Part shown: in pieces, positions 1 through 64,000 of the stretch | How the letters are laid out: each line of letters begins with the position of its first letter | How positions within the stretch are numbered: the stretch's first letter is position 1 | Assembly (NCBI GenBank): GCA_946555465.1 | Contig: CAMNST010000002.1 | Span: 1-64,000, forward strand | Direction of reading: 5' to 3' | Length of the DNA: 64,000 bases | From: an uncultured Clostridia bacterium | GTDB lineage: Bacteria > Bacillota > Clostridia > Oscillospirales > Acutalibacteraceae | The notes under the pieces: model-generated | What the model was told of the DNA's origin: nothing | Databases searched by the model: none | Seen by the model: the letters and a program-made list of their open reading frames with translations, nothing else | Made by a program: the position numbers and the translations under genes

Positions 1-94
1 GAATCTCCAGCCTGTCGTTCAGTTGATTGTGCATTTTGAAAAATTCATGCAAATCCTTGCCTTCAATGTCATATGAATACGTTTTTTCAGTCAT
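1..94 (-). CDS. 5-prime end of an unidentified protein (runs off the window)
   Basis: Only the first 31 codons are present, reading MTEKTYSYDIEG followed by KDLHEFFKMHNQLNDRLEI. An excellent ribosome binding site (AAGGGGG, 8 bases before the ATG) makes the start secure. The predicted first helix (HEFFKMHNQLNDRLEI) would fit the N-terminal helix of a MarR-type regulator, and the palindromic promoter upstream would fit autoregulation, but this is a guess from very little sequence. The gene lies behind a leader of about 200 bases that contains a long hairpin and a terminator-like hairpin. Confidence 0.6.
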   Translation of the reverse strand, partial: MTEKTYSYDIEGKDLHEFFKMHNQLNDRLEI

Positions 95-110
95 TTTTAT
101 GACCCCCTTA

Positions 111-140
111 AAATAAAAAATGCGCAGCCGAAGCCACGCA
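111..140 (-). terminator. Terminator-like hairpin just before the partial gene (possible attenuator)
   Basis: On the minus strand TGCGTGGC, a TTCG loop and GCTGCGCA (140-121) form a stem with outer TGCG/CGCA pairs and wobble pairs inside, followed by TTTTTTATTTT (120-110). The hairpin sits between the long leader hairpin and the ribosome binding site of the gene at 94-1, where an attenuation terminator would be. No competing antiterminator was traced with certainty. Confidence 0.55.
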
Positions 141-164
141 TAAAAAACGCACAACTCCAACTGT

Positions 165-297
165 CGCCAAACAATTACATTAAACCAATCCATAAAATTA
201 CGAACGGAAAATGACGGAGTCAGCATTTTTAACAAAATAAAAAAATGCCGTCCGGTAATAACTATGGATTGAAATATTAAAATGTAATTATTTGGCG
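165..297 (-). ncRNA. Long structured leader hairpin of the partial gene at the left edge
   Basis: In the minus-strand transcript, CGCCAAATAATTACATT (297-281) pairs with AATGTAATTGTTTGGCG (181-165): 17 pairs with one G-U wobble. Further in, CAATCCATA pairs with TATGGATTG, then GGACGG pairs with CCGTTC, and a hairpin GCATTTTT/AAAAATGC closes the tip. Together they make a nearly continuous rod of about 130 nucleotides beginning at the predicted transcription start. I do not recognise it as a known riboswitch or T-box (no AGGGTGG-type motif). A folded regulatory leader is inferred; a palindromic miniature element is the alternative. Confidence 0.5.
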
Positions 298-302
298 AAA
301 TT

Positions 303-331
303 ATTATATCACAAATTGACTATATAGTCAA
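303..331 (-). promoter_or_regulatory. Sigma-A promoter overlapping a 16-bp perfect palindrome
   Basis: On the minus strand TTGACT (331-326), a 17-base spacer and TATAAT (308-303) form a near-consensus promoter. The -35 box lies inside the perfect palindrome TTGACTATATAGTCAA (316-331), which looks like an operator for a dimeric repressor. Transcription would start near 297-295 and run into the structured leader of the partial gene at 94-1. Confidence 0.75.
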
Positions 332-334
332 CAA

Positions 335-366
335 AAAAAGTACAGCAGTTTTGCTGTACTTTTTGC
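335..366. terminator. Bidirectional terminator after the endolysin gene
   Basis: Perfect stem GTACAGCA (340-347) and TGCTGTAC (352-359) with loop GTTT, flanked by an A tract on the left and a T tract on the right. It ends the minus-strand lysis cassette 10 bases past the endolysin stop. Confidence 0.85.
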
Positions 367-369
367 ATG

Positions 370-1227
370 TCAGTCGGCATATTTATCGCCCTGATAATAA
401 ACGGCAATCCATCCGCTCGGTATTTTTACCCATATATCGGAACCGACTTTCTTTACTTCTTGCACTGTAAATCTTGTTCCGGATTTAAGGACTGCGTCGG
501 TTTGATTAAGCGCATTCTTCTGACCGTCGGCAGTTAACTCGCTTTTCTTTTTCTGTGCGTAGTTTGTTCCCGCTCCTGTGCGGACTCTTACATTTGTAGT
601 CAATGTATAGACATTCTGCACTTTAAATGACGGAGCGCTGTCTGCAATCGGAGCAGTCTCTTTTTTTCCTGCATAACTGATAAGAAAATATGCCGGATTT
701 CTGTCTCCTGATGCCTTGCCTATTTCATCCGTTTTTACTCTTGCACCGTAAACCGTTGCAAGTTCAATTTTATTTTCCCTGCCATAGGAACTGTATTTGC
801 CGTCATACAAATCGGGGTCGTAGATATCTACAATATCATTGCCGAACATCTGAACTGCGGTTACAAAATGACCGGCAGTTGAAAACAGATTATAGGAATC
901 GCCCTGATTTATAATTACCATTCCGCCTTTTTTGATATGGTTTACAAGATCAGTTTCGCTATTTGAGGTTTTATAAGAAAAATCAGGATATTTTTTGCAT
1001 ATTGCATTAAGAAGAGCAGTCATATCTGTTCCGTAATTATCTCTTCCGCCGTTGTCAACGCTGAATTTTGCCATTGACGCTACTGAGAAAAGTTCTCTTC
1101 CGATAAGATTATTGACTGCTATACATGCTGCACAAACACCACAGCCTGATTCGGCAACCATTTTTTTATCGCCGTTCGGTCTGTTATAAGGCACATTGCC
1201 ATAGTCTCTCTGATTATAATAATACAT
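370..1227 (-). CDS. Phage-type endolysin: C39-like cysteine peptidase with C-terminal SH3b domain
   Basis: A 285-residue protein. The N-terminal domain (about 1-190) has the papain-fold C39-like layout: Gln6 as oxyanion residue, SGCGVCAAC with Cys29 as probable nucleophile, then GHFVTAV (His) and VDIYDPD (Asp). About 205-280 is an SH3b wall-binding domain (TTNVRVRTGAGTNY, DIWVKIPSGWIAVYY). There is no signal peptide, so it would reach the peptidoglycan through the holin encoded just upstream. Start and holin stop share one base (TAATG), with GGGG upstream of the ATG. Whether it cuts peptide cross-links or another wall bond cannot be read from sequence. Confidence 0.85.
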   Translation of the reverse strand: MYYYNQRDYGNVPYNRPNGDKKMVAESGCGVCAACIAVNNLIGRELFSVASMAKFSVDNGGRDNYGTDMTALLNAICKKYPDFSYKTSNSETDLVNHIKKGGMVIINQGDSYNLFSTAGHFVTAVQMFGNDIVDIYDPDLYDGKYSSYGRENKIELATVYGARVKTDEIGKASGDRNPAYFLISYAGKKETAPIADSAPSFKVQNVYTLTTNVRVRTGAGTNYAQKKKSELTADGQKNALNQTDAVLKSGTRFTVQEVKKVGSDIWVKIPSGWIAVYYQGDKYAD

Positions 1228-1466
1228 TACTTTTTCCCCTTTAACTGTTTCATATATTCATCTGCCTCCTGCGCTGCCTTTGAAAAGGAATTATTATGCC
1301 ACCATGAAGAGATGGATGCATAAAGCAGAAGCCCTGCAGATACCGTTTCACTTACAAGTTCGTTATCTATCGGAATTGCATTTATTCCGAACATCTTTAA
1401 AACAACATTTATAATTGAAATAAATAATATTACTGTTCTTATAATTGTTACCTTATTTATCTTCAC
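1227..1466 (-). CDS. Phage holin, SPP1/phi-LC3-like
   Basis: I use the GTG at 1466, preceded by AAAGGAG at 8 bases, giving 79 residues; the longer open frame has no such signal. Two membrane segments are visible (TIIRTVILFISIINVVLKMFG and a second before SWWHNNSFSKAAQEADEYMK). The WWHNNSFSKAAQEAD tail is characteristic of the SPP1-type holin family. It would form the membrane lesion that releases the endolysin encoded next. It overlaps the preceding gene by 14 bases and the endolysin by one, so translation is probably coupled. Confidence 0.85.
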   Translation of the reverse strand: MKINKVTIIRTVILFISIINVVLKMFGINAIPIDNELVSETVSAGLLLYASISSWWHNNSFSKAAQEADEYMKQLKGKK

Positions 1467-1686
1467 ACTTGCTTCTCCTTTCAAAATGGTCAACCCGTTT
1501 GTCAAGATCGGATATTTTTTCTTCTAAAACAGGTATTTTTTCAGCAAAAGAATCATGTTCTTCAACCTTTTGCTCTAATTTATCAAGACGAAAAGAAGTC
1601 AGTTTTGATGAGGTTATTATACCTCCGAAAGAGCCAAGTACAGTTCCGAGAACTGAAACAACAGCAACTATAATTTCTTTACTCAT
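1453..1686 (-). CDS. Small phage lysis-cassette membrane protein with coiled coil
   Basis: 77 residues: an N-terminal membrane segment (IIVAVVSVLGTVLGSFGGII), then SSKLTSFRLDKLEQKVEEHD and a heptad-rich tail (IPVLEEKISDLDKRVDHFE). Proteins of this build are common directly before holin and endolysin genes in Firmicutes phages and are often loosely annotated as hemolysin XhlA-like. The ribosome binding site AAAGGAG is clear. It is first in the three-gene lysis cassette. The exact role in lysis is not known to me; scaffolding of the holin is only a guess. Confidence 0.75.
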   Translation of the reverse strand: MSKEIIVAVVSVLGTVLGSFGGIITSSKLTSFRLDKLEQKVEEHDSFAEKIPVLEEKISDLDKRVDHFERRSKCEDK

Positions 1687-1847
1687 AAAAAAATCTCCTT
1701 TTAACCTAATAATAAATCAAGAAAATTGACTTCTTTATCACTATTATCTTATGAAAGAGATACATTTTGCGACATAAATTTTCATATAAAAATTTTATGT
1801 ATTTTTATTCGTTTGAATGTATATTTATAAATAATTCTAATATAGTA

Positions 1848-1875
1848 TTGACAATATATGCTTTACGTGTATAAT
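1848..1875 (+). promoter_or_regulatory. Promoter of the arginine operon
   Basis: TTGACA (1848-1853), 16-base spacer, TATAAT (1870-1875), 40 bases before the argC ATG. The region 1687-1847 is very AT-rich and holds no gene; TGTATTTTTATTCG near 1798-1811 resembles half of an arginine-repressor (ArgR/AhrC) box, but no full 18-base box was found. No clear minus-strand promoter for the lysis cassette was found here. Confidence 0.7.
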
Positions 1876-1915
1876 AAATAAGATATAATTTAGAAATCGG
1901 AGTTATTGCATAAAA

Positions 1916-2857
1916 ATGAAAAAAGTATTCATAGACGGAAAAGACGGAACAACAGGTCTTAAAATATACAACAGATTTGAAAAGCGTGACGATATTGAAC
2001 TGCTTATTATTGACAGCGAAAAACGAAAAGATTCAAAAGAACGCGCAAGAATGATAAATGAAAGTGATATTACTTTTTTATGCCTCCCCGATGCGGCGGC
2101 AATCGAAGCAGTTTCACTTGTTGAAAACGATCATGTAAGAATTATTGATACATCAACTGCACACCGAACTCTTGACAACTGGGCATACGGTTTTGCAGAA
2201 CTGAGCGGTGAGCACCGACGAAGAATTGAAACAAGCAGCAGAATTGCTGTTCCCGGCTGCTATGCCAGCGGCTTTAACTCTATCGTTTACCCGCTTGTAA
2301 AAAACAATTTTATCAGCAAAGATTACGATATTGTTTGTTATGCTTTAAGCGGATATACAGGGGCAGGCAAAAAAGGAATAGCCCAGTATGAAGACGAAAA
2401 CAGAGATACTGAACTTGACTCACCCAGACTTTACGCTCTTACACAGGAACACAAGCATCTTAAGGAAATGGAAGCAATAAGCGGCATCAGCAAAAAGCCG
2501 ATTTTCTCACCCATAATATGTGATTACCCACAGGGAATGGTTGTTACGGTTCCGCTTTATACAAGCAGAATGAATAAAAAATATTCTGCAGAAGATATAT
2601 GCAAAATGCTTAAGGAGCACTATGCAGAATCAGATATAGTTAAAGTAAGAGACTGCGGCTATACACAGTCTATGATAGGTTCAAATAACTTTGCAGGGCG
2701 CGACGATATGGAAATAGAAGTGAACGGAAACGAAGACAGAATTCTGATTACTTCGCGTTTTGACAACCTTGGAAAAGGCGCTTCGGGCGCTGCTATACAG
2801 TGCCTTAATATTGCACTTGGAATTGACGAAAAAACAGGACTTAATATAGGAGATTAA
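1916..2857 (+). CDS. argC: N-acetyl-gamma-glutamyl-phosphate reductase, short type (ArgC)
   Basis: Third step of arginine synthesis: NADPH-dependent reduction of N-acetylglutamyl phosphate to the semialdehyde, in the cytoplasm. At 313 residues it belongs to the shorter type-2 ArgC group (the usual type is about 345). It starts with the nucleotide-binding KVFIDGKDGTTGLKIYNRF, and the catalytic cysteine is in AVPGCYASGFNSIVYPL. STAHRTLDNWAYGFAEL and SGYTGAGKKG are family segments. It is first in the arg operon; argJ follows after three bases. The spacing from GGAG to this ATG is somewhat long (13 bases), but no better start is in frame. Confidence 0.93.
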   Translation: MKKVFIDGKDGTTGLKIYNRFEKRDDIELLIIDSEKRKDSKERARMINESDITFLCLPDAAAIEAVSLVENDHVRIIDTSTAHRTLDNWAYGFAELSGEHRRRIETSSRIAVPGCYASGFNSIVYPLVKNNFISKDYDIVCYALSGYTGAGKKGIAQYEDENRDTELDSPRLYALTQEHKHLKEMEAISGISKKPIFSPIICDYPQGMVVTVPLYTSRMNKKYSAEDICKMLKEHYAESDIVKVRDCGYTQSMIGSNNFAGRDDMEIEVNGNEDRILITSRFDNLGKGASGAAIQCLNIALGIDEKTGLNIGD

Positions 2858-2860
2858 CAT

Positions 2861-4108
2861 ATGAAATTTATTGAAGGCGGAATTTGTGCCGCTAAAGGAT
2901 TTAAAGCAAGCGGAACTTACTGCGGAATTAAAAAGCCGAAAACGGATAATCAGAATCCCAACATAAAACATAAAAACGATATATGCCTTTTTACATCGGA
3001 TGTAATCTGCAACGCTGCAGCAGTTTATACGAAGAACAAAGTAAAAGGCGCACCGCTTATTGTTACAAAGAATAATCTTGAAAAATCATCAGGCACTGCC
3101 ATTGCAGTTATTGCCAACTCAAAAAACGCAAACACCTGTAATGCCGACGGCGAAGAAAAAGCAGCAGAAATGTGCCGCCTTGTGGCTGAAGAACTCAAAA
3201 TTGCACCCGAGCATGTTATTGTTGCTTCTACCGGTGTTATCGGGCAGATCCTTCCGATAGAACCGATACAAAAGGCTGTTCCCGAACTTGTAAAAGAACT
3301 GGACTACGGCAAAAATCTTGAAGCAGCAACCGCAATTATGACAACAGATACCGTAAAAAAGGAATACGCTGTTGAATTTGAAATTGACGGAATTTTATGC
3401 AGACTCGGCGGTATGGCAAAAGGCAGCGGAATGATTCACCCGAATATGGCAACAACGCTTAACTTTATAACAACCGACTGTGCCGTTTCAAAAGAACTTC
3501 TGCAGAAGGCTCTCAGTGAAATTGTTAAAGTTACCTATAACTGCCTTTCAATCGACGGAGATACATCAACAAATGATATGGTATCACTCATGGCAAACGG
3601 ACTTGCAGGCAATAACGAAATTACAGAGGAAGATAAGAATTACGAAACATTCAAATCAGCCCTTTATGAAGTTATGGCTAATCTTACAAGAATGCTTGCC
3701 AAAGACGGTGAAGGTGCAAGCAAACTTCTTGAATGTATCTGTGAAGGTGCACCTGATAAAGACACGGCGATCACGGTTGCAAAGAGCGTTGTCTGCTCTT
3801 CCCTTTTTAAAGCAGCAATGTTCGGCGAAGATGCAAACTGGGGACGTGTTCTTTGCGCTGTTGGTTATGCCGATGCGGAATTTGATATTCATAAAGTAAG
3901 TGTTGATTTAAAGAGTGAAAAAGGCATCATCAGCGTTTGCAGAAACGGAGCAGGCATTGAATTCAGCGAAGAGGAAGCAAGTGTTGTTCTTTCGGCTGAT
4001 GAAATATATATTCTTATTCATCTTAATCAGGGTGAAGAGTCAGCAACCGCGTGGGGTTGTGATTTGACATATGACTACGTCAAAATAAACGGAGATTATC
4101 GAACTTAA
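2861..4108 (+). CDS. argJ: Bifunctional glutamate N-acetyltransferase/ornithine acetyltransferase (ArgJ)
   Basis: 415 residues. ArgJ transfers the acetyl group from N-acetylornithine to glutamate, making the pathway cyclic; some members also use acetyl-CoA. The self-cleavage site is visible in GMIHPNMATTLNFITTDC: the bond before Thr198 is cut to give alpha and beta chains, and the new N-terminal threonine is the nucleophile. The oxyanion region STGVIGQ is present, as is the late GAGIEF segment. AGGAG precedes the ATG. No argA or argE is in the operon, consistent with the cyclic route. Confidence 0.95.
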   Translation: MKFIEGGICAAKGFKASGTYCGIKKPKTDNQNPNIKHKNDICLFTSDVICNAAAVYTKNKVKGAPLIVTKNNLEKSSGTAIAVIANSKNANTCNADGEEKAAEMCRLVAEELKIAPEHVIVASTGVIGQILPIEPIQKAVPELVKELDYGKNLEAATAIMTTDTVKKEYAVEFEIDGILCRLGGMAKGSGMIHPNMATTLNFITTDCAVSKELLQKALSEIVKVTYNCLSIDGDTSTNDMVSLMANGLAGNNEITEEDKNYETFKSALYEVMANLTRMLAKDGEGASKLLECICEGAPDKDTAITVAKSVVCSSLFKAAMFGEDANWGRVLCAVGYADAEFDIHKVSVDLKSEKGIISVCRNGAGIEFSEEEASVVLSADEIYILIHLNQGEESATAWGCDLTYDYVKINGDYRT

Positions 4109-4117
4109 TAAATGTTA

Positions 4118-4137
4118 CTGAATGCAATATTATTCAG
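4118..4137. promoter_or_regulatory. Inverted repeat CTGAAT-N8-ATTCAG between argJ and argB
   Basis: A 20-base palindrome in the only sizeable gap of the arg operon (111 bases). TGAAT/ATTCA are the half sites of the ArgR box, but the known box has a 4-base spacer, not 8, so this may be unrelated or form a weak RNA hairpin. Confidence 0.25.
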
Positions 4138-4219
4138 GTCAAATCACTACAGAATATGGACAAATAATAACACTTTATGCGAGCGATAAATATTACATCG
4201 CAATTCCAAGGAGATAATA

Positions 4220-5077
4220 ATGGATATTAATAACGCACAGAAAGCAGAAATACTGGCTCATGCCCTGCCGCACATTCAAATGTACCGAAAAAAAATTGTT
4301 GTTGTAAAATACGGCGGCAATGCTATGATTAACGAAGAACTGAAAGAGGCAGTTATGAGAGACCTTGTTCTTCTCACAACTGTAGGAATCAAGGTTGTTC
4401 TTGTTCACGGCGGAGGTCCTGAAATTAACAAAACCCTGAACAGAATGAACATTGAAAGCAAATTTGTTGACGGATTAAGAGTTACCGACAAAGATACGGT
4501 TGATGTTGTGCAGATGGTACTTGCAGGTAAAGTTAACAAAGACCTTGTATGCCAGATTGGAAATATGGGCGGTCACGCTATCGGACTTTCGGGTATGGAC
4601 GGAAATATGATTGAATGCAGACCGCTTGATGACAAGCACGGATATGTCGGTGAAATAATGAATGTAAACACTGAGGTTATTGATGAAGTCCTTAACCACA
4701 GTTTTATTCCGGTTATTTCAACTATCGGATATGATAAAAACGGAAACTGCTACAATATTAATGCAGATACCGTTGCAGCCGCCATTGCAGGTGCTTTGAA
4801 CGCTGAAGCACTTGTTTCAATGACGGATATCGTTGGTCTTTTACGTGATAAAGACGACGATTCAACACTTATTCACAGAGTTTATATTTCAGATACTCCT
4901 GCACTTATTGCTGAAGGAATTATCAGCGGAGGTATGATACCGAAAATTGACTCAATGACCGAAGCATTAAGACAAGGGGTTAAAAAAGCATTTATTATTG
5001 ACGGACGTGTTCCCCACTCTATTCTTATGGAACTTCTTACAGATGAAGGTATGGGAACCATGTTCAGAAGCAGGTGA
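4220..5077 (+). CDS. argB: Acetylglutamate kinase (ArgB)
   Basis: 285 residues, amino-acid kinase fold. It phosphorylates N-acetylglutamate with ATP, normally the arginine-inhibited step in organisms using the ArgJ cycle. Visible family segments: VVVKYGGNAM (phosphate binding), VLVHGGGPEIN, the FVDGLRVTD loop, NINADTVAAAIAGALNAE, and SGGMIPKIDSMTEAL near the C-terminus. The N-terminal extension before the kinase core (KAEILAHALPHIQMYRKK) matches the helix that arginine-sensitive kinases use for hexamer formation. AAGGAG precedes the ATG. argD begins seven bases downstream. Confidence 0.96.
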   Translation: MDINNAQKAEILAHALPHIQMYRKKIVVVKYGGNAMINEELKEAVMRDLVLLTTVGIKVVLVHGGGPEINKTLNRMNIESKFVDGLRVTDKDTVDVVQMVLAGKVNKDLVCQIGNMGGHAIGLSGMDGNMIECRPLDDKHGYVGEIMNVNTEVIDEVLNHSFIPVISTIGYDKNGNCYNINADTVAAAIAGALNAEALVSMTDIVGLLRDKDDDSTLIHRVYISDTPALIAEGIISGGMIPKIDSMTEALRQGVKKAFIIDGRVPHSILMELLTDEGMGTMFRSR

Positions 5078-5084
5078 TTAAATT

Positions 5085-6245
5085 ATGAATACAAAAGAAT
5101 TAGACAATGAATATGTTGCCCATGCCTATGGCAGATTTAATGTTGCACTTTCAAAGGGCAAGGGTTCAACACTCTATGATGAAGACGGAAAAGAATACAT
5201 TGACTTTGGTTCCGGAATCGGTGTAACTGCATTCGGCATCAGTGATAATGAATGGAAAATGGCTGTTGAAATGCAACTTGACAAACTTCAGCATGTAAGC
5301 AATCTTTATTACACTGAGCCATGTGCAAAACTTGCAAAACTGCTTTGCGAAAAAAGCGGTATGAAAAAAGTGTTTTTCTCAAACAGCGGTGCAGAAGCAA
5401 ACGAAGGTGCAATAAAATTTGCAAGAAAGTATTCTTTTGACAAATACGGTGAAGGCAGAAGCACGATAATTACCCTTGAGAATTCTTTTCACGGCAGAAC
5501 AATAACAACCCTTGCCGCTACAGGACAGGATAGTTTTCATACTGTTTTCGGTCCTTTTACCGAAGGTTTTAAATACTGCCGGGCAAATGACCTTAAGATG
5601 CTTGGTGAAATGATAACAGACGATGTTTGTGCAATTATGTTTGAGTGTGTTCAGGGTGAAGGCGGCGTTAATAACCTTGACTTTGATTTTGTTAAAGCAA
5701 TAGAAAGCATTGCTGCAGAAAAAGACATACTTATGATTGTTGACGAAGTTCAGACAGGAAACGGCAGAACCGGAAAATATTTTGCCTATCAGAATTTTGA
5801 TATTATGCCCGACATTGTTTCAACAGCAAAAGGCATGGCAGGCGGACTTCCGATGGGCGCTGTTCTCTTCGGTGAAAAACTGAAAGAAACTGTTTCACCG
5901 GGCTCCCATGGTTCAACTTTCGGCGGAAACCCTATCTGTGCTGCCGGTGCATGCTCAATCGTTTCAAGAATTGATGATGAATTTCTTGAAGAAGTATGTA
6001 AAAAAAGTGAATACATAAAAGAATATCTTCTGAATACAGACGGCGTAAAATCTGTTTCTGGTATGGGGCTTATGCTTGGCGTTGAAACAGAAAAAGATGC
6101 AAAAGCAGTTGCACAGGAATGCCTTGAAAACGGTCTTCTTGTACTTACTGCAAAAACAAAAATCAGACTTCTTCCTGCTCTTAATATCAGCAAATGCGAA
6201 CTCGACAGAGGTCTTAAAATATTGAAAGAGGTAATTGAGAAATGA
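5085..6245 (+). CDS. argD: Acetylornithine aminotransferase (ArgD)
   Basis: 386 residues, class-III PLP aminotransferase. It converts N-acetylglutamate semialdehyde to N-acetylornithine with glutamate as donor. Family segments: FGSGIGVTAFG, FFSNSGAEANEGAIKFARKY, NSFHGRT, ECVQGEGGVN, IVDEVQTGNGRTGKYFAYQ, and the PLP lysine in VSTAKGMAGGLPMGAVL. GGNPICAAGA and the C-terminal RLLPALNIS follow as usual. It overlaps argF by four bases (ATGA), so the two are translationally coupled. Such enzymes often also act on succinyl-diaminopimelate, which cannot be judged from sequence. Confidence 0.95.
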   Translation: MNTKELDNEYVAHAYGRFNVALSKGKGSTLYDEDGKEYIDFGSGIGVTAFGISDNEWKMAVEMQLDKLQHVSNLYYTEPCAKLAKLLCEKSGMKKVFFSNSGAEANEGAIKFARKYSFDKYGEGRSTIITLENSFHGRTITTLAATGQDSFHTVFGPFTEGFKYCRANDLKMLGEMITDDVCAIMFECVQGEGGVNNLDFDFVKAIESIAAEKDILMIVDEVQTGNGRTGKYFAYQNFDIMPDIVSTAKGMAGGLPMGAVLFGEKLKETVSPGSHGSTFGGNPICAAGACSIVSRIDDEFLEEVCKKSEYIKEYLLNTDGVKSVSGMGLMLGVETEKDAKAVAQECLENGLLVLTAKTKIRLLPALNISKCELDRGLKILKEVIEK

Positions 6246-7144
6246 AACATTTATTAAAATTACAGGATTTAAGCCATCACGATATTCTTGATATTTTAAA
6301 TCTTGCCGATCAACTTAAATACGAAACAAAGCACGGCATTGAACATCATCACCTCAAAGGCAAAACTCTTGGTATGATTTTTCAGAAAAGTTCAACCAGA
6401 ACAAGAGTAAGTTTTGAAACAGGTATGTATCAGTTAGGCGGTCAGGCTCTTTTCCTTTCCAACAGGGATTTGCAGATTGGCAGAGGTGAACCCGTTGAGG
6501 ACACAGCAAGAGTTCTTTCACGTTATCTTGACGGAATTATGATAAGAACCTTTGAACAGAAAGAAGTTGAAGACCTTGCAGAATACGGTTCAATTCCTAT
6601 TATCAACGGTCTTACAGACTACTGCCACCCTTGTCAGGTGCTTGCCGATCTTATGACTATACGCGAATATAAAAAGAGTTTTGACGGACTGAAATTCTGT
6701 TTTATCGGTGACGGAAACAATATGGCAAACAGTTTAATTGTGGGGGCAATCAAAATGGGAATGCGTTGTGCCATTGCCTGCCCCGAAAATTACAAACCTG
6801 ATGCAGAAATAATGAAATGGGCTGAAGAAAACGGCGACTTTATGTGCAGCAGCGATATTCTTGCCTGTGCAAAAGATGCAGATGTAATCTACACAGATGT
6901 ATGGGCATCAATGGGTCAGGAAGAAGAAAAGGCTGAAAGAGAAAAAGTGTTTAAAGATTTCCAGATTAATGACAGTGTTATGGAAGTTGCAAACGAAGGT
7001 GCTATGGTGCTTCACTGCCTCCCTGCACACAGAGAAGAAGAAATCACTGCAAAAGTATTTGAAGAACATGCCGATGAGATTTTTGACGAGGCAGAAAACA
7101 GACTTCACGCTCAGAAAGCAGTTCTTGTTAAACTTTTAGGCTAA
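6242..7144 (+). CDS. argF: Ornithine carbamoyltransferase (ArgF)
   Basis: 300 residues. It makes citrulline from ornithine and carbamoyl phosphate. Signature STRTR is seen in QKSSTRTRVSFETGMYQLGG (carbamoyl-phosphate binding). The second signature is HPCQVLADLMTI, and the ornithine loop is HCLPAHREEEI. VWASMGQEEE is the SMG-loop region. It is followed after 17 bases by carA, which with carB supplies its substrate. argG and argH, needed to finish arginine, are not in the window. Confidence 0.95.
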   Translation: MKHLLKLQDLSHHDILDILNLADQLKYETKHGIEHHHLKGKTLGMIFQKSSTRTRVSFETGMYQLGGQALFLSNRDLQIGRGEPVEDTARVLSRYLDGIMIRTFEQKEVEDLAEYGSIPIINGLTDYCHPCQVLADLMTIREYKKSFDGLKFCFIGDGNNMANSLIVGAIKMGMRCAIACPENYKPDAEIMKWAEENGDFMCSSDILACAKDADVIYTDVWASMGQEEEKAEREKVFKDFQINDSVMEVANEGAMVLHCLPAHREEEITAKVFEEHADEIFDEAENRLHAQKAVLVKLLG

Positions 7145-7161
7145 TTATTAGGAACGATATT

Positions 7162-8238
7162 ATGACAGATAAAAAAGTTTACATATGTCTTGAAAACGGA
7201 AAAATTTTTGAAGGCAAATGTTTCGGTGCAGAAGGCGAAGTTATCGGCGAACTTGTTTTTACAACAGGTATGGGCGGATATATTGAAACGCTGACCGATC
7301 CGAGTTATTACGGCCAAATTGTTATGCAGACATTTCCGCTTATAGGCAATTATGGTTTTATAAATGAAGACAAGGAAAGTGCAAAATCATTTGTCAGCGC
7401 ATACATTGTGCGTGAATACTGCGAAGAACCGTCAAATTTCAGATGCAATGATACACTTGACTCCTATCTCAGGCAGAATAATATTGTTGGTGTATATGAC
7501 GTTGACACACGCGAAATAACAAAAATTATCAGGGAAAGCGGTGTAATGAACGCTGTTATAACAACAAATCCCGATAATATTGATTATGATATTGTAAAGG
7601 CTTACAAGGTTGAAAAAGCTGTTAAATCAGTTTCGGCAGTTAAGCCTTCTCTCAGCCCTGCCAAGGAACATAAATATAATGTTGTTCTGATTGACTACGG
7701 AACAAAAAATAATATTGTAAGAGAACTGAATAAAAGAGGCTGTAATGTTGCCGTTGTTGCGCATGATACCCCTGCTGAAGATATACTTTCTTTAGATCCA
7801 GACGGAATTATGCTGTCAAACGGTCCCGGAGATCCTGAGGAAAACACTTATGAAATTGAGCAGTTAAAAAAACTTATCGGTAAAAAGCCGATATTTGCAA
7901 TCTGCTTAGGTCATCAGTTACTTGCACTGTCTCAGGGTGCAAAAACAACAAAACTTAAATACGGCCACCGCGGTGTTAATCAGCCTGTTAAAAATCTTGA
8001 AACCGGCAGAACTTTTATTTCTTCGCAAAACCATGGTTATGCTGTTATCAACGAAACTGTTGAAAACGCAGGCGGATGTGTAAGTTACATCAATGCCAAT
8101 GACGGAACATGCGAAGGCGTTGATTATAAAGACAAGCAGGCTTTTTCTGTTCAGTTTCATCCGGAAGCCTGTTCGGGTCCGCATGATACAAGATTTATAT
8201 TTGACAAATTTATTGATATGATGGGAGGTAACAAATAA
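7162..8238 (+). CDS. carA: Carbamoyl-phosphate synthase small subunit (CarA)
   Basis: 358 residues. It hydrolyses glutamine and passes ammonia to CarB. The N-terminal CPSase domain begins CLENGKIFEGKCFGAEGEVIGELVF, and the C-terminal class-I glutamine amidotransferase domain has the nucleophile in IFAICLGHQLLALSQG, with His and Glu of the triad in QFHPEACSGPHDT. SNGPGDPEEN is the family loop. Its place between argF and carB suggests a synthase dedicated to arginine, although the same enzyme may also serve pyrimidines. The stop is one base before the carB start. Confidence 0.95.
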   Translation: MTDKKVYICLENGKIFEGKCFGAEGEVIGELVFTTGMGGYIETLTDPSYYGQIVMQTFPLIGNYGFINEDKESAKSFVSAYIVREYCEEPSNFRCNDTLDSYLRQNNIVGVYDVDTREITKIIRESGVMNAVITTNPDNIDYDIVKAYKVEKAVKSVSAVKPSLSPAKEHKYNVVLIDYGTKNNIVRELNKRGCNVAVVAHDTPAEDILSLDPDGIMLSNGPGDPEENTYEIEQLKKLIGKKPIFAICLGHQLLALSQGAKTTKLKYGHRGVNQPVKNLETGRTFISSQNHGYAVINETVENAGGCVSYINANDGTCEGVDYKDKQAFSVQFHPEACSGPHDTRFIFDKFIDMMGGNK

Positions 8239-8239
8239 T

Positions 8240-11200
8240 ATGCCTCTTAATAAGGATATAAAAAAGGTTCTGGTTATCGGTTCAGGGCCTATCGTTATAG
8301 GACAGGCAGCCGAATTTGACTATGCAGGTGCTCAGGCATGCCGCGTACTTAAAGATGAGGGAATTGAAGTTGTTCTTGTAAACTCAAACCCTGCCACAAT
8401 TATGACCGACAAAGCACTTGCCGACCATATTTATCTTGAACCGCTTACCGAAGAAACGGTTAAAAGAATTATTGAAAAAGAAAAACCCGATTCCATTCTC
8501 TGCGGTCTCGGCGGACAGACGGGGCTTACAATCGGTATGCAGCTTGCCAAAGACGGTTATCTTGACAAAATGAGCGTTAAACTGCTCGGAACGAATGCCG
8601 AAGCGATTGATAAAGCGGAAGACAGACAGATGTTTCGCGACACAATGGTAAAAATCGGTCAGCCTGTTGTTCCCAGCGATATTGCATATACCCTTGAAGA
8701 TGCAGAAAAAATTGCAGATGAAATCGGCTATCCTGTTATAATACGCCCTGCTTTCACGCTCGGCGGTGCCGGGGGCGGCGTTGCAAACGATAAAAGCGAA
8801 CTTGACATTGTAGCCAAAAACGGACTTATGCTTTCCCCTATAACACAGGTTCTTGTTGAAAAATATATTGCCGGCTGGAAAGAAATTGAGTTTGAAGTTA
8901 TGAGAGACAGTGCAGGCAATGTTATTGCAGTCTGCTCCATGGAAAATTTTGATCCGGTCGGAGTTCATACCGGTGACAGCATCGTAATTGCACCAGCAGT
9001 AACACTTGCTGATAAAGAATACCAGATGCTTCGTTCCGCTTCTCTTGATATCATTACCGAACTCGGCATTGAAGGCGGATGCAACTGCCAGTTTGCACTT
9101 AATCCCGAAAGTTTTGAATATTCGGTAATTGAAGTTAACCCGAGAGTATCGCGTTCCTCTGCACTTGCATCAAAAGCAACAGGTTATCCTATTGCAAAGG
9201 TAACAACAAAAATTGCGCTCGGTTATACTCTTGATGAAATAAAAAATGATATCACAGGAAAAACCTGTGCTTGCTTTGAGCCGACACTTGACTATGTTGT
9301 TATCAAACTTCCGAAATGGCCTTTTGATAAATTTGTAAATGCATCACGAAAACTCGGCACGCAGATGAAAGCGACCGGAGAAGTTATGAGCATTGCCCCA
9401 AGTTTTGAAATGGCGATTATGAAAGCCGTAAGAGGGGCAGAAATAGGTCTTGATACGCTCAACAACAAAATTCTTGACGGTGCAGATATAATGGAAAAAC
9501 TCCACAGCCAGGATGATATAAGACTGTTCTCTGTGTTCAAGGCGCTCAAGGAAGGTATATCTATTGAAAAAATACACGAAATCACTATGATTGACGAGTG
9601 GTTTCTTGCAAAACTTAAAAATCTTGCCGATTATGAAAAAGAAATAGAAAATACAGTTTTAAGCGAAGAATTGTACCTTAAAGGCAAAAAACTGGGCTAC
9701 ACAGATAATGCGCTGAAAAAAATCAGCGGCAATTCAGTTTCATATCATAAAGACTGTGTATATAAAATGGTTGATACCTGCGGTGCTGAGTTTGAGGCAG
9801 AAACCCCTTATTTCTATTCAACATATGATAATCATTGCGAATCAAGAGAACTTGAAAAATCAGGCAAGAAAAAAATCATCGTTCTGGGTTCGGGTCCTAT
9901 AAGAATAGGACAAGGAATTGAATTTGACTACTCCTGTGTTCACTGCGTATGGACGCTTAAGGAACTCGGTTATGAAGTTATTATAGTAAATAACAACCCG
10001 GAAACCGTTTCTACAGACTTTGACACAGGTGACAGACTTTACTTTGAACCGCTGACTGATGAAGATGTTATGAACATCATAAAGGCAGAAAATCCGATTG
10101 GCGTTGTTGTTGCGTTCGGCGGACAGACTGCCATAAAACTTACAAAATTCCTTGATGACAGCGGTATAACCATATTCGGAACCAGTGCCCGGTCGATTGA
10201 CCTTGCGGAAGACAGGGAAAAATTTGATGCTCTGCTTGAAAGATTCAATATTTTCAGACCCAAGGGCGAAAGTGTTATGACACTTGACGAGGCATTATCC
10301 GCGGCTGACAGACTTGGTTACCCTGTTCTTCTCCGCCCGTCATACGTTATAGGCGGTCAGAATATGACCATTGCATATACGAATGACGATGTCTGCCAAT
10401 ATATGGAAATTATACTTTCACAGGGAATTGAAAACCCTGTACTTGTTGATAAATATATGATGGGATGCGAACTTGAGGTTGACTGCATATCAGACGGCAA
10501 AAACGTTCTTATTCCCGGAATTATGGAGCATATTGAACGTGCAGGTGTTCACTCAGGCGACTCAATAGCGGTATACCCACCATATAATCTCAACGATATG
10601 ATGCTTGAAAAAGTTTGCAAAGTATCCGAAAATCTTGCCCTTTCGCTTGAAACAAAGGGTCTTGTAAACATTCAGTATCTGATTTATCAGAATGAACTTT
10701 ACGTTATTGAAGTAAATCCGAGAGCGTCAAGAACAATTCCATATATAAGCAAAGTTACCGGTGTTCCGATGGTTGAACTTGCTACCAAAATAATGGTAGG
10801 CGCATCACTTGAAGAACTCGCCTACGGCACCGGTCTTTACAGAACACCGCCGTACTATGCTGTTAAAGTGCCTGTTTTCAGTTTTGAAAAACTTAACGAT
10901 GTAAACTCAAAACTCGGTCCTGAAATGAAATCAACAGGTGAGGTTCTCGGCGTAGGCAAAAATCTGATTGAGGCTTTGTTCAAAGGTCTTGTTTCGGCAG
11001 GATTTAAAACAGATTTTCACCGAAAAGATAAGCATGGTGTGCTAATCACCGTAACCAAGCAGGACAGATTTGAAATCGTTAATCTGGCAAAAAAACTCGA
11101 TGATCTCGGTGCTGAAATCTGGGCAACACCTGAAACTGCCAAGGCTATTGAGAGTCTTGGAATACATGTTTCTCTTGTAAACAAACTGCACGAAGATAAT

Positions 11201-12271
11201 TCAATAATGAACCTTGTTGAATCAGGCAAACTTGATTACATTGTTTACACCGGAAAGAGCGATAAAAAATCAATAGCCGACTATATTAAACTCCACAACA
11301 GAGCAAATCAATTAGGCATTGCAACGATTACATCACTTGATACCGCTAATGCTGTTGCAGATATAATTGCATCAAGATATAAAGAAACAAATACCGAACT
11401 TGTAGACATAAATAATATGAGAACAGAAAAAGGTATTCTTAAATTTTCAAAAATGCACGGCACGGGTGATGACTATATTTTCTTTAATAATCAGTGCGGT
11501 ATAATCACCTGCCCCGAAAGTTTTGCCATTGAATTCAGTGACAGGCATAAGGGAATCGGCGGTGACGGCATTGTTCTTATTGAAAAAAGCGATATTGCCG
11601 ATGCAAAGATGCGCATATTCAACATTGACGGCTCTGAAGGAAAAATGGCCGGTAACTCAATAAGATGTATGGGCAAATACCTTTATGACAATGACATTAT
11701 CAAAAAAACACAAATGACTATAGAAACGGCATCCGGAATTAAAACACTTTCTCTGTTTACAAGAAACGGAAAAGTATCTTCCGTAACAGTTGATATGGGT
11801 AAAGCACAGTTGAATTCTGAACTTATCCCGGTATCTGCCGATGCCGACAAAGTTATTGATTACCCTGTTTCAATCGGTGGTAAAGAATATAAAATCACCT
11901 GCTGTTCGGTAGGTAATCCGCACTGTGTTGTTTTTGCAGACAATATTGACAAAATTGATATTCCGGAAATAGGGCCTTTATTTGAAAGTGCAGATATCTT
12001 TCCTGAAAGAATCAACACGGAATTTGTTCGTGTGGTTAATTCAAAAACACTTAAAATGCGTGTATGGGAACGCGGCAATGGTGAAACCCAGGCATGCGGT
12101 ACAGGCGCCTGCGCTGCAGTAATTGCTGCTGTTGAAAACGGCTGGTGTAATAAAGGTGAAAACATAACCGTAAAGGTTAAGGGCGGCGACCTCATAGTGA
12201 ATTATACCGATGAAAAGATAACACTTACCGGAGACTGCCACTTAGTTTACAAAGGCGAAATCGAATATTAA
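8240..12271 (+). CDS. Fusion of carbamoyl-phosphate synthase large subunit (CarB) and diaminopimelate epimerase (DapF)
   Basis: One unbroken frame of 1343 residues, where CarB alone is normally about 1070. Residues 1-1059 are a complete CarB: two ATP-grasp halves, each opening with a GSGPIxIGQ motif (KVLVIGSGPIVIGQA and KIIVLGSGPIRIGQG), an oligomerisation region, and the C-terminal MGS-like regulatory domain (HGVLITVTKQDRFEIVNLAK). From about residue 1060 (DNA 11417) the protein is a full DapF: LKFSKMHGTGDDYIFF, catalytic Cys1143 in AGNSIRC, PHCVVF, and catalytic Cys1286 in QACGTGACAA. The two cysteines are 143 apart, close to the usual DapF spacing. No ribosome binding site lies before the internal ATGs (11417, 11452), so separate translation is unlikely. 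CarB makes carbamoyl phosphate; DapF converts LL- to meso-diaminopimelate for lysine and peptidoglycan. Confidence 0.93.
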   Translation: MPLNKDIKKVLVIGSGPIVIGQAAEFDYAGAQACRVLKDEGIEVVLVNSNPATIMTDKALADHIYLEPLTEETVKRIIEKEKPDSILCGLGGQTGLTIGMQLAKDGYLDKMSVKLLGTNAEAIDKAEDRQMFRDTMVKIGQPVVPSDIAYTLEDAEKIADEIGYPVIIRPAFTLGGAGGGVANDKSELDIVAKNGLMLSPITQVLVEKYIAGWKEIEFEVMRDSAGNVIAVCSMENFDPVGVHTGDSIVIAPAVTLADKEYQMLRSASLDIITELGIEGGCNCQFALNPESFEYSVIEVNPRVSRSSALASKATGYPIAKVTTKIALGYTLDEIKNDITGKTCACFEPTLDYVVIKLPKWPFDKFVNASRKLGTQMKATGEVMSIAPSFEMAIMKAVRGAEIGLDTLNNKILDGADIMEKLHSQDDIRLFSVFKALKEGISIEKIHEITMIDEWFLAKLKNLADYEKEIENTVLSEELYLKGKKLGYTDNALKKISGNSVSYHKDCVYKMVDTCGAEFEAETPYFYSTYDNHCESRELEKSGKKKIIVLGSGPIRIGQGIEFDYSCVHCVWTLKELGYEVIIVNNNPETVSTDFDTGDRLYFEPLTDEDVMNIIKAENPIGVVVAFGGQTAIKLTKFLDDSGITIFGTSARSIDLAEDREKFDALLERFNIFRPKGESVMTLDEALSAADRLGYPVLLRPSYVIGGQNMTIAYTNDDVCQYMEIILSQGIENPVLVDKYMMGCELEVDCISDGKNVLIPGIMEHIERAGVHSGDSIAVYPPYNLNDMMLEKVCKVSENLALSLETKGLVNIQYLIYQNELYVIEVNPRASRTIPYISKVTGVPMVELATKIMVGASLEELAYGTGLYRTPPYYAVKVPVFSFEKLNDVNSKLGPEMKSTGEVLGVGKNLIEALFKGLVSAGFKTDFHRKDKHGVLITVTKQDRFEIVNLAKKLDDLGAEIWATPETAKAIESLGIHVSLVNKLHEDNSIMNLVESGKLDYIVYTGKSDKKSIADYIKLHNRANQLGIATITSLDTANAVADIIASRYKETNTELVDINNMRTEKGILKFSKMHGTGDDYIFFNNQCGIITCPESFAIEFSDRHKGIGGDGIVLIEKSDIADAKMRIFNIDGSEGKMAGNSIRCMGKYLYDNDIIKKTQMTIETASGIKTLSLFTRNGKVSSVTVDMGKAQLNSELIPVSADADKVIDYPVSIGGKEYKITCCSVGNPHCVVFADNIDKIDIPEIGPLFESADIFPERINTEFVRVVNSKTLKMRVWERGNGETQACGTGACAAVIAAVENGWCNKGENITVKVKGGDLIVNYTDEKITLTGDCHLVYKGEIEY

Positions 12272-12280
12272 TAAAAAATA

Positions 12281-12320
12281 AAAAGCAGAAGTTTAAAAAA
12301 TTTCTGCTTTTTTATTTTTT
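12281..12320 (+). terminator. Terminator of the arginine operon
   Basis: Stem AAAAGCAGAA (12281-12290) with TTCTGCTTTT (12302-12311), followed by TTATTTTTT. It is nine bases past the fusion-gene stop. Confidence 0.85.
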
Positions 12321-12323
12321 CTG

Positions 12324-12381
12324 TTGACATATACAGTTACACTGTATATAATGATACTATACAGTATAACTGTATAGGAGG
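12324..12381 (+). promoter_or_regulatory. Promoter with two palindromic operators for the PadR-like regulator
   Basis: TTGACA (12324-12329), a 17-base spacer and TATAAT (12347-12352). Operator 1, TATACAGTTACACTGTATA (12330-12348), fills the spacer. Operator 2, TATACAGTATAACTGTATA (12358-12376), covers the transcription start and abuts the GGAGG ribosome binding site (12377-12381). Both are TATACAGT-N3-ACTGTATA palindromes with centres 28 bases apart. Autorepression by the downstream regulator is inferred. Confidence 0.85.
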
Positions 12382-12389
12382 ATATTTCT

Positions 12390-12704
12390 ATGAACAGAAA
12401 CAAAAATTTGCCCCTTACAGAAACCGTGTACTATATTCTTCTTGCGCTTAATAAACCATTGCACGGATACGCAATTATGCAGGAAGTTGAAAGGCTGAGT
12501 TGCGGAGATGTAAGACTTGCTGCCGGAACAATGTACGGTGCGATTGAAAATCTTTTAAACAAAAAATTAATAATGCCAACACTAAGCGACGATGTGCGAA
12601 GAAAAACATATGTAATAACTCCGCTCGGAAAAGAAATACTTGAAGCAGATTATCAGCGAATGAAGTATATTATAAATGTTTCGGGCAATATTCTGGGGGT
12701 ATAA
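12390..12704 (+). CDS. PadR-family transcriptional regulator
   Basis: 104 residues, essentially only a winged helix: LPLTETVYYILLALNKPLHGYAIMQEVE, then AAGTMYGAIENLLNKKLI and RRKTYVITPLGKEIL, the classic PadR order. PadR proteins bind palindromes as dimers and often control their own small operon together with a membrane protein. Here the next gene, four bases after the stop, is a DUF2812 membrane protein, a common pairing. The twin palindromes over its promoter are the natural binding sites. The ligand is unknown. Confidence 0.9.
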   Translation: MNRNKNLPLTETVYYILLALNKPLHGYAIMQEVERLSCGDVRLAAGTMYGAIENLLNKKLIMPTLSDDVRRKTYVITPLGKEILEADYQRMKYIINVSGNILGV

Positions 12705-12708
12705 AATT

Positions 12709-13329
12709 ATGATAAAATTAAAAGTATTTATAAATCTTGAAAAAGAGGAAAAATGGCTCACGGAAATGGCAGAACGAGGATGGGAAGTGAATAAAGTTTC
12801 GCTTTTTTATCATTTTACCAAAATCGTTCCCTATAAAGGAATATACAAAATTGATTTCAGAGAATTTAAAAATAAATATGACTTTGAAGATTACAAATCC
12901 ATATTTGAAGACAGCGGCTGGACACATATTGCAGGAACAAAAACATCAGGTTTACAGTATTTTAAATGCAAATCAGAAAACATTAATAATGATATTTTCT
13001 CCGACATCCTTTCACGTTCTGTGCTATATAAAAGAATTTATGACCGATATCTTTTATACACTGTCCCCTTCTTGTCATGGCTTGTTACAATGATTTGTGG
13101 GGGAACAATTAATCTTAACTATTTTCTTTCGCCCAAAAGTTGGTATCTTACACCGGGGTTATGGGATATGGAAGGCGCAAAATTCATATATAGTTTTTTA
13201 TTTGAAACACCTTTTGCTGTTATGAGAGGATGTTCCTGGCTGATTGTAGTTTTCTTTATAATGATGAATATTATTTTTTCTATAAAAACAAAACGGATTT
13301 ATAAAAAACATTTAAAATCAGATAAATAA
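12709..13329 (+). CDS. DUF2812-domain membrane protein
   Basis: I use the ATG at 12709, just past the PadR stop, rather than an upstream start inside that gene; this gives 206 residues. The N-terminal region (EEKWLTEMAERGWEVNKVSLFYHFTK ... YKIDFREFKNKYDFEDYKSIFEDSGW) matches DUF2812, a cytoplasmic domain of unknown function found next to PadR regulators. Two or three membrane segments follow (YLLYTVPFLSWLVTMICGGTI, a region near GLWDMEGAKFIYSFLF, and CSWLIVVFFIMMNIIF), ending in a basic tail. Probably it forms a sensing or stress module with the PadR protein; the function is not known. Confidence 0.75.
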   Translation: MIKLKVFINLEKEEKWLTEMAERGWEVNKVSLFYHFTKIVPYKGIYKIDFREFKNKYDFEDYKSIFEDSGWTHIAGTKTSGLQYFKCKSENINNDIFSDILSRSVLYKRIYDRYLLYTVPFLSWLVTMICGGTINLNYFLSPKSWYLTPGLWDMEGAKFIYSFLFETPFAVMRGCSWLIVVFFIMMNIIFSIKTKRIYKKHLKSDK

Positions 13330-13333
13330 AAAA

Positions 13334-13372
13334 ATGCCGCATACCAAATCGGTTGCGGCAGTTTTTATTTTA
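13334..13372 (+). terminator. Terminator of the PadR/DUF2812 operon
   Basis: Stem TGCCGCA (13335-13341) with TGCGGCA (13354-13360), then GTTTTTATTTT. Confidence 0.8.
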
Positions 13373-13398
13373 TTAAACTACAGTTTATAATGTCTGAC

Positions 13399-13668
13399 TT
13401 ACTCTTTATTTGCCCATTTTTTACATTGCTCAATTCTTGCACCGACAGGAGTATCACCATGTTCAGGGTCACAGGAATATTGAGTTAATAAATCACAAGG
13501 AATTTGCGGACACTCCCCACAGTGAAGATATCCTTTTTTCTGACAGTAAACAGCAACCGGGCATTCTCCGTGAAAAGGATGTCCGTTCGTTGTAATACAG
13601 CCTTTGCAATCAGCACTTTCAACGAATTCACAACCTTCACATTTCAGACCGCATCTTGTATCTATCAT
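13399..13668 (-). CDS. DUF3795-domain cysteine-rich protein
   Basis: The start is taken at 13668 (MIDTRCGLKCEGC) because GGAG lies nine bases upstream; two earlier in-frame ATGs are too close to it. The 89 residues contain eleven cysteines, in pairs such as RCGLKCEGCEF, DCKGC, ECPVAVYCQKKG and HCGECPQIPCD. This is the DUF3795 pattern and suggests bound zinc or iron-sulfur. Function is unknown. It is monocistronic and lies just past the terminator of the lipoprotein gene. Confidence 0.75.
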   Translation of the reverse strand: MIDTRCGLKCEGCEFVESADCKGCITTNGHPFHGECPVAVYCQKKGYLHCGECPQIPCDLLTQYSCDPEHGDTPVGARIEQCKKWANKE

Positions 13669-13711
13669 TTTCATACTCTCCATAAAACTTTTTCACGTAA
13701 CAACCTATATA

Positions 13712-13748
13712 AAAAACGTATGACTATGAACATAATCATACGTTTTTA
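13712..13748 (-). terminator. Terminator of the BMP-type lipoprotein gene
   Basis: Stem AAAACGTATGA/TCATACGTTTT (13713-13723 and 13736-13746) with a T tract on the minus strand. Confidence 0.75.
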
Positions 13749-13759
13749 TTTTACATATT

Positions 13760-15628
13760 TTATTCCTGCGGCAACGAAATGCCTTCAAGGAAAATGCCGT
13801 TTAAAGTTAAACATTTTGACATTTTATTCGTATTAAAATACTGACAGAAGTCATATCCTGCACCGCCCTCAGCAGCAACAAGTTGAATTTTGCCATCTGC
13901 AAGTGCTTTATAAACCTCGTCATATTTAGCCTTTACATCATCGTTATCTGAAACAAAGGAAGCATAAATATCTTCATTTTGGCAGTTACCGAGGAATAAA
14001 CTTCCACCTTTAAAGTTTGCAAGACAATCCTTTATCGCCTCGCCGTAGTTATTAACGATTGTTGTGTAAGCATCGCCGTTATTTTCACCTGCGGTAACTA
14101 CATTGAGATTATAATCAAAATGACCTCTTGAAGTAAATACAGATTCTGCTTGATCGTTTCCGGCTGTGAATATTGTTGATGCACCGTGATTAAACATTCT
14201 GTCACACACGGCAGCATAACGGTCAACCATTGTAAATGATGTTACAGGATAATATTCATTTGCCATTGCGATACCTGTGCCGAGACCATAAGCATCTTTA
14301 TTCTCCCAATGAGAGAACATATAACCTTCTTTAGGAACTGCAGCAGAAATCTCTGCAAAATCACCTGTGAGATAAGAACCTGAACCTGTCGAAGTGCCTT
14401 CTCCGCCCTCGCCTGTTTCAACTGTTACATAAAAAGCAGGTGTTTCACTTACAACGTAAACAGGGGTCATAACTATATCCTGATTTGTAACATTAACTTT
14501 TGTTTCAGAACTTTCAGCATTCTCGATTGCATCTGCAAATGAAGATTCCCAGTGGTCAAAAACCATATACTGAGGTGCTGCAGGTGCTTTAACTGTGCAG
14601 TTTCCGTTTTCGGTAACAGTCTGAACACTGACGGTTTCTTTTCCTTCAGCATCCATAACTGTAACAGTATTATATGAACCTTCAATATCTTTATATGTTG
14701 CAGTAATTGTGCAGTCGCACTTTTCAACAAGCAGATTCATAGATGACTTGGTTTTAGAGGAAATATTTACTTTTTTGTCTTTAACACCTTCGGTGTCGCT
14801 CTTAACAACCCATTTATCAAATTCCTGACCAACAGGTGCTGTATCAGCAGTAATCGTTACATTGCTTCCCTCTGTGTATGTACCTGAACCTTGTCCGTTT
14901 TCAACTTTAACGGTAAAAGTTTTTTCATCCTGATCTTCAATTTTTTCATAGCAGGCAGTAATATTAAAGTTGTAGTTATAATCAATGAGTGCTGAATCAT
15001 AATCTGCCCAGTCAACCGTTGCCGGCACACCGAGAGAGTCAGATGCATAGGCAGCACCCTGAACAAAGCCGGCACCGTAATTTGCAGAATTTTTGCTGTC
15101 GAACTGGCCGAAATAACCAAGTTCGGTATTACCGTTCATTACGGAAATATAACCTGCAAGGAAACCGCTCTGAAGGGCATCAAACTGAATGCTCATAACA
15201 TTCTGAATAAGCGCATCTACCTCACTGTCGGCAGAATGCGGCATTGAATTAAGAAGAATAAAGTTGATATCAGGATACGAAGATGCAATTTCATATGCAC
15301 TGACAGCAAATTTTTCGCTTGCAAGAACAACAAACTTTGCACCGTTTTCAGATGCAAGTTCAACATACTTTTCTATATTATCAGTTACAATATTTCCTGC
15401 TTCATCAAGAACAGGCTGATAATAACTGCATTTAAGCGAATTTTCATCTGCATATGAGGAAATGCCTTCCCATGCACTCTGATTATATCCGCCGTCTTTT
15501 ACTGTTCTGCCGTCTGTAATAAGAACAATATCTGTTTTCAAATCTTCTTTTTTTGTGCATCCGGTTGCGGCAAACACGCAGCCCATAACAAGTATAATAC
15601 ACATAAGTAAAGAAATAATCTTTTTCAT
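13760..15628 (-). CDS. BMP/PnrA-like substrate-binding lipoprotein interrupted by repeat domains
   Basis: Start at 15628 (MKKIISLLM), behind GGAGG at six bases: 622 residues. A signal peptide ends in FAATGC, with lipobox Cys24. Residues about 32-235 and 470-622 together resemble the BMP (PnrA, TmpC) nucleoside-binding family: DIVLITDGRTVKDGGYNQSAWEG, FVVLASEKFAVSA, FLAGYISVMNG, GYFGQFD, then MFNHGASTIFTAGNDQAE and GNCQNEDIYASFV. Between the halves, about residues 235-469, lie three InlB-type B-repeats (YTEGSNVTITADTAPVGQEFDKW; PQYMVFDHWE; AAVPKEGYMFSHWE). No permease or ATPase genes are adjacent. It is divergent from nucleoside-salvage genes, so a nucleoside ligand is likely. Confidence 0.85.
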   Translation of the reverse strand: MKKIISLLMCIILVMGCVFAATGCTKKEDLKTDIVLITDGRTVKDGGYNQSAWEGISSYADENSLKCSYYQPVLDEAGNIVTDNIEKYVELASENGAKFVVLASEKFAVSAYEIASSYPDINFILLNSMPHSADSEVDALIQNVMSIQFDALQSGFLAGYISVMNGNTELGYFGQFDSKNSANYGAGFVQGAAYASDSLGVPATVDWADYDSALIDYNYNFNITACYEKIEDQDEKTFTVKVENGQGSGTYTEGSNVTITADTAPVGQEFDKWVVKSDTEGVKDKKVNISSKTKSSMNLLVEKCDCTITATYKDIEGSYNTVTVMDAEGKETVSVQTVTENGNCTVKAPAAPQYMVFDHWESSFADAIENAESSETKVNVTNQDIVMTPVYVVSETPAFYVTVETGEGGEGTSTGSGSYLTGDFAEISAAVPKEGYMFSHWENKDAYGLGTGIAMANEYYPVTSFTMVDRYAAVCDRMFNHGASTIFTAGNDQAESVFTSRGHFDYNLNVVTAGENNGDAYTTIVNNYGEAIKDCLANFKGGSLFLGNCQNEDIYASFVSDNDDVKAKYDEVYKALADGKIQLVAAEGGAGYDFCQYFNTNKMSKCLTLNGIFLEGISLPQE

Positions 15629-15661
15629 AGTTTTCCTCCAAAAAGATTTTATCACTTATCT

Positions 15662-15690
15662 ATAATAACAAAAATAAAAAGATAATGCAA
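15662..15690 (-). promoter_or_regulatory. Promoter of the BMP-type lipoprotein gene
   Basis: On the minus strand TTGCAT (15690-15685), a 17-base spacer and TATTAT (15667-15662), about 34 bases before the start codon. Confidence 0.6.
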
Positions 15691-15700
15691 TAGCAATTTA

Positions 15701-15729
15701 TTGATTTAATTGCCAAAAACCATTATAAT
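15701..15729 (+). promoter_or_regulatory. Promoter of the nucleoside-salvage operon
   Basis: TTGATT (15701-15706), 17-base spacer, TATAAT (15724-15729). The -35 box is only ten bases from the divergent -35 box, so a single regulator could control both directions. Confidence 0.75.
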
Positions 15730-15747
15730 ATAAACGAGGTGATATTT

Positions 15748-16551
15748 GTGTTAAACAGACAACTTGATTACATAAAAAATATAACTGATTTTGAGCCTGA
15801 AATTGTTCTTGTTCTCGGCAGCGGGCTGGGCGATTTAGGCAATGAAGTTGATGCACAGTGTATAATAAATTACAGAGATATTCCCGGTTTTCCTGTTTCA
15901 ACAGCGCCAAGCCATAACGGGAAACTGATATTCACTGAAATTTCAGGAAAAAAGACTGCAATTATGCAGGGGCGTGTTCATCTGTACGAAGGATATACAC
16001 CTGCTCAAACAGTAAATCCGCTCAGGCTTTTAAGAAAAATGGGTGCAAAAACCTTATTTTTAACGAATGCCGCAGGCGGAATAAACAGCAGTTTTCGCCC
16101 GGGGGATTTAATGATTATAAATGACCATATATCAAGTTTTGTTGACTCCCCTCTTATCGGTCCTAATGATGACACTCTCGGAGTAAGATTCCCTGATATG
16201 AGCGAAGTATATTCAAAACGTCTGAGAAACATAATTTCCGACACTGCCGATAACCTTAATATTGATATAAAGAACGGAGTGTATATTCAGTTCAAAGGTC
16301 CGAACTTTGAAACACCTGCAGAAATACAGATGGCAAAAATATTAGGAGCAGACGCTGTCGGAATGAGCAGTGCCATTGAAGCACAGGCTGCAAAACACTG
16401 CGGATATGAAGTGTGTGCCATAAGCGTTATTTCAAATCTCGCCTGCGGAATAAGCAAAACCCCTATTACAAGTGAAGAGGTTGAAGAAACGGCAAAGCAA
16501 ATTGCACCTAAATTTAAAAAACTTGTTATAAAATCCATAGAAAATTTTTAG
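15748..16551 (+). CDS. Purine nucleoside phosphorylase, trimeric PNP/MTAP family
   Basis: The GTG at 15748 follows GAGGTGA at five bases, giving 267 residues. It cleaves purine nucleosides with phosphate to free base and pentose-1-phosphate. Segments: VLVLGSGLGDLGNEVD (phosphate loop), SHNGKLIF, QGRVHLYEGY, TNAAGGINSSFRPGDLMIINDHIS, GPNFETPAEIQMAKILGADAVGMSSAIEAQAAKHCG and ISNLACGIS. The base-binding Asn and Glu of the inosine/guanosine class can be placed in FETPAE and SNLACG, but the fit to 5-prime-deoxy or methylthio nucleosides cannot be read reliably. The two downstream genes suggest that methylthioinosine or 5-prime-deoxyinosine is a natural substrate. Confidence 0.9.
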   Translation: MLNRQLDYIKNITDFEPEIVLVLGSGLGDLGNEVDAQCIINYRDIPGFPVSTAPSHNGKLIFTEISGKKTAIMQGRVHLYEGYTPAQTVNPLRLLRKMGAKTLFLTNAAGGINSSFRPGDLMIINDHISSFVDSPLIGPNDDTLGVRFPDMSEVYSKRLRNIISDTADNLNIDIKNGVYIQFKGPNFETPAEIQMAKILGADAVGMSSAIEAQAAKHCGYEVCAISVISNLACGISKTPITSEEVEETAKQIAPKFKKLVIKSIENF

Positions 16552-16561
16552 TGAGAGAAAA

Positions 16562-17542
16562 ATGATAAATTTAAAATATACAAATCAAAAACTATTAATT
16601 CTTGACCAAACACTTCTGCCAAACGAAGAAAAGTGGGTTGAAATAAAGAATAAAGAAGATGCATACGAGGCAATAAAAAAACTGATGGTACGCGGTGCAC
16701 CTGCGATAGGTATTTTTGCCGGTTACTGTATGGCAATTTTTTCAAAAGATAATGATATTCACGAACTGAAAAAATACCTTGACTCTGCACGCCCTACTGC
16801 AGTTAATCTCAGTTGGGCAACAAAAAGAATTGTAAATGCTTTTGAAAACGGCAAAAATCTTATTGACGAAGCAGTTGCCATACAGAATGAAGATATTGAG
16901 ATGTGCCGAAAAATCAGTGAATTTGGCTTATCGCTGCTTAAAGACGGTAACGGAATCTTAACCCACTGCAATGCCGGTGAACTTGCTGCCAGCAGATACG
17001 GAACAGGGCTCGGCCCGATTATTCTCGGCAAGGAAAAGGGTTATAATTTCAAAGTATTCTGCGACGAAACAAGGCCGCTTCTTCAGGGCGCAAGACTCAC
17101 TTCATACGAACTGGAAAAAGCAGGGGTTGACGTTACACTGATATGTGATAATATGGCAGGCTATGCCATGAAAAACGGACTTATTGATGCAGTTCTCGTG
17201 GGTTGTGACAGAGTGGCTGCGAACGGTGACGTTGCAAATAAAATAGGCACAAGTTCAGCCGCTGTTCTTGCAAAATATTATAACATTCCGTTTTATGTTC
17301 TCGGTCCTTATTCAACTGTGGATTTCACCTGCAAAAGCGGCGATGACATCGTTATTGAAGAAAGAAACAGTGATGAAATAAAAGAAATGTATTTTGAAAA
17401 ACCCACTGCGCTGAAACAGACGAGGTGCCTTAACCCCTCATTTGATGTTACCGATAACTCGCTTATAACGGCAATTATAACCGACAAAGGAATTATAAGA
17501 CCGCCATACAACATTAATCTCAAGGAGAAACTGAATGATTAG
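16562..17542 (+). CDS. mtnA: S-methyl-5-thioribose-1-phosphate isomerase family (MtnA-like)
   Basis: 326 residues of the aldose-ketose isomerase subgroup of the eIF-2B alpha/beta/delta family. Catalytic cysteine in GILTHCNAGELAASRYGTGLGPI and catalytic aspartate in VGCDRVAANGDVANKIGT. VRGAPAIGIFAGY and DETRPLLQGARLTSYEL are also family hallmarks. It would isomerise methylthioribose-1-phosphate, or equally 5-deoxyribose-1-phosphate, to the ribulose form. It lies ten bases after the phosphorylase and overlaps the deaminase by eight bases. No mtnB, mtnK, mtnD or class-II aldolase gene follows, so the later fate of the sugar phosphate must be encoded elsewhere. Confidence 0.92.
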   Translation: MINLKYTNQKLLILDQTLLPNEEKWVEIKNKEDAYEAIKKLMVRGAPAIGIFAGYCMAIFSKDNDIHELKKYLDSARPTAVNLSWATKRIVNAFENGKNLIDEAVAIQNEDIEMCRKISEFGLSLLKDGNGILTHCNAGELAASRYGTGLGPIILGKEKGYNFKVFCDETRPLLQGARLTSYELEKAGVDVTLICDNMAGYAMKNGLIDAVLVGCDRVAANGDVANKIGTSSAAVLAKYYNIPFYVLGPYSTVDFTCKSGDDIVIEERNSDEIKEMYFEKPTALKQTRCLNPSFDVTDNSLITAIITDKGIIRPPYNINLKEKLND

Positions 17543-18812
17543 ATTTTATAACGGCAGAATTTTAAGCCTGAAAGATAATTTTGACATAACTGAAGGCGAA
17601 ATATGGACAAATGGCAATAAAATTGAATATGTCGGAAACAGCAAAGATACAGACAATATTGCCTTTGAACGGGAAATTAATCTCAACGGCAATCTGATTA
17701 TGCCTTCTTTCAAAAACGCACACACTCATTCGGCAATGACATTCGGCAGAAGTTTCAGCGATGACCTTCCGCTTCAGGAATGGCTTTATGACAAGATTTT
17801 TCCGCTTGAGGCAATGCTTTCGGGAGATGATATTTACAAACTTTCAAAAGTTGCATTTCTTGAATATCTTACAAGCGGAATTTCGGCTTGTTTTGATATG
17901 TATTATTTCCCTGAAAATATGGCAAAGGCAAGCGTTGAAACAGGGTTCAGAACCGTTATGTGCGGTGCGGTAAATGATTTTAAAGAATCGGTTTCTCTGC
18001 TTGAAGATTATTATAATAAATACAATAATTACGATGAACTTATCTCATATAAATTAGGTTTTCACGCTGAATATACTACTGATAAATCCATAATGAAAAA
18101 TATTGCAAAACTATCTGAAAAATATCAGTCGCCTGTTTTTATGCATTCCAGCGAAACAGCAAAAGAAACAATGGACTGCATGCATGTATACAATAAAACA
18201 CCTACAGAACTTTTTGAAAAAATCGGTCTGTGGAATTACGGCGGCGGTGCCTTTCACAGCGTATGGGTAAACGACGAAGATCTTGATATTTATAAAAAAC
18301 ACGGTATTTACGCAATTATCAACAGCGGTTCAAATTCAAAACTTGCATCGGGCATTGCCCCTGTATCACTTATGATGGATAAAGGCATAAATCTTGCTAT
18401 CGGTACAGACGGACCGAGTTCAAATAATGCTCTTGATATGTTCAGGGAAATGTATCTTACTTGCGTTTTGCAGAAACTGAAAAACAAAGATGCAGCATCA
18501 ACAGATGCAAATAAAATTCTTGAGGCGGCAACAGTCGGTTCGGCAAGATGTATGGGGCTTAACGACTGTGATGTTATTGATATCGGCAAAAAGGCTGATT
18601 TAATTGTTATTGACTTACAGAAACCAAATATGCAGCCAATACACAATATTACTAAAAATCTTGTTTACAGCGGTTCTAAGGACAATATTAAACTGACAAT
18701 GATTAACGGAAAAATTCTTTACGAAAACGGCGAATTCCGCGGTATGGATACAGAAAAAATATACCGTGAAGCACAGGAAGTTGTTAACAGAATAACAAAA
18801 ATTCAAGAATAA
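17535..18812 (+). CDS. Amidohydrolase, probable 5-methylthioadenosine/S-adenosylhomocysteine deaminase type
   Basis: 425 residues. Metal-dependent amidohydrolase with the metal-binding AHTHSAM (HxH), GFHAEYTTD (His), HSSE after PVFM, GGAFHSVW (His) and the metal aspartate in AIGTDGPSSNN. It has N- and C-terminal beta-sandwich segments (NGRILSLKDNFDI; DLIVIDLQKPNMQP). The MtaD/SsnA/TrzN group deaminates adenine nucleosides such as methylthioadenosine, SAH or 5-prime-deoxyadenosine. The overlap with mtnA and the phosphorylase upstream support deamination followed by phosphorolysis and isomerisation. Guanine or chlorohydrolase activity is possible but less likely in this context. Confidence 0.85.
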   Translation: MIRFYNGRILSLKDNFDITEGEIWTNGNKIEYVGNSKDTDNIAFEREINLNGNLIMPSFKNAHTHSAMTFGRSFSDDLPLQEWLYDKIFPLEAMLSGDDIYKLSKVAFLEYLTSGISACFDMYYFPENMAKASVETGFRTVMCGAVNDFKESVSLLEDYYNKYNNYDELISYKLGFHAEYTTDKSIMKNIAKLSEKYQSPVFMHSSETAKETMDCMHVYNKTPTELFEKIGLWNYGGGAFHSVWVNDEDLDIYKKHGIYAIINSGSNSKLASGIAPVSLMMDKGINLAIGTDGPSSNNALDMFREMYLTCVLQKLKNKDAASTDANKILEAATVGSARCMGLNDCDVIDIGKKADLIVIDLQKPNMQPIHNITKNLVYSGSKDNIKLTMINGKILYENGEFRGMDTEKIYREAQEVVNRITKIQE

Positions 18813-18815
18813 ACA

Positions 18816-18862
18816 GAAAAACACCCTTTGCAGTTTACAATGACCTGCAAGGGGTGTTTTAT
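18816..18862. terminator. Bidirectional terminator between converging genes
   Basis: Stem AAAACACCCTTTGCAG (18817-18832) with CTGCAAGGGGTGTTTT (18845-18860), one wobble pair, A and T tracts on both sides. It separates the salvage operon from the TM2-like gene. Confidence 0.9.
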
Positions 18863-18871
18863 TATAACAGA

Positions 18872-19306
18872 CTAAAATTCCTGATAAAGTTTTCTTCCGT
18901 AACTGTCAACAGTATATTCGCCTTTAAAAAGTTTGATGCATTCAACCAAATTTATAATAGCAGTTATTGCAATAAGAATTGCGCCAACACCGATAAACGA
19001 AGTAACAGCACCAACTATAAGCATTATGATGCAGTTTTTTCCTCTATTTTTATCACCGCGGTAAAAATAACCGAGACCGAGAAGCGGAGAAAATAAATGG
19101 AGCAGTGCCGCAATATATGCCGATCTGGGTTTGGTTGTTTCGGGCGGCTGTTCAACTGTCTGATAGGCAACGGCATAAGAAGCATTTGGCTGTTGGGCTG
19201 CGTACTGATAATTTGAATTTACATCATTGCCGCACACAGGCACACCGCATACAGGACAGACTTTTGCCTCATTCGGAATTTCGTTTTTACAGGAATTGCA
19301 ATACAT
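18872..19306 (-). CDS. Zinc-ribbon TM2-like membrane protein
   Basis: 144 residues. It begins with a zinc ribbon (MYCNSCKNEIPNEAKVCPVCG; Cys3, 6, 17 and 20), then a Tyr/Gln/Pro-rich linker, then two membrane segments (SAYIAALLHLFSPLLGLGYFYRGDK and IIMLIVGAVTSFIGVGAILIAITAIINLV) with the G-x-G-YFYRG turn of TM2-domain proteins. A YxxxGRKLYQEF tail follows. The role is unknown. GAGG precedes the ATG, and the gene has its own promoter. Confidence 0.75.
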   Translation of the reverse strand: MYCNSCKNEIPNEAKVCPVCGVPVCGNDVNSNYQYAAQQPNASYAVAYQTVEQPPETTKPRSAYIAALLHLFSPLLGLGYFYRGDKNRGKNCIIMLIVGAVTSFIGVGAILIAITAIINLVECIKLFKGEYTVDSYGRKLYQEF

Positions 19307-19342
19307 ATTTTTACCTCTTTCTTTATCATTAATTCAATATAT

Positions 19343-19371
19343 ATTTTATCACACCGATTTATTATCGGCAA
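19343..19371 (-). promoter_or_regulatory. Promoter of the TM2-like gene
   Basis: TTGCCG (19371-19366), 17-base spacer, TAAAAT (19348-19343) on the minus strand. The rest of 19372-19430 holds nothing I recognise. Confidence 0.55.
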
Positions 19372-19429
19372 CAAACGAAAAATACAAATTATTACATTTC
19401 AGCAACCGATTTTGCAATTTTAACAGAAT

Positions 19430-19463
19430 ATAAAAAAGCACCTCAAATAAACTGAGGTGCTTA
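19430..19463 (-). terminator. Terminator of glmS
   Basis: Perfect stem AAGCACCTCA (19436-19445) with TGAGGTGCTT (19453-19462), followed by TTTTTATA on the minus strand. Confidence 0.85.
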
Positions 19464-19508
19464 AACACTTGAATTTAACACAGACATAAATTTTATATTA
19501 TATTCTTT

Positions 19509-21320
19509 TTATTCAACGGTTACTACCTTGGCAAGGTTTCGGGGTTTATCAACATCAAGACCTTTATCAGCAGAAACATAGTATGCCAGAAGTTGCATGG
19601 AAACAACTGCAGGCACAACCATAAATTCATCTTCAAGAACCGGAAGTTCAAAACAATCGTTTATATCCTTGGTATTCAAATCTTTTCGTACAAAAGTTAT
19701 TACTTTTGCACCCCTTGACTGCACTTCACGGATATTTGAAAACTGCTTTGACACAAGATACTGCTGTGTCATAAGGGCAATAACCGGCGTATCATTTGTA
19801 ATTAAAGCAATCGTGCCGTGTTTTAATTCGCCTGATGCAAATGCCTCTGAATGAATATAGGAAATCTCTTTCAGTTTAAGAGATGCTTCAAGAAGAGCAG
19901 GATAATCAAATCCCCTGCCTATCATAAATGTATGTTCGGCAGTAAGCATTGACTTTGACATTTTGTGAATATCCGCACGCCTGTCAAGCACATCTTTAAC
20001 CGCACCGGGAATTTTTTTCAGTTCTTCAATAAAATTGATTACACCTTCGTCGTTAAGACTGCCCCTTAGATAAGCCATTTTTGCCGTAATGAGATAAAAT
20101 ACAGAAAGTTGGGTTGTATATGCTTTTGTTGATGCAACGGCAATTTCAGGTCCGGCATCGGTATAAATAACATTATCGCTTTCAAGAGCGATTGAAGAAG
20201 CACGCACATTAACGATGGAAAGTGTCATTGAACCTTTTCTTTTAGCATACTTCAACGCCTCAAGCGTATCTATGGTTTCACCGCTCTGAGATACACAAAT
20301 TGTAAGGGTATCACTGCCGATAATAGGATTGCCATACATAAATTCACTTGCCATATGAACCTGAACCGGAACAGAGCAGATGCCTTCTATAAGTTCTTTT
20401 CCGATAAGTCCTGCATGCATGGCAGTGCCGCAGGCAACAACACATATATTGCTGCAATCGGTAAAAATCTTTTCATCAACCTTATCGGAAGAAAAATCAG
20501 GAATATTATTTTTCAATCTTGAAAGAACTGTTTTTTCAATAACGGCGGGCTGTTCCATAATTTCTTTTTCCATATAAAACGGGTATCCGCTTTTTCCGTT
20601 ATTCTTTATATCCCAGTCAAGTTTCATCCAGTCAATATCTATTGCATTGCCATTAAAATCTTTAATATCAAAACCGTCTTTTGTCATTCTGGCAACTGAA
20701 AATTCAGGCAGAACAAAATAATCTTCACTGTATTCTCCGATAGCCGTTATGTCAGATGCAAGAAAAGAACCGTTATCATTTTTCAGGCAAACGATGGGGC
20801 TGACGTTTCTAACGGCGTACACAGTATCGGGAATACGGTCAAAGATAATTGCAAGCGCATATGTTCCGCTGAGTTTTGAAACTGCATTAATGATTGCTTC
20901 TTCCGGATTTTCGCCTGTAAAAAATCTGTCAATAAGAGCGGCAGCAACCTCACTGTCGGTTTCTGACTGCAGTTTGTCGGCAATTCCCATCGTATTTTTT
21001 AAACTCTCGTAATTCTCAATAATTCCGTTATGAACAATGGTTACACCGCCGAATTTATGGGGATGTGAATTTTCATCATTTACCCCGCCGTGCGTTGCCC
21101 ATCTCGTATGCCCGATACCCGAACTGCCTTTAATATCATTACTTTTTCCTGCAAGTTTTTCAACTCTGCCCTCACATTTTGTTACCAAGCATTCCTTAAA
21201 ATCAGGATGATAAACTGCCATACCGGCACTGTCATATCCCCTGTATTCAAGTGATTTCAAACCTTTAAGAAGGATTCCTCTTGCTTCACTGTATCCTGTA
21301 TATCCAATAATTCCGCACAT
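19509..21320 (-). CDS. glmS: Glutamine-fructose-6-phosphate aminotransferase (GlmS)
   Basis: 603 residues, normal length. It makes glucosamine-6-phosphate for peptidoglycan precursors. After Met removal Cys2 (MCGIIGYTG) is the N-terminal glutaminase nucleophile, with YRGYDSAGMA, GHTRWATHGG and NGIIENY. Two SIS domains form the isomerase: VVACGTAMHAG, ISQSGET-type CVSQSGETIDTLEAL, and EVASTKAYTTQ-type IAVASTKAYTTQ. The C-terminus DKGLDVDKPRNLAKVVTVE is the conserved catalytic tail. Expression is controlled by the ribozyme in its leader. Confidence 0.97.
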   Translation of the reverse strand: MCGIIGYTGYSEARGILLKGLKSLEYRGYDSAGMAVYHPDFKECLVTKCEGRVEKLAGKSNDIKGSSGIGHTRWATHGGVNDENSHPHKFGGVTIVHNGIIENYESLKNTMGIADKLQSETDSEVAAALIDRFFTGENPEEAIINAVSKLSGTYALAIIFDRIPDTVYAVRNVSPIVCLKNDNGSFLASDITAIGEYSEDYFVLPEFSVARMTKDGFDIKDFNGNAIDIDWMKLDWDIKNNGKSGYPFYMEKEIMEQPAVIEKTVLSRLKNNIPDFSSDKVDEKIFTDCSNICVVACGTAMHAGLIGKELIEGICSVPVQVHMASEFMYGNPIIGSDTLTICVSQSGETIDTLEALKYAKRKGSMTLSIVNVRASSIALESDNVIYTDAGPEIAVASTKAYTTQLSVFYLITAKMAYLRGSLNDEGVINFIEELKKIPGAVKDVLDRRADIHKMSKSMLTAEHTFMIGRGFDYPALLEASLKLKEISYIHSEAFASGELKHGTIALITNDTPVIALMTQQYLVSKQFSNIREVQSRGAKVITFVRKDLNTKDINDCFELPVLEDEFMVVPAVVSMQLLAYYVSADKGLDVDKPRNLAKVVTVE

Positions 21321-21401
21321 AAATTTTCCTCGATTCCGGGCATAATGCCCTGTATAGTATTCGTCATATTAAAATATTTTATGACTTATGATTTAAAATA
21401 A

Positions 21402-21541
21402 TTCCTTCGCTGAAAAGTATTTGTTCACACGTTACCGCCTGTTTTTGTCTTTTCATCTCGCACCGAAGGGTTACGAAAGAGCATCCGCCGAAATTTCGAT
21501 AACTCTTTACCTCGTCAACCTGAAATCAGGTTCTGGCGCTT
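21402..21541 (-). ncRNA. glmS ribozyme: glmS ribozyme (glucosamine-6-phosphate riboswitch)
   Basis: The minus-strand leader contains the conserved core in order: A/GCGCC with the predicted cleavage between 21541 and 21540, then GTTGACGAGG, TTATCGAAATTTCGG and CGGCGGATGC, with AAAGAG/CTCTTT pairing for P3 and CCTTCG/CGAAGG closing the 3-prime P4 region. This is the catalytic RNA that cuts itself when glucosamine-6-phosphate is bound and so lowers glmS expression. It lies about 80 bases before the glmS ATG. Confidence 0.95.
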
Positions 21542-21622
21542 GAGGAAAATTATGTCTGTATTAAATTTTCAAGGTGCTGCAGCATATTGAATATGAACAA
21601 TCATGATCTCAACTGCCAAAAA

Positions 21623-21651
21623 ATAGTAGCATACAAAACTGACAAAGTCAA
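21623..21651 (-). promoter_or_regulatory. Promoter of glmS
   Basis: TTGACT (21651-21646), 17-base spacer, TACTAT (21628-21623) on the minus strand. The start would be near 21616, about 75 bases before the ribozyme cleavage site. The interval 21321-21714 therefore holds a terminator, this promoter, the ribozyme and the glmS ribosome binding site, and no gene. Confidence 0.75.
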
Positions 21652-21669
21652 TTAAAAAAGTATGAATAA

Positions 21670-21708
21670 ACAAAAACAGACAGCCAAAATAAAGATTCTG
21701 ACTGTCTG
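21670..21708 (-). terminator. Terminator of the uvrB-MATE-uvrA operon
   Basis: On the minus strand CAGACAGTC (21708-21700) pairs with GGCTGTCTG (21685-21677), followed by TTTTTG. It lies just after the uvrA stop. Confidence 0.8.
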
Positions 21709-21714
21709 CAAATT

Positions 21715-24531
21715 TCAGAGCATTTTTTTCAGGTAATGACCTGTATAAGATTTTTTGCACTTTGCAATTTCTTCGGGCGTGCCTGCAGCAATAACTGTTC
21801 CGCCGCCTTTGCCGCCTTCGGGACCAAGATCAATAATATGGTCAGCAGTTTTTATTATATCAAGATTATGTTCAATAACAACAACTGTATTTCCGGAGTC
21901 CACAAGCATATTCAGCACATTTACAAGTCTGTGAACATCTGCGGTATGAAGGCCTGTTGTCGGCTCATCAAGAATATAAATTGTTTTGCCGGTGCTTCTT
22001 TTGGAAAGTTCCGTGGCAAGTTTTACACGCTGTGCCTCACCGCCCGAAAGAGTTGTTGCACTCTGGCCTATTTTAATATAACCAAGACCCACATCGGAAA
22101 GTGTTTTCAGTTTTCTGTGAATTTTCGGCTGCTGTGCAAAGAATTCAACACCCTCATCAACCGTCATTTCAAGCACATCAAAAATGGACTTGCCTTTAAA
22201 TTTAACTTCAAGCGTTTCACGATTATATCTTTTTCCGCCGCAGACTTCACATGGCACATAAACATCTGCAAGAAAATGCATTTCAATTTTAACAATACCG
22301 TCACCCTGACAGGCTTCGCATCTGCCGCCCTTTACATTGAATGAGAAGCGGTTTGTTTTATATCCGCGCTGTTTTGCATCAGGAGTCTGGGCGTAAAGGT
22401 CACGTATATCATTGAACACGCCTGTATAAGTTGCAGGATTTGAACGCGGTGTTCTTCCTATAGGTGACTGGTCAATGTTAATTACCTTATCAAGATTATC
22501 CTCACCGGTAATTTTTTTAAATTTTCCCGGTCTTTTTTTCGCACCGTTTAAAACATTTGAAAGGTATTTATTAAGTATCTCATTAACAAGGCTTGATTTG
22601 CCTGAACCCGAAACACCTGTAACCGCAATGAATTTGCCGAGCGGAAATTCAACATCAATATTTTTCAGATTATTTTCGCTTGCACCGTAAACTGTAAGTT
22701 TTTTTCCGTTTCCTTTTCTTCTTTTTTCAGGAACGGGAATTGTGCGTCTGCCGCTCAGGTAAGCACCTGTTATTGATCTTTCACAGTTTATAATATCGTC
22801 AACCGTGCCTGCCGCAATAAGTTCACCTCCGTGAACGCCTGCACCCGGTCCGATATCAACAATATAATCGGCATTGCGCATTGTGTCTTCATCGTGTTCA
22901 ACAACAATAAGTGTATTGCCGAGATCACGCAGATGCTTAAGCGTGGCAAGGAGTTTGTCATTATCTCTCTGATGAAGTCCTATTGATGGTTCATCAAGAA
23001 TATAAAGAACACCCATAAGAGAAGAACCAATCTGAGTTGCAAGGCGTATACGCTGCGCCTCACCGCCCGAAAGTGTTGCCGCCTCACGCGAAAGTGTAAG
23101 ATAATCAAGACCCACGGAATTAAGAAACACAAGACGTTCTCTTATCTCATTAATAACAAGATTACCTATAATCTGCTGGCGTTCGGTCAGTTCAAGACGA
23201 TTAATAAAATCAAGTTCTTCCGATATAGACATTTCACAGAATTCAAAAATATTTTTTCCGCCGACTGTGACACCCATAATTTCATGGGTAAGTCTTGCAC
23301 CCTTGCAGTCGGGACATACGCAGGTTGTCATTACCGCTTCAATATCATTTCTTGCCCAGTCAGAAGTTGTTTCTTTATATCTGCGTTCAAGATTTGAAAT
23401 AATACCCTCGAAATCGTTTTTATAAGTTCCGCTGCCGTAGGAAGTTACTCTTTTCATTGAGATTTTTTTACCGTTTGTTCCGTAAAGAATCGCATTAAGC
23501 CCTTCTTTATTTATCATTTCAACAGGCACATCGAGAGAAAAATTATATTCTTTCGCCAGACCCTCATAATACATTTTGGCTATTGAACCATCGTTTATAT
23601 TCCATCCGCTTGCCTTTATTGCACCCTGATTTATTGAAAGTTTTTTATTTGGAATAATAAGGTCAGGGTCAATTTCTTTGTATGAACCCAATCCGGAGCA
23701 TTTTTTGCAGGCACCGAAAGGATTGTTGAAAGAAAACATTCTCGGACTCATTTCTTCAATAACCGCACCATGTTCGGGGCAGGCGTAATTAAGTGAAAAG
23801 AGTTCTTCTCTGTCACCGACAATATCAATAAGAACAATTCCGTCTGCAAGATGCGTTGCGGTTTCTATTGAATCGGTAAGGCGTGATTTTATATCTGCAT
23901 TTATGACAAGTCTGTCAACAATAACTTCAATATTATGCTTTTTGTTCTTATCCATTTTTATTTCTTCTGAAAGATCATAGACAGAACCGTCAACGCGAAC
24001 TCTTACAAAACCCGATTTGCGAACATTATCAAGTTCTTTTACATATTCGCCTTTTCGTCCTCTTACAATAGGCGCCATAACCTGAATACGACTTTTTTCA
24101 GGCAGAGCCATAACTTTATCAACAATCTGGTCAACAGTCTGCTGCGTAATCTCCCTGCCGCATTTTGTGCAGTGCGGAGTTCCTATTCTTGCATAAAGAA
24201 GCCTGAGATAATCATATATCTCTGTAACCGTTCCGACTGTTGAACGCGGATTTCTGCTTGTTGTTTTTTGGTCGATTGAAATTGCAGGAGAAAGCCCGTC
24301 AATATAATCAACATCGGGCTTTTCCATTAAACCGAGAAACTGCCTTGCATATGACGAAAGAGACTCAACATATCTGCGCTGACCCTCGGCAAAAATAGTA
24401 TCAAAGGCAAGACTGGATTTGCCCGAACCCGAAAGACCTGTAAAAACAATCAGTTTATCACGCGGAATTTCAATATCAATATTTTTAAGGTTATGCTCTC
24501 TTGCTCCCTTTACCATAATATTTTTTAACAT
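21715..24531 (-). CDS. uvrA: Excinuclease ABC subunit A (UvrA)
   Basis: The ATG at 24531 has GGGAGG six bases upstream, giving 938 residues, the family norm. It is the DNA damage-recognition ATPase of nucleotide excision repair. Walker A motifs are [13 protein letters not shown] and [16 protein letters not shown] signatures are [16 protein letters not shown] and [15 protein letters not shown]. Zinc-binding cysteine pairs are [32 protein letters not shown] and [10 protein letters not shown]. It is last in the operon with uvrB, separated from it by a MATE exporter gene, whose stop is one base after this start region. Confidence 0.97.
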
Positions 24532-24532
24532 G

Positions 24533-25945
24533 TTAATCCTCCCTGCTTCTGAGATATTCTTCAAGGCTGTTCTGCCCTTCTTCGGTAACGGGCTTTATCC
24601 ATTTACCGGAACGGTAAAATCTGAAACACATAATATTTTTTGGTATATCTTCAAATATATACATAATTGCATACGCAGCAAAAAACGGAACTTTAAAAAC
24701 ATAAACAGCAATCAAAGTTGCAGGAATTGAAAGCACCCACAAACTTATAAGGTCATATTTTGCACCTGTTACCGTATCACCGCCCGAACGGAAAATTGCA
24801 ACAACTTCAAGATACGGAAACATTCTGAACGGAAATGCAACAGCATAAATAGCCATAAGAATGCCTGCCGTTTCAATGGCAACACTGCTTATGTTATTGC
24901 CCATATTGAATATACTTACAAGTTGATTTCTGAAAATGATAATAATTACAGCCATAAACACTGCCAATACGCCGACTATAACCATAAAACGTTTTGAATC
25001 ATTGAGACCGCGTTCAATTCTGCCTTTGCCTATTGACTTGCCTATCATAACAGAAGCAGCACTGCATATTCCTATAAATATAACAAAAGCAATGTTTTCA
25101 AAACTGCGTACGATTGTGAGGGCTGAAAAATATTCATATCCCATATTGGCAAATACAACATTGAACACAAAAGTTCCGCCGCCCCACATACTTTCATTAA
25201 CAACAACAGGGGCAGATTTTTTTACGTAAGTAACAAGTTCTGCTTTATCAAAAGCAAAAAATTCCTTTGAATCTTTTACAAGAAGATTTTTCTGCATAAG
25301 GGATATAACAATAATAAGAAGCACGCCCAGCCATGCGGAAATGCTTGTTGCAAGAGCAGCACCCTGAACCCCCATTTTATGAAAACCGAATTTGCCGAAT
25401 ATCATTGCGTAATCAAGAAAAATGTTCAAAACCGTTGTAAACGCCGAAACATACATAGGCAGTTTAACATTTTCAACCGCACGAAGGATTGCCGCAAGAA
25501 TATTTGTAAGAGCAATAGGAACAAGAGAAAATGCCATAACTTTCAGATATGCACTGCCCGTCTCTATAACACTTGCATCTTTATTGAAAATACCTATTAC
25601 CCATGTGGGAAAAGCAAGACTGATTACCGTAAATATAACGGCAACCGCAAGGGCAAACAAAATTGATATACCTGCAACATGGCGGATTTTTTTCATATCC
25701 TTTATACCCCAGTATTGGGATATAAACACGGTTGTTCCCGAACAGAACCCGACAAGAATCATATTCATAAGCCATGCCCACTGCCCTATCATACCCACAG
25801 ATGACAAAGCAACCGTACCGAGATTACTTACGAGCAGGGTATCAGCAAGGGTAAATGAACTCGTAAGCAAATTCTGAAGCGCTACAGGAACAGACAGTTT
25901 TATGGCTGTTTTCCAGAAACCTTTATCCTTAAATAAACTTTTCAT
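24533..25945 (-). CDS. MATE-family efflux transporter
   Basis: Start at 25945 ([27 protein letters not shown]), with AGGAG at five bases: 470 residues and about twelve membrane segments. Family features are the N-terminal [26 protein letters not shown] and [18 protein letters not shown], repeated in the second half as [14 protein letters not shown] and [20 protein letters not shown] proteins export drugs or metabolites in exchange for sodium ions or protons. It sits seven bases after uvrB and directly before uvrA and so is probably co-transcribed with DNA repair genes. The substrate cannot be inferred. Confidence 0.93.
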
Positions 25946-25952
25946 AATTCTC

Positions 25953-27905
25953 CTATTTTTCAAGTTCTGCAATCTGGTCACGCAGATATGCAGCATGTTC
26001 AAATTCAAGCATTCTGGCAGCCTCTTTCATTTCACGTGTAAGTTGTTTAATCATAAGAGCCTTTTCCTGCTTGTTAAGTTTCTTTCTTCTTCCTTCTATT
26101 TTTTCTTTAGATGTAATCTCTATAATCTGATGAACATCTTTTTTGATGGTCTGCGGTGTAATGCCGTGTTCTTCGTTATATTTCTGCTGAATTTCACGGC
26201 GGCGCACAGTTTCTGTAATTGCGCGCTCCATTGACGGCGTAACACTGTCGGCATACATAATAACCTCACCGTTTTCATTTCGGGCTGCACGTCCTATAGT
26301 CTGAACAAGAGAGGTTTCACTGCGCAAAAAGCCTTCTTTGTCGGCATCAAGAATTGCAACAAGCGATACCTCGGGAATATCAAGACCTTCTCTTAAAAGG
26401 TTAATTCCGACAAGTACATCAAATTCGCCCAAACGCAAATCACGTATAATTTCCATTCTTTCAATCGTATCAATATCATGATGCATATAGCGGACTTTAA
26501 TATCAAAACCTTCAAGGTATTTTGTTAAATCCTCAGCCATTGCCTTTGTGAGCGTTGTAACAAGAACCCTTTCTTTCCGCTCGGTTCTGATATTGATTTC
26601 ACTGAGCAGGTCGTCCATCTGATCTTCAGTCGGTTTAACGGTAATTATCGGGTCAAGAAGACCTGTGGGACGTATAACCTGTTCAACAATCTGAACACTT
26701 TTTTCTCTTTCAAAGGCGGCAGGTGTTGCCGAAGTAAATATAACCTGATTTATCTTTTTATAAAATTCTTCAAACTGAAGCGGTCTGTTGTCAAGCGCAC
26801 TCGGAAGTCTGAATCCGTATTCAACAAGGCTCTCTTTTCTTGCCCTGTCGCCTGCATACATTCCCCTGACCTGCGGCAGCATAACATGGCTCTCATCACA
26901 GAAAAGCAGGAAATCATCGGGCATATAGTCAATAAGCGTAAACGGAGCAGCACCGGGTTTTCTTCCGCTCATAACGGCAGAATAGTTTTCTATACCCTTG
27001 CAGAATCCCGTTTCCCTCAGCATTTCAATATCATTCATTGTTCGTTCTTTAATACGCTGTGCCTCAAGAAGTTTGCCGTTTTCTTCAAAAAATGCAACTC
27101 TTTCAACCATTTCATTATATATTTTTTCTATTGCAATATTCATTTTTTCAGCGCCTACAACATAATGCGACGCAGGATAAATACAGACATGTGAAAGTAT
27201 GCCCTCAACTTTGCCCGTAAGGGGCTGAATTTCACAGATCCGGTCTATCTCATCGCCGAAAAATTCAACTCTTATTGCATTTCCGGAAGAACCTGCAGGG
27301 AAAATCTCCAGCGTATCACCGCGTACCCTGAATTTATTTCTGACAAAATTTATATCATTTCGCTCATACTGAATAGAAACAAGTTTTTCAATCAGCGCAT
27401 CTCTGCCGTATTCCATACCTGTTCTCAAAGATATAACCATACTCTGATAATCTATAGGATCACCGATAGAATAGATACAGGAGACGGATGCAACTATAAT
27501 CACATCCCGTCTTTCAAAAAGCGCAGCGGTTGCCGAGTGGCGCAGTTTATCAATTTCATCATTTATGGATGAGTCTTTTTCAATATAGGTATCTGTTGTG
27601 GGAACATACGCTTCAGGCTGATAATAGTCATAGTACGATACAAAATACTCTACCGCATTTTCGGGAAAGAACTCACGAAATTCGCTGCACAACTGAGCAG
27701 CAAGTGTTTTGTTATGGGCAAGTACAAGCGTGGGACGATTTACTTTTTCAATGATATTTGCCATTGTAAACGTTTTTCCCGAACCGGTTACACCCATAAG
27801 CGTCTGTTCCTTGTTGCCGTTTAAAACACCTTTTACAAGAGCATCAATCGCCTCAGGCTGGTCGCCCGTAGGTTTGAATTTGCTGACCAATTTAAACTTG
27901 TCCAT
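25953..27905 (-). CDS. uvrB: Excinuclease ABC subunit B (UvrB)
   Basis: 650 residues. It is the damage-verification helicase-like subunit that hands DNA from UvrA to UvrC. Walker A is [14 protein letters not shown]. The beta-hairpin region is [30 protein letters not shown] is the Walker B motif, followed by [40 protein letters not shown] and QTIGRAARN, and a C-terminal UVR motif ([23 protein letters not shown]). It is first in the uvrB-MATE-uvrA operon. An SOS-box-like site lies upstream of its promoter. Confidence 0.97.
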
Positions 27906-27949
27906 ATAAGCACCCCACTCTGTTTTTAGTATTTTTTCACATTCGTATT

Positions 27950-27978
27950 ATTATATGATAATTACATAAGAAATTCAA
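27950..27978 (-). promoter_or_regulatory. Promoter of uvrB
   Basis: TTGAAT (27978-27973), 17-base spacer, TATAAT (27955-27950) on the minus strand, about 45 bases before the ATG. Confidence 0.75.
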
Positions 27979-27987
27979 GTAGAAAAA

Positions 27988-28016
27988 GCAAAAAATCCGA
28001 ACGACCGTTCGGATTA
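27988..28016 (-). promoter_or_regulatory. LexA/SOS box inside a terminator hairpin
   Basis: CGAACGACCGTTCG (27998-28011) exactly matches the Gram-positive SOS box CGAAC-N4-GTTCG. The same palindrome, extended to AATCCGAAC/GTTCGGATT and followed on the minus strand by a TTTTTTG tract, is also a good terminator for the upstream HAD/methyltransferase genes. It lies 20 bases upstream of the uvrB -35 box, so LexA control of uvrB is plausible but its position is unusual. Confidence 0.7.
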
Positions 28017-28066
28017 ATAATTATAGAAAATTTGAATAAATTTATTCGTATCCTTTTAACTGATTG

Positions 28067-28837
28067 CTATATTAAAATATTTTTCTCCAACCATTTTGCT
28101 ACACCGTCATTATCATTGCTTTCTGTTATTTCATCTGCAACAGATTTAACTTCATCTATTGCGTTTTCAACTGCAATACCTTTTTTACATAATCTCAGCA
28201 TTTCAATGTCAACATAATCATCGCCAAACGATACAACATCACTGTAAGTAATACCCAAAACATCTAAAACCGTATCAAGTGCTTCGCTTTTTGTTGCATT
28301 TGATTTTGTAAATTTATACCAGTTTCCATCTGAAAATCTGGCATAATCACAGTTCTGTACACTTTGGGAAATTAAATCTGCCGACACTTCACTTTTCAGT
28401 TCAACACAAATTTTAAGTGCCTTCTCTTTAAAATGATTATAATCTGTAAATTCCACATCTCCCCAGTCAGGTGACTGAATATGAGGATCTGTCTTATAAT
28501 TCCAATAATGCTTATCAACCGTGTCAACCGTTATTTCGCAGTCCTTTTCAATCTCAAAACTCTTATTTATGATTGTTCTTGTTTCTGTTTCGGAAAATGA
28601 TGAAGAATATATTACTTTATTACCATATTTTACAAGCGCACCTGAACTTGAAACAATAATATCAGGCTTAAGTGCCGATAAAAATGATTTTGCATTTGAT
28701 TCTCCCCTTGCTGTTGAAACAGCAATTTTTATATTTTTCTTTCTGCAAAAATTTAAGACAGATAAAGTATAATCCGAAATGGTTTTATCACTTCTGAGAA
28801 GCGTTCCGTCTAAATCAAGTAAAATCAATTTGTACAT
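28067..28837 (-). CDS. HAD-family hydrolase, Cof/IIB type
   Basis: 256 residues. Motif I is LILLDLDGTLLRSDKTIS; motif II lies in IAVSTARGESN, and motif III/IV is KSEALDTVLDVLGITYSDVVSFGDDYVDIEML. The large insert cap (about residues 85-185) is the IIB type. Such enzymes dephosphorylate sugar phosphates or cofactors such as pyridoxal phosphate or FMN; the substrate is not predictable here. It is last in a three-gene run with another HAD phosphatase and a methyltransferase. Confidence 0.88.
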   Translation of the reverse strand: MYKLILLDLDGTLLRSDKTISDYTLSVLNFCRKKNIKIAVSTARGESNAKSFLSALKPDIIVSSSGALVKYGNKVIYSSSFSETETRTIINKSFEIEKDCEITVDTVDKHYWNYKTDPHIQSPDWGDVEFTDYNHFKEKALKICVELKSEVSADLISQSVQNCDYARFSDGNWYKFTKSNATKSEALDTVLDVLGITYSDVVSFGDDYVDIEMLRLCKKGIAVENAIDEVKSVADEITESNDNDGVAKWLEKNILI

Positions 28838-28861
28838 AAATCATTCTCCTTAATCCCGATA

Positions 28862-29509
28862 TTATAAATACTTTTCAATATCTTCAACAGTTTTGGCAAC
28901 ATATGTTGCCCCTGCGGTTTCAAGTTCTTCTTTGTCACCATAGCCGAAAAGAACACCTATTGAATCTATGCCCATTTTGTTTGCGCCTATAATATCGTGT
29001 TTTCTGTCGCCAATCATAATGGCATCCGTCTTATCTTTGATACTGCACTTTTTAAGGGCATATTCAATAACTTCTGCCTTTGATGAACGTGATCCGTCAA
29101 GATTTGAACCTGCAATATATTCAAAATATCCGTCAAGTTTAAAATGCTCTAATATCTGCACGGCAAATTTTTCGGGTTTTGAAGTTGCAACAATCAAAGT
29201 TTTGCCTTTATCATTTAACGATATCAGGAGTTTTTCAATTTCGTCATAAACACTGTTTTCAAACATTCCGCTCTTTTTGAAATATTCTCTGTAATATTCT
29301 ATAGCCAACGCCGTTTTAACTTCTGAAAATCCATAATAATCTTTAAAGGAATCTGCAAGCGGAGGTCCTATAAATTTTTTGAGACTTTCTTTATCGGTTT
29401 CATCAATGCCGAACTTGGCTAAGGCATACACAACCGAATTTATAATTCCCTCTGCAGGGTCTGTAAGTGTTCCGTCAAGGTCAAATAATACTGTATTATA
29501 TTTTTTCAT
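28862..29509 (-). CDS. HAD-family phosphatase, phosphoglycolate phosphatase-like
   Basis: 215 residues. Motif I is TVLFDLDGTLTDPAEGI, followed by a helical cap with KKFIGPPLADSFKDYYGFSE, motif II in LIVATSKPEKFAV, and motif IV in DAIMIGDRKHDIIGANKMGIDSIGVLFGYGDKEEL. This matches the Gph/PpaX/YjjG subgroup acting on phosphoglycolate, pyrophosphate or nucleotides. Its start codon overlaps the methyltransferase stop by one base (TAATG), so the two are coupled. Confidence 0.88.
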   Translation of the reverse strand: MKKYNTVLFDLDGTLTDPAEGIINSVVYALAKFGIDETDKESLKKFIGPPLADSFKDYYGFSEVKTALAIEYYREYFKKSGMFENSVYDEIEKLLISLNDKGKTLIVATSKPEKFAVQILEHFKLDGYFEYIAGSNLDGSRSSKAEVIEYALKKCSIKDKTDAIMIGDRKHDIIGANKMGIDSIGVLFGYGDKEELETAGATYVAKTVEDIEKYL

Positions 29510-30264
29510 TATTCTACATCTCCTATATAAACAACCGTGTTATTTTTCATTATAACAACACCGTTTCTGCTGTATTTATCAAACAGTTTCTCAAGTTCTT
29601 CTATATAGTTTTTATAATTACTATTGTCACTTTTTATTGAATAGGAAGCGGATAAACTTCTGGCTATAAATTTTTCTTTGGTAAAAGAAAGCGGATTTTC
29701 AAATGTTACTTTTCTGCATTTATGATTAAAAAAATCTGTAATACGTTTATCATCATCCCTCATTCCGCCATGATAACCTTTAAAATCCGGGCAGTATTTT
29801 TTGTAGATTTCATAACTCTTAATATTAAATTCCGATGTCATATCACGGGTATTCCAGATTAATAACACTTTGCCGCCCGTTTTTAAAATTCTTTTGCATT
29901 CCTGATTAAATTCATCTGCATCAAACCAGTGAAACGCCTGAGCAACGGTTATAAAATCAACAGATTTATCATCGAGTTTTGTATCGGAAGAATTGCCATT
30001 TACCGACCTGAAATTTTTATAACTGCCAAGTTCAAGTTCTGCAATTCGGCGCATATCATCATTCGGTTCAACGCAAAAGGCCGTGCATCCTTTTTCAAGA
30101 ATCTGTTTTGAAAACTTACCTGTACCCGAACCGATATCTGCAACAACGGAACTTTGATTAAAGCCCAAATCATCACAAAGCATTGTGATAAAATCTTCCG
30201 AATAGGAAGGTCTTGCCCGAGTATAATCTTCTGCCCGTCCGCTGAATCTTTTTGTGTTATCCAT
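29509..30264 (-). CDS. Class-I SAM-dependent methyltransferase
   Basis: 251 residues. The SAM-binding motif I is VVADIGSGTGKFSKQILEKGC, the acidic loop is AFCVEPNDDM, motif II region is DKSVDFITVAQAFHWFD, and motif III is GGKVLLIWNTRD. The opening FSGRAEDYTRARPSYSEDF is typical of the Ubie/COQ5-like small-molecule methyltransferase group. The acceptor is unknown. It is the first of three overlapping or near-overlapping genes with two HAD phosphatases. Confidence 0.85.
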   Translation of the reverse strand: MDNTKRFSGRAEDYTRARPSYSEDFITMLCDDLGFNQSSVVADIGSGTGKFSKQILEKGCTAFCVEPNDDMRRIAELELGSYKNFRSVNGNSSDTKLDDKSVDFITVAQAFHWFDADEFNQECKRILKTGGKVLLIWNTRDMTSEFNIKSYEIYKKYCPDFKGYHGGMRDDDKRITDFFNHKCRKVTFENPLSFTKEKFIARSLSASYSIKSDNSNYKNYIEELEKLFDKYSRNGVVIMKNNTVVYIGDVE

Positions 30265-30285
30265 AGTAACCTCCTCAATAAAAAA

Positions 30286-30322
30286 TATAAAAACAAACCC
30301 GCTATGAAAATATAGCGGGTTT
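30286..30322 (-). terminator. Terminator of the carboxyltransferase operon
   Basis: Stem AAACCCGCTA (30295-30304) with TAGCGGGTTT (30313-30322), then GTTTTTATATTTTTT on the minus strand, just past the stop at 30327. Confidence 0.85.
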
Positions 30323-30326
30323 GTTT

Positions 30327-31724
30327 TTATACCGGATGAACTTTTGTTTCGATATTGTCATGTTTGCCGTCGAGACCATACTTTTCGTCACGTCTCTTTT
30401 CAAAAAATTTAACGGCAACCTGACCAAACTGAGCATAGGAAAGAATATCTTCTTCCTGCTCATAAAATTCTTTGATTTCATCTTTAAATGAATCAATCTT
30501 ATCTGTTATAAGGTCGGCAGGACGGCAATCAATAATATCATCGTCACCGACAATTTTCTTTCTGAACTCAGGGTCAATATCACAAGGCGTTTTGCCATAT
30601 TTGCCTGCAACCATATCCTTGAATTCTTTTGTTACCATTTTATATCTCTCGCCGAGGATTACATTGAATACCGACTGAGTTCCTACAATCTGGGAAGTAG
30701 GGGTAACAAGCGGCGGATAGCCTGAATCTTTACGAACTCGCGGAACTTCATTAAGAACCTCGTCAAGTTTGTCTTCTTTTCCTGCCTGTTTCAACTGAGA
30801 AACAAGATTTGAAAGCATACCGCCCGGTACCTGATAAAGAAGCGTATTTGCATCGACACCAAGCATTTTTGGATCAAGAAGACCTGATTCAAGATATTTT
30901 TCACGAAGCGGAACAAAGTACTCCCTGACTTCGGTAAGCGCTTTAATATCAAGACCTGTGTCATATTCCGTTCCCTGAAAAGCGGCAACCATAGACTCTG
31001 TTGCAGGATGCGATGTACCCATAGCAAGAGGACTGATAGCCGTATCAATAACATCAACACCGGCTTCAACACCTTTAAGGTGAACCATGGAAGCAAGACC
31101 TGATGTATAATGAGAATGAAGTTGAATAGGAATATGAATTGTTTCTTTAAGTGCTTTTACAAGGTCATAAGTTCCGTAAGGAGTTAAAAGACCTGCCATA
31201 TCTTTGATGCAGATTGAATCTGCACCGGCACTTTCAAGTTGCTTTGCATAATTGCAGTAATAATCAATATCAAAAACAGGACCTGTTGTATATGAAATTG
31301 CTGCCTGAACGTGACCGCCGTATTTTTTAGCAGCGTTAATTGCAGTCTGAAGATTACGAACATCATTAAGGGCATCAAATATTCTTAAAATATCAATACC
31401 GTTATCAATACTCTTTTTAACAAAATAGTCAACAACTTCATCGGAATAGTGGCGGTAACCAAGCATATTCTGACCGCGGAAGAGCATCTGAAGTTTTGTG
31501 TTAGGACATTTTTGACGGATGAGACGAAGTCTGTCCCACGGATCTTCACCAAGAAAACGAAGACATGAGTCAAATGTTGCACCGCCCCAGCACTCAAGTG
31601 AGTGATAGCCTATTTTGTCCATTTTTTCAAGAATTTCTGAAAATTCATCTGTTGTCATACGGGTTGCAATCAAAGACTGATGTGCATCACGAAGAACAGT
31701 TTCTGTAATACCAATTTTTGCCAT
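30327..31724 (-). CDS. Pyruvate/oxaloacetate carboxyltransferase subunit (5S/OadA-like)
   Basis: 465 residues. TIM-barrel carboxyltransferase plus the conserved post-barrel domain: ITETVLRDAHQSLIATRM, WGGATFDSCLRFLGEDPWDRL, MLFRGQNMLGYRHY (substrate arginine region), CIKDMAGLLTPY (carboxylated-lysine region), PIQLHSHYTSG (metal histidines), and PLAMGTSHPATESMV. It moves CO2 between biotin and pyruvate/oxaloacetate. The biotin domain found at the C-terminus of OadA is absent and is encoded as the next gene upstream instead. Family choices are OadA alpha, PycB or the 5S subunit of transcarboxylase. Confidence 0.9.
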   Translation of the reverse strand: MAKIGITETVLRDAHQSLIATRMTTDEFSEILEKMDKIGYHSLECWGGATFDSCLRFLGEDPWDRLRLIRQKCPNTKLQMLFRGQNMLGYRHYSDEVVDYFVKKSIDNGIDILRIFDALNDVRNLQTAINAAKKYGGHVQAAISYTTGPVFDIDYYCNYAKQLESAGADSICIKDMAGLLTPYGTYDLVKALKETIHIPIQLHSHYTSGLASMVHLKGVEAGVDVIDTAISPLAMGTSHPATESMVAAFQGTEYDTGLDIKALTEVREYFVPLREKYLESGLLDPKMLGVDANTLLYQVPGGMLSNLVSQLKQAGKEDKLDEVLNEVPRVRKDSGYPPLVTPTSQIVGTQSVFNVILGERYKMVTKEFKDMVAGKYGKTPCDIDPEFRKKIVGDDDIIDCRPADLITDKIDSFKDEIKEFYEQEEDILSYAQFGQVAVKFFEKRRDEKYGLDGKHDNIETKVHPV

Positions 31725-31734
31725 ATTTTACCTC

Positions 31735-32109
31735 TTAGTTTAAAGTAATAATAACCTGACCTGCTTCAACACTGTCGCCTTTATTTACGTTTACAGAAGC
31801 AACTGTGCCATCCTGAGGAGCAACAATTTCGTTTTCCATTTTCATAGCCTCAAGAATGCAAAGCACCTGACCGTTTGTTACTGCAGCGCCGTTAGAAACT
31901 TTAACATCAAGAATTGTTCCCGGCATAGGAGCCTCAATTTTTACACTGCCTGCAGCACCTGAAGTTGCAGGAGCCGGAGCAGGTGCAGCCGCAGGAGCGG
32001 GTGCTGCAACAGGGGCAGGAGCAGCAGCCTGAACAGGTGCTGAGGAAACGCCCTCTTCAACTGTTACATTATATGGTGTTCCGTTTACTGTGATTGTATA
32101 GTTTTTCAT
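31735..32109 (-). CDS. Biotin carboxyl carrier protein (1.3S/GcdC-like)
   Basis: 124 residues, close to the 123-residue 1.3S carrier of propionibacterial transcarboxylase. After a short N-terminal beta region (YTITVNGTPYNVTVEEG) comes an Ala/Pro linker of about 35 residues, then a biotinyl domain with the biotin lysine in ILEAMKMENEIVAPQDG. It shuttles carboxybiotin between the two carboxyltransferases encoded on either side. It starts 14 bases after the upstream gene. Confidence 0.93.
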   Translation of the reverse strand: MKNYTITVNGTPYNVTVEEGVSSAPVQAAAPAPVAAPAPAAAPAPAPATSGAAGSVKIEAPMPGTILDVKVSNGAAVTNGQVLCILEAMKMENEIVAPQDGTVASVNVNKGDSVEAGQVIITLN

Positions 32110-32123
32110 ATTCTAATCCTCCG

Positions 32124-33446
32124 TTATTTTACAGAATGTTTTCTTGGTAATGTGTTTTCTCTTTTGCCTGCAAGCATATCAAGAGCAGCGATAACTTTTG
32201 CTCTTGCATCTTCAGCAGTACAGATATCATCAACAGCACCGCAAGCCGCAGCGGTAAACGGTGAGGCAACGGTTTCAATATACTCATTTTCAAGTGTGGT
32301 TCTGTTTTCGCCGTTTGCAAGTCTGTCATTATAAAGGAATGCAACAGCGGCCTCTGTTGAAAGAGGAGATATAACACTGCTGTCAAATGCGATTGTAAAA
32401 TCAGCATTCGCACCTTTACCCGCAAGAGCGATATATGAAAGACCGATAGCAGACTTGGCAATTACTGAAATTTTCGGGCAAGTTGCACCGGCATATGCCG
32501 AAGTAAGTTTTGTAAGTGCAACAAGAGCCTGATTCTGCTTATCATTGATGATTCCGTCAGTATCAACAACAGTAACAACAGGAATTGAATAAGCATCACA
32601 GAGTTTAATCATAGCCTCTGCTTTGTAAGCGCATGCAGGGCAAAGACTTCCGCCGTTAAATGCGATAAAGCCGACTGTTGTTCCCATAACCGTAGCCAAA
32701 GCCGTTTTGCAGTTTTCATTTGCATATCCGCCTTTGATTTCGATAACAGAATCAGCATCTGCAACAGAATCAATAACCAGAGATATACCGGTATACATTT
32801 TACCCTCCAAAAGATTTTGGGGAGCAGAAAAATCATAAATCGGTGCTGGTGAAAGATTATTTGAAGGAAGAAGAGAAACAATGTCTCTTACCGACTCAAC
32901 CGCACCGTCAAAATCATCACAAAGAATATCTACAGTTCCTTCTTTGTATGACTGCTCTGCTGTTACATCGGCAGGAGCATTTACATAAAAATCTGCATCC
33001 TTAACCGCAATAACAACATCTGCAAGATTTGCTATAAGCGCAGAAGTTCCGAGGCAAGATCCTGCAACAACAGAAATCTGAGGGCATACACCGCTTATTG
33101 ATGCTGATGCTTTTACAAGTTCACCATATGCATTAAGAACTTCAAAACCTTCGGTGAGTTTTACACCGTTTGAATCGTAAATCCCGATAACAGGACATCC
33201 TGTCTTCTGAGCCATATCATATATTTTTTTTATTTTTGCACACTGTGCAACACTTACGGCACCGTCTGAAACCGTTATATCCTGGGAAAAGGCGTATACC
33301 GGACAATCATTTACAGTACCAAAACCGGCGGCCACTTCAACGTCACCGTCGGCAGATTTTGCATATGCATCAATCTGCGTAAAAGAGCCGTCGTCAAACA
33401 GGGTTTCAAGTCTTTTAAGTGCGATAGAATCTTTTAATTCACTCAC
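32124..33446 (-). CDS. Divergent acyl-CoA carboxyltransferase subunit (12S/MmdA-like)
   Basis: 440 residues, about 70 shorter than typical MmdA or PccB (about 510). It starts at GTG behind GGAGG. It keeps the double crotonase-type layout of carboxyltransferase subunits: LETLFDDGSFTQIDAYAK, SDGAVSVAQCAKIKKIYDMAQKTGCPVIGIYDSNGVKL and SVVAGSCLGTSALIANLADVVIAV in the N-half, then FIAFNGGSLCPACAYKAEAMIKLCDAYSIPVVTVVDTDG in the C-half. The usual glycine-rich oxyanion loops are altered and the N-terminal part is shortened, so the acyl-CoA substrate is uncertain. Methylmalonyl-CoA or another short acyl-CoA is inferred from context. Confidence 0.8.
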   Translation of the reverse strand: MSELKDSIALKRLETLFDDGSFTQIDAYAKSADGDVEVAAGFGTVNDCPVYAFSQDITVSDGAVSVAQCAKIKKIYDMAQKTGCPVIGIYDSNGVKLTEGFEVLNAYGELVKASASISGVCPQISVVAGSCLGTSALIANLADVVIAVKDADFYVNAPADVTAEQSYKEGTVDILCDDFDGAVESVRDIVSLLPSNNLSPAPIYDFSAPQNLLEGKMYTGISLVIDSVADADSVIEIKGGYANENCKTALATVMGTTVGFIAFNGGSLCPACAYKAEAMIKLCDAYSIPVVTVVDTDGIINDKQNQALVALTKLTSAYAGATCPKISVIAKSAIGLSYIALAGKGANADFTIAFDSSVISPLSTEAAVAFLYNDRLANGENRTTLENEYIETVASPFTAAACGAVDDICTAEDARAKVIAALDMLAGKRENTLPRKHSVK

Positions 33447-33468
33447 TATAATATCCTCCTTAATAAAA

Positions 33469-33486
33469 GGAATTTAAAAATATTCC
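33469..33486 (-). promoter_or_regulatory. Inverted repeat in the leader of the carboxyltransferase operon
   Basis: GGAAT-N8-ATTCC, centred about 30 bases before the GTG start; TATAAT lies about 15 bases further upstream (33503-33498 on the minus strand) without a good -35 box. It may be an operator or weak hairpin. Confidence 0.35.
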
Positions 33487-33591
33487 AAATTTTCCTATTA
33501 TAGATATTAACACTTTGCTAAAAAAATATCAATATATGATTTAACAAAATTTATAGCATTCAGCATAAATATTTTATTGATTATTGCACAT

Positions 33592-33632
33592 AAAAAAAAT
33601 ATCGGCGGATTTGAAGTGCAAAACCCACCGAT
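33592..33632 (-). terminator. Terminator of the histidine kinase/regulator pair
   Basis: On the minus strand ATCGGTGGGTTT pairs with AAATCCGCCGAT (33632-33601, one mismatch region), followed by ATTTTTTTTATG. Confidence 0.8.
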
Positions 33633-33637
33633 AATCT

Positions 33638-35203
33638 TTAATTTTTAAACCAGAATTCTACCCCGTCAGCCTTATTATCAAAGCCATATCTGAAATTGTG
33701 AAATTCAAGTATCTGTCTGCATATTGCAAGACCCATACCCGTGGAATTGTCACTGCTGTTTCGTGATTTATCGCTTTTGTAAAATATATCCCACAAAGTC
33801 GCTGCTGTTTCTTTGTCTATTTTTGAACCCTCATTAAACACAGAAAATCGGAATCCCAACTTCTGTTTTTCAAGTTTAATCATTATTCTTCCGCCGTTTG
33901 CCGTATATCTAACTGCATTTGAAAGATAATTATCAACAACAAGGGCAATCAGATTTTCATTTGCCTTAATGTTTATATCAGGTGCAATATCCATCTCAAG
34001 CACTATATTTTTATCGTGAGCAGAAAGAAGATACTGTTTTGCTTCTTCATTAACAATATCACTGAGCGAGCAGGCAGTTTTTTCAATTTTTTCTGCACTT
34101 GCAAGGCGGTTGTACTGCAAAAGGTCCGAAACAAGTTTATTCATTCGCAGACATTCGCTGTGAATGGTTCTGATATATTTATCGTTTTTCTGTGGCATAA
34201 CATTTTCAATTATGCACTCGCTGTGATTTTCAATGGCAGCAAGCGGCGTTTTGAGTTCGTGAGCCGCAGCAGAAATAAACGCCTGCTTTGCCTCATTCAG
34301 TTTTTCTCTTTTGCTGTAATACTTATTGATTAAAATAAAAATTACGGCAGACACAACCGCAAAGACAAATGTCTGTTCATACATATACCCTTTAAAATTA
34401 TCCGATGAAATCGTTTCGGCAAAAAGATTTATTCTGCCGTGCCCGATATAAAAATATTCCTCACCATTTATAAAAACAGTATTATATGTCATAAACATTT
34501 CGGGGCCCGAAATGCTGTTCTTGCAGTTATCAAAGGCCTCGTCAAGGTCCAATGCCTCTAATTCGTTATCTATCAAAGCATAAGTCTTTTGATGCAAACT
34601 GTTTTTATCAGCATCAATAAGAAAATAATCAAAACGTATTTCTGTATCAATATCATTTTCAGAATATACACAGGAATACTGTGCCGGTTCTTCTGAAAAC
34701 ACAATTTCTTCAGATAAATCACCGTTCATTATATTTTCAAACTGCGCAAAAACAGGAACGCATTTTCCGTCTGCCATATTGTAATCAAATCTTACTAAAG
34801 CATAGTTTAAATTTATTCTGCCCAGTTTTTCGGAAATTTCATTATTTATATAATCATCAAGAAAACAGAATACCTCTTCGCCTTTTCCTGTATCGCCGTG
34901 ATAAATATTCACATAAATCATACTTCCGCTTTTTGCAGAAAACTTTGGTTTTTCGTCAGCAATTTCATAAAGTTCAAAACGTGAAGGAAAACGTGTTGTA
35001 TTCATATCAACAAATTTTATAAATTCTCCGACACTTTGAAAATCTTCTGAGGCAGTAGCGGTAACTATGTCATAATACTGCTGCTCAAATTCGTCACCGA
35101 TTTTTATACTGTTAAAAGAATATATAAAATAACTGCTGACAAGATAAAAAAACAGCACAAAAAGCGCTATGAGAAGGTTTAATTTTTTACGTTTCATAAT
35201 CAT
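33638..35203 (-). CDS. Sensor histidine kinase
   Basis: 521 residues. N-terminal membrane helix (LLIALFVLFFYLVSSYFIYSF), an extracytoplasmic domain of about 240 residues, a second helix (TFVFAVVSAVIFILINKYY), then HisKA with AAAHELKTPLAAIENHSE (phospho-acceptor His) and HATPase with VDNYLSNAVRYTANGG, and GMGLAICRQILEFH. There is no obvious HAMP domain between the second helix and HisKA. It overlaps its response regulator by four bases. The signal is unknown; the large external domain shows no motif I recognise. Confidence 0.9.
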   Translation of the reverse strand: MIMKRKKLNLLIALFVLFFYLVSSYFIYSFNSIKIGDEFEQQYYDIVTATASEDFQSVGEFIKFVDMNTTRFPSRFELYEIADEKPKFSAKSGSMIYVNIYHGDTGKGEEVFCFLDDYINNEISEKLGRINLNYALVRFDYNMADGKCVPVFAQFENIMNGDLSEEIVFSEEPAQYSCVYSENDIDTEIRFDYFLIDADKNSLHQKTYALIDNELEALDLDEAFDNCKNSISGPEMFMTYNTVFINGEEYFYIGHGRINLFAETISSDNFKGYMYEQTFVFAVVSAVIFILINKYYSKREKLNEAKQAFISAAAHELKTPLAAIENHSECIIENVMPQKNDKYIRTIHSECLRMNKLVSDLLQYNRLASAEKIEKTACSLSDIVNEEAKQYLLSAHDKNIVLEMDIAPDINIKANENLIALVVDNYLSNAVRYTANGGRIMIKLEKQKLGFRFSVFNEGSKIDKETAATLWDIFYKSDKSRNSSDNSTGMGLAICRQILEFHNFRYGFDNKADGVEFWFKN

Positions 35204-35868
35204 TCCTCCTCAACGGTATACCCCACGCCGAAAACAGTTTTGATGATGCCGGCATCATTGCCGAGTTTCTGCCTTATGCGTTTGATATGGGTATCAACAA
35301 CACGAATATCACCTTCGTAATCATAGCCCCATATTTTGGTAAGAATCAGTTCACGGCTTAAAAGAATACCTTTGTTTTCAATCAGATATGAAAGCAGGCG
35401 AAAATCTCTGCTGCCAAGTTTTATCTCTGTATCTTTTACAAACACTTTACCGGCAATTAAGTCAAGCGAAACACCGCCTGCCGTTATTCGGTTATCGGCA
35501 TTGATTTTTTTATATCTTTTTATCATGGATAAAACTTTTTCGTAAAGAACCGAAAGCGGAAAAGGTTTAACAATATAATCGTCACAGCCATTTTTATAAC
35601 CGCTGAGCAAATCCTGTTCTTCACCAAGTGCAGAAAGAAAAAGAATCGGAACATCTGTAAATTTTCTGATTTGCCGGCATGCCTCAAGCCCGTCCATTAC
35701 AGGCATCATAATATCAAGAATAATCAAATCAAAATCAGAATTTTCTGCAAGTTCAAGTGCTTCTTTTCCGTTTTTTGCACAAACTGTGCTTAAACCTTTT
35801 GAAACAAAATAATCATTAATAGGTTCAAGAATAATATTTTCATCATCAGCAATAAGAATTCTGAGCAT
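35200..35868 (-). CDS. OmpR-family response regulator
   Basis: 222 residues. Receiver domain with IADDENII, phospho-acceptor aspartate in DLIILDIMMPVMDGLEACRQI, the switch Ser/Thr in PILFLSALGEE and the lysine in DDYIVKPFPLSVL. The C-terminal winged helix contains ELILTKIWGYDYEGDIRVVDTHIKRIRQKLG. It is the partner of the overlapping kinase gene. A direct repeat with 11-base spacing upstream suggests that it regulates its own promoter. Confidence 0.93.
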   Translation of the reverse strand: MLRILIADDENIILEPINDYFVSKGLSTVCAKNGKEALELAENSDFDLIILDIMMPVMDGLEACRQIRKFTDVPILFLSALGEEQDLLSGYKNGCDDYIVKPFPLSVLYEKVLSMIKRYKKINADNRITAGGVSLDLIAGKVFVKDTEIKLGSRDFRLLSYLIENKGILLSRELILTKIWGYDYEGDIRVVDTHIKRIRQKLGNDAGIIKTVFGVGYTVEEE

Positions 35869-35906
35869 ATTATCACTCCCTTCAAACCTATATTAATAAA
35901 TAATTT

Positions 35907-35922
35907 TGTCAAAATTGTGTCA
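35907..35922 (-). promoter_or_regulatory. Direct repeat TGACA-N6-TGACA upstream of the response regulator
   Basis: On the minus strand two TGACA copies (35922-35918 and 35911-35907) start 11 bases apart, as in Pho-box-type sites bound by OmpR-family dimers. The second copy is part of TTGACA, a possible -35 box, but no good -10 follows at 17 bases. This would fit activation by the regulator itself. Confidence 0.5.
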
Positions 35923-35942
35923 CGAAAACACAGATAAGAATT

Positions 35943-36344
35943 TTATTTTACAAAAAACTTAAAAATATCTTCAATAAAATTTGTTAATGAATAGTCTGTC
36001 ATAATAGAATGTATACTTATTAACATCTGAATTACAAAAAGCAATAAAGAAACATAAAACAAAATCTGACTTTTTTTATATTTTTTCAGATTGCTGTATT
36101 CAACATAAACCATTTCTTTTGATGTTAATTCAGGCTGTTCCTTTTGCTTAGCCTTGTCTCTTGCAATATAGTAAGCCAGAAAACCGAATAAACCAAAGAA
36201 AAATGATAAATCGGTGTATAAACTTTTTGATTTTATATTTCTTATCTCGCAGTCCAAATTAACAGATACCGCCAGAGTAACGGCAGCGGCTAATTGGACA
36301 ATCAATCCGACTGCATAAAAAATCATATTTTTCCTTTCAAACAA
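35943..36344 (-). CDS. Small membrane protein of unknown function
   Basis: 133 residues. Four hydrophobic stretches are visible or partly so: IFYAVGLIVQLAAAVTLAVSV, LSFFFGLFGFLAYYIA, SQILFYVSLLLFVIQMLISI, and a weaker C-terminal stretch. Charged segments DKAKQKEQPELTSKE and YSNLKKYKKS lie between. AAGGA precedes the ATG. It is the last gene of the series starting at the lipoprotein/regulator genes, 12 bases after the pseudouridine synthase. I do not recognise a family. Confidence 0.6.
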   Translation of the reverse strand: MFERKNMIFYAVGLIVQLAAAVTLAVSVNLDCEIRNIKSKSLYTDLSFFFGLFGFLAYYIARDKAKQKEQPELTSKEMVYVEYSNLKKYKKSQILFYVSLLLFVIQMLISIHSIMTDYSLTNFIEDIFKFFVK

Positions 36345-36356
36345 ATTATAATGCTT

Positions 36357-37100
36357 TTACTCTTCCTTCTCTGCCGGATTTGATGAGCGAAGGAGTTTTC
36401 TTACTTCATTGTCTGTAAGTTGTCTTGTTTTTCCTGTCTGCAGCATGCCGAGTTTAACAGGACCGATTGAAACCCTTTTAAGCCTTGCAACTTCAAGATT
36501 AACCGCTTCGCACATTTTTCTTATCTGACGGTTTCTGCCTTCTCTGAGAATGAACTCAAGAACGACTCTGCCCTCTTCTTCTGTTATTATATTTACATCA
36601 CAGGGAGCAGTTTTTCTACCGTCAATTTCAATTCCGTTTCTGAGTTTGTCCAGAATTTCATCATTGACAGACGGTCTGACAGTTACACGGTAAACCTTTG
36701 CATAATTATGCTTAGGATGGGTAAGGGCATTTGCAAAAGAACCGTCATTTGTAAGAATCAGAAGTCCTTCCGAATCTTTGTCAAGTCTGCCAACCGGATA
36801 AACGCGTGCCGGAACATCAACAAGGTCCATAACTGTTTTTCTGCCAAGTTCATCGGAAACCGTGGTAACATAGCCGCGCGGCTTATTCAGCATAATATAA
36901 TACATTCTGTCAACCTTGTTAATTTTTTTTCCTCTTACGGTAACCAAATCCTTTTTGGGATTAACCTTGTCACCGATATGGGCAACATGACCATTGACTT
37001 TAACCTTACCCATCTCAATTAATTCTTCACTTTTTCTTCTGGAGGCAACACCGCACTCCGCCATAAATTTCTGAAGTCTGACATCATTCTTGTTTGACAT
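36357..37100 (-). CDS. rluB: Ribosomal large-subunit pseudouridine synthase, RluB-like
   Basis: 247 residues. An N-terminal S4 RNA-binding domain (VRLQKFMAECGVASRRKSEELIEMGKVKVNG) precedes the RsuA/RluB catalytic domain, with the catalytic aspartate in YPVGRLDKDSEGLLILTNDG and the FILREGRNRQIRKM motif. It modifies 23S rRNA uridines; RluF/RsuA substrates cannot be excluded. It overlaps the upstream carboxypeptidase gene by 17 bases. A pseudouridine synthase after dacB/dacF-type genes is a recurrent arrangement in Firmicutes. Confidence 0.92.
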   Translation of the reverse strand: MSNKNDVRLQKFMAECGVASRRKSEELIEMGKVKVNGHVAHIGDKVNPKKDLVTVRGKKINKVDRMYYIMLNKPRGYVTTVSDELGRKTVMDLVDVPARVYPVGRLDKDSEGLLILTNDGSFANALTHPKHNYAKVYRVTVRPSVNDEILDKLRNGIEIDGRKTAPCDVNIITEEEGRVVLEFILREGRNRQIRKMCEAVNLEVARLKRVSIGPVKLGMLQTGKTRQLTDNEVRKLLRSSNPAEKEE

Positions 37101-38121
37101 AGTAATTTAAATCCTCGTCTGCCTCTATCGGCAGTCTTTCTAATAATTTGTTATGATAATAAACACAGGCCGTTCCGATTTTATCACCTTTTTTTACAGG
37201 TGCATAAACAAACGGATAATAATACAGTTTAACATTAACATCTTCAAGCAGATAATATTCTTTTTTTAAGGAAACCGAAATTTCATTTTTTTGTGCACCG
37301 ACAGCCGGAATTTTAACCGAAGATGAAACCTCTGTTTTTCTATATTTTGATTCACATTCTTTTAAAAGAATTTTATGGTCATTCCAATCATCGGGAGCAT
37401 TTAAAGTTACACATATTAACTTGTTCCCCTCATATTTTTTAGCAGAAACAAGACATCTTCCTGCTTTTTTCGTAAATCCGGTTTTAACTCCGAAAAAATT
37501 TTCGTCCATAGCAAGAAGTTTATTGTGATTATAGACCGTAATTTTATTCTGACCTATCGTAATTTCTGCACTTTTTTTGGAAACAATCTCGCAAAACACA
37601 TCCGACTTGACCGCCGCTGCAGTAAGAAGCGCCATATCATATGCCGTTGAATGGTGATTTTCAGCATCAAGACCCGAGGGCGTAACAAAAAAAGAATTTT
37701 TCATGCCGATTTCTGCAGCACGCCGGTTCATAATAACGGAAAAGCCTTCAATGCTGCCGCTGATAAAATATGCCACAGCATTGGCAGAATCGTTGCCGGA
37801 AGTAAGCATCATACCCGTAACAAGATCATAAAGCGTTAGTTTATCTCCCTCACGAAGCCCAAGAGAAGTGCCTTCTGTTTTGAGCATGGGTGCGGTTATC
37901 TTAACTTGCTCGTTAAGGCGATTGCTTTCTATCGCAATCAGGGCTGTTATTATTTTTGTTGTTGAGGCAATGGCACGCTCTTCATATGCATTTTTTTCAT
38001 ACAGAATTATACCTGTATCTGCATCAATAACAACAGCACTTGTTGCACTGCAGTCAGATGCATAAACGTTCATAGGAAACAAAAAAAGTACAGATAAAAA
38101 TAAAGCAAATTTCTTTAACAA
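37084..38121 (-). CDS. D-alanyl-D-alanine carboxypeptidase, DacF/DacB type
   Basis: The probable start is TTG at 38121, five bases after AGGTGA, giving 345 residues; the next frame start would overlap the ribosome binding site. Signal peptide KKFALFLSVLFLFPMNVYAS. Penicillin-binding-protein motifs: SxxK in IASTTKIITALIAIE, SxN in TSGNDSANAVAYF, and KTG in GVKTGFTKKAGRCLV. A short C-terminal beta domain follows. It trims peptidoglycan stem peptides outside the membrane. Its position after GerW/DUF2953 genes suggests a sporulation-associated DacF or DacB role. Confidence 0.9.
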   Translation of the reverse strand: MLKKFALFLSVLFLFPMNVYASDCSATSAVVIDADTGIILYEKNAYEERAIASTTKIITALIAIESNRLNEQVKITAPMLKTEGTSLGLREGDKLTLYDLVTGMMLTSGNDSANAVAYFISGSIEGFSVIMNRRAAEIGMKNSFFVTPSGLDAENHHSTAYDMALLTAAAVKSDVFCEIVSKKSAEITIGQNKITVYNHNKLLAMDENFFGVKTGFTKKAGRCLVSAKKYEGNKLICVTLNAPDDWNDHKILLKECESKYRKTEVSSSVKIPAVGAQKNEISVSLKKEYYLLEDVNVKLYYYPFVYAPVKKGDKIGTACVYYHNKLLERLPIEADEDLNYYVKQE

Positions 38122-38124
38122 AAT

Positions 38125-38154
38125 AATCACCTACATAAATATATGCAGGTGATT
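38125..38154 (-). promoter_or_regulatory. Hairpin that hides the ribosome binding site of the carboxypeptidase gene
   Basis: On the minus strand AATCACCTGCAT pairs with ATGTAGGTGATT through 12 base pairs (one G-U). The 3-prime arm contains AGGTGA, the only ribosome binding site of the gene starting at 38121. It could also serve as a weak terminator after gerW. Confidence 0.6.
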
Positions 38155-38167
38155 TAAATTTATAATA

Positions 38168-38569
38168 TTATTCTGCTGATGTTTCAGAAGATGTATTCTC
38201 ATCTTTCTTATCTGACTTGAGAAGTTCTGTTACCTTATCAACAAGTTCAGGAATCATTGCAATAGCACGGTCAGCAGATGAAGTGTAATTATTAATCTGC
38301 ATCATTCTGCACTTACCGTTTTCAATAACGATAAAAGCGATAGGCGCGATTGTAACACCGCCACCACCGCCGCCGCCGAAGAGTTCGTTTGGCTGCTTTG
38401 AAGGAAGGTCAGTTCCGCCTGAACCGAAACCATATGAAACCTTTGATACAGGAATAAGTGTTACCCCGCCTGTTACCATAGGCTCACCGATAACAGTTGA
38501 AACATCAACCATATCGCGAAGTCTTTCAAGTGTGCTTTCCATTATTTTGTTTACCGGAGTTTCTTTCAT
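38168..38569 (-). CDS. ytfJ: GerW-family sporulation protein (YtfJ)
   Basis: 133 residues. Family features: NKIMESTLERLRDMVDVSTVIGEP, TLIPVSKVSYGFGSGG, a glycine tract of seven residues, GVTIAPIAFIVI, and a C-terminal helix. GerW/YtfJ proteins occur in endospore formers and affect germination. The acidic tail KKDENTSSETSAE is not conserved. It lies between DUF2953 and the carboxypeptidase gene, a common grouping in Clostridia. Confidence 0.92.
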   Translation of the reverse strand: MKETPVNKIMESTLERLRDMVDVSTVIGEPMVTGGVTLIPVSKVSYGFGSGGTDLPSKQPNELFGGGGGGGVTIAPIAFIVIENGKCRMMQINNYTSSADRAIAMIPELVDKVTELLKSDKKDENTSSETSAE

Positions 38570-38586
38570 AATCTAAATCCCCTTTT

Positions 38587-39363
38587 TTATTTTGCTTTTT
38601 TATTTTGAAGTAAGTTCTTTAAGAACACTATACCCGCTTTTAAAACGACTTTCAGAAGAAGCCCTACGCTGATGCTTGCAATGAACTGAAATTCATATTC
38701 ATTTCTGTCTGCAAGAAAATCAGGCTGAATTACATCGTCATAATTATCAACTTTCATCTGGTTGAGAATAAGACCTTTAACAGGATAATAATACTGGCAG
38801 AGTTTTCCGTATGCACGGCCAATCATATCAGCATCATATCCGCCGACTAATATCATAACATAAAGTGAGTAAATATGTAAACCCCTAATTAACGTTAAAA
38901 TTGCAGAATTTGCTGTTTCAAGCAGATTTGAAACAAGTGAAAGTATGCCGACTATACCCTCATCATTCCAGAGTTTGACAATCGGATTGGCCTTTTTAGC
39001 CTGAGGCATATTTTCGGCGGGTTTCTTTTCAGTTTCCGAATCAACAGGTTTTTCTGTTTTTTCTTCAGTAACTTCTGCCGCCGATGCCGTTACCTTTGCA
39101 GCATTTTTATCTGAAGAATCTGATTTTTTTTCAGATTTTTCTGCTTTCTTATTCTTTTGCTTTTCAGAAACTTCCGCAGCCTTTCTTTCGGGAAAAAGAA
39201 GAAAAGAAATAATTTTTGAAATTTCTATTTCCTTTTCAAAGAAAAGAACACTGAGTTTTGTGCTCCATTTTTTATCATACACCAATGTGATTGTTGCCGA
39301 AAGCGAACAAACTGCAATGATCAGAACTGCAATAACAGCAATGATAATTAAAAACACCTTCAT
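38587..39363 (-). CDS. DUF2953-domain membrane protein
   Basis: 258 residues. An N-terminal membrane helix (VFLIIIAVIAVLIIAVCSLSATI) and a YDKKWSTKLSVLFFEKEIEI segment lead into a highly charged linker rich in Lys, Glu and Ser (about residues 65-125). A conserved C-terminal part follows with LYVMILVGGYDADMIGRAYGKLCQYYYPVKGLI and PDFLADRNEYEFQFIASISVG. DUF2953 proteins are found next to ytfJ and scpAB in spore formers; no biochemical function is established that I know of. Its start overlaps the scpB stop by one base. Confidence 0.85.
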   Translation of the reverse strand: MKVFLIIIAVIAVLIIAVCSLSATITLVYDKKWSTKLSVLFFEKEIEISKIISFLLFPERKAAEVSEKQKNKKAEKSEKKSDSSDKNAAKVTASAAEVTEEKTEKPVDSETEKKPAENMPQAKKANPIVKLWNDEGIVGILSLVSNLLETANSAILTLIRGLHIYSLYVMILVGGYDADMIGRAYGKLCQYYYPVKGLILNQMKVDNYDDVIQPDFLADRNEYEFQFIASISVGLLLKVVLKAGIVFLKNLLQNKKAK

Positions 39364-39974
39364 TACACATCACCCTCCTGTTCTTCTTTATTACGCATAT
39401 CCGAAAAGTCTTCCTGCTGATTATTCTCAAAAAGAGATGTCTGGCTGTCATCTTTCTTTTCTTCCTCTTCGGGAAGTTCAGGTAAATCTTCTAAACTGTT
39501 AAGCGAGAAACAGCGTAAAAATCTGTCTGTTGTACCGTAAACAAGAGGTCTGCCCGGCAAATCAAGCCTTCCCTTTTCCTCAATAAGACCTTTCTGAACA
39601 AGGTTTGAAACAGGACCGGAGCAATCAACACCTCTTATCTGTTCAATAAATGACCTTGTTACGGTTTTATTATACGCCACAATGGCAAGAACTTCAAATG
39701 CAGCCTGAGAAAGCGGCGTATTTTTTTTGATTTCAAGAAGCCCTCTTACCTGCTCACTGTATTCTTCGCAGGTGCACATCTGGTATTTGCCGTCGATTCT
39801 TATAATACGAAGTCCGCCGTCGTTTTCTTCATATTTTGCCTGAAGATAACCGAGTGCCTTTATAACCTCTTCAACCTGAACATTAAGCACCTCTGAAAGT
39901 TTGGAGGGTTCAACAGGGTCGCCCGCTGCAAACAGCATTGCCTCCAGCGATGCTACAAACTCATTACCGTTCAA
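39363..39974 (-). CDS. scpB: Segregation and condensation protein B (ScpB)
   Basis: 203 residues. Two winged-helix domains: FVASLEAMLFAAGDPVEPSKLSEVL, then TPLSQAAFEVLAIVAYNKTVTRSFIEQIRGVDCSGPVSNLVQKGLIEEKGRLDLPGRPLVYGTTDRFLRCF, the signature region. An acidic tail of about 40 residues follows. ScpB dimers join ScpA in the bacterial condensin (SMC-ScpA-ScpB). It overlaps scpA by 11 bases, so synthesis is coupled. Confidence 0.95.
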   Translation of the reverse strand: MNGNEFVASLEAMLFAAGDPVEPSKLSEVLNVQVEEVIKALGYLQAKYEENDGGLRIIRIDGKYQMCTCEEYSEQVRGLLEIKKNTPLSQAAFEVLAIVAYNKTVTRSFIEQIRGVDCSGPVSNLVQKGLIEEKGRLDLPGRPLVYGTTDRFLRCFSLNSLEDLPELPEEEEKKDDSQTSLFENNQQEDFSDMRNKEEQEGDV

Positions 39975-40686
39975 TATTGTCTACCTCATTTACTATCTGA
40001 ACCGAGGGGTTTTGCATTTCACCCTCAATCGTAATCTTTTTTGTTTTTGCAAGTTCAAGAACCGCAAGAAAAGTTGCAACCATATCACTCTTTGTTTGTG
40101 CCTCTTTAAAAAGAGAGAGGAATTTTACTTTTTTCCCGCCGAAAAGTTTTTTCATAACCGTATCAACTTTTGATGCAACGGCAACAAACTTTTTTGCAAC
40201 AATCACTTTAAATGAATCAAGCGGAGGAGGAAGTTTTCTTTTTCCTCTGCCTGCTGCGCTTATATAGGCATTAAGCAGTTCTTCACCCTCGTGAAAACGT
40301 TCGTACGAGTAATTCACATACCCTTCCTGAGGAGGACGCACAAACCGATCAAACCCCTCTGTCTGCTTCGAAAGTTTTTCTGCCATAATTTTACAGTCGC
40401 GGTATTCGATAAGTTCACCGGTGAGTTCTTTTTTTAATATTTCCGCCTCTTCGTGCTTAGGCAGCAGTGACACGGTTTTGATATAGATAAGCCTTGCTGC
40501 CATCTCAAGAAAATCGCCGGCAACATCAAAATCCTGTTCTTTCATCTGCCTTACGTAATCTATATACTGATTAACAAGTTCAACTATAGGTATATCATTA
40601 ATATTCAGTTTATGTTTTGTAATAAGATGCAGAAGCAAATCCATCGGACCTTCAAATACATCTATTTTATAACTTGGCTGATCCAT
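39964..40686 (-). CDS. scpA: Segregation and condensation protein A (ScpA)
   Basis: 240 residues. The kleisin of the SMC complex. The N-terminus YKIDVFEGPMDLLLHLITKHKLNINDIPIVELVNQYIDYV is the SMC-neck-binding domain, DFLEMAARLIYIKTVSLLP follows, and the C-terminal winged helix (FLSLFKEAQTKSDMVATFLAVLELAKTKKITIEG) binds the SMC head. The middle region contacts ScpB. It lies between a site-2 protease gene and scpB, as in many Firmicutes. Confidence 0.95.
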   Translation of the reverse strand: MDQPSYKIDVFEGPMDLLLHLITKHKLNINDIPIVELVNQYIDYVRQMKEQDFDVAGDFLEMAARLIYIKTVSLLPKHEEAEILKKELTGELIEYRDCKIMAEKLSKQTEGFDRFVRPPQEGYVNYSYERFHEGEELLNAYISAAGRGKRKLPPPLDSFKVIVAKKFVAVASKVDTVMKKLFGGKKVKFLSLFKEAQTKSDMVATFLAVLELAKTKKITIEGEMQNPSVQIVNEVDNIER

Positions 40687-40702
40687 AATTCACCTTGTAA
40701 AA

Positions 40703-41371
40703 TTATCCGAATATCAGATTCGGAATAAAAGAAATAATATTCATAAGAATGCCTGATAAAATATAAAGCGGTCTGTCGGCAATACCGGTAAATACAATCA
40801 CCATAAAAGCAATCATAATATATCGTTCATATTTCATAATAGAAAAATATATTTTATCGGGAAGTACAGCCGTCAGTATTCTTGAACCATCAAGAGGAGG
40901 TATCGGAATAAGATTAAACACAGCAAGCATAACATTTACCTGAGCGGCATAATAAAAGAACTGAATGATTGCTGCAACAGTTGCATTATCACCGCTGAAA
41001 GCATTAAGTGCAGACGCAATAAACACACAGATAAAGCCCATTATTACATTTGAGACAGGACCTGCCAGTGATATCAAGGCAAAATCACGTCTCGGGTGTT
41101 TTAATCTTGCCGGATTTACAGGTACAGGCTTGGCGTAACCAAAACCTACAAGAAAAATCATCAGTGTTCCTATAGGGTCAAGATGGGCAAGCGGATTAAT
41201 TGTGAGCCTGCCTTTGAGTCTTGCTGTGTCGTCACCGCATTTATTTGCAACAAAAGCATGTGCAAATTCGTGGATAGGCGTGCAGCAGAATACAACAAAA
41301 CACCTTGAAAGTACATTCATTATTGCCAGCATATATTCGCCGTTTCTGAGCAGTGACAAAATACTAAACAT
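40703..41371 (-). CDS. Site-2 protease family membrane metalloprotease (M50)
   Basis: 222 residues and five or six membrane segments. Zinc motif HExxH in CTPIHEFAHAFVANKCGDDTARLKGRLTINPLAHLDPIGTLMIF; the third metal ligand lies in IPIPPLDGSRIL (the NPDG-like motif, here PPLDG). It resembles SpoIVFB-related M50 peptidases that cleave within the membrane. The close link to scpAB is widespread in Firmicutes; the substrate is not known. Confidence 0.9.
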   Translation of the reverse strand: MFSILSLLRNGEYMLAIMNVLSRCFVVFCCTPIHEFAHAFVANKCGDDTARLKGRLTINPLAHLDPIGTLMIFLVGFGYAKPVPVNPARLKHPRRDFALISLAGPVSNVIMGFICVFIASALNAFSGDNATVAAIIQFFYYAAQVNVMLAVFNLIPIPPLDGSRILTAVLPDKIYFSIMKYERYIMIAFMVIVFTGIADRPLYILSGILMNIISFIPNLIFG

Positions 41372-41383
41372 AACAGTTCACCC

Positions 41384-42205
41384 TTAATCTTTTTTTACGG
41401 CTCTTACCATTCGGTCATTGCCATACATATCTTTTATAACTTCAATATCTTTAAAATTGGTTAAAACAGTTTTAATATCTTCTGCCTGATCCTCGCCGAT
41501 TTCAAGAAACAGAAGTCCGTTTTCATTTAACATATTATACCAATTATCGTTTATTATGCGATAAAAGTCAAGCCCGTCAATTCCCCCGTCAAGTGCCATA
41601 ACCGGTTCTTCAAGCACTTCTTTCTGAAGAAATTTTATATCATCTGATTTTATATACGGCGGATTTGAAATAATAACATCTGCTTTTTTCAAATCACCCG
41701 TATTTTTTATATCACCGCATATCACCTTTGCATTTGCAGTGCCCTCTGCATTTTTCAGCAGATAAAACATAGCGTCTGCACTTTTTTCTATCATATAAAC
41801 GGATGCTTCGGGGCAAACTTTTGCAACACTTACACCTATGCATCCCGAACCTGCACACAAATCATAGACAATGCATTTTCCGATAGACTTAACCGCTTTA
41901 ACGGCAAGTTCAACAAGTTCCTCTGTTTCGGGTCTCGGGATAAGAACCCCTTTGCCGACACAGAATTCACTTTCATAAAAATCCCATTTACCGATAACAT
42001 ACTGAAGCGGTTCACCGCTTTTTACACGCCACAGCAAATCGGCAAAACGTTTCATTATTACATCATCTTCACGGTGCTGTTCAAATTCACTGTTTTTTAT
42101 TCCGTCAAGATGACAAACCAGACAAAGCGATTTGAATTCCGCCTCATCAACACCATTGCAGGAAAGAAAATAAACACCGTAATCATATGCTTCTTTCAGG
42201 GTCAT
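41384..42205 (-). CDS. prmC: Peptide chain release factor N5-glutamine methyltransferase (PrmC)
   Basis: 273 residues. It methylates the glutamine of the GGQ motif in RF1 and RF2. An N-terminal helical domain (LKEAYDYGVYFLSCNGVDEAEFKSLCLVCH) is followed by PLQYVIGKWDFYESEFCVGKGVLIPRPETEELV, SAM motif I in VYDLCAGSGCIGVSVAKVCP and the catalytic NPPY in VIISNPPYIKSDDI. The four-base overlap with the DUF1385 gene upstream indicates coupling. Confidence 0.94.
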   Translation of the reverse strand: MTLKEAYDYGVYFLSCNGVDEAEFKSLCLVCHLDGIKNSEFEQHREDDVIMKRFADLLWRVKSGEPLQYVIGKWDFYESEFCVGKGVLIPRPETEELVELAVKAVKSIGKCIVYDLCAGSGCIGVSVAKVCPEASVYMIEKSADAMFYLLKNAEGTANAKVICGDIKNTGDLKKADVIISNPPYIKSDDIKFLQKEVLEEPVMALDGGIDGLDFYRIINDNWYNMLNENGLLFLEIGEDQAEDIKTVLTNFKDIEVIKDMYGNDRMVRAVKKD

Positions 42206-43173
42206 TTTATCTCATCATCCTCCGGATTATCCGTGATAACCGCTTTTAAAGATTCAATACCGACTTCTATAATTTCATCATCCGGTTCTCTTGTTGTAAG
42301 TCTTTGCATCCATAGTCCGGGGGCAGATAAAATTTTAACAAAAAGATTATCGTGTCTGCCGGCATATTTTATAAATTCATATCCCACGCCCATTACAAAC
42401 GGAAGAAAAGCAAGTTTTAAAAACATCCATAAAACTCTGATTTCGGCAACAGACGGAAATATTTTAGATAAAACCGTACTTATAACAATACTGAAAATCA
42501 GCATTACAAATATAAAAGACGTTCCGCATCTCGGGTGAAAACGTGTGCACTTTTTTACGTTTTCAACAGTTAAATCAAGTCCTGCCTCATAACAGGCAAT
42601 AGACTTATGCTCTGCACCATGATACATAAAAGTTCTTTTAATATCTTTCATTCTGCTGACAAGCGCAATATAAACCACAAAAATAACGATTTTTATAACG
42701 CCTTCTATTGTTCCCTGCCACGGGGTAAGAGAACCGTCTGCAAATGCATTCAGTTTATTGAAAGCAAGAACAGGAAGATAAAAGAAAATAACAAATGCCA
42801 ATGCAAAGCCGAGTATTGTGGCAATACCCATCATAATATCCATAAACTTATCGCCGAGTTTGTCTGTCAGCCACTTTTCAAACTTGTTCATCTCGGCATC
42901 TTCCATATCCTCCATACCGGAGGCTTCTGCCGAATACATAAGCATTTTATAGCCTAATATCATTGATTCAATAAAATTAACTATACCTCTTATTACAGGC
43001 AGACCTAAAAATTTGTATTTATCTCTGATGTGTTTTACTTCATGATGTTTTACAACAATATTTCCGTCACTTTGTCTGACCGCGGTTGCAACACCTTTAG
43101 GCCCCTGCATCATAACACCTTCAATAAGTGCCTGACCGCCTACCGATGTTTTATGTATCTTTTTTTTGCTCAT
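42202..43173 (-). CDS. DUF1385 membrane protein
   Basis: 323 residues. The opening VGGQALIEGVMMQGPKGVATAVRQSDGNIVV is the DUF1385 hallmark, followed by GLPVIRGIVNFIESMILGYKMLMYSAE, three or four membrane segments, and the AEHKSIACYEAGLDLTVENVKKCTRFHPRCGTSFIFVMLI region with conserved His and Cys that could bind metal. DUF1385 genes typically neighbour prmC or prfA in Firmicutes; a link to translation termination is suggested by position only. Confidence 0.9.
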   Translation of the reverse strand: MSKKKIHKTSVGGQALIEGVMMQGPKGVATAVRQSDGNIVVKHHEVKHIRDKYKFLGLPVIRGIVNFIESMILGYKMLMYSAEASGMEDMEDAEMNKFEKWLTDKLGDKFMDIMMGIATILGFALAFVIFFYLPVLAFNKLNAFADGSLTPWQGTIEGVIKIVIFVVYIALVSRMKDIKRTFMYHGAEHKSIACYEAGLDLTVENVKKCTRFHPRCGTSFIFVMLIFSIVISTVLSKIFPSVAEIRVLWMFLKLAFLPFVMGVGYEFIKYAGRHDNLFVKILSAPGLWMQRLTTREPDDEIIEVGIESLKAVITDNPEDDEIK

Positions 43174-43184
43174 ATATTTCAGTC

Positions 43185-44720
43185 CTATTCGCTCTTTCTT
43201 TCAACGCCTTCATTGATTTCCTCATCATTCTGCATTTCTGCAATATCATGAAGTTCATTATCACTCGGTGTGTTTTCCACCGGAAGATATATTGTTACAA
43301 GCGTTCCTTTGCCCTCTTCACTGTCAATTTCAAGTTTACCGTTATGAAGATTAACAATTTCATTTGTTACGGCAAGACCTATTCCCGACCCTCTTACCGA
43401 AACATTCGCCTTGTAAAATTTATCAAGAACATGGGGCAAATCCTCTTTGCTGATACCGCATCCCTGATCGGCAACAGATATTTTAATAAATGTTTTTTCA
43501 TCTATTTTTGTAAATTCTGCCTTAACAAAAATTTTGCTAGGTGACCTTGAATATTTAAGAGCATTGTCAAGTATATTCATAAATACCTGGCGGAGTCTGT
43601 TGGCATCAGCATTTGCAACCGCCGCAACCTCAGGTATACTGTATTTAACTTCTATTCCTTCACGCATTGCTCTTTCACGGAAGGTAAACACCGTTTCATC
43701 AAGTTCTGCAAAAATATCGGTTTTTGCAAGACGAAGATTCATTCGTCCGCTCTGAAGTCTTGAGAAGTCAAGCAGTTCTTCAACAAAACCTTCCAGCCTG
43801 CCCGCTTCTTTTACAATCACTTCAAGACCTTTTCTTGTTATCTCGTCAACCGAATCATCCATTCCGAAAGTCAGGGTCTCGCCCCAGCCTTTTATGGAAG
43901 TGAGCGGTGTTCTAAGTTCATGGGAAATGGTCGAAATAAAGTCATTTTTCATTTTATCGGTTGTAGAAATTTCTTCTGCCATTGTATTGATTGAATCACA
44001 GAGATTACCTATTTCATCATTATATTTTTTTTCAATTCTTACTGAAAAGTCACCCTGTGAAATTTTCTTTGTTGTTTCATTAATTTCCTGAATCGGAATT
44101 ATAATTGAGCGGATGAAGAACAGATTTGAAAAAATGATAATTGCAAAAACAAAAACAAGACCGATAAAAATAAGAAATACAAGTGAACCAATCTGATTAT
44201 CCACCTGTTCCATAGTTGTCATAACGCGCACTGCACCGGCTATATCACCGTTTGAATTTTTTATAACACGGCATACTGCCATTACTTTTTCACCGCCGTC
44301 AATATCACCGATGTATTTGCCTGCTTCATTGGGATTTAAAAGAGCCTGATTATAATCAGGCATATCCTGTTTATCAATCGCAAAACCGCTTGAAGACATA
44401 ATAACCTGACCGTCACTGTCAATAATCCATATTGTTGTTTTGTCGCGGTAACTGTAACTGTCTATAAACTCGACCGCCGACTGTTCAAGAGTAACGCCGT
44501 TATCAAGATTTGACGAAAAATAACTTACGGTTGTAACGGAAGTACCGGAATTAAGAATACTTTCAACATTTGAGTAGTAATAACTTTTAATTGCCGACGA
44601 AGAAACTACAAACACAATAATGAAAAAAACAACAATAACACCGATGATGTTTATAAGCCATCTCAGTGTTATGCCCTTTGTTTTAGGAATATGCAGTTTT
44701 TCCATAAAAGAATTATTCAT
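43185..44720 (-). CDS. Sensor histidine kinase with HAMP domain (WalK/PhoR-like)
   Basis: 511 residues. Helices at about 20-42 (WLINIIGVIVVFFIIVFVVSSSAI) and about 185-210 (LVFLIFIGLVFVFAIIIFSNLFFIRSI) enclose an extracytoplasmic PAS/Cache-like domain (TTIWIIDSDGQVIMSSSG). HAMP follows (IIPIQEINETTKKISQGDFSVRI), then HisKA with FISTISHELRTPLTSIKGWGETL, and HATPase with MNILDNALKYS and RGSGIGLAVTNEIVNLHNG. Partner of the regulator gene 17 bases upstream. In this series it precedes DUF1385, prmC, scpAB and cell-wall genes. Confidence 0.92.
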   Translation of the reverse strand: MNNSFMEKLHIPKTKGITLRWLINIIGVIVVFFIIVFVVSSSAIKSYYYSNVESILNSGTSVTTVSYFSSNLDNGVTLEQSAVEFIDSYSYRDKTTIWIIDSDGQVIMSSSGFAIDKQDMPDYNQALLNPNEAGKYIGDIDGGEKVMAVCRVIKNSNGDIAGAVRVMTTMEQVDNQIGSLVFLIFIGLVFVFAIIIFSNLFFIRSIIIPIQEINETTKKISQGDFSVRIEKKYNDEIGNLCDSINTMAEEISTTDKMKNDFISTISHELRTPLTSIKGWGETLTFGMDDSVDEITRKGLEVIVKEAGRLEGFVEELLDFSRLQSGRMNLRLAKTDIFAELDETVFTFRERAMREGIEVKYSIPEVAAVANADANRLRQVFMNILDNALKYSRSPSKIFVKAEFTKIDEKTFIKISVADQGCGISKEDLPHVLDKFYKANVSVRGSGIGLAVTNEIVNLHNGKLEIDSEEGKGTLVTIYLPVENTPSDNELHDIAEMQNDEEINEGVERKSE

Positions 44721-44737
44721 AGTCTGCCGCCGTCAGT

Positions 44738-45451
44738 TTATTGATTTGATGTTATCCATTTATAACCAAGACCCCAAATTGTAACAAGTCTTGTAGGATT
44801 TGAAGGGTTCTCTTCAATTTTCATTCTTAATCTTCTGATATTAACATCAACAATTTTTTCATCGCCGAAATAATTTGCACCCCATACGGTTTTAAGAATA
44901 TCTGTTCTTGAAAGTGCGGCATTCGGATTTTTGAAAAAATATTCAATAATCTGGAATTCAACCTGTGTAAGTTCAATAAGAGAATTATTCTTTGAAAGGG
45001 TTCTGTTTCTGAGATTAAGTTCAAATTCATCAAGAACAATACTGTCACCGGTGGTATCGTTTTTGCGAAAACCTCTGGTCATTTCAACACGGCGGTAAAC
45101 AGCATCTACCCTTGCCATAAGTTCACTGGGTGAAAACGGTTTTGTAACATAGTCATCTGCACCAAAAAGAAGACCGGTAACCTTGTCCATTTCCTGGGTT
45201 TTTGCACTGAGCATAATAATACCCAAATCCGAAGAACGTTTGCGAAGTTCTTTGCAGACAGCAAGGCCGTCAATTTCAGGCATCATAATATCAAGAATTG
45301 CAACATCAAAACCATTTTCATCATTTGAAAATTTTTCAAGAGCAACAGCGCCGTTTTCTGCCTGCTCAACCTCATACCCGCTGCGGGTCAGATTAATGAC
45401 AATAAACTCTCTGATGGATTCTTCATCTTCTGCAACCAATACCTTTTTCAT
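44738..45451 (-). CDS. OmpR-family response regulator (WalR/PhoP-like)
   Basis: 237 residues. Receiver domain: VLVAEDEESIREFIVINL, phospho-acceptor aspartate in DVAILDIMMPEIDGLAVCKEL, IIMLSAKTQEMD and DDYVTKPFSPSELMARV. Winged-helix output: ELTQVEFQIIEYFFKNPNAALSRTDILKTVWGANYFGDEKIVDVNIRRLRMKIE. It has AGGAGG upstream. Whether it corresponds to the essential WalR cannot be decided without a comparison of the downstream yycH/yycI-type genes, which are absent here. Confidence 0.92.
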   Translation of the reverse strand: MKKVLVAEDEESIREFIVINLTRSGYEVEQAENGAVALEKFSNDENGFDVAILDIMMPEIDGLAVCKELRKRSSDLGIIMLSAKTQEMDKVTGLLFGADDYVTKPFSPSELMARVDAVYRRVEMTRGFRKNDTTGDSIVLDEFELNLRNRTLSKNNSLIELTQVEFQIIEYFFKNPNAALSRTDILKTVWGANYFGDEKIVDVNIRRLRMKIEENPSNPTRLVTIWGLGYKWITSNQ

Positions 45452-45502
45452 ATGATTTTCCTCCTCTGCATTTTTGCATATATAGAAAAACGAATAACTT
45501 AC

Positions 45503-46810
45503 TTAATATGTTTTTATCATATCTTTTAAATTATCAACCGTAACCGAAGTTTCAGCAGAATCATTAATTTTTGCAAGATATACAAAGCCTGAATTGCTGT
45601 AAATTTCAGAATAATCTTTATACTTTATATCTGAAGAACTGTAGTTTGATTTAAGCACGGTTATTATGCTGAAACATTCTGTTTTTCCGTCTTCCGACAT
45701 AACAGAAAACATTCTTGCCTCAGGATTATATCTTAAAGATAAACCCGAAAGATAATCTTCCTCCAGCATAAGAATAAACCCGTCTCTCTCACAGGATACA
45801 GAATAACACTTGTGATTTAAAATCGTATTTTTATATTCCACCCAATTCTGGCATCCCAACTGCGAAGGCAGATTTTCAACGGTTTTATCAACGGGAATTT
45901 CAATAATACCGTCACCGTCAATATCGCGGCTGTTTACCATGGATGTTCTGACTGTTTCAGAAGTTTTGCCCGAAGAATAACTGTAAAACGGAGACACTAT
46001 TGAATCATAATAATCCGACCAGTAAATAAATTCGGTAACCATAGAATCCCCGCTTGACTTAACTGCATCGGCATATACACTTACACCCTCCTGGGTTTCA
46101 CCGCAGATAATATTATTAAAAGAAACTATGGTTGAATCAAGTTTTGTTTCTCCAAGAAGTTTTTTGCTGCTGTTTTCAAACGAATACAGACGGGCATTTG
46201 GTGACTGGGAAGATGAGCCGAGTGAAAAAGCAAGAATTTCAGTTACGCCGTCACCATTTACATCTGCACATATAAATTCATTGGCATTTATTTCCCCGTC
46301 AATATTCTCAAGGCTGTACTGCCCATCATTTTCAGACTGGATATATACATTGATTTTAGAATTTGCAATTTTTGAAATTGCACTCCAGCAAACAATAATT
46401 TCTTTGCTGCCGTCATTATTAACATCACAGAAATCAACACGGTTTACATCTGTAGCACTGCCCTCAATATTTTCGGTAACACTCCATCTGTCTCCGCTTT
46501 TCTTAAGCACAGCCATGTCTATTGTTCCGATAGAGTCAGATGGCTCATAAAAGAATATTGCCTCATTCTGACCATCCTCGTCCAAATCATAAAAAATAAA
46601 AGAAGTTGTATACTCACCTTTTGACGGAATTTTAATTGAATAACCGCCCTTGCAGTATTCGTCAACTGCTGACTGAACACCGGCATTCTCACCGCTTGGG
46701 GATATGGGAGATATCAAATCTTCAATAGAGGTGGCAAGACGAAAATTGCTGCATCCGGTAAAAAGCAATGCAATGCACAATACGACTAAAGGCACTCGTA
46801 TTTTTTTCAT
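45503..46810 (-). CDS. Lipoprotein with FG-GAP-like calcium-type repeats
   Basis: Start at 46810 (MKKIRVPLVVLCIALLFTGCSNF) with AGGAGGGG upstream: 435 residues. Signal peptide with lipobox LLFTGC (Cys20). It contains several Asp-rich motifs of the form D-x-D/N-x-D-G: YDLDEDGQNEAIFFY, CDVNNDGSKEIIVCW, ADVNGDGVTEILAF and RDIDGDGIIEIPV, as in FG-GAP/VCBS repeats that fold as a beta propeller and bind calcium. It lies 51 bases before the response regulator and in the same direction, so it may be an external sensor part of that system. Function unknown. Confidence 0.8.
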   Translation of the reverse strand: MKKIRVPLVVLCIALLFTGCSNFRLATSIEDLISPISPSGENAGVQSAVDEYCKGGYSIKIPSKGEYTTSFIFYDLDEDGQNEAIFFYEPSDSIGTIDMAVLKKSGDRWSVTENIEGSATDVNRVDFCDVNNDGSKEIIVCWSAISKIANSKINVYIQSENDGQYSLENIDGEINANEFICADVNGDGVTEILAFSLGSSSQSPNARLYSFENSSKKLLGETKLDSTIVSFNNIICGETQEGVSVYADAVKSSGDSMVTEFIYWSDYYDSIVSPFYSYSSGKTSETVRTSMVNSRDIDGDGIIEIPVDKTVENLPSQLGCQNWVEYKNTILNHKCYSVSCERDGFILMLEEDYLSGLSLRYNPEARMFSVMSEDGKTECFSIITVLKSNYSSSDIKYKDYSEIYSNSGFVYLAKINDSAETSVTVDNLKDMIKTY

Positions 46811-46852
46811 TTCCACCCCTCCTGCAATAATTTTTTTCACAATGTATACAAC

Positions 46853-46858
46853 ATTATA
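46853..46858 (-). promoter_or_regulatory. Extended -10 box before the lipoprotein gene
   Basis: TGTTATAAT on the minus strand (TG-N-TATAAT form, -10 at 46858-46853) about 43 bases before the start codon. The -35 region (TTTATT) is weak. Confidence 0.55.
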
Positions 46859-46942
46859 ACAGAAAAATTCCATAAAATAAATATTTATTTAAAAATAATG
46901 ACAAATTATTTTTACATGTTACAAAAGTAAATGCCCGATAAC

Positions 46943-46989
46943 AAAAAAACGATGTCCGTAAAAGTTTGGTAACACAACGAACATCGTTT
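46943..46989 (-). terminator. Terminator of the DUF2804 gene
   Basis: On the minus strand AAACGATGTTCGT (46989-46977) pairs with ACGGACATCGTTT (46959-46947), followed by TTTTGTT. Confidence 0.8.
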
Positions 46990-46998
46990 AAATAATAA

Positions 46999-48027
46999 TC
47001 AATATTTATTATGCACTTTTTCTGCAAAACAAAGAAAATCTTTGATATTTATCACTGTTGCGTCATCAAGAACGGCTTTGCCTGACATTCTGCCGAATAC
47101 CTGATGCTGGTCCGTAACAATAATATTAGCAGCATTTGTATAATCACTTCTGTCAATAATCGGAACAAAATCCATTTCAAATCTTCCGTCAGATGAAGTA
47201 AAAGTCCACGGATCGGTAAAATTATCACTTATATTGAACACAACATCGTCTATTTTATGCGCAACTCCATCATAAAAAATTACATTTTCGCTGGCCGCCG
47301 ATGTATCGCCGAAACCATAGCCGATATTAAAACCGAATTTGTGCCCGTCAACAGTACCCGAACCCGAACCCCAATACCAGTAGTTATCATAAGTCCAGAC
47401 TCCTCTGCCCCAGTCAAGTCCTCCGAAATCGGTTTCAGGCGAAAGTTCATACACTTTTTCGCCATATTTAATCTTGCCGCTTGCGGCCATGCAATTAATT
47501 TTTTGATTATAATAAAAAGCCTTATTGTCTTTTGCCCAAGGGGTGGCAATAACCATTGTATCCTGTTCGGGATTATCAAGAGTAATATTAACCATAAGAC
47601 CCTTACCATTATCAAATGAGGGGTAATCACATCTTAATATACGTTTATCTCCCTGAACGAGGAACTCAAGAGCAAGTTTTTTGTTTCTGACCCTGACATC
47701 ACCTTTTTCTGAGGTTGGAGGCATATTCAGTCTGCCCAGCGGAAACGGTGAAAGCACCGGCTGGGTATGCTCTCTCGGCACTGAGAAATCGAGGAAACTT
47801 ACACTGTCCATTTCAAGATAACCCAAATCGGAAACAGTAAAACAAACTGCAATATTATGCTTGTTTGAAATTACAGAATAATAATCCCACTCTTTAATTC
47901 TTGTTTTTCTTTTCTTTATTTCATTGCGGTCATAAACCTGAAAAAGACGTCTGCTCCAGCCCGGTTCTCTCAAAACTCCGTTTTCATTAAGCAAAGGCTG
48001 ACGATTTGTTACCTCATGATTTCTCAA
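46999..48027 (-). CDS. DUF2804-family protein
   Basis: 342 residues, starting at TTG (GAGGA seven bases upstream). It begins with the family hallmark TNRQPLLNENGVLREPGWSRRLFQVYDR and IKEWDYYSVIS. The central part has FGGLDWGRGVWTYDNYWYWGSGSGTVDGHKFGFNIGYGFGD, resembling the lipocalin-like or carotenoid 1,2-hydratase-related fold proposed for this family. No signal peptide is seen. Its function is not established. It diverges from gdhA. Confidence 0.8.
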   Translation of the reverse strand: MRNHEVTNRQPLLNENGVLREPGWSRRLFQVYDRNEIKKRKTRIKEWDYYSVISNKHNIAVCFTVSDLGYLEMDSVSFLDFSVPREHTQPVLSPFPLGRLNMPPTSEKGDVRVRNKKLALEFLVQGDKRILRCDYPSFDNGKGLMVNITLDNPEQDTMVIATPWAKDNKAFYYNQKINCMAASGKIKYGEKVYELSPETDFGGLDWGRGVWTYDNYWYWGSGSGTVDGHKFGFNIGYGFGDTSAASENVIFYDGVAHKIDDVVFNISDNFTDPWTFTSSDGRFEMDFVPIIDRSDYTNAANIIVTDQHQVFGRMSGKAVLDDATVINIKDFLCFAEKVHNKY

Positions 48028-48122
48028 ATAAATTCCTCATTTCCAAATAATATTTAAGGGTCTTTCCAATATTAAATATTATCATATTAAACAAAATTTT
48101 TCAACAATCAAATTAATATTCA

Positions 48123-48152
48123 TTGCATTTTTAACATACAAAGTGTTATAAT
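48123..48152 (+). promoter_or_regulatory. Promoter of gdhA
   Basis: TTGCAT (48123-48128), 18-base spacer, TATAAT (48147-48152) with an upstream TG (extended -10). A divergent promoter TTGAAA-17-TAATAT serves the DUF2804 gene in the same 163-base gap. Confidence 0.65.
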
Positions 48153-48190
48153 CAAATAAAAGGCAAATAAATTTTGAAAGGATCTTGCAT

Positions 48191-49540
48191 ATGAATGAAT
48201 ACATTGAAAATGTAATTAAAACCGTAAAAAAGAGAGACAATGCCAAACCTGAATATATTCAGTGTGTCAAAGAAGTTTTTCGTTCGCTTGAAAAAGTTAT
48301 TGAAGAACACCCTGAATATGTTGAAGATGATCTTCTTTCAAGAATGGCTGAACCTGACAGGCTGATTACATTCCGCATTGCATGGGTTGATGATGCAGGA
48401 AAAACGCAGATAAACAGGGGTTACCGCGTTCAGTTCAACTCCAGTATTGGTCCATATAAAGGCGGGCTTCGTTTTCATCCCAGTGTAAACTCATCAATAA
48501 TGTATTTTCTCGGCTTTGAGCAGACATTTAAGAATTCCCTGACGGGTCTTCCGATGGGCGGAGCAAAGGGCGGTTCCGACTTTGACCCGAGGGGAAAAAG
48601 CAAGGGTGAAGTGATGAGATTCTGCCAGGCATTTATGACCGAACTTTACCGCCATATCGGTCCTAATGTTGATGTACCTGCGGGAGATATAGGTGTTGGT
48701 TCAAGAGAAATCGGTTTTCTTTTCGGTCAGTATAAACGAATTTCCGATGCATTTGAAAACGGCGTTATCACCGGTAAGGGATTATCATACGGCGGTTCAC
48801 TTATCCGCCCGGAAGCAACAGGATATGGCGCGGTTTATTACACATGCGAGGTTTTTAAGCACGAGGGCGACAGTATAAAGGGGAAAACGTTCGGCATTTC
48901 TGGCTTTGGGAATGTTGCATGGGGAGCATGCAAAAAAATTGCTGAACTCGGCGGAATTCCCGTTACAATCTCCGGACCTGACGGATATGTTTATGATAAA
49001 GACGGAATTATTACCGAAGAAAAAATCAATTATCTTTTGGAAATGAGAGCATCAGGAAGAGACCGCTGTGAAGATTACGCGGATAAATTCGATGTTCCTT
49101 TCTATAAAGGACAGAAACCATGGGGAATAAAAGTGGATGTTGCTATGCCATGTGCAACCCAGAATGAAATAGGAATATCAGAAGCAAAGCAAATTGTTGC
49201 AAACGGCACAAAATATTATATTGAAGTTGCAAATATGCCAACAACCGAAGAAGCACTGAACTTTCTTATGGATAAAGATAACATTATTGTTGCACCTTCA
49301 AAGGCAGTAAATGCCGGCGGCGTTTGTGTTTCAGGTCTTGAAATGAGCCAAAACAGCCAGCGTCTTTCTTGGACTGCCGAAGAAGTTGATAAAAAACTTC
49401 ATGATGCTATGATTGCTATTCACGATAATTCTGTTAAGGCGGCAGAAAAATACGGACTTGGCTACAATCTTGTTGCCGGTGCAAATATTGCAGGTTTTGA
49501 AAAGGTTGCTCAGGCAATGATGGAACAGGGAATTTATTAA
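48191..49540 (+). CDS. gdhA: Glutamate dehydrogenase, hexameric NADP type (GdhA)
   Basis: The ATG at 48191 follows AAAGGAT; two codons are trimmed from the open frame, giving 449 residues. It aminates 2-oxoglutarate to glutamate and feeds the arginine pathway encoded in the same window. Family segments: GPYKGGLRFHPSVN, GLPMGGAKGGSDFDPRGKS (catalytic lysine in PMGGAKGG), GPNVDVPAGDIGVG (catalytic aspartate), ISGFGNVAWGA (nucleotide binding), NAGGVCVSGLEMSQNSQR. Length and the SGFGNV loop fit the small hexameric enzymes; NADP preference is inferred. Confidence 0.95.
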   Translation: MNEYIENVIKTVKKRDNAKPEYIQCVKEVFRSLEKVIEEHPEYVEDDLLSRMAEPDRLITFRIAWVDDAGKTQINRGYRVQFNSSIGPYKGGLRFHPSVNSSIMYFLGFEQTFKNSLTGLPMGGAKGGSDFDPRGKSKGEVMRFCQAFMTELYRHIGPNVDVPAGDIGVGSREIGFLFGQYKRISDAFENGVITGKGLSYGGSLIRPEATGYGAVYYTCEVFKHEGDSIKGKTFGISGFGNVAWGACKKIAELGGIPVTISGPDGYVYDKDGIITEEKINYLLEMRASGRDRCEDYADKFDVPFYKGQKPWGIKVDVAMPCATQNEIGISEAKQIVANGTKYYIEVANMPTTEEALNFLMDKDNIIVAPSKAVNAGGVCVSGLEMSQNSQRLSWTAEEVDKKLHDAMIAIHDNSVKAAEKYGLGYNLVAGANIAGFEKVAQAMMEQGIY

Positions 49541-49552
49541 TAAAATAATGAC

Positions 49553-49588
49553 AAAAGCGGTACTGTTTAAACAGTACCGCTTTTATTG
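49553..49588. terminator. Bidirectional terminator, gdhA/uracil permease
   Basis: A perfect 16-base-pair palindrome, AAAAGCGGTACTGTTT (49553-49568) with AAACAGTACCGCTTTT (49569-49584), between converging genes. Confidence 0.92.
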
Positions 49589-49608
49589 ATGCGTAAATAA
49601 TTTAAATA

Positions 49609-50973
49609 TTATTCTGCCTTTTCTTCGTTTTTCTCAACTGAGTTTGACTTTGAAAAATCAAAATCTTTTCCGGGAAGAACCGCGTTGAGTATAATACCGG
49701 CAATAGCAGCAATGGCAAGTGCAGAAAGCGTTATGTCAAACTTGCCGATTGAGAATGAAACACCGCTTCCGAGACCAAGTGCACACACAAGAATTACTGC
49801 AGCAACGATTGTGTTGCGTGCTTTTGAAAAATCTACCTGATTTTCTACCATATTACGAACACCGATTGCGGAAATCATACCGTAGAGAACGAATGAAATA
49901 CCGCCGACGATGGCAGCCGGCATTGAATTAATGAGCGCAGCAAACTTTGGTGAGAATGAAAATACAATAGCAAAATATGCAGCAATTCTTACAACTCTTG
50001 GGTCATAGACTTTTGAAAGTGCAAGCACACCGGTATTTTCGCCGTAGGTTGTATTGGCAGGGCCTCCGAAAAGTGATGAAAGCGTTGTTGCAAGACCGTC
50101 ACCCATCAATGAACGGTGAAGACCCGGATTTGCAATATAGTTTTTGCCGCAGGTTGCACTGATTGCAGACATATCACCGATATGTTCCATCATAGTAGCA
50201 ATGGCAATAGGCATAATGGCAATGATTGCAGTAATTGCCTTTGAACTGTCATGAACGCCGCCGAACACTGTTGAGTTCCAGTCAATAGGAATACCAATCC
50301 AAGCCGCTTCTTTTACTGTGGTAAAATCAATGGCAAAACTCTCTACTCCGATTGCATTTCCAACAATGGCAGCAACAGCATAAGAACCAAGAATACCGAG
50401 AAGAATAGGAATAATTTTCACCATACCCTTACCGAAGATATTGAAAACAATAATTAAAGCCAAAGCAACGATTGCAAGTGCCCAGTTGGTTTTGCAGTTA
50501 TTTATAGCACTGGGAGCCAGACCGAGACCGATAGCAATGATTATAGGACCTGTTACAACGGGTGGGAAAAATTTCATAACACGGTTTATGCCGATAATCT
50601 TTATAATTGCAGCAAGTACAAGATAAAGAAGACCCGCGCACGCCACGCCGAGACACGCATAAGGAAGCATTTCCTTATTGGGAGTACCGTCCTCAAGCAT
50701 TGGGGCTATTGTTGCATAACCGCCGAGGAAAGCAAAAGATGAACCTAAAAATGCAGGAACCTGAAATTTTGTGAAAACATGGAATAAAAGCGTTCCGAGA
50801 CCTGCCATAAGCAGCGTTGTTGAAACATCAAGCCCTGTAAGAAGAGGAACAAGAACCGTTGCTCCGAACATTGCAAACATATGCTGGAAACCAAGGATAA
50901 TCATCTTTGGTGCGCCGAGTTTACGGGCATCATAAATACCCTCTGAGCCAATAACTACTTTTTCTTTAGCCAT
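49609..50973 (-). CDS. uraA: Uracil permease, NCS2/UraA type
   Basis: 454 residues and about 14 membrane segments. The N-terminal GFQHMFAMFGATVLVPLLTGLDVSTTLLMAGLGTLLFHVFTKFQVPAFLGSSFAFLGGYATI is highly characteristic of UraA/PyrP. TM10-type segment MEHIGDMSAISATCGKNYIANPGLHRSLMGDGLATTLSSLFGGPANTTYGENTGVLALSKV is the NCS2 signature. It follows upp after 31 bases, so uptake and salvage of uracil are co-transcribed. A proton symport mechanism is known for the family. Confidence 0.95.
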   Translation of the reverse strand: MAKEKVVIGSEGIYDARKLGAPKMIILGFQHMFAMFGATVLVPLLTGLDVSTTLLMAGLGTLLFHVFTKFQVPAFLGSSFAFLGGYATIAPMLEDGTPNKEMLPYACLGVACAGLLYLVLAAIIKIIGINRVMKFFPPVVTGPIIIAIGLGLAPSAINNCKTNWALAIVALALIIVFNIFGKGMVKIIPILLGILGSYAVAAIVGNAIGVESFAIDFTTVKEAAWIGIPIDWNSTVFGGVHDSSKAITAIIAIMPIAIATMMEHIGDMSAISATCGKNYIANPGLHRSLMGDGLATTLSSLFGGPANTTYGENTGVLALSKVYDPRVVRIAAYFAIVFSFSPKFAALINSMPAAIVGGISFVLYGMISAIGVRNMVENQVDFSKARNTIVAAVILVCALGLGSGVSFSIGKFDITLSALAIAAIAGIILNAVLPGKDFDFSKSNSVEKNEEKAE

Positions 50974-51004
50974 TTTTCTGCCTCTTTTCTATATAAAATT
51001 TTTA

Positions 51005-51637
51005 TTATTTTGTTCCGAAAATACGATCTCCTGCATCGCCGAGACCGGGAACAATATAACCGTTTTCATTGAGTTGCTTGTCCATACCTGCACAGAAAAT
51101 ATCAACATCGGGATGTGCCGCTTTAAGCGCTTCAAGACCTTCGGGTGCAGCAATAATGCAAAGGAATTTTACCGAACGCGGATTTCTGAGTTTAATCTGC
51201 GAAATAGCGTCGATAGCCGAACCGCCTGTTGCAAGCATCGGGTCAAGAACAAAAACATCTCTTTCTTCAATATCGCTTGGTAATTTGCAATAATATTCAA
51301 CAGGCTGAAGCGTTTCTTCATCCCTGTAAAGACCAATATGCCCTATTCTTGCTGCAGGAACAAGTTCGAGCGCACCCTGAACCATACCGAGACCGGCACG
51401 AAGAATGGGAACAAATGCAAGTTTTCTTCCGGCGATTACTTTACAGTCTGCAATACCGCACGGTGTAGTTACCTTTTTATCTGCAAGAGGCAAATCCCTT
51501 GTTGCATCATAAATCATAAGCATTGCAATTTCGTTTACCAAATCGCGAAATTCCTTGGTGCTTGTGTCAACATCACGAAGAATGCTTAGTTTATGCTGAA
51601 TAAGCGGATGATCCATAACTACTACTTTTCTTGACAT
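51005..51637 (-). CDS. upp: Uracil phosphoribosyltransferase (Upp)
   Basis: The ATG at 51637 has GGAGG nine bases upstream and gives 210 residues, the normal length. It converts uracil and PRPP to UMP. Segments: [84 protein letters not shown] loop in [19 protein letters not shown], and [32 protein letters not shown]. It is followed by the uracil permease. No pyrimidine attenuator (PyrR site) is evident upstream. Confidence 0.97.
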
Positions 51638-51672
51638 ATTCATAATCCTCCATAACAATTCTATCTTAAAAA

Positions 51673-51701
51673 AGAATATCATATTGTGCCGTATTAAACA
51701 A
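51673..51701 (-). promoter_or_regulatory. Promoter of upp-uraA
   Basis: TTGTTT (51701-51696), 17-base spacer, TATTCT (51678-51673) on the minus strand, between the FRG gene and upp. Confidence 0.55.
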
Positions 51702-51722
51702 TAGAGGTTACATATTTGTAAT

Positions 51723-52685
51723 TTATTTTTTATTTACAGCAACTTTAAAAGCCCCCTCAATATCGGTAAGATATTCATATGAATACCACGGTGTTTCCTG
51801 TTTAATCATTGCAAGAAGTTCGGGGCATATATTTTTGCTTATAACAAACTTTGTTATTTCAAAATCGTCTCTTATATTCTTTGTAAAATAACTGTCATTA
51901 AAAAAATGAAATTTATCAAGCAGTAAAAAAACACCTTGCTGAAATTTCATTCGTGTATTTGTCGGCACATCAATAAGTTTTGCACTGGGTACAGGAATCC
52001 GATTAATATTTTCCAGATGCTTTCTCAATTCATCATTTTTATAAATTTTTTTTGTTTCAATAACATCTTTAACAACGTTTTTCAAATCTTTTTCATCAAA
52101 ATAACTTGCATAAATGCTTAAATCGGAAAGCCATTCATTTGCTTTTGAAATATCGGTTGTATAATCACAGTCATTTTTCAGTTCAAGCATATAAAGAACA
52201 ATATCATCTTCATAAACTTCCCTGTTTTTCAGTGCAAAAGAAAGCGATGGATAAATGCTTTTTGAAAAGTCAATGAGCGGAGAAAAATTATAGTAATGCT
52301 GGGCAAAGGCACATAGTTCATACAGATTGTTTTCGCTGACCTCTCCCATTGTTTTGCTGAAAACATCAACAAAACTTCCGAGACCGGAATAATAACCGAG
52401 CATAAATGCCGCATCAATATGAACAAATGCCATATCACCGTTATTTAAAAGTTTCTGCGGATTTCTGAGAATGGTCGGAACAAGACGCCTTTGAGGGTCA
52501 TTTATACGTTCGCCTCTGAAAAAAACTTTTTTATCCGAAAGAAACGGTTGTTTTATTTCACTTTCAAATTCTTCAACCGTTTCAATTCTTTCGGTTACAG
52601 AACTGAAATCAAGGTCGAACTGGTCGCTCAGACGGGAATTCAGACTCTGCAGTCTGTTTTTCATATATTCTCTTGCTGAAAACAT
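51723..52685 (-). CDS. FRG-domain protein
   Basis: 320 residues. The FRG motif is visible in [25 protein letters not shown] (about 52-76), with the second conserved block [30 protein letters not shown] (about 144-173), where AQHY, LIDFS and FALKN match the family. The domain is widespread in gut bacteria and has been noted near phage- or defence-associated genes, but its activity is not established to my knowledge. The last third ([14 protein letters not shown] ... [16 protein letters not shown]) resembles the end of other FRG proteins. It starts nine bases after an enoate-reductase-like gene and so is probably in its operon. Confidence 0.85.
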
Positions 52686-52694
52686 ACTTAACTC

Positions 52695-54767
52695 CTAATC
52701 AATACTCTCGGCAAGTTGATATGCAGATTCGGTAGCATTGGCAATTCTTCCTATTTTTGCACTGTCGCCGATATTATAAACTTTATAGGCCGTACTGCCT
52801 TTTATCTCATCATAAAGGACCGTATCCGATTTAACACCGAGTGACAAAACAACAAAATCAGCAGTAATATCAATCTGCATACCGTCACTCAGGCGTTCAA
52901 GTATAACACCTTTATTATTAACAGACAAAAGTTTATGGCCTGTTAAAAATTTTGTACCTGCATTTTCAAGAACAGGCAAAGCATCATCAAGATGCTGAAA
53001 CCATGCACCGGGTGCAATGCGGTCGGCCATTTCAACAACAGTAACTTTATTGCCTTGTGAAACAAGAAGTTCACTCGTTTCAAGACCAGTCATACCAGAG
53101 CCGATAACAACAACATTTTTATTTTCAAGTTTAAGCGAACCGTCAAGTATCTGCGTTACGGTAAAAACATTTTCTCCTTCAAATGCTTTAGGGTAAACCG
53201 CATTGCCGCCTGTTGCATTGATAACGATTTCAGGTTTATAACCATCTATCATATTTTTGTCGGCAGTTATGCCGAATTTCACCTCAACACCTTTGATTCT
53301 TGCATTCTCATAAAGATCTGCGCAGACCCATGACATTTTATATTTATGCGGCGGTTTATCTGCAAGATTTAACTGCCCTCCGACTTTGTCTTCTTTTTCA
53401 AGCACAGTCACATCAAAACCTCTGTCGGCAAGAAGATTTGCAGCAGTAAGACCGGCTGCCCCTGCACCGATAATTACAACTTTACGCAAATTACCGTTTT
53501 TCTTTAACTGCATGCCTTCCCTTCCCACAAAGGGATTAACCGAGCAATGACCGTGGTCATATTTGTATGCATTTTCCATCATACTTTCAAAACAATATAA
53601 ACAGCATACACATCTGTTAATAAGGTTTTCTTTTCCCTCTTTAACTTTATTTACCCAGTGCGGATCGGCAATCAGCGGTCTGCCGAGAGAAATGAAATCC
53701 TGAACACCCTCTTCAATCTGAAGTTGTGCCTGTTTTGGTGAGCGGATAAGGTTTGCCGCAATAACAGGGATATCAACAACTTTTTTCACCTCTGCTGCAA
53801 GGTTTTTTCTCCAGCCGCATTCAAAAGTTGTAGGCTCAAGCCAGTAATTAAAGGTATCATAAGCACCTGAGGAAACATCAATGGCATCAATTCCTTTATC
53901 ATTAAGAATTTCAGCCATTCTAAGACCTTCTTTAAGATCGTATCCTTTGCCTTTTTGTCCTATGCGGTCATACATTTCATCAACAGTAAGGCGCACAACA
54001 ATGGGAAAATCCTTTCCGCAGTTTTTTCTTATGCCGTCAATGATTTCACAGAGAAACCTCATTCTGTTTTCAAGGGAACCTCCGTATTCATCGGTACGTT
54101 TATTTGTATTGGGAGATAAAAACTGCTGAATAAGATAACCATGTGAAGCGTGAAGTTCAACGCCGTCACAACCGGATTTTTTTACTCTTACTGCAGCCTC
54201 AATAAACTGGCTGATCAGTTTTTTTACTCCCTTATTTGTAAGAGGTCTGTTTACACTTTCGCTCATTTTGCTTTTTTCGCATTTACTTGGTGCAACAACA
54301 CGGGGAACAATATCTTTATCCTGCAGTTTTTTACCCGGAGGAATAACTGCACCTGTAAGAATCTTGGTATACAGATCGCCTAAAATTTTATCTCCGGCAA
54401 TACAAAGCGGAACCGTACCTATCATAAGACCGAGATTCTGCCTGCCGGGGTGATGAAGTTCAACCATTATTTTACAGTTATGCTTATGCACTCTGTCTGC
54501 CATTTCTTTTAAAGCGGAAATCTGATAATCATGGCTCATACCGAGTTGACCGAAAGAAGAGGCGCCTGTAACATCGTTCACACGGGTTATCTCAGTAAAA
54601 ATAAGACCTACGCCGCCCTTTGCACGCTCTTCATAATAATTCATCATTGTTTCAGTCGGACAGCCGTTATACTGTCCAAAGCCCATACACATAGGTGCCA
54701 TAACGATTCTGTTTTTTATTTCAACATTTCCTATTTTCATAGGTTCAAAAAGTTTTTCGTAAGCCAT
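52695..54767 (-). CDS. 2-enoate reductase/2,4-dienoyl-CoA reductase-type flavo-iron-sulfur enzyme
   Basis: The start at 54767 (MAYEKLFEPMKIGNVEIKNRIVMAPM) has AAGGAG upstream: 690 residues. Residues 1-375 are an old-yellow-enzyme barrel with FMN site (RIVMAPMCMGFG; GVELHASHGYLIQQFLSPNTNKRTDEYGGSLENR). A 4Fe-4S site follows at about 385-407 (C-x2-C-x2-C in RCVCCLYCF, then HCSVNPFVG). Two dinucleotide-binding domains are seen in VVIIGAGAAGLTAANLLADRG and VVVIGSGMTGLETSELLV. It is the build of enoate reductases, 2,4-dienoyl-CoA reductase and the bile-acid enzymes BaiCD/BaiH; the substrate is unresolved. No bai genes are nearby. Confidence 0.88.
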   Translation of the reverse strand: MAYEKLFEPMKIGNVEIKNRIVMAPMCMGFGQYNGCPTETMMNYYEERAKGGVGLIFTEITRVNDVTGASSFGQLGMSHDYQISALKEMADRVHKHNCKIMVELHHPGRQNLGLMIGTVPLCIAGDKILGDLYTKILTGAVIPPGKKLQDKDIVPRVVAPSKCEKSKMSESVNRPLTNKGVKKLISQFIEAAVRVKKSGCDGVELHASHGYLIQQFLSPNTNKRTDEYGGSLENRMRFLCEIIDGIRKNCGKDFPIVVRLTVDEMYDRIGQKGKGYDLKEGLRMAEILNDKGIDAIDVSSGAYDTFNYWLEPTTFECGWRKNLAAEVKKVVDIPVIAANLIRSPKQAQLQIEEGVQDFISLGRPLIADPHWVNKVKEGKENLINRCVCCLYCFESMMENAYKYDHGHCSVNPFVGREGMQLKKNGNLRKVVIIGAGAAGLTAANLLADRGFDVTVLEKEDKVGGQLNLADKPPHKYKMSWVCADLYENARIKGVEVKFGITADKNMIDGYKPEIVINATGGNAVYPKAFEGENVFTVTQILDGSLKLENKNVVVIGSGMTGLETSELLVSQGNKVTVVEMADRIAPGAWFQHLDDALPVLENAGTKFLTGHKLLSVNNKGVILERLSDGMQIDITADFVVLSLGVKSDTVLYDEIKGSTAYKVYNIGDSAKIGRIANATESAYQLAESID

Positions 54768-54810
54768 AAAAACTCCTTTAAAAGCAAATATTTTTTGAAA
54801 ATTACATAAC

Positions 54811-54846
54811 AAAGAGCAAGCCTCAGTTAAACCACCGCTTGCTCTG
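54811..54846 (-). terminator. Hairpin after the small membrane-protein gene
   Basis: AGAGCAAGC (54813-54821) pairs with GCTTGCTCT (54837-54845). On the minus strand only TTTG follows, so it may let some transcription continue into the enoate reductase-like gene, for which I see no separate promoter. Confidence 0.55.
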
Positions 54847-54854
54847 TTAAGTTA

Positions 54855-55397
54855 CTATGATTTTTTCTTTTTATGATTCTTTTTATTATTTATCTTTTCT
54901 TTTTCAGCATCTTCATGCTTGGACCATACTTTATACCACAAAACGATTGCGGCAACAACAATTACTGCAGCAGCAACCCATGCTGCTTTAGCAAGAACAC
55001 TTTTAAGTGTATCAAGATTCATCTTTGCTTTTATCACAAACATAACATACGGAGCAATTTCAACACCTGCAATTTCGCTCTGATCGGTTCCTTTTATAAC
55101 AACTTCTTCGCCTGTTGAGGTATCGGTATAATAATACTCAAAAGCCTCAAACGGAAGCGTTTCCTGGGTTTTATAATCGTAATCATCATTAAAACGAACG
55201 CTTATATCATAATCGGTTCCCATTTCCTCTGCCGTAATTGTTTTTGGCATCAACAAATAAAGACCGTAGTTATACACTCTTGTTTCATTTAACGATACAA
55301 AAATTGCACTGCCTGAAACAACAGCAATAATGACAATAAAGGTTATAAGCACTTTCATTTTTTTACTGAGTTTATTCTTTGTTTTTTCATTCTCCAT
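54855..55397 (-). CDS. Bitopic membrane protein of unknown function
   Basis: The start at 55397 (MENEKTKNKLSKKMKVLITFIVIIAVVSGSAIFVSL) is chosen because the promoter at 55414-55442 would start transcription only about a dozen bases upstream; GGTGAT serves as ribosome binding site. It has 180 residues: an N-terminal helix, an external domain of about 100 residues (TITAEEMGTDYDISVRFNDDYDYKTQETLPFEAFEYYYTD), a second helix (AAWVAAAVIVVAAIVLWYKVW) and a very basic tail (KEKINNKKNHKKKKS). I do not recognise a family. Confidence 0.65.
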   Translation of the reverse strand: MENEKTKNKLSKKMKVLITFIVIIAVVSGSAIFVSLNETRVYNYGLYLLMPKTITAEEMGTDYDISVRFNDDYDYKTQETLPFEAFEYYYTDTSTGEEVVIKGTDQSEIAGVEIAPYVMFVIKAKMNLDTLKSVLAKAAWVAAAVIVVAAIVLWYKVWSKHEDAEKEKINNKKNHKKKKS

Positions 55398-55413
55398 TTT
55401 TATCACCGAAAAT

Positions 55414-55442
55414 ATTATACCAAAACAAATAAAACAGGTCAA
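55414..55442 (-). promoter_or_regulatory. Promoter of the small membrane-protein gene
   Basis: TTGACC (55442-55437), 17-base spacer, TATAAT (55419-55414) on the minus strand, immediately after the T tract of the preceding terminator. The untranslated leader would be very short. Confidence 0.75.
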
Positions 55443-55472
55443 GAAAAAAGGAACGGAATTCATCCGTTCCTC
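55443..55472 (-). terminator. Terminator of the zinc-ribbon membrane protein gene
   Basis: AGGAACGGA (55449-55457) pairs with TCCGTTCCT (55463-55471); TTTTTTC follows on the minus strand. Confidence 0.85.
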
Positions 55473-55484
55473 AGATTATTTTTA

Positions 55485-56405
55485 TTATTTTGATTTTTTC
55501 TCTTTGGCAGCAGCGAGTTTTGCCTTTGCTTCAGCAACTTTTTTAGCCTCTTCTTCTTTGGCAAGTTTATCAGCCTCAGCACGGGCCTTTTCTCTTTCAA
55601 TCGCTTTCTGTCTTTCTTTTTCTTCTTTTTCTGCTTTGCGGGCAAGTCTTTCTTCTTCAAGGGTTTCATCGCTTTTTGCAGGAGCCTTTGCCACCGCAAT
55701 ATTTACACCCATGGCAACAAGCAAAAGCACAACTGCAACAAAATAGCCCCACGAAACAGATGCAGAAGCATTTATTACAGGAAAATCGCCGAAATTATAA
55801 GCGGTCATTTCTGCAGCAGCATTGCCGCTTACAACCATACAGACAACAGCAGCAACTGATGCGATTATTGATAAAACATCAAATACAATGGTTACTTTTG
55901 TTTTAGGATGCTTACACATAATTATATTCATAAAAAATGCTATTACAATGAATAAAGCGCTTAAAACGAAAAGAATATAACCTGCAACACCGAGTGTAAC
56001 AGCACCGCCGAAATTTTCAAGTTTCATATTTGTAATATACAAATCTATATTACCGAAGAAACTTGAAAAGAACTCAATAAGAGCCTTATTTCCACTAAAA
56101 GAAATTATACTTAAATCAAAATTTGTTGCATCACTTTTTACAACAGCCCACGGCAGAATAAAGCCGATTGCAGGTAAAAATGTTAAAATAAGTCTTACGA
56201 TTCTGAGTTTTGTTCCGTAAATTGAATATGCGATTCTGTTTATGGTTCTGTTAAAAACAGCAAACTGTTTTTCAGCACGTATATTATCTTCTTCAAGCCT
56301 TTCTTGCCAGTTATAGTTTGGTATTGAAACACCGCATTCGGAACATTCTGCTTTAACATCCCATATATGCAGTTTTTTCCCGCAATTAGGACAGGTACTT
56401 GCCAT
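55485..56405 (-). CDS. Zinc-ribbon membrane protein with charged coiled-coil tail
   Basis: 306 residues. Zinc ribbon at the start (CPNCGKKLHIWDVKAECSECG; Cys5, 8, 21, 24), then helices near 70-90 (IVRLILTFLPAIGFILPWAVV), 135-165, 170-195 and 215-240, then a tail of about 60 residues of alternating Glu/Lys/Ala (EEERLARKAEKEEKERQKAIEREKARAEA and on), surely helical. No family is recognised beyond the ribbon. It has its own promoter with a palindrome at the start of transcription. Confidence 0.7.
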   Translation of the reverse strand: MASTCPNCGKKLHIWDVKAECSECGVSIPNYNWQERLEEDNIRAEKQFAVFNRTINRIAYSIYGTKLRIVRLILTFLPAIGFILPWAVVKSDATNFDLSIISFSGNKALIEFFSSFFGNIDLYITNMKLENFGGAVTLGVAGYILFVLSALFIVIAFFMNIIMCKHPKTKVTIVFDVLSIIASVAAVVCMVVSGNAAAEMTAYNFGDFPVINASASVSWGYFVAVVLLLVAMGVNIAVAKAPAKSDETLEEERLARKAEKEEKERQKAIEREKARAEADKLAKEEEAKKVAEAKAKLAAAKEKKSK

Positions 56406-56430
56406 TATATGTAGGCACCCCTTTCAAATA

Positions 56431-56474
56431 GTTAGTTACTAACATATTCTATAATTATTTTGAGCGATTGTCAA
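56431..56474 (-). promoter_or_regulatory. Promoter with a palindromic operator at the transcription start
   Basis: TTGACA (56474-56469), 17-base spacer and TAGAAT (56451-56446) on the minus strand. The perfect palindrome GTTAGT-T-ACTAAC (56431-56443) lies right after the -10 box, over the expected start site, the usual place for a repressor. It serves the zinc-ribbon membrane protein gene. Confidence 0.7.
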
Positions 56475-56565
56475 TACAAAAAAAGACATAAATTTCAGAT
56501 AAACATTATTTTACAGCAAAGTAAAAATTTTTTAAAACAAAAAGTATATCTGCCGTAAAAAAGTG

Positions 56566-56594
56566 TTGATTTAGGGGTTGTAATATGATAGTAT
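56566..56594 (+). promoter_or_regulatory. Probable promoter of the GPH transporter gene
   Basis: TTGATT (56566-56571), 17-base spacer, TAGTAT (56589-56594). A hairpin CCGGG-N8-CCCGG (56613-56630) lies between the start of transcription and the ribosome binding site GAGGGA. Confidence 0.5.
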
Positions 56595-56649
56595 TAATAT
56601 GTTATTAAGAAACCGGGAATTTTCACCCGGCAGAAATGAGGGAATATTT

Positions 56650-58179
56650 TTGGCAGAAGAAATAATTACCGAAGATTTAACTCAGGGCGAAATGGACGAA
56701 CTTAACAAACTCGCCTACACCCATAAGCGTTACCTTACTCCAAAAGAAATTGCCGCTTATGTTCTTGTTAACTTCGGTCAGAAAAACTTGACTCAGTTTG
56801 TTGATGCATTTAAGGAATTCTTCATGGTACAGTTCCTTAAAATAAACACAACAGCATATGCTAATATAAGTTTGTTTGCATCAATTTACGATGCACTTGA
56901 TGATACCATTTCAGGTCTTATTATTGACCGTACCCGTACCAGATGGGGCAGAATCAAACCATTTTTCATCTTACCTCTTCCGCTTTGGCTAATCGGCGGT
57001 GCAATGATGTTTACCGCACCTAATATCGGTTCAACTCAGAAAGTTATTTGGGCTTCTGTTGCAATCGTAATTTACGGACTGGGTATGAGTTATTTCGGTG
57101 CGTGGGGACTTATGATTTACAACATTACCCCCAATACCGATGAACGAGACAATCTTATCACAACAACAAAGTTCTTTGAACTTTTCGGCACGTGGCTCCC
57201 TTCTCTTGTTCCTGTTCTTGTTACACTTCTTCCTAAAATCAACAAGAGCATAACAATGGAAGGCGTATATTCCGGTTTTGCTTATTTCATGCTGATTCTT
57301 GCCGCAGTATTTGCTGTGTTCGGCTGTTTCAATATGAGAGAGCGTGTACCGCTTATGAGCCGTGAAGAAATAAAAGAAACCTCTGTTTTGGAATCAATTA
57401 AAAATATTTTCACAAACAGACCTCTTTTTGCCGTAATTATTGCAAACTTTTTTAACTCGTTTAAAGCAGTCGGAGGTTCAACAGAATCTTATTTCTGGCT
57501 CAACAACACCGGTTCACTGATGAACGCAACTATTTGCGGGCTTTTCACCGGCATTCCGAACTATATCATGGTTCCTATTGCCGCAAAAATGGTTAAAAAG
57601 TTCGGTGCAAGAACAACATCAATTATGGCCGGTCTTTTCGGTTTCTTTGCATATATGACATTATTCTTTGTTGGTTATCACCCATTCGGTCAGACCTTTA
57701 AAGATAATTACATTTTAAATTTAATCTGGGTAATTTTCGGTCTTACAATCTGCGGACTTCCTAATAAAATTCTTAATGTAAGCGGCCAGATTGTTACTGC
57801 TGAAGCGCTTGACTATATGGAATGGAAGCACGGTCTCAGAAACGAAGCGCTTGTTACAACTGTACAGGGTTACTTTGGTAAACTTGCAACCTCTGTTACA
57901 GGATGGCTTTCCGGTATGGTTCTTACATGGATTAACTACATTCCGCTTACCGACTCACTCGGCAACGCTATTCCTCAGACCGATCCTAAAATTCTCAGCG
58001 GCATCTGGGCAGTATTCTGTATTCTTCCTGCACTTGCAAGAGGACTCTACGGTGTATCATTCATCATTTATCCTATCCATGGTAAACTTCAGCAGCAAAT
58101 GATTGTTGAACTTGCTGAAAAGCGTGCTAACAGACTTGCAGAACAAAACGAAGCAAATCAGGGAAATGCAGCAGAATAA
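56650..58179 (+). CDS. GPH-family (glycoside-pentoside-hexuronide) cation symporter
   Basis: The probable start is TTG at 56650 (MAEEIITEDLTQGEMDELNKLAYTH), behind GAGGGA at six bases; an ATG 51 bases upstream has no ribosome binding site. 509 residues and about 12 membrane segments. The GPH signature is YDALDDTISGLIIDRTRTRWGRIKPFFIL. The second-half motif MEWKHGLRNEALVTTVQGYFGKLA is also typical. Family members take up sugars with sodium ions or protons; no glycosidase gene is adjacent to suggest the sugar. The unusual N-terminal extension of about 45 residues precedes the first helix. Confidence 0.85.
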   Translation: MAEEIITEDLTQGEMDELNKLAYTHKRYLTPKEIAAYVLVNFGQKNLTQFVDAFKEFFMVQFLKINTTAYANISLFASIYDALDDTISGLIIDRTRTRWGRIKPFFILPLPLWLIGGAMMFTAPNIGSTQKVIWASVAIVIYGLGMSYFGAWGLMIYNITPNTDERDNLITTTKFFELFGTWLPSLVPVLVTLLPKINKSITMEGVYSGFAYFMLILAAVFAVFGCFNMRERVPLMSREEIKETSVLESIKNIFTNRPLFAVIIANFFNSFKAVGGSTESYFWLNNTGSLMNATICGLFTGIPNYIMVPIAAKMVKKFGARTTSIMAGLFGFFAYMTLFFVGYHPFGQTFKDNYILNLIWVIFGLTICGLPNKILNVSGQIVTAEALDYMEWKHGLRNEALVTTVQGYFGKLATSVTGWLSGMVLTWINYIPLTDSLGNAIPQTDPKILSGIWAVFCILPALARGLYGVSFIIYPIHGKLQQQMIVELAEKRANRLAEQNEANQGNAAE

Positions 58180-58190
58180 AATCAACATAT

Positions 58191-58220
58191 AAAAAGAGAG
58201 GTATTAACCCTCTCTTTTTT
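58191..58220. terminator. Bidirectional terminator between the transporter and the acyltransferase genes
   Basis: AAAAAGAGAGG (58191-58201) with CCTCTCTTTTTTT (58209-58221), loop of about seven bases. The end of the minus-strand acyltransferase frame lies inside this stem. Confidence 0.85.
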
Positions 58221-59208
58221 TGTTATACTTTTTTAGTTTATTATGTTCTGCAGCAGCAGAAATAATAAATGAAATCAAAACCGAAAGAATCAAAGTCAAT
58301 ACCGGTCTGAGCCATACGAAAAGATTATAATCTATATGAATGCGGCTGTTGAGCGCATATATTATTCGGGCAATCATAAGGTGAATAATATAAATATAAA
58401 GCGGTGACTCTGAAATAAGAAACGCATATCTGCTTTTATAAGTACTTTTGTATTTTATACAAATGACAAACAGACAGACTGCAAACAGAGCCGATGCAAG
58501 ATAAAGTTCACTGCTGTTATTAAGAAATATATATTCTGCAGCAAATAACAATATTGAAAAAACGGATAATAAAAGAAGTGTGCTAAGTTTAACCTTTTTT
58601 AATTTTTCTTCTTTTTCTTTTAAAAGATAGCCTAATGCAAAGAATGGCAGTCCCATGGCAAGAAAGTTTCTCCCCCAGAGTGCAGCATAGTTATCAGCAC
58701 TGTGTTTTGCAATTATCACGTCAAAAAATAATATTGTGAATGGTATGATAAAAACAAAAAATTTCAGGTATTCAGCCTTATTTATTTTTATTAAAATCCA
58801 TAAAATTAAATAGCAGTAAATAAGAGCGGTCAAAAACCAGAGATGGATAAAATAACTGCTTATGGGGTGGTTCAGAAACAATACTCTGAAATAATAAATG
58901 CATTCACCTGTATCTGCTAACCATTCATCGCTGTATAAGCGGTGATTTAATATTATATAACTTATGTAATAAAGAATAAAAGATATTATAAAAATCTTAA
59001 ACAGATGCAATGCTCTTTTTCTGATTTTATCGCAGGATTTTGCAGATATGCTGTACGAAAAAAATCCCGAAGTCATAAAAAAGACCGGCAGGGCAAAGCG
59101 GCCGAATGCTTTAATTACTGTTCCATAGGGTTCGGGAAAAGGATAATGAATCATAACCACAAAAAGCGATGAAACAAATTTTAATATATCAAGCGATTTA
59201 TTGCGCAC
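58204..59208 (-). CDS. Acyltransferase-3 family membrane protein
   Basis: 334 residues, starting at GTG behind GGGAGG. About ten membrane helices. The N-terminus SLDILKFVSSLFVVMIHYPF with its histidine and RFALPVFFMTSGFFSYSI is the acyltransferase-3 pattern; the HLWFLTALIYCYLILWIL region follows. Members O-acetylate or succinylate sugars of polysaccharides and peptidoglycan. It ends with a basic tail (EHNKLKKYNKKREG). No polysaccharide genes are adjacent, so the acceptor is unknown. Confidence 0.85.
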   Translation of the reverse strand: MRNKSLDILKFVSSLFVVMIHYPFPEPYGTVIKAFGRFALPVFFMTSGFFSYSISAKSCDKIRKRALHLFKIFIISFILYYISYIILNHRLYSDEWLADTGECIYYFRVLFLNHPISSYFIHLWFLTALIYCYLILWILIKINKAEYLKFFVFIIPFTILFFDVIIAKHSADNYAALWGRNFLAMGLPFFALGYLLKEKEEKLKKVKLSTLLLLSVFSILLFAAEYIFLNNSSELYLASALFAVCLFVICIKYKSTYKSRYAFLISESPLYIYIIHLMIARIIYALNSRIHIDYNLFVWLRPVLTLILSVLISFIISAAAEHNKLKKYNKKREG

Positions 59209-59250
59209 GGCTTACCTCCCCTGACAATAGTTTTTAACATAATATCATAT

Positions 59251-59297
59251 CAAAAAAATAAAATCCACCCTTCCGTTAAAAGAAAGGCAGATTTTAT
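59251..59297 (-). terminator. Terminator of the ABC exporter operon
   Basis: On the minus strand AAAATCTGCCTTTC pairs with GGAAGGGTGGATTTT (59295-59260, with mismatches), followed by ATTTTTTTG. Confidence 0.75.
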
Positions 59298-59311
59298 TTT
59301 TTCAGTATGTA

Positions 59312-60280
59312 TTACAGACGAAGTTCATCTTCTTTTCGCTGTTTTTTAGAGCGTACTGCAGTTGGTATCGCAAATCCCGCAGCACCGCCTGCTGCAAGTC
59401 CGCCTGCAAGAAACAGCCACCAGAGCGGATTTTTATTTTCTTTTTTCTCTTCTTCAGGCTTTTCGGCAACCTCAACCTTTTTTTCTATTACCGTGGAAAT
59501 ATCAGCCGTTTGGGTGAAGGTTTCACCAAATTCATCTTCATAATAAACGGTTGCCGTTCCCTTAACCTCACCCAAAGCATCCTTGTCTACTCTTAGATTG
59601 GCGGTTCCCTCCTTGCTCTCTGCTTCCGGAATTTCACCGATAAAGAGAGCCCCGGAAGTTGAAAGACCATCAATTTTAAAATCAACTCTGCAGTTTCTGA
59701 GCACTGTTTTTCCGGTATTCATAAGTTTAACAGTAATACTTTGGGTGTCACCCTGAACAAGTTTTGACGGAAGTTGAATACCATTATACGCAACATCAGG
59801 AGTCTGTCTGATATTAAGAGATATTACGTCGCCTGACGAATAAGCATTGTAATACTTATCCTCGTATTCCGCCGTTACACTGAGTTTATGTTCGCCGGTT
59901 TTTGCAATTTTCGACGCTGTAAGTTCAACAGTCCAGACGTAGGTGCTGCCTGCATAAATGCAGTTTACATATTTAGTGGGCATACCCGTTGCCGAAATAT
60001 CTCCGCTTTCATCTGAAATTGATAATTTAATATTGTTTACTGCTTTTGACGAACTGAAATTTTTAAAAGTTATTTTTAGTTCGGATGTTTCTGACGGAGA
60101 CAGGCTGTCACTGCTGAGTTCGTAGTCCGTTATCATTAATCTCGGTTGGGATGAATCGACCGTGGTCTGCTCCTGAGTTGTTGTTTCGCTTTCAGGTTCA
60201 TCTTCCTCATCGGCAAAAACAGGAAAGGAAAAAGTCAGGCACAAAGCAAGCGTCATTAAAAATATAATTATTTTTTTCAT
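59312..60280 (-). CDS. Secreted, membrane-anchored accessory protein with CARDB-like domains
   Basis: Start at 60280 (MKKIIIFLMTLALCLTFSFPVFADEEDEPESETTTQ) behind GGGAG: 322 residues. Signal peptide, acidic/Thr linker, then two CARDB/COG1361-like immunoglobulin-type domains (LMITDYELSSDSLSPSETSELKITFKNFSSSKAVNNIKLSI; GIQLPSKLVQGDTQSITVKLMNTGKTVLRNCRVDF), a charged segment (KVEVAEKPEEEKKENK), a C-terminal helix (WWLFLAGGLAAGGAAGFAI) and a basic end. The topology is outside with a cytoplasmic tail. It starts just after the permease stop, so it is probably a partner of the exporter. Confidence 0.8.
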   Translation of the reverse strand: MKKIIIFLMTLALCLTFSFPVFADEEDEPESETTTQEQTTVDSSQPRLMITDYELSSDSLSPSETSELKITFKNFSSSKAVNNIKLSISDESGDISATGMPTKYVNCIYAGSTYVWTVELTASKIAKTGEHKLSVTAEYEDKYYNAYSSGDVISLNIRQTPDVAYNGIQLPSKLVQGDTQSITVKLMNTGKTVLRNCRVDFKIDGLSTSGALFIGEIPEAESKEGTANLRVDKDALGEVKGTATVYYEDEFGETFTQTADISTVIEKKVEVAEKPEEEKKENKNPLWWLFLAGGLAAGGAAGFAIPTAVRSKKQRKEDELRL

Positions 60281-60282
60281 CT

Positions 60283-63078
60283 TTATAACTCCCTTATATT
60301 TTCTATAATGCTGTTTTTCATTTCTTTTCTGATTTTCAGCCACAGATTTATACTGCAAACCGCCAAGAGAACAAGGCATACAATCAGAGTCTGCCAAATA
60401 CTGAAGTTCAGCGGAACACCCTCATAACCCTCGTGCATGGACCTGTATGCAAGAATAAATACAATATAGCCCGCAATAAACACGCCAAAGCCGATTCCAT
60501 AACCCCAGCCAAACATCGACAACAGTTGGCGGATATAGGAATTTACAAGATCTCGCTGCGTTGCACCTACCGCGCGCAGAGTGCCCATTTCACGCTTGCT
60601 TTCACGTATTCGGTTTGCAAGAGAGTTATTTATTATGCTTGCACTGATGCCTAAAAACAGAATAATTATAGATACCATTGAAACGAATAAAGATGTTTTC
60701 ATCTGGTCATTTTCTTTCTGAAAATCATATCTTGAATAGACATATCTATTTGGAACGGTTTCGCCGACTGTTTCAAGCATACGGTTCATTTCTTCATCTA
60801 TCTCTTCATTGCAGTCTGTATTCAGATAAATATTAAGGTTTTTATATTTTGATGCATCACTGAAATTTTTCATACCGCTGTTGGTTGTGAAAATATGAAA
60901 ATTGGAATAAGAATAATACTCTTCATAAAAATCTTCCGGTGCTTTCGTAATAATTGCACCGATTGTTACTGTTTTATCAAGTCTTTCGCAGTTATCGGGA
61001 AAAACGCCTTCTTCATCACCTTCATTGAATTTTTCACCTGTCAGAATACTCAAATCAACTTTGTCTCCCACCTTGAAATCTCTTTCGCCGCTTAGAAGAT
61101 AATTCCCGTTATTTTCAACTTCATCATTGATACTTAACTGCGACGAAGTCTGCACTCCGTCTTTATCTGTCGCCATACTGTAAGCAACTTTCTCCGGCGC
61201 AATAAGAATTACTTCTTCTCCCGAATTAATTTTGTCTATATTTATTTTTCCGCTTTCAACGCTGTTTTCAAGTTTTTGAATTACATTTTCTTCCACGGAC
61301 GACATTGTTGCGGCGAACAATTCCTTCTGAAAACCGTATTTCTGTTTCATATCAAGATATTCATCCGTATATGTTTTGAAATAATCATTAACATTATCTT
61401 TGGTTATTTTTTCGGGGGAACCGCCGTTAACCATAAAATCATAATAATAATCTTTGAAAGCGCTGCCGTCAAACCATTCAAGAACCGTTAAATAATCCGT
61501 AAACGTATCAATCTGCATAAGTACTGTGCATTTTTTTGAACCGTTTACGTTTTTAACATAAGGCGAAAGCAGAATATCTCTTTTCTGATTTTCGGTATAG
61601 CCCTGTTCCTCTGCTGTAATATTAATATAATCCGAATACTGCGCTTCACCCTGCATACTCAGTTTATAGTCGTAATCCGACACAAATATATCATCTTTAT
61701 AAGTATTCATATAAGAAAAACCCAAGCAGGAAAAAACGATTGTTATAATCAGAAGAATGCTGACGGCAGTCTGTTTGCCTTTGAAAAAGATGAGGTTTCT
61801 TTTTGCAAGAAGCGACGGCATATCAAAAGATTTTTTTGTTTTAATACGCTTTGTTTTCATTTTCCGCATCATCTGCGTATCTCTTATGGATGCCACAGGT
61901 GAAACTCTTGATGCCAATACAAGAGGAATAAGAGATGCCAGCATAACACAGCACACGCTGAAGAGTGCACAAAGAACAAGCACCCAGAAATTCGGCACAA
62001 AAACAAAATTCTCGCCCAGTAGTTTTGTTGCTGCCTTAACAAGAAAATAAGAAATCGCAACGGAGACAGGTGCAGAAATAAGACTTATAAAAAATGCTTC
62101 TCTGCCGAATATCGTTATAATCTGGCGTTTGGTTGCGCCGACCGTTCTCAGCATTCCGATCTGCTTTTTGCGTTCTTTAAGATTTGAATTAAACGTGTTT
62201 ACAATACCAAGGCACGACGCAATCAGCATAACACTCACCAGAATGATTGCAAAAACTGCAGATGTGGCGGTTGACGTGTTATAAAAACCGTGATCTGTAT
62301 ATATCTCTGTCCAGTTTTCCCTTTCCATACCTTTTTCAAGCATATAATCACGAAATGTTCCGTAACCAGTTGTATCGGTTTTTGAGGCCGGTTTTGTATT
62401 ATAATTCATATAACAGCAAAGGCTTTCTTTGCCGCCCAATTCCGTTTCTGCACCTGAATAAACGAAGGCGGAAGGAATGGTTTTGGCATAGTCATTTTCA
62501 TATGACATAGGATTAATATTTGATAGTTTGTTACGGGCAATACCTACTAACTTATAACTTTTTTCGGTATAATCTTCCGCAATTTCACTGCCGTTTCTGT
62601 TATAGTATTTAATTTTTATTGTATCGCCCACTTTTGCATCAGGATTAAGCCTGGACAGTGCTGCCTTTTCAAGTGCAATTTCTCCGTCATTCTGCGGATA
62701 TCCGCCTTCAAGAAAAGATATATAGGAAAGTTCCATTGCCTTTTCATCCAGAAAGCCGATAGAAACGCCTGCTCTTTCGTCGTCAAGAACGGTTTCTGCA
62801 TAACCGATAATATGGGCAAAACCATACTCGGTAATGATTTTATCTTCATACGCTGTACGCATCAGGTCTTCATCCGCATTGAAAAAAATCATATTGCAGT
62901 TGCCATATGAATTTTTTGACATTTCTTTCATGGAAGAGACCATGGAAGTGGCAAAAAACAGAATGGACGAAGAAAAAATCATTGCAAGAATAATTCCCGA
63001 AATCATCAGTGCATAACGTTTTTTTCTTGACCTGATATTCTTTACGGCAAAGGTGTTTATGCTGAGTTTGCTTTTCAC
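60283..63078 (-). CDS. ABC transporter permease with FtsX domains (MacB-type, two-domain)
   Basis: The start is GTG at 63078, nine bases after GGAGG, giving 931 residues; the ATPase gene ends four bases before. One N-terminal membrane helix (RYALMISGIILAMIFSSSILFF), a large extracytoplasmic domain, an FtsX block of three helices (SAVFAIILVSVMLIASCLGIVNTFNSNLKERKKQIGMLRTVGATKRQIITIFGREAFFISLI), then a second such unit ending in SMVSIIILFLGISASIINNSLANRIRESKREMGTLRAVGATQRDLVNSYIRQLLSMFGWG. The repeated GxLRxVGATxRxxx motifs are the FtsX coupling segments. Substrates of such exporters are typically peptides or lipoproteins; here unknown. Confidence 0.9.
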   Translation of the reverse strand: MKSKLSINTFAVKNIRSRKKRYALMISGIILAMIFSSSILFFATSMVSSMKEMSKNSYGNCNMIFFNADEDLMRTAYEDKIITEYGFAHIIGYAETVLDDERAGVSIGFLDEKAMELSYISFLEGGYPQNDGEIALEKAALSRLNPDAKVGDTIKIKYYNRNGSEIAEDYTEKSYKLVGIARNKLSNINPMSYENDYAKTIPSAFVYSGAETELGGKESLCCYMNYNTKPASKTDTTGYGTFRDYMLEKGMERENWTEIYTDHGFYNTSTATSAVFAIILVSVMLIASCLGIVNTFNSNLKERKKQIGMLRTVGATKRQIITIFGREAFFISLISAPVSVAISYFLVKAATKLLGENFVFVPNFWVLVLCALFSVCCVMLASLIPLVLASRVSPVASIRDTQMMRKMKTKRIKTKKSFDMPSLLAKRNLIFFKGKQTAVSILLIITIVFSCLGFSYMNTYKDDIFVSDYDYKLSMQGEAQYSDYINITAEEQGYTENQKRDILLSPYVKNVNGSKKCTVLMQIDTFTDYLTVLEWFDGSAFKDYYYDFMVNGGSPEKITKDNVNDYFKTYTDEYLDMKQKYGFQKELFAATMSSVEENVIQKLENSVESGKINIDKINSGEEVILIAPEKVAYSMATDKDGVQTSSQLSINDEVENNGNYLLSGERDFKVGDKVDLSILTGEKFNEGDEEGVFPDNCERLDKTVTIGAIITKAPEDFYEEYYSYSNFHIFTTNSGMKNFSDASKYKNLNIYLNTDCNEEIDEEMNRMLETVGETVPNRYVYSRYDFQKENDQMKTSLFVSMVSIIILFLGISASIINNSLANRIRESKREMGTLRAVGATQRDLVNSYIRQLLSMFGWGYGIGFGVFIAGYIVFILAYRSMHEGYEGVPLNFSIWQTLIVCLVLLAVCSINLWLKIRKEMKNSIIENIREL

Positions 63079-63082
63079 TGAT

Positions 63083-63811
63083 TTACACCTCCGAAACCGC
63101 ATTGTTTTTATCATCTGCATTCTCGCTCATTTTGCGCGGTCTGCTGTCGCTTACAATTCTGCCGTCCTCAATCGTAACAACTCTGTCTGCCTGTTCGGCA
63201 ACATGAAGATCGTGGGTAACAAGGATAAGGGTTGTGCCGAGTTCTTTGGCGGCATATTTAAGAAGAGAAAGCACTTCCCTGCCGCTTTTGCCGTCAAGAT
63301 TTCCCGTAGGCTCATCGGCAAAAAGAATAGACGGCTTATTGGCAAGTGCCCTTGCAATGGCAATTCTCTGCTGCTGACCGCCCGAAAGACCCGACGGCAA
63401 ATGATCAAGCCTGTTTTCTATTCCGAGAATTTTTATTATTTTTTCAAGATACTCTTCATCCGGCTTTTTCTTATCAAGCATAACCGGAAGAAGGATATTT
63501 TCATATCCCGTAAGTTCCTGAACAAGATTATACGACTGAAAAACAAAGCCGAATCTTCTTCTGCGCAGAATAGACAACTGGTTGTCATTATATTCACTGA
63601 GTTTCTTTTCTCCGTAAATAACATATCCCGAGGTTGGATATTCAAGACTTGAAAGCATATGAATAAAAGTTGATTTGCCCGATCCGCTGGGACCTGTGAC
63701 AGCACAGAACTCACCCTGCTCAAACCCGATTGTAACGTTATCAATTGCTTTAACAATATTTTCTCCGCTGATATATTCTTTTGTTAAATCTGTACATTCA
63801 ATGATATTCAT
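63083..63811 (-). CDS. ABC transporter ATP-binding protein (MacB/LolD type)
   Basis: The ATG at 63811 has AAAGGAG eight bases upstream: 242 residues. Walker A GPSGSGKSTFIHML, Q-loop FVFQSYNLVQELTGYENI, signature LSGGQQQRIAIARALANKPSILFADEPTGNLD (with Walker B) and H-switch TLILVTHDLHVAE. It powers the FtsX permease encoded after it. It is first in the three-gene operon. A set of TTAAG-type repeats lies upstream. Confidence 0.95.
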   Translation of the reverse strand: MNIIECTDLTKEYISGENIVKAIDNVTIGFEQGEFCAVTGPSGSGKSTFIHMLSSLEYPTSGYVIYGEKKLSEYNDNQLSILRRRRFGFVFQSYNLVQELTGYENILLPVMLDKKKPDEEYLEKIIKILGIENRLDHLPSGLSGGQQQRIAIARALANKPSILFADEPTGNLDGKSGREVLSLLKYAAKELGTTLILVTHDLHVAEQADRVVTIEDGRIVSDSRPRKMSENADDKNNAVSEV

Positions 63812-63862
63812 CTTACGCACTCCTTTCTTTAATTACAGGATAAAATATGAATCTTGCAATTC

Positions 63863-63890
63863 CCTTAAAATAATCTTAAGATTTCGTAAG
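63863..63890 (-). promoter_or_regulatory. TTAAG-type direct repeats upstream of the ABC exporter operon
   Basis: On the minus strand CTTACGAAATC, TTAAGATTATT and TTAAGGG follow one another, so the TTACG/TTAAG cores are spaced 10 and 11 bases apart. Such spacing is typical for OmpR-family response-regulator sites. The -10 region downstream is weak, which would fit an activated promoter. The regulator gene is not identified. Confidence 0.45.
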
Positions 63891-63919
63891 ATTGGTTTGA
63901 TTTGCCGGAAACATAATGA

Positions 63920-63949
63920 TTGACTAATTTATGTAAACTATGGTATAAT
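63920..63949 (+). promoter_or_regulatory. Plus-strand promoter leaving the window
   Basis: TTGACT (63920-63925), 18-base spacer, TATAAT (63944-63949). It would transcribe a gene beyond position 64000. Bases 63950-64000 contain no recognisable ribosome binding site or start. Confidence 0.7.
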
Positions 63950-64000
63950 ATTTTTGCCAAATCAACTTAATCCTTTTTACCTTGTTAAAAGCGTGCATTT

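Follow-up and report, generated by a model that had tools for sequence, protein, structure and literature searches.

A carbamoyl phosphate synthase fused to a DapF-like domain in Clostridia, and the possible change of an epimerase into a diaminopimelate sensor

Carbamoyl phosphate synthase (CPSase) is a classic example of allosteric control and is not known to respond to cell-wall or lysine metabolism. The stretch of clostridial DNA analysed here (the window, 64,000 nucleotides) contains an arginine operon whose last gene joins the large subunit of this enzyme, CarB, to the diaminopimelate (DAP) epimerase DapF. Why should two enzymes of different pathways be made as one protein, and is the second of them still an epimerase? 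Here, we address these questions from the gene itself, from its relatives across the class and from the other routes to meso-DAP found in the same genomes.

The fusion gene, its operon and its distribution

The fusion gene is the 3′-most gene of argC-J-B-D-F-carA-carB·dapF. The features of the operon are listed below by position in the window; all lie on the + strand.

1848..1875, +: sigma-70-type consensus promoter, TTGACA-16-TATAAT, 12/12 matches, 5′ of argC
1916..2857, +: argC (TIGR01851, 357.8 bits)
2861..4108, +: argJ (TIGR00120, 447.3 bits)
4220..5077, +: argB (TIGR00761, 254.6 bits)
5085..6245, +: argD (TIGR00707, 437.5 bits)
6242..7144, +: argF (TIGR00658, 424.1 bits)
7162..8238, +: carA, CPSase small subunit (TIGR01368, 450 bits)
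8240..12271, +: carB-dapF fusion gene, 1343 aa, with a GGAGGT Shine-Dalgarno match 7 nt 5′ of the start
8240..11362, +: CarB part, residues 1-1041 (TIGR01369 match at 4-1041)
11375..11437, +: linker, residues 1046-1066, motif TELVDIN.MR
11438..12268, +: DapF domain, residues 1067-1343 (TIGR00652 at 1068-1342), aligning end to end with solved DapFs
12280..12312, +: terminator-like stem-loop of 15 pairs immediately 3′ of the fusion gene, a pattern match only

The two flanking signals come from scans that returned 40 promoter sites, which is no excess over shuffled sequence (34.8, s.d. 5.9), and 12 terminator-like sites, against 8.6 (s.d. 2.7) in shuffles. The frame from 8240 to 12271 is single and unbroken across both parts, as the original prediction had stated, and each part is recognised by its own profile: TIGR01369 (CPSase large subunit) scores 1413.8 bits against a cut-off of 1027, and TIGR00652 (DapF) 269.4 bits against a cut-off of 114.65. 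The predicted product, shown at the level of sequence, is one polypeptide comprising a complete CarB and a C-terminal DapF on a conserved linker. The length of this linker is invariant across a hand-picked set of 35 aligned fused proteins, and differs in at least two outside that set (L125 and L126). Each of the seven genes of the operon is preceded by 4-6 matching Shine-Dalgarno bases, of which four is a weak match; no such match is found at M1060 or M1072, the sole in-frame starts near the junction (11250-11500), which agrees with the earlier claim that an internal ribosome binding site is absent.

The fusion is common. It is present in 37 of the 60 sampled genomes of the window's genus (some of these frames reach a contig end), in at least 49 of 150 sampled family genomes by a by-eye count and, among the matches listed, in many genomes of other genera and other orders across the order and class; this mapping, which the original prediction had called for, drew on 60 of at least 106 fused places in the order outside the family and 20 of at least 43 in the class outside the order. 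The named relatives are mostly gut and rumen organisms. A full-text literature search, judged from titles and abstract openings, found no description of a CarB-DapF fusion, and the original prediction had known of none.

Could the frame be misassembled, could DapF start separately and give two proteins, or could the domain be in the course of being lost? A partial copy in a 38th genus genome (G042) has an in-frame TGA, and the fused frame of G092 is broken. However, a missed stop or frameshift near the junction is very unlikely to have arisen by assembly error, because the long fused frame is open in the 37 genus genomes, in many other genera and, within the class, in other orders. An assembly or frame error, or an internally started DapF, was rejected on these grounds and on the lack of a Shine-Dalgarno match at the junction. 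The fused DapF also has a dN/dS of about 0.10, and two base changes are required to turn a Cys codon (TGY) into the Ala codon (GCC) described below, so that artefact or decay is a highly improbable explanation.

The CarB part, like other members of TIGR01369, is a complete synthase with an MGS-like domain (residues 945-1031, PF02142) and carA directly upstream, and differs from them by the added C-terminal DapF domain. Its full-length profile match, ATP sites and adjoining carA place it as the large subunit of a glutamine-dependent CPSase. Among the ATP-site residues of both halves, 17 of 18 (E. coli numbering) equal E. coli CarB; the exception, D207E, is common to the genome's own CarB2 and 12 other aligned fused copies. 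The UMP and ornithine sites of the MGS domain give a mixed picture as to loss.

The active site of the fused DapF domain

Residues of the active site were assigned by alignment with E. coli DapF, in which Cys73 lies in the motif CGNG, and with solved DapFs.

11468..11470, +: GAT, Asp1077, at E. coli Asn11
11648..11650, +: GCC, Ala1137, at the first catalytic cysteine, E. coli Cys73
11657..11659, +: TCA, Ser1140, at E. coli Gly76 (Ser/Cys in 37/37 extracted genus fused copies)
11666..11668, +: TGT, Cys1143, equivalent to E. coli Cys79, named as catalytic in the original prediction
12095..12097, +: TGC, Cys1286, the second catalytic cysteine, E. coli Cys217, kept

The alignment finds the first catalytic cysteine absent and the second present. 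The original prediction had described the domain as complete and as having both catalytic cysteines at normal spacing. It is indeed full-length, matching the whole profile despite the missing residue, and Cys1286 is correctly Cys217, but Cys1143 is not the first cysteine. Cys1143 was also rejected as a substitute base, because several fused copies have Ser, Asn, Gly or Leu there. In comparison with the DapFs of E. coli, H. influenzae, Anabaena and C. glutamicum (TIGR00652/PF01678), the window domain shares the full length, the second cysteine and the distal DAP-binding residues (Asn64, Asn157, His159, Asn190, Glu208, Arg209, Gly218 and Thr/Ser219 all align), whereas it is fused to CarB, has Ala at the first cysteine and has Asp at Asn11, a residue close to the substrate alpha-amine. 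With one of the two cysteines that flank the substrate alpha-carbon lost, normal LL-to-meso epimerisation by the one-cysteine domain of the genus and many relatives is very unlikely, judging by the alignment and by published mutants. C-to-A at either catalytic cysteine is reported almost to abolish C. glutamicum DapF activity (PMC5296763), and C-to-S in a weakly homologous racemase to leave <0.1% (PMC8225329).

This state of the pocket is widespread. In a survey of the 266 domains left after removal of identical sequences, nine duplicate loci and domains <240 aa, with the fused state of L181 entered as unknown, Cys73 is kept in 54 of the 189 non-identical fused domains and lost in 135 (A/G/S/F/Y/T), with Ala in all 37 copies extracted from the genus. 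It is kept in 75 of 76 standalone DapF domains, E. coli included (the exception, L100, is truncated at the end of a contig), and in 17/17 further second DapF copies. The 135 Cys73-less domains all keep Asn190 and Gly218, while Glu208 and Arg209 are each kept in 134, Cys217 and His159 in 133, and Asn157 and Asn64 in 132; across 89 of them left by 75% clustering, the mean conservation of 12 pocket sites is 0.958, against 0.687 for all sites. Two positions vary. Asn11 is Asp in 59/135, so the ligand may have changed, and position 76, which is only Gly or Ala in 54/54 Cys73-keeping fused and 76/76 standalone domains, is Ser or Cys in 79/135 and Ala or Gly in 43/135. The pocket is damaged in four fused copies: G191 (Tyr for Cys73, Ser for Cys217, with Glu208 and Arg209 altered), G433 (Gly73, Ser217), G666 (Asn190 and Arg209 altered) and G706 (Arg209 altered).

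In the genus, fused DapF evolves under purifying selection, with a median dN/dS of 0.104, compared with 0.066 for CarB and 0.138 for standalone DapF; these figures are rough because dS is near 1 (30 genes of each kind of DapF, giving 23 fused and 55 standalone pairs in the dS range 0.1-1.2). With a catalytic residue lost and both the domain and its ligand pocket still under selection, the Cys73-less fused DapF shows this mark of a pseudoenzyme. Cys73 has likely been lost repeatedly; the number of losses is not fixed by the 16 state changes and 17 all-lost clades, since these are read from a FastTree tree.

Other routes to meso-DAP and gene neighbourhoods

A search for a second dapF in the window genome (G000), suggested by the original prediction, is positive: a 282-aa gene with both cysteines lies on contig 6 (92682-93515, − strand) and adjoins dapL. 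The separate DapL-DapF pair would, on its gene content, make the meso-DAP of this genome. The proposed tie between meso-DAP supply and the arginine operon finds no support here, because the two-cysteine claim was wrong, the normal DapF sits beside DapL elsewhere and C-to-A mutants are nearly inactive. A combined CPSase and epimerase does fit the relatives that keep Cys73, but there the arginine genes are missing upstream (0/23 loci).

Another meso-DAP route (a second DapF or Ddh) was found, among the matches listed, in 66/67 Cys73-less genomes versus 17/32 Cys73-keeping genomes, where Ddh has weak or partial matches in some (G196, G102, G153, G090, G111, G459) and the second DapF of most order-level genomes is a match count only. 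The fused Cys73-keeping DapF is the only recognised route in 15 of these 32, again among the matches listed, as it is in Ruminococcus sp. FC2018, where the fused copy has both cysteines and is the genome's sole DapF match. The 99 genomes compared come from the family and order samples and exclude the window's genus, genomes with a domain identical to a kept row, class-level genomes, G084 (contig edge, 72% complete) and G092 (a second DapF present). A phylogenetic test gives the association no clear support: one 114-row clade dominates and only 2 independent pairs stand on supported branches, which for second DapF alone lean slightly against the association; in the family sample, second DapF alone is not significantly linked to Cys73 state (10/20 vs 7/24, p 0.22).

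Within the genus, 36 of 38 fusion-bearing genomes have a second DapF match, the exceptions being G057 and G010 (62% complete). No other DapF or Ddh was found beside the Cys73-less fused DapF of G105 (99% complete; among the matches listed) or G057 (92% complete, 420 contigs), nor a second DapF or Ddh in G084. Also outside the 67, and checked for DapF only, four class-level genomes (G648, G531, G585, G637) combine a Cys73-less fused domain with a single DapF match, among the matches listed, and the genomes of L211 and L176 are possible further exceptions. A possible reason for exceptions like G105 is DapF2, a PLP-dependent epimerase named in a gut-microbiome survey (PMC9026213) that offers an alternative for the DapF step, although it is unfused and of a family unrelated to DapF.

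Neighbouring genes also differ with Cys73 state. Arginine genes (argB, argD or argF at >45% identity) lie upstream of 38/60 Cys73-less vs 0/23 Cys73-keeping loci, or 9/31 vs 0/23 with the window's genus excluded, and dapL lies directly downstream of 0/83 vs 11/44; the counts are of loci, a few of which share a genome. In Cys73-keeping relatives, carA-carB-dapF can thus precede dapL. The window genome has a second carB, recognised by eye among pyrimidine genes, whose product is 50.7% identical to the fused CarB. By-eye counts give a second CarB in at least 12/29 Cys73-less genomes (one a partial 592-aa frame) and at least 6/26 Cys73 genomes. Among the matches listed, the fused CarB is the sole CarB in many genomes and therefore not always arginine-specific; the idea that it is always the arginine paralogue was rejected.

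Possible roles of the fused domain

We lean, by a little more than an even chance, towards a reading in which an active fusion turned into a pseudo-epimerase that most likely binds DAP and regulates CPSase; this change probably happened more than once. The Cys73-keeping relatives suggest that the fused DapF descends from a working fused epimerase. Given the conservation of the DAP-holding residues and of the opposite cysteine, the domain has most likely kept its ability to bind LL- or meso-DAP; it may close on this ligand without turnover, as the two lobes of DapF are reported to close on theirs (PMC5296763). The movement would pass to the neighbouring MGS regulatory domain, and carbamoyl phosphate output would be tuned, in either direction, to the supply of DAP, lysine or cell wall. 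There are partial parallels. Binding and stimulation of RppH persist in E. coli DapF(C73&217A) (PMC4227774), so that regulation of another enzyme, as proposed here, is within reach of a catalytically inactive DapF, although that DapF is a separate protein and its partner is unrelated to CPSase. Human CPS1 (PMC4655335) is likewise a CPSase that retains a domain without its catalytic Cys (Ser294 takes its place), and is switched by a small molecule; the lost activity there was the native glutaminase, whereas in the fusion an enzyme of another pathway was added C-terminally.

Three other roles can be weighed against a regulatory domain. Conversion to an enzyme with a single acid/base, such as a lyase or isomerase that acts on DAP or on a diamino acid of the arginine pathway, is improbable, given that the distal DAP-binding residues are unaltered in nearly all copies, that DAP has no obvious leaving group and that the partner genes give no pointer to a new product. 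The retention of Cys217 in 133/135 Cys73-less copies does seem to exceed the needs of binding, and in the proline racemase superfamily the loss of one cysteine has produced a dehydratase. It is also quite doubtful that position 76 (Ser/Cys) or position 11 (Asp) stands in for Cys73 and leaves the protein bifunctional, as in the original prediction: the restriction of Ser/Cys76 to Cys73-less domains and the want of another recognised route in G105 and G057 (among the matches listed) speak for this, but Ala/Gly at 76 and the limited spread of Asp11 speak against it, as do the almost inactive C-to-A and C-to-S variants of DapF and related enzymes (PMC5296763, PMC8225329) and the other routes of nearly all Cys73-less genomes compared. 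A domain kept only for the oligomer or fold of CPSase, with its pocket an idle relic, would suit the persistence of the fusion with a damaged pocket in G191, G433, G666 and G706, the single linker length of the 35 aligned proteins and the dimeric state of free DapF (PMC5296763). We consider this unlikely, since each distal-pocket residue and Cys217 persist in 132-135 of 135 Cys73-less copies and in 9/11 such copies from other orders, and conservation of pocket sites is far above the average site.

The wider history, in which a CPSase with a DAP epimerase repeatedly became a CPSase with a built-in DAP sensor while moving into arginine operons and leaving meso-DAP to a separate DapF or Ddh, is plausible but falls somewhat short of an even chance. 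If the DAP-sensor reading is true, it would add a novel type of allosteric control over carbamoyl phosphate synthesis and would couple the supply of arginine, and sometimes pyrimidine, to that of cell-wall and lysine precursors. The gene family naturally spans fused epimerases that look active, pockets with one cysteine and pockets that are damaged, and so lends itself to a residue-by-residue study of how an enzyme might become a sensor. For annotation, the Cys73-less fused domains score above the DapF cut-off though they have no first catalytic cysteine, and counting them as DapF could therefore give wrong DAP and lysine pathway calls.

The fusion gene and its operon

The carB·dapF gene is the final gene of an operon ordered argC-argJ-argB-argD-argF-carA-carB·dapF. 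The original prediction of CarB and DapF in one unbroken 1343-residue frame is borne out by matches to the NCBIfam models of both enzymes, and the principal features are as follows.

1848-1875, promoter match (12/12) before the operon, a pattern match only
8240-12271, + strand, carB·dapF fusion, a single unbroken frame of 1343 codons
Residues 4-1041 of the fusion, CarB part (NCBIfam TIGR01369, 1413.8 bits)
Residues 945-1031 of the fusion, MGS domain (Pfam)
Residues 1068-1342 of the fusion, DapF domain (NCBIfam TIGR00652, 269.4 bits)
12280-12312, terminator-like stem of 15 pairs after the fusion gene, a pattern match only
12324-12352, second promoter match (12/12) beyond the terminator-like stem, a pattern match only
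12676-13329, + strand, DUF2812 protein (PF11193, 100.8 bits), after the arg operon and behind the promoter match at 12324-12352
15739-18812, + strand, three adjoining genes (phosphorylase superfamily, IF-2B family, amidohydrolase), which we take to resemble a nucleoside or methylthioribose salvage cluster

Taken together, the pattern scan barely exceeds shuffled sequence, with 40 promoters versus 34.8 and 12 terminators versus 8.6. No Shine-Dalgarno match precedes either of the two in-frame ATGs checked near the CarB/DapF junction, in agreement with the proposed lack of an internal ribosome binding site there; all seven operon genes have four to six matching bases. The linker has a single length across a hand-picked set of 35 aligned fused proteins, and differs from these in at least two loci (L125 and L126).

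A search of the genome for another dapF, suggested with the prediction, was positive: contig 6 encodes a standalone DapF of 282 aa with both cysteines, adjoining dapL (TIGR03542, 619.6 bits). There is also a second carB, a 1068-aa frame (1483 bits) whose neighbours were recognised by eye as pyrimidine genes.

Loss of the first catalytic cysteine

The catalytic pair of DapF is formed by Cys73 and Cys217, according to passages in PMC5296763, PMC4227774 and PMC12039745. Residues 1143 and 1286 of the window protein had been proposed as this pair. Cys1286 stands, aligning with E. coli Cys217, but Cys1143 lies inside the motif AGNSIRC and aligns with Cys79; the Cys73 position, first residue of the counterpart motif CGNGARC in the fetched E. 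coli sequence, is Ala1137 (codon GCC). Alanine in place of either cysteine is described as nearly abolishing activity of Corynebacterium glutamicum DapF (excerpts of PMC5296763), and serine in place of cysteine as leaving under 0.1% in a weakly homologous racemase (excerpts of PMC8225329). Judged by its sequence, the window protein would have lost epimerase activity.

Among 189 non-identical fused domains in an E. coli-keyed alignment, Cys73 is present in 54 and absent from 135, where it is replaced by Ala (105), Gly (17), Ser (9), Phe (2), Tyr (1) or Thr (1). Standalone domains have it in 75 of 76 cases, E. coli included, the exception being a contig-edge fragment. Other orders contribute 20 further fused copies, nine with Cys73 and 11 without. 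All of 17 additional second DapF copies have Cys73.

The rest of the pocket is retained in the 135 Cys73-less copies: Cys217 in 133, Glu208 and Arg209 each in 134, Asn190 and Gly218 in all, His159 in 133, and Asn157 and Asn64 each in 132. The same pocket residues and Cys217 are retained in 9/11 Cys73-less copies from other orders. Parts of PMC12039745 and PMC5296763 place most of the retained residues around the distal end of DAP, which they hold, or on the opposite face of the reaction centre. Mean conservation (75% clustering) is 0.958 at 12 pocket sites versus 0.687 overall. Within the genus, fused DapF is under purifying selection, with a median dN/dS of 0.104 (CarB 0.066, standalone DapF 0.138; dS near 1). 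Given this selection and the conservation of the pocket and Cys217, the domain does not look like one in decay.

Every Cys73 copy has Gly or Ala at position 76 (window Ser1140, 11657-11659), but 92 of the 135 Cys73-less copies have Ser, Cys, Asn or His there, a pattern suggesting that the pocket may have been re-tuned once the cysteine was lost. Four domains (L130 in genome G191, L278 in G433, L332 in G666 and L329 in G706) have additionally lost Cys217, Glu208, Arg209 or Asn190, with the frame still joined to CarB.

Genomic setting and a proposed role

Another meso-DAP route, either a second DapF or Ddh (PF16654), is found in 66/67 Cys73-less genomes versus 17/32 with Cys73 (Fisher p 3e-8, which ignores relatedness among genomes). 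For a second DapF alone, the figures are 47/67 versus 8/32 (p 3e-5), but just 10/20 versus 7/24 within the family sample (p 0.22). Of the 60 fused copies fetched for the order sample, 51 are Cys73-less; 41 of these come from genomes with at least two DapF matches, the remaining 10 all accompany Ddh (one match weak and split), and the nine with Cys73 accompany a second DapF match (1), Ddh (3) or neither (5). Counting DapF matches only, a second one occurs in 7/11 Cys73-less versus 1/9 Cys73 genomes of the class outside the order. The exceptions are G105, G057 and the contig-edge case G084, where genome searches found neither a second DapF nor Ddh in addition to the Cys73-less fused domain.

Arg genes lie upstream of 38/60 Cys73-less loci versus 0/23 with Cys73 (9/31 versus 0/23 outside the window's genus), and dapL lies directly downstream of 0/83 versus 11/44 (0/47 versus 11/44 outside the genus). 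Ruminococcus sp. FC2018 has a two-cysteine fused gene followed by dapL, and this is its genome's only DapF match. A standalone DapF lies directly downstream of the fusion in L186 (311-aa frame at 2887) and L119, and about 2 kb downstream in L129; both copies have Cys73 in all three loci, an arrangement suggestive of a tandem duplication of the fused domain or of its fission.

The simplest account is that an active fusion, in some lineages within a carA-carB·dapF-dapL unit, was retained as a DAP epimerase, and that elsewhere, mostly where another meso-DAP route exists, it would have lost one catalytic cysteine and kept its pocket. This loss probably occurred several times, and in the window's genus the Cys73-less form belongs to the arginine operon. 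A ligand sensor would be expected to look like this: a pocket able to hold its ligand without converting it, beside the regulatory MGS domain of carbamoyl-phosphate synthase (CPSase). The retained residues suggest that the Cys73-less domain binds DAP, and by analogy it may regulate CPSase: passages in PMC5296763 describe DapF closing upon its ligand, and passages in PMC4227774 a DapF without cysteines able to regulate another enzyme. Human CPS1 likewise retains a domain after loss of its catalytic cysteine (PMC4655335, in part). Among the papers listed by searches of the open full-text literature, a scope outside which most subscription journals and all preprints fall, none describes a CarB-DapF fusion or Cys73-less DapF as judged by its title and abstract beginning; three of the lists covered part of the hits (20 of 12,637 in one, parts of 28 and of 41 in the others).

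Taxonomic distribution

Mapping the taxonomic range, also proposed initially, revealed a fusion common in the genus and present across family, order and class. Counted by eye, long fused frames occur in 37/60 sampled genomes of the genus (one more has an internal stop), at least 49/150 of the family, at least 115/295 of the order and at least 48/341 of the class, at least 43 of these outside the order. Named contigs with the fusion include Ruminococcus sp. FC2018 and Neglectibacter sp. X58. Three loci on contigs titled Spirochaetaceae or Treponema (L205, L211 and L176) bear Cys73-less fusions; no other DapF match was found in the genomes of L211 and L176, and only a weak one in that of L205. 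Transfer out of Clostridia and mis-binning are candidate explanations for these copies.
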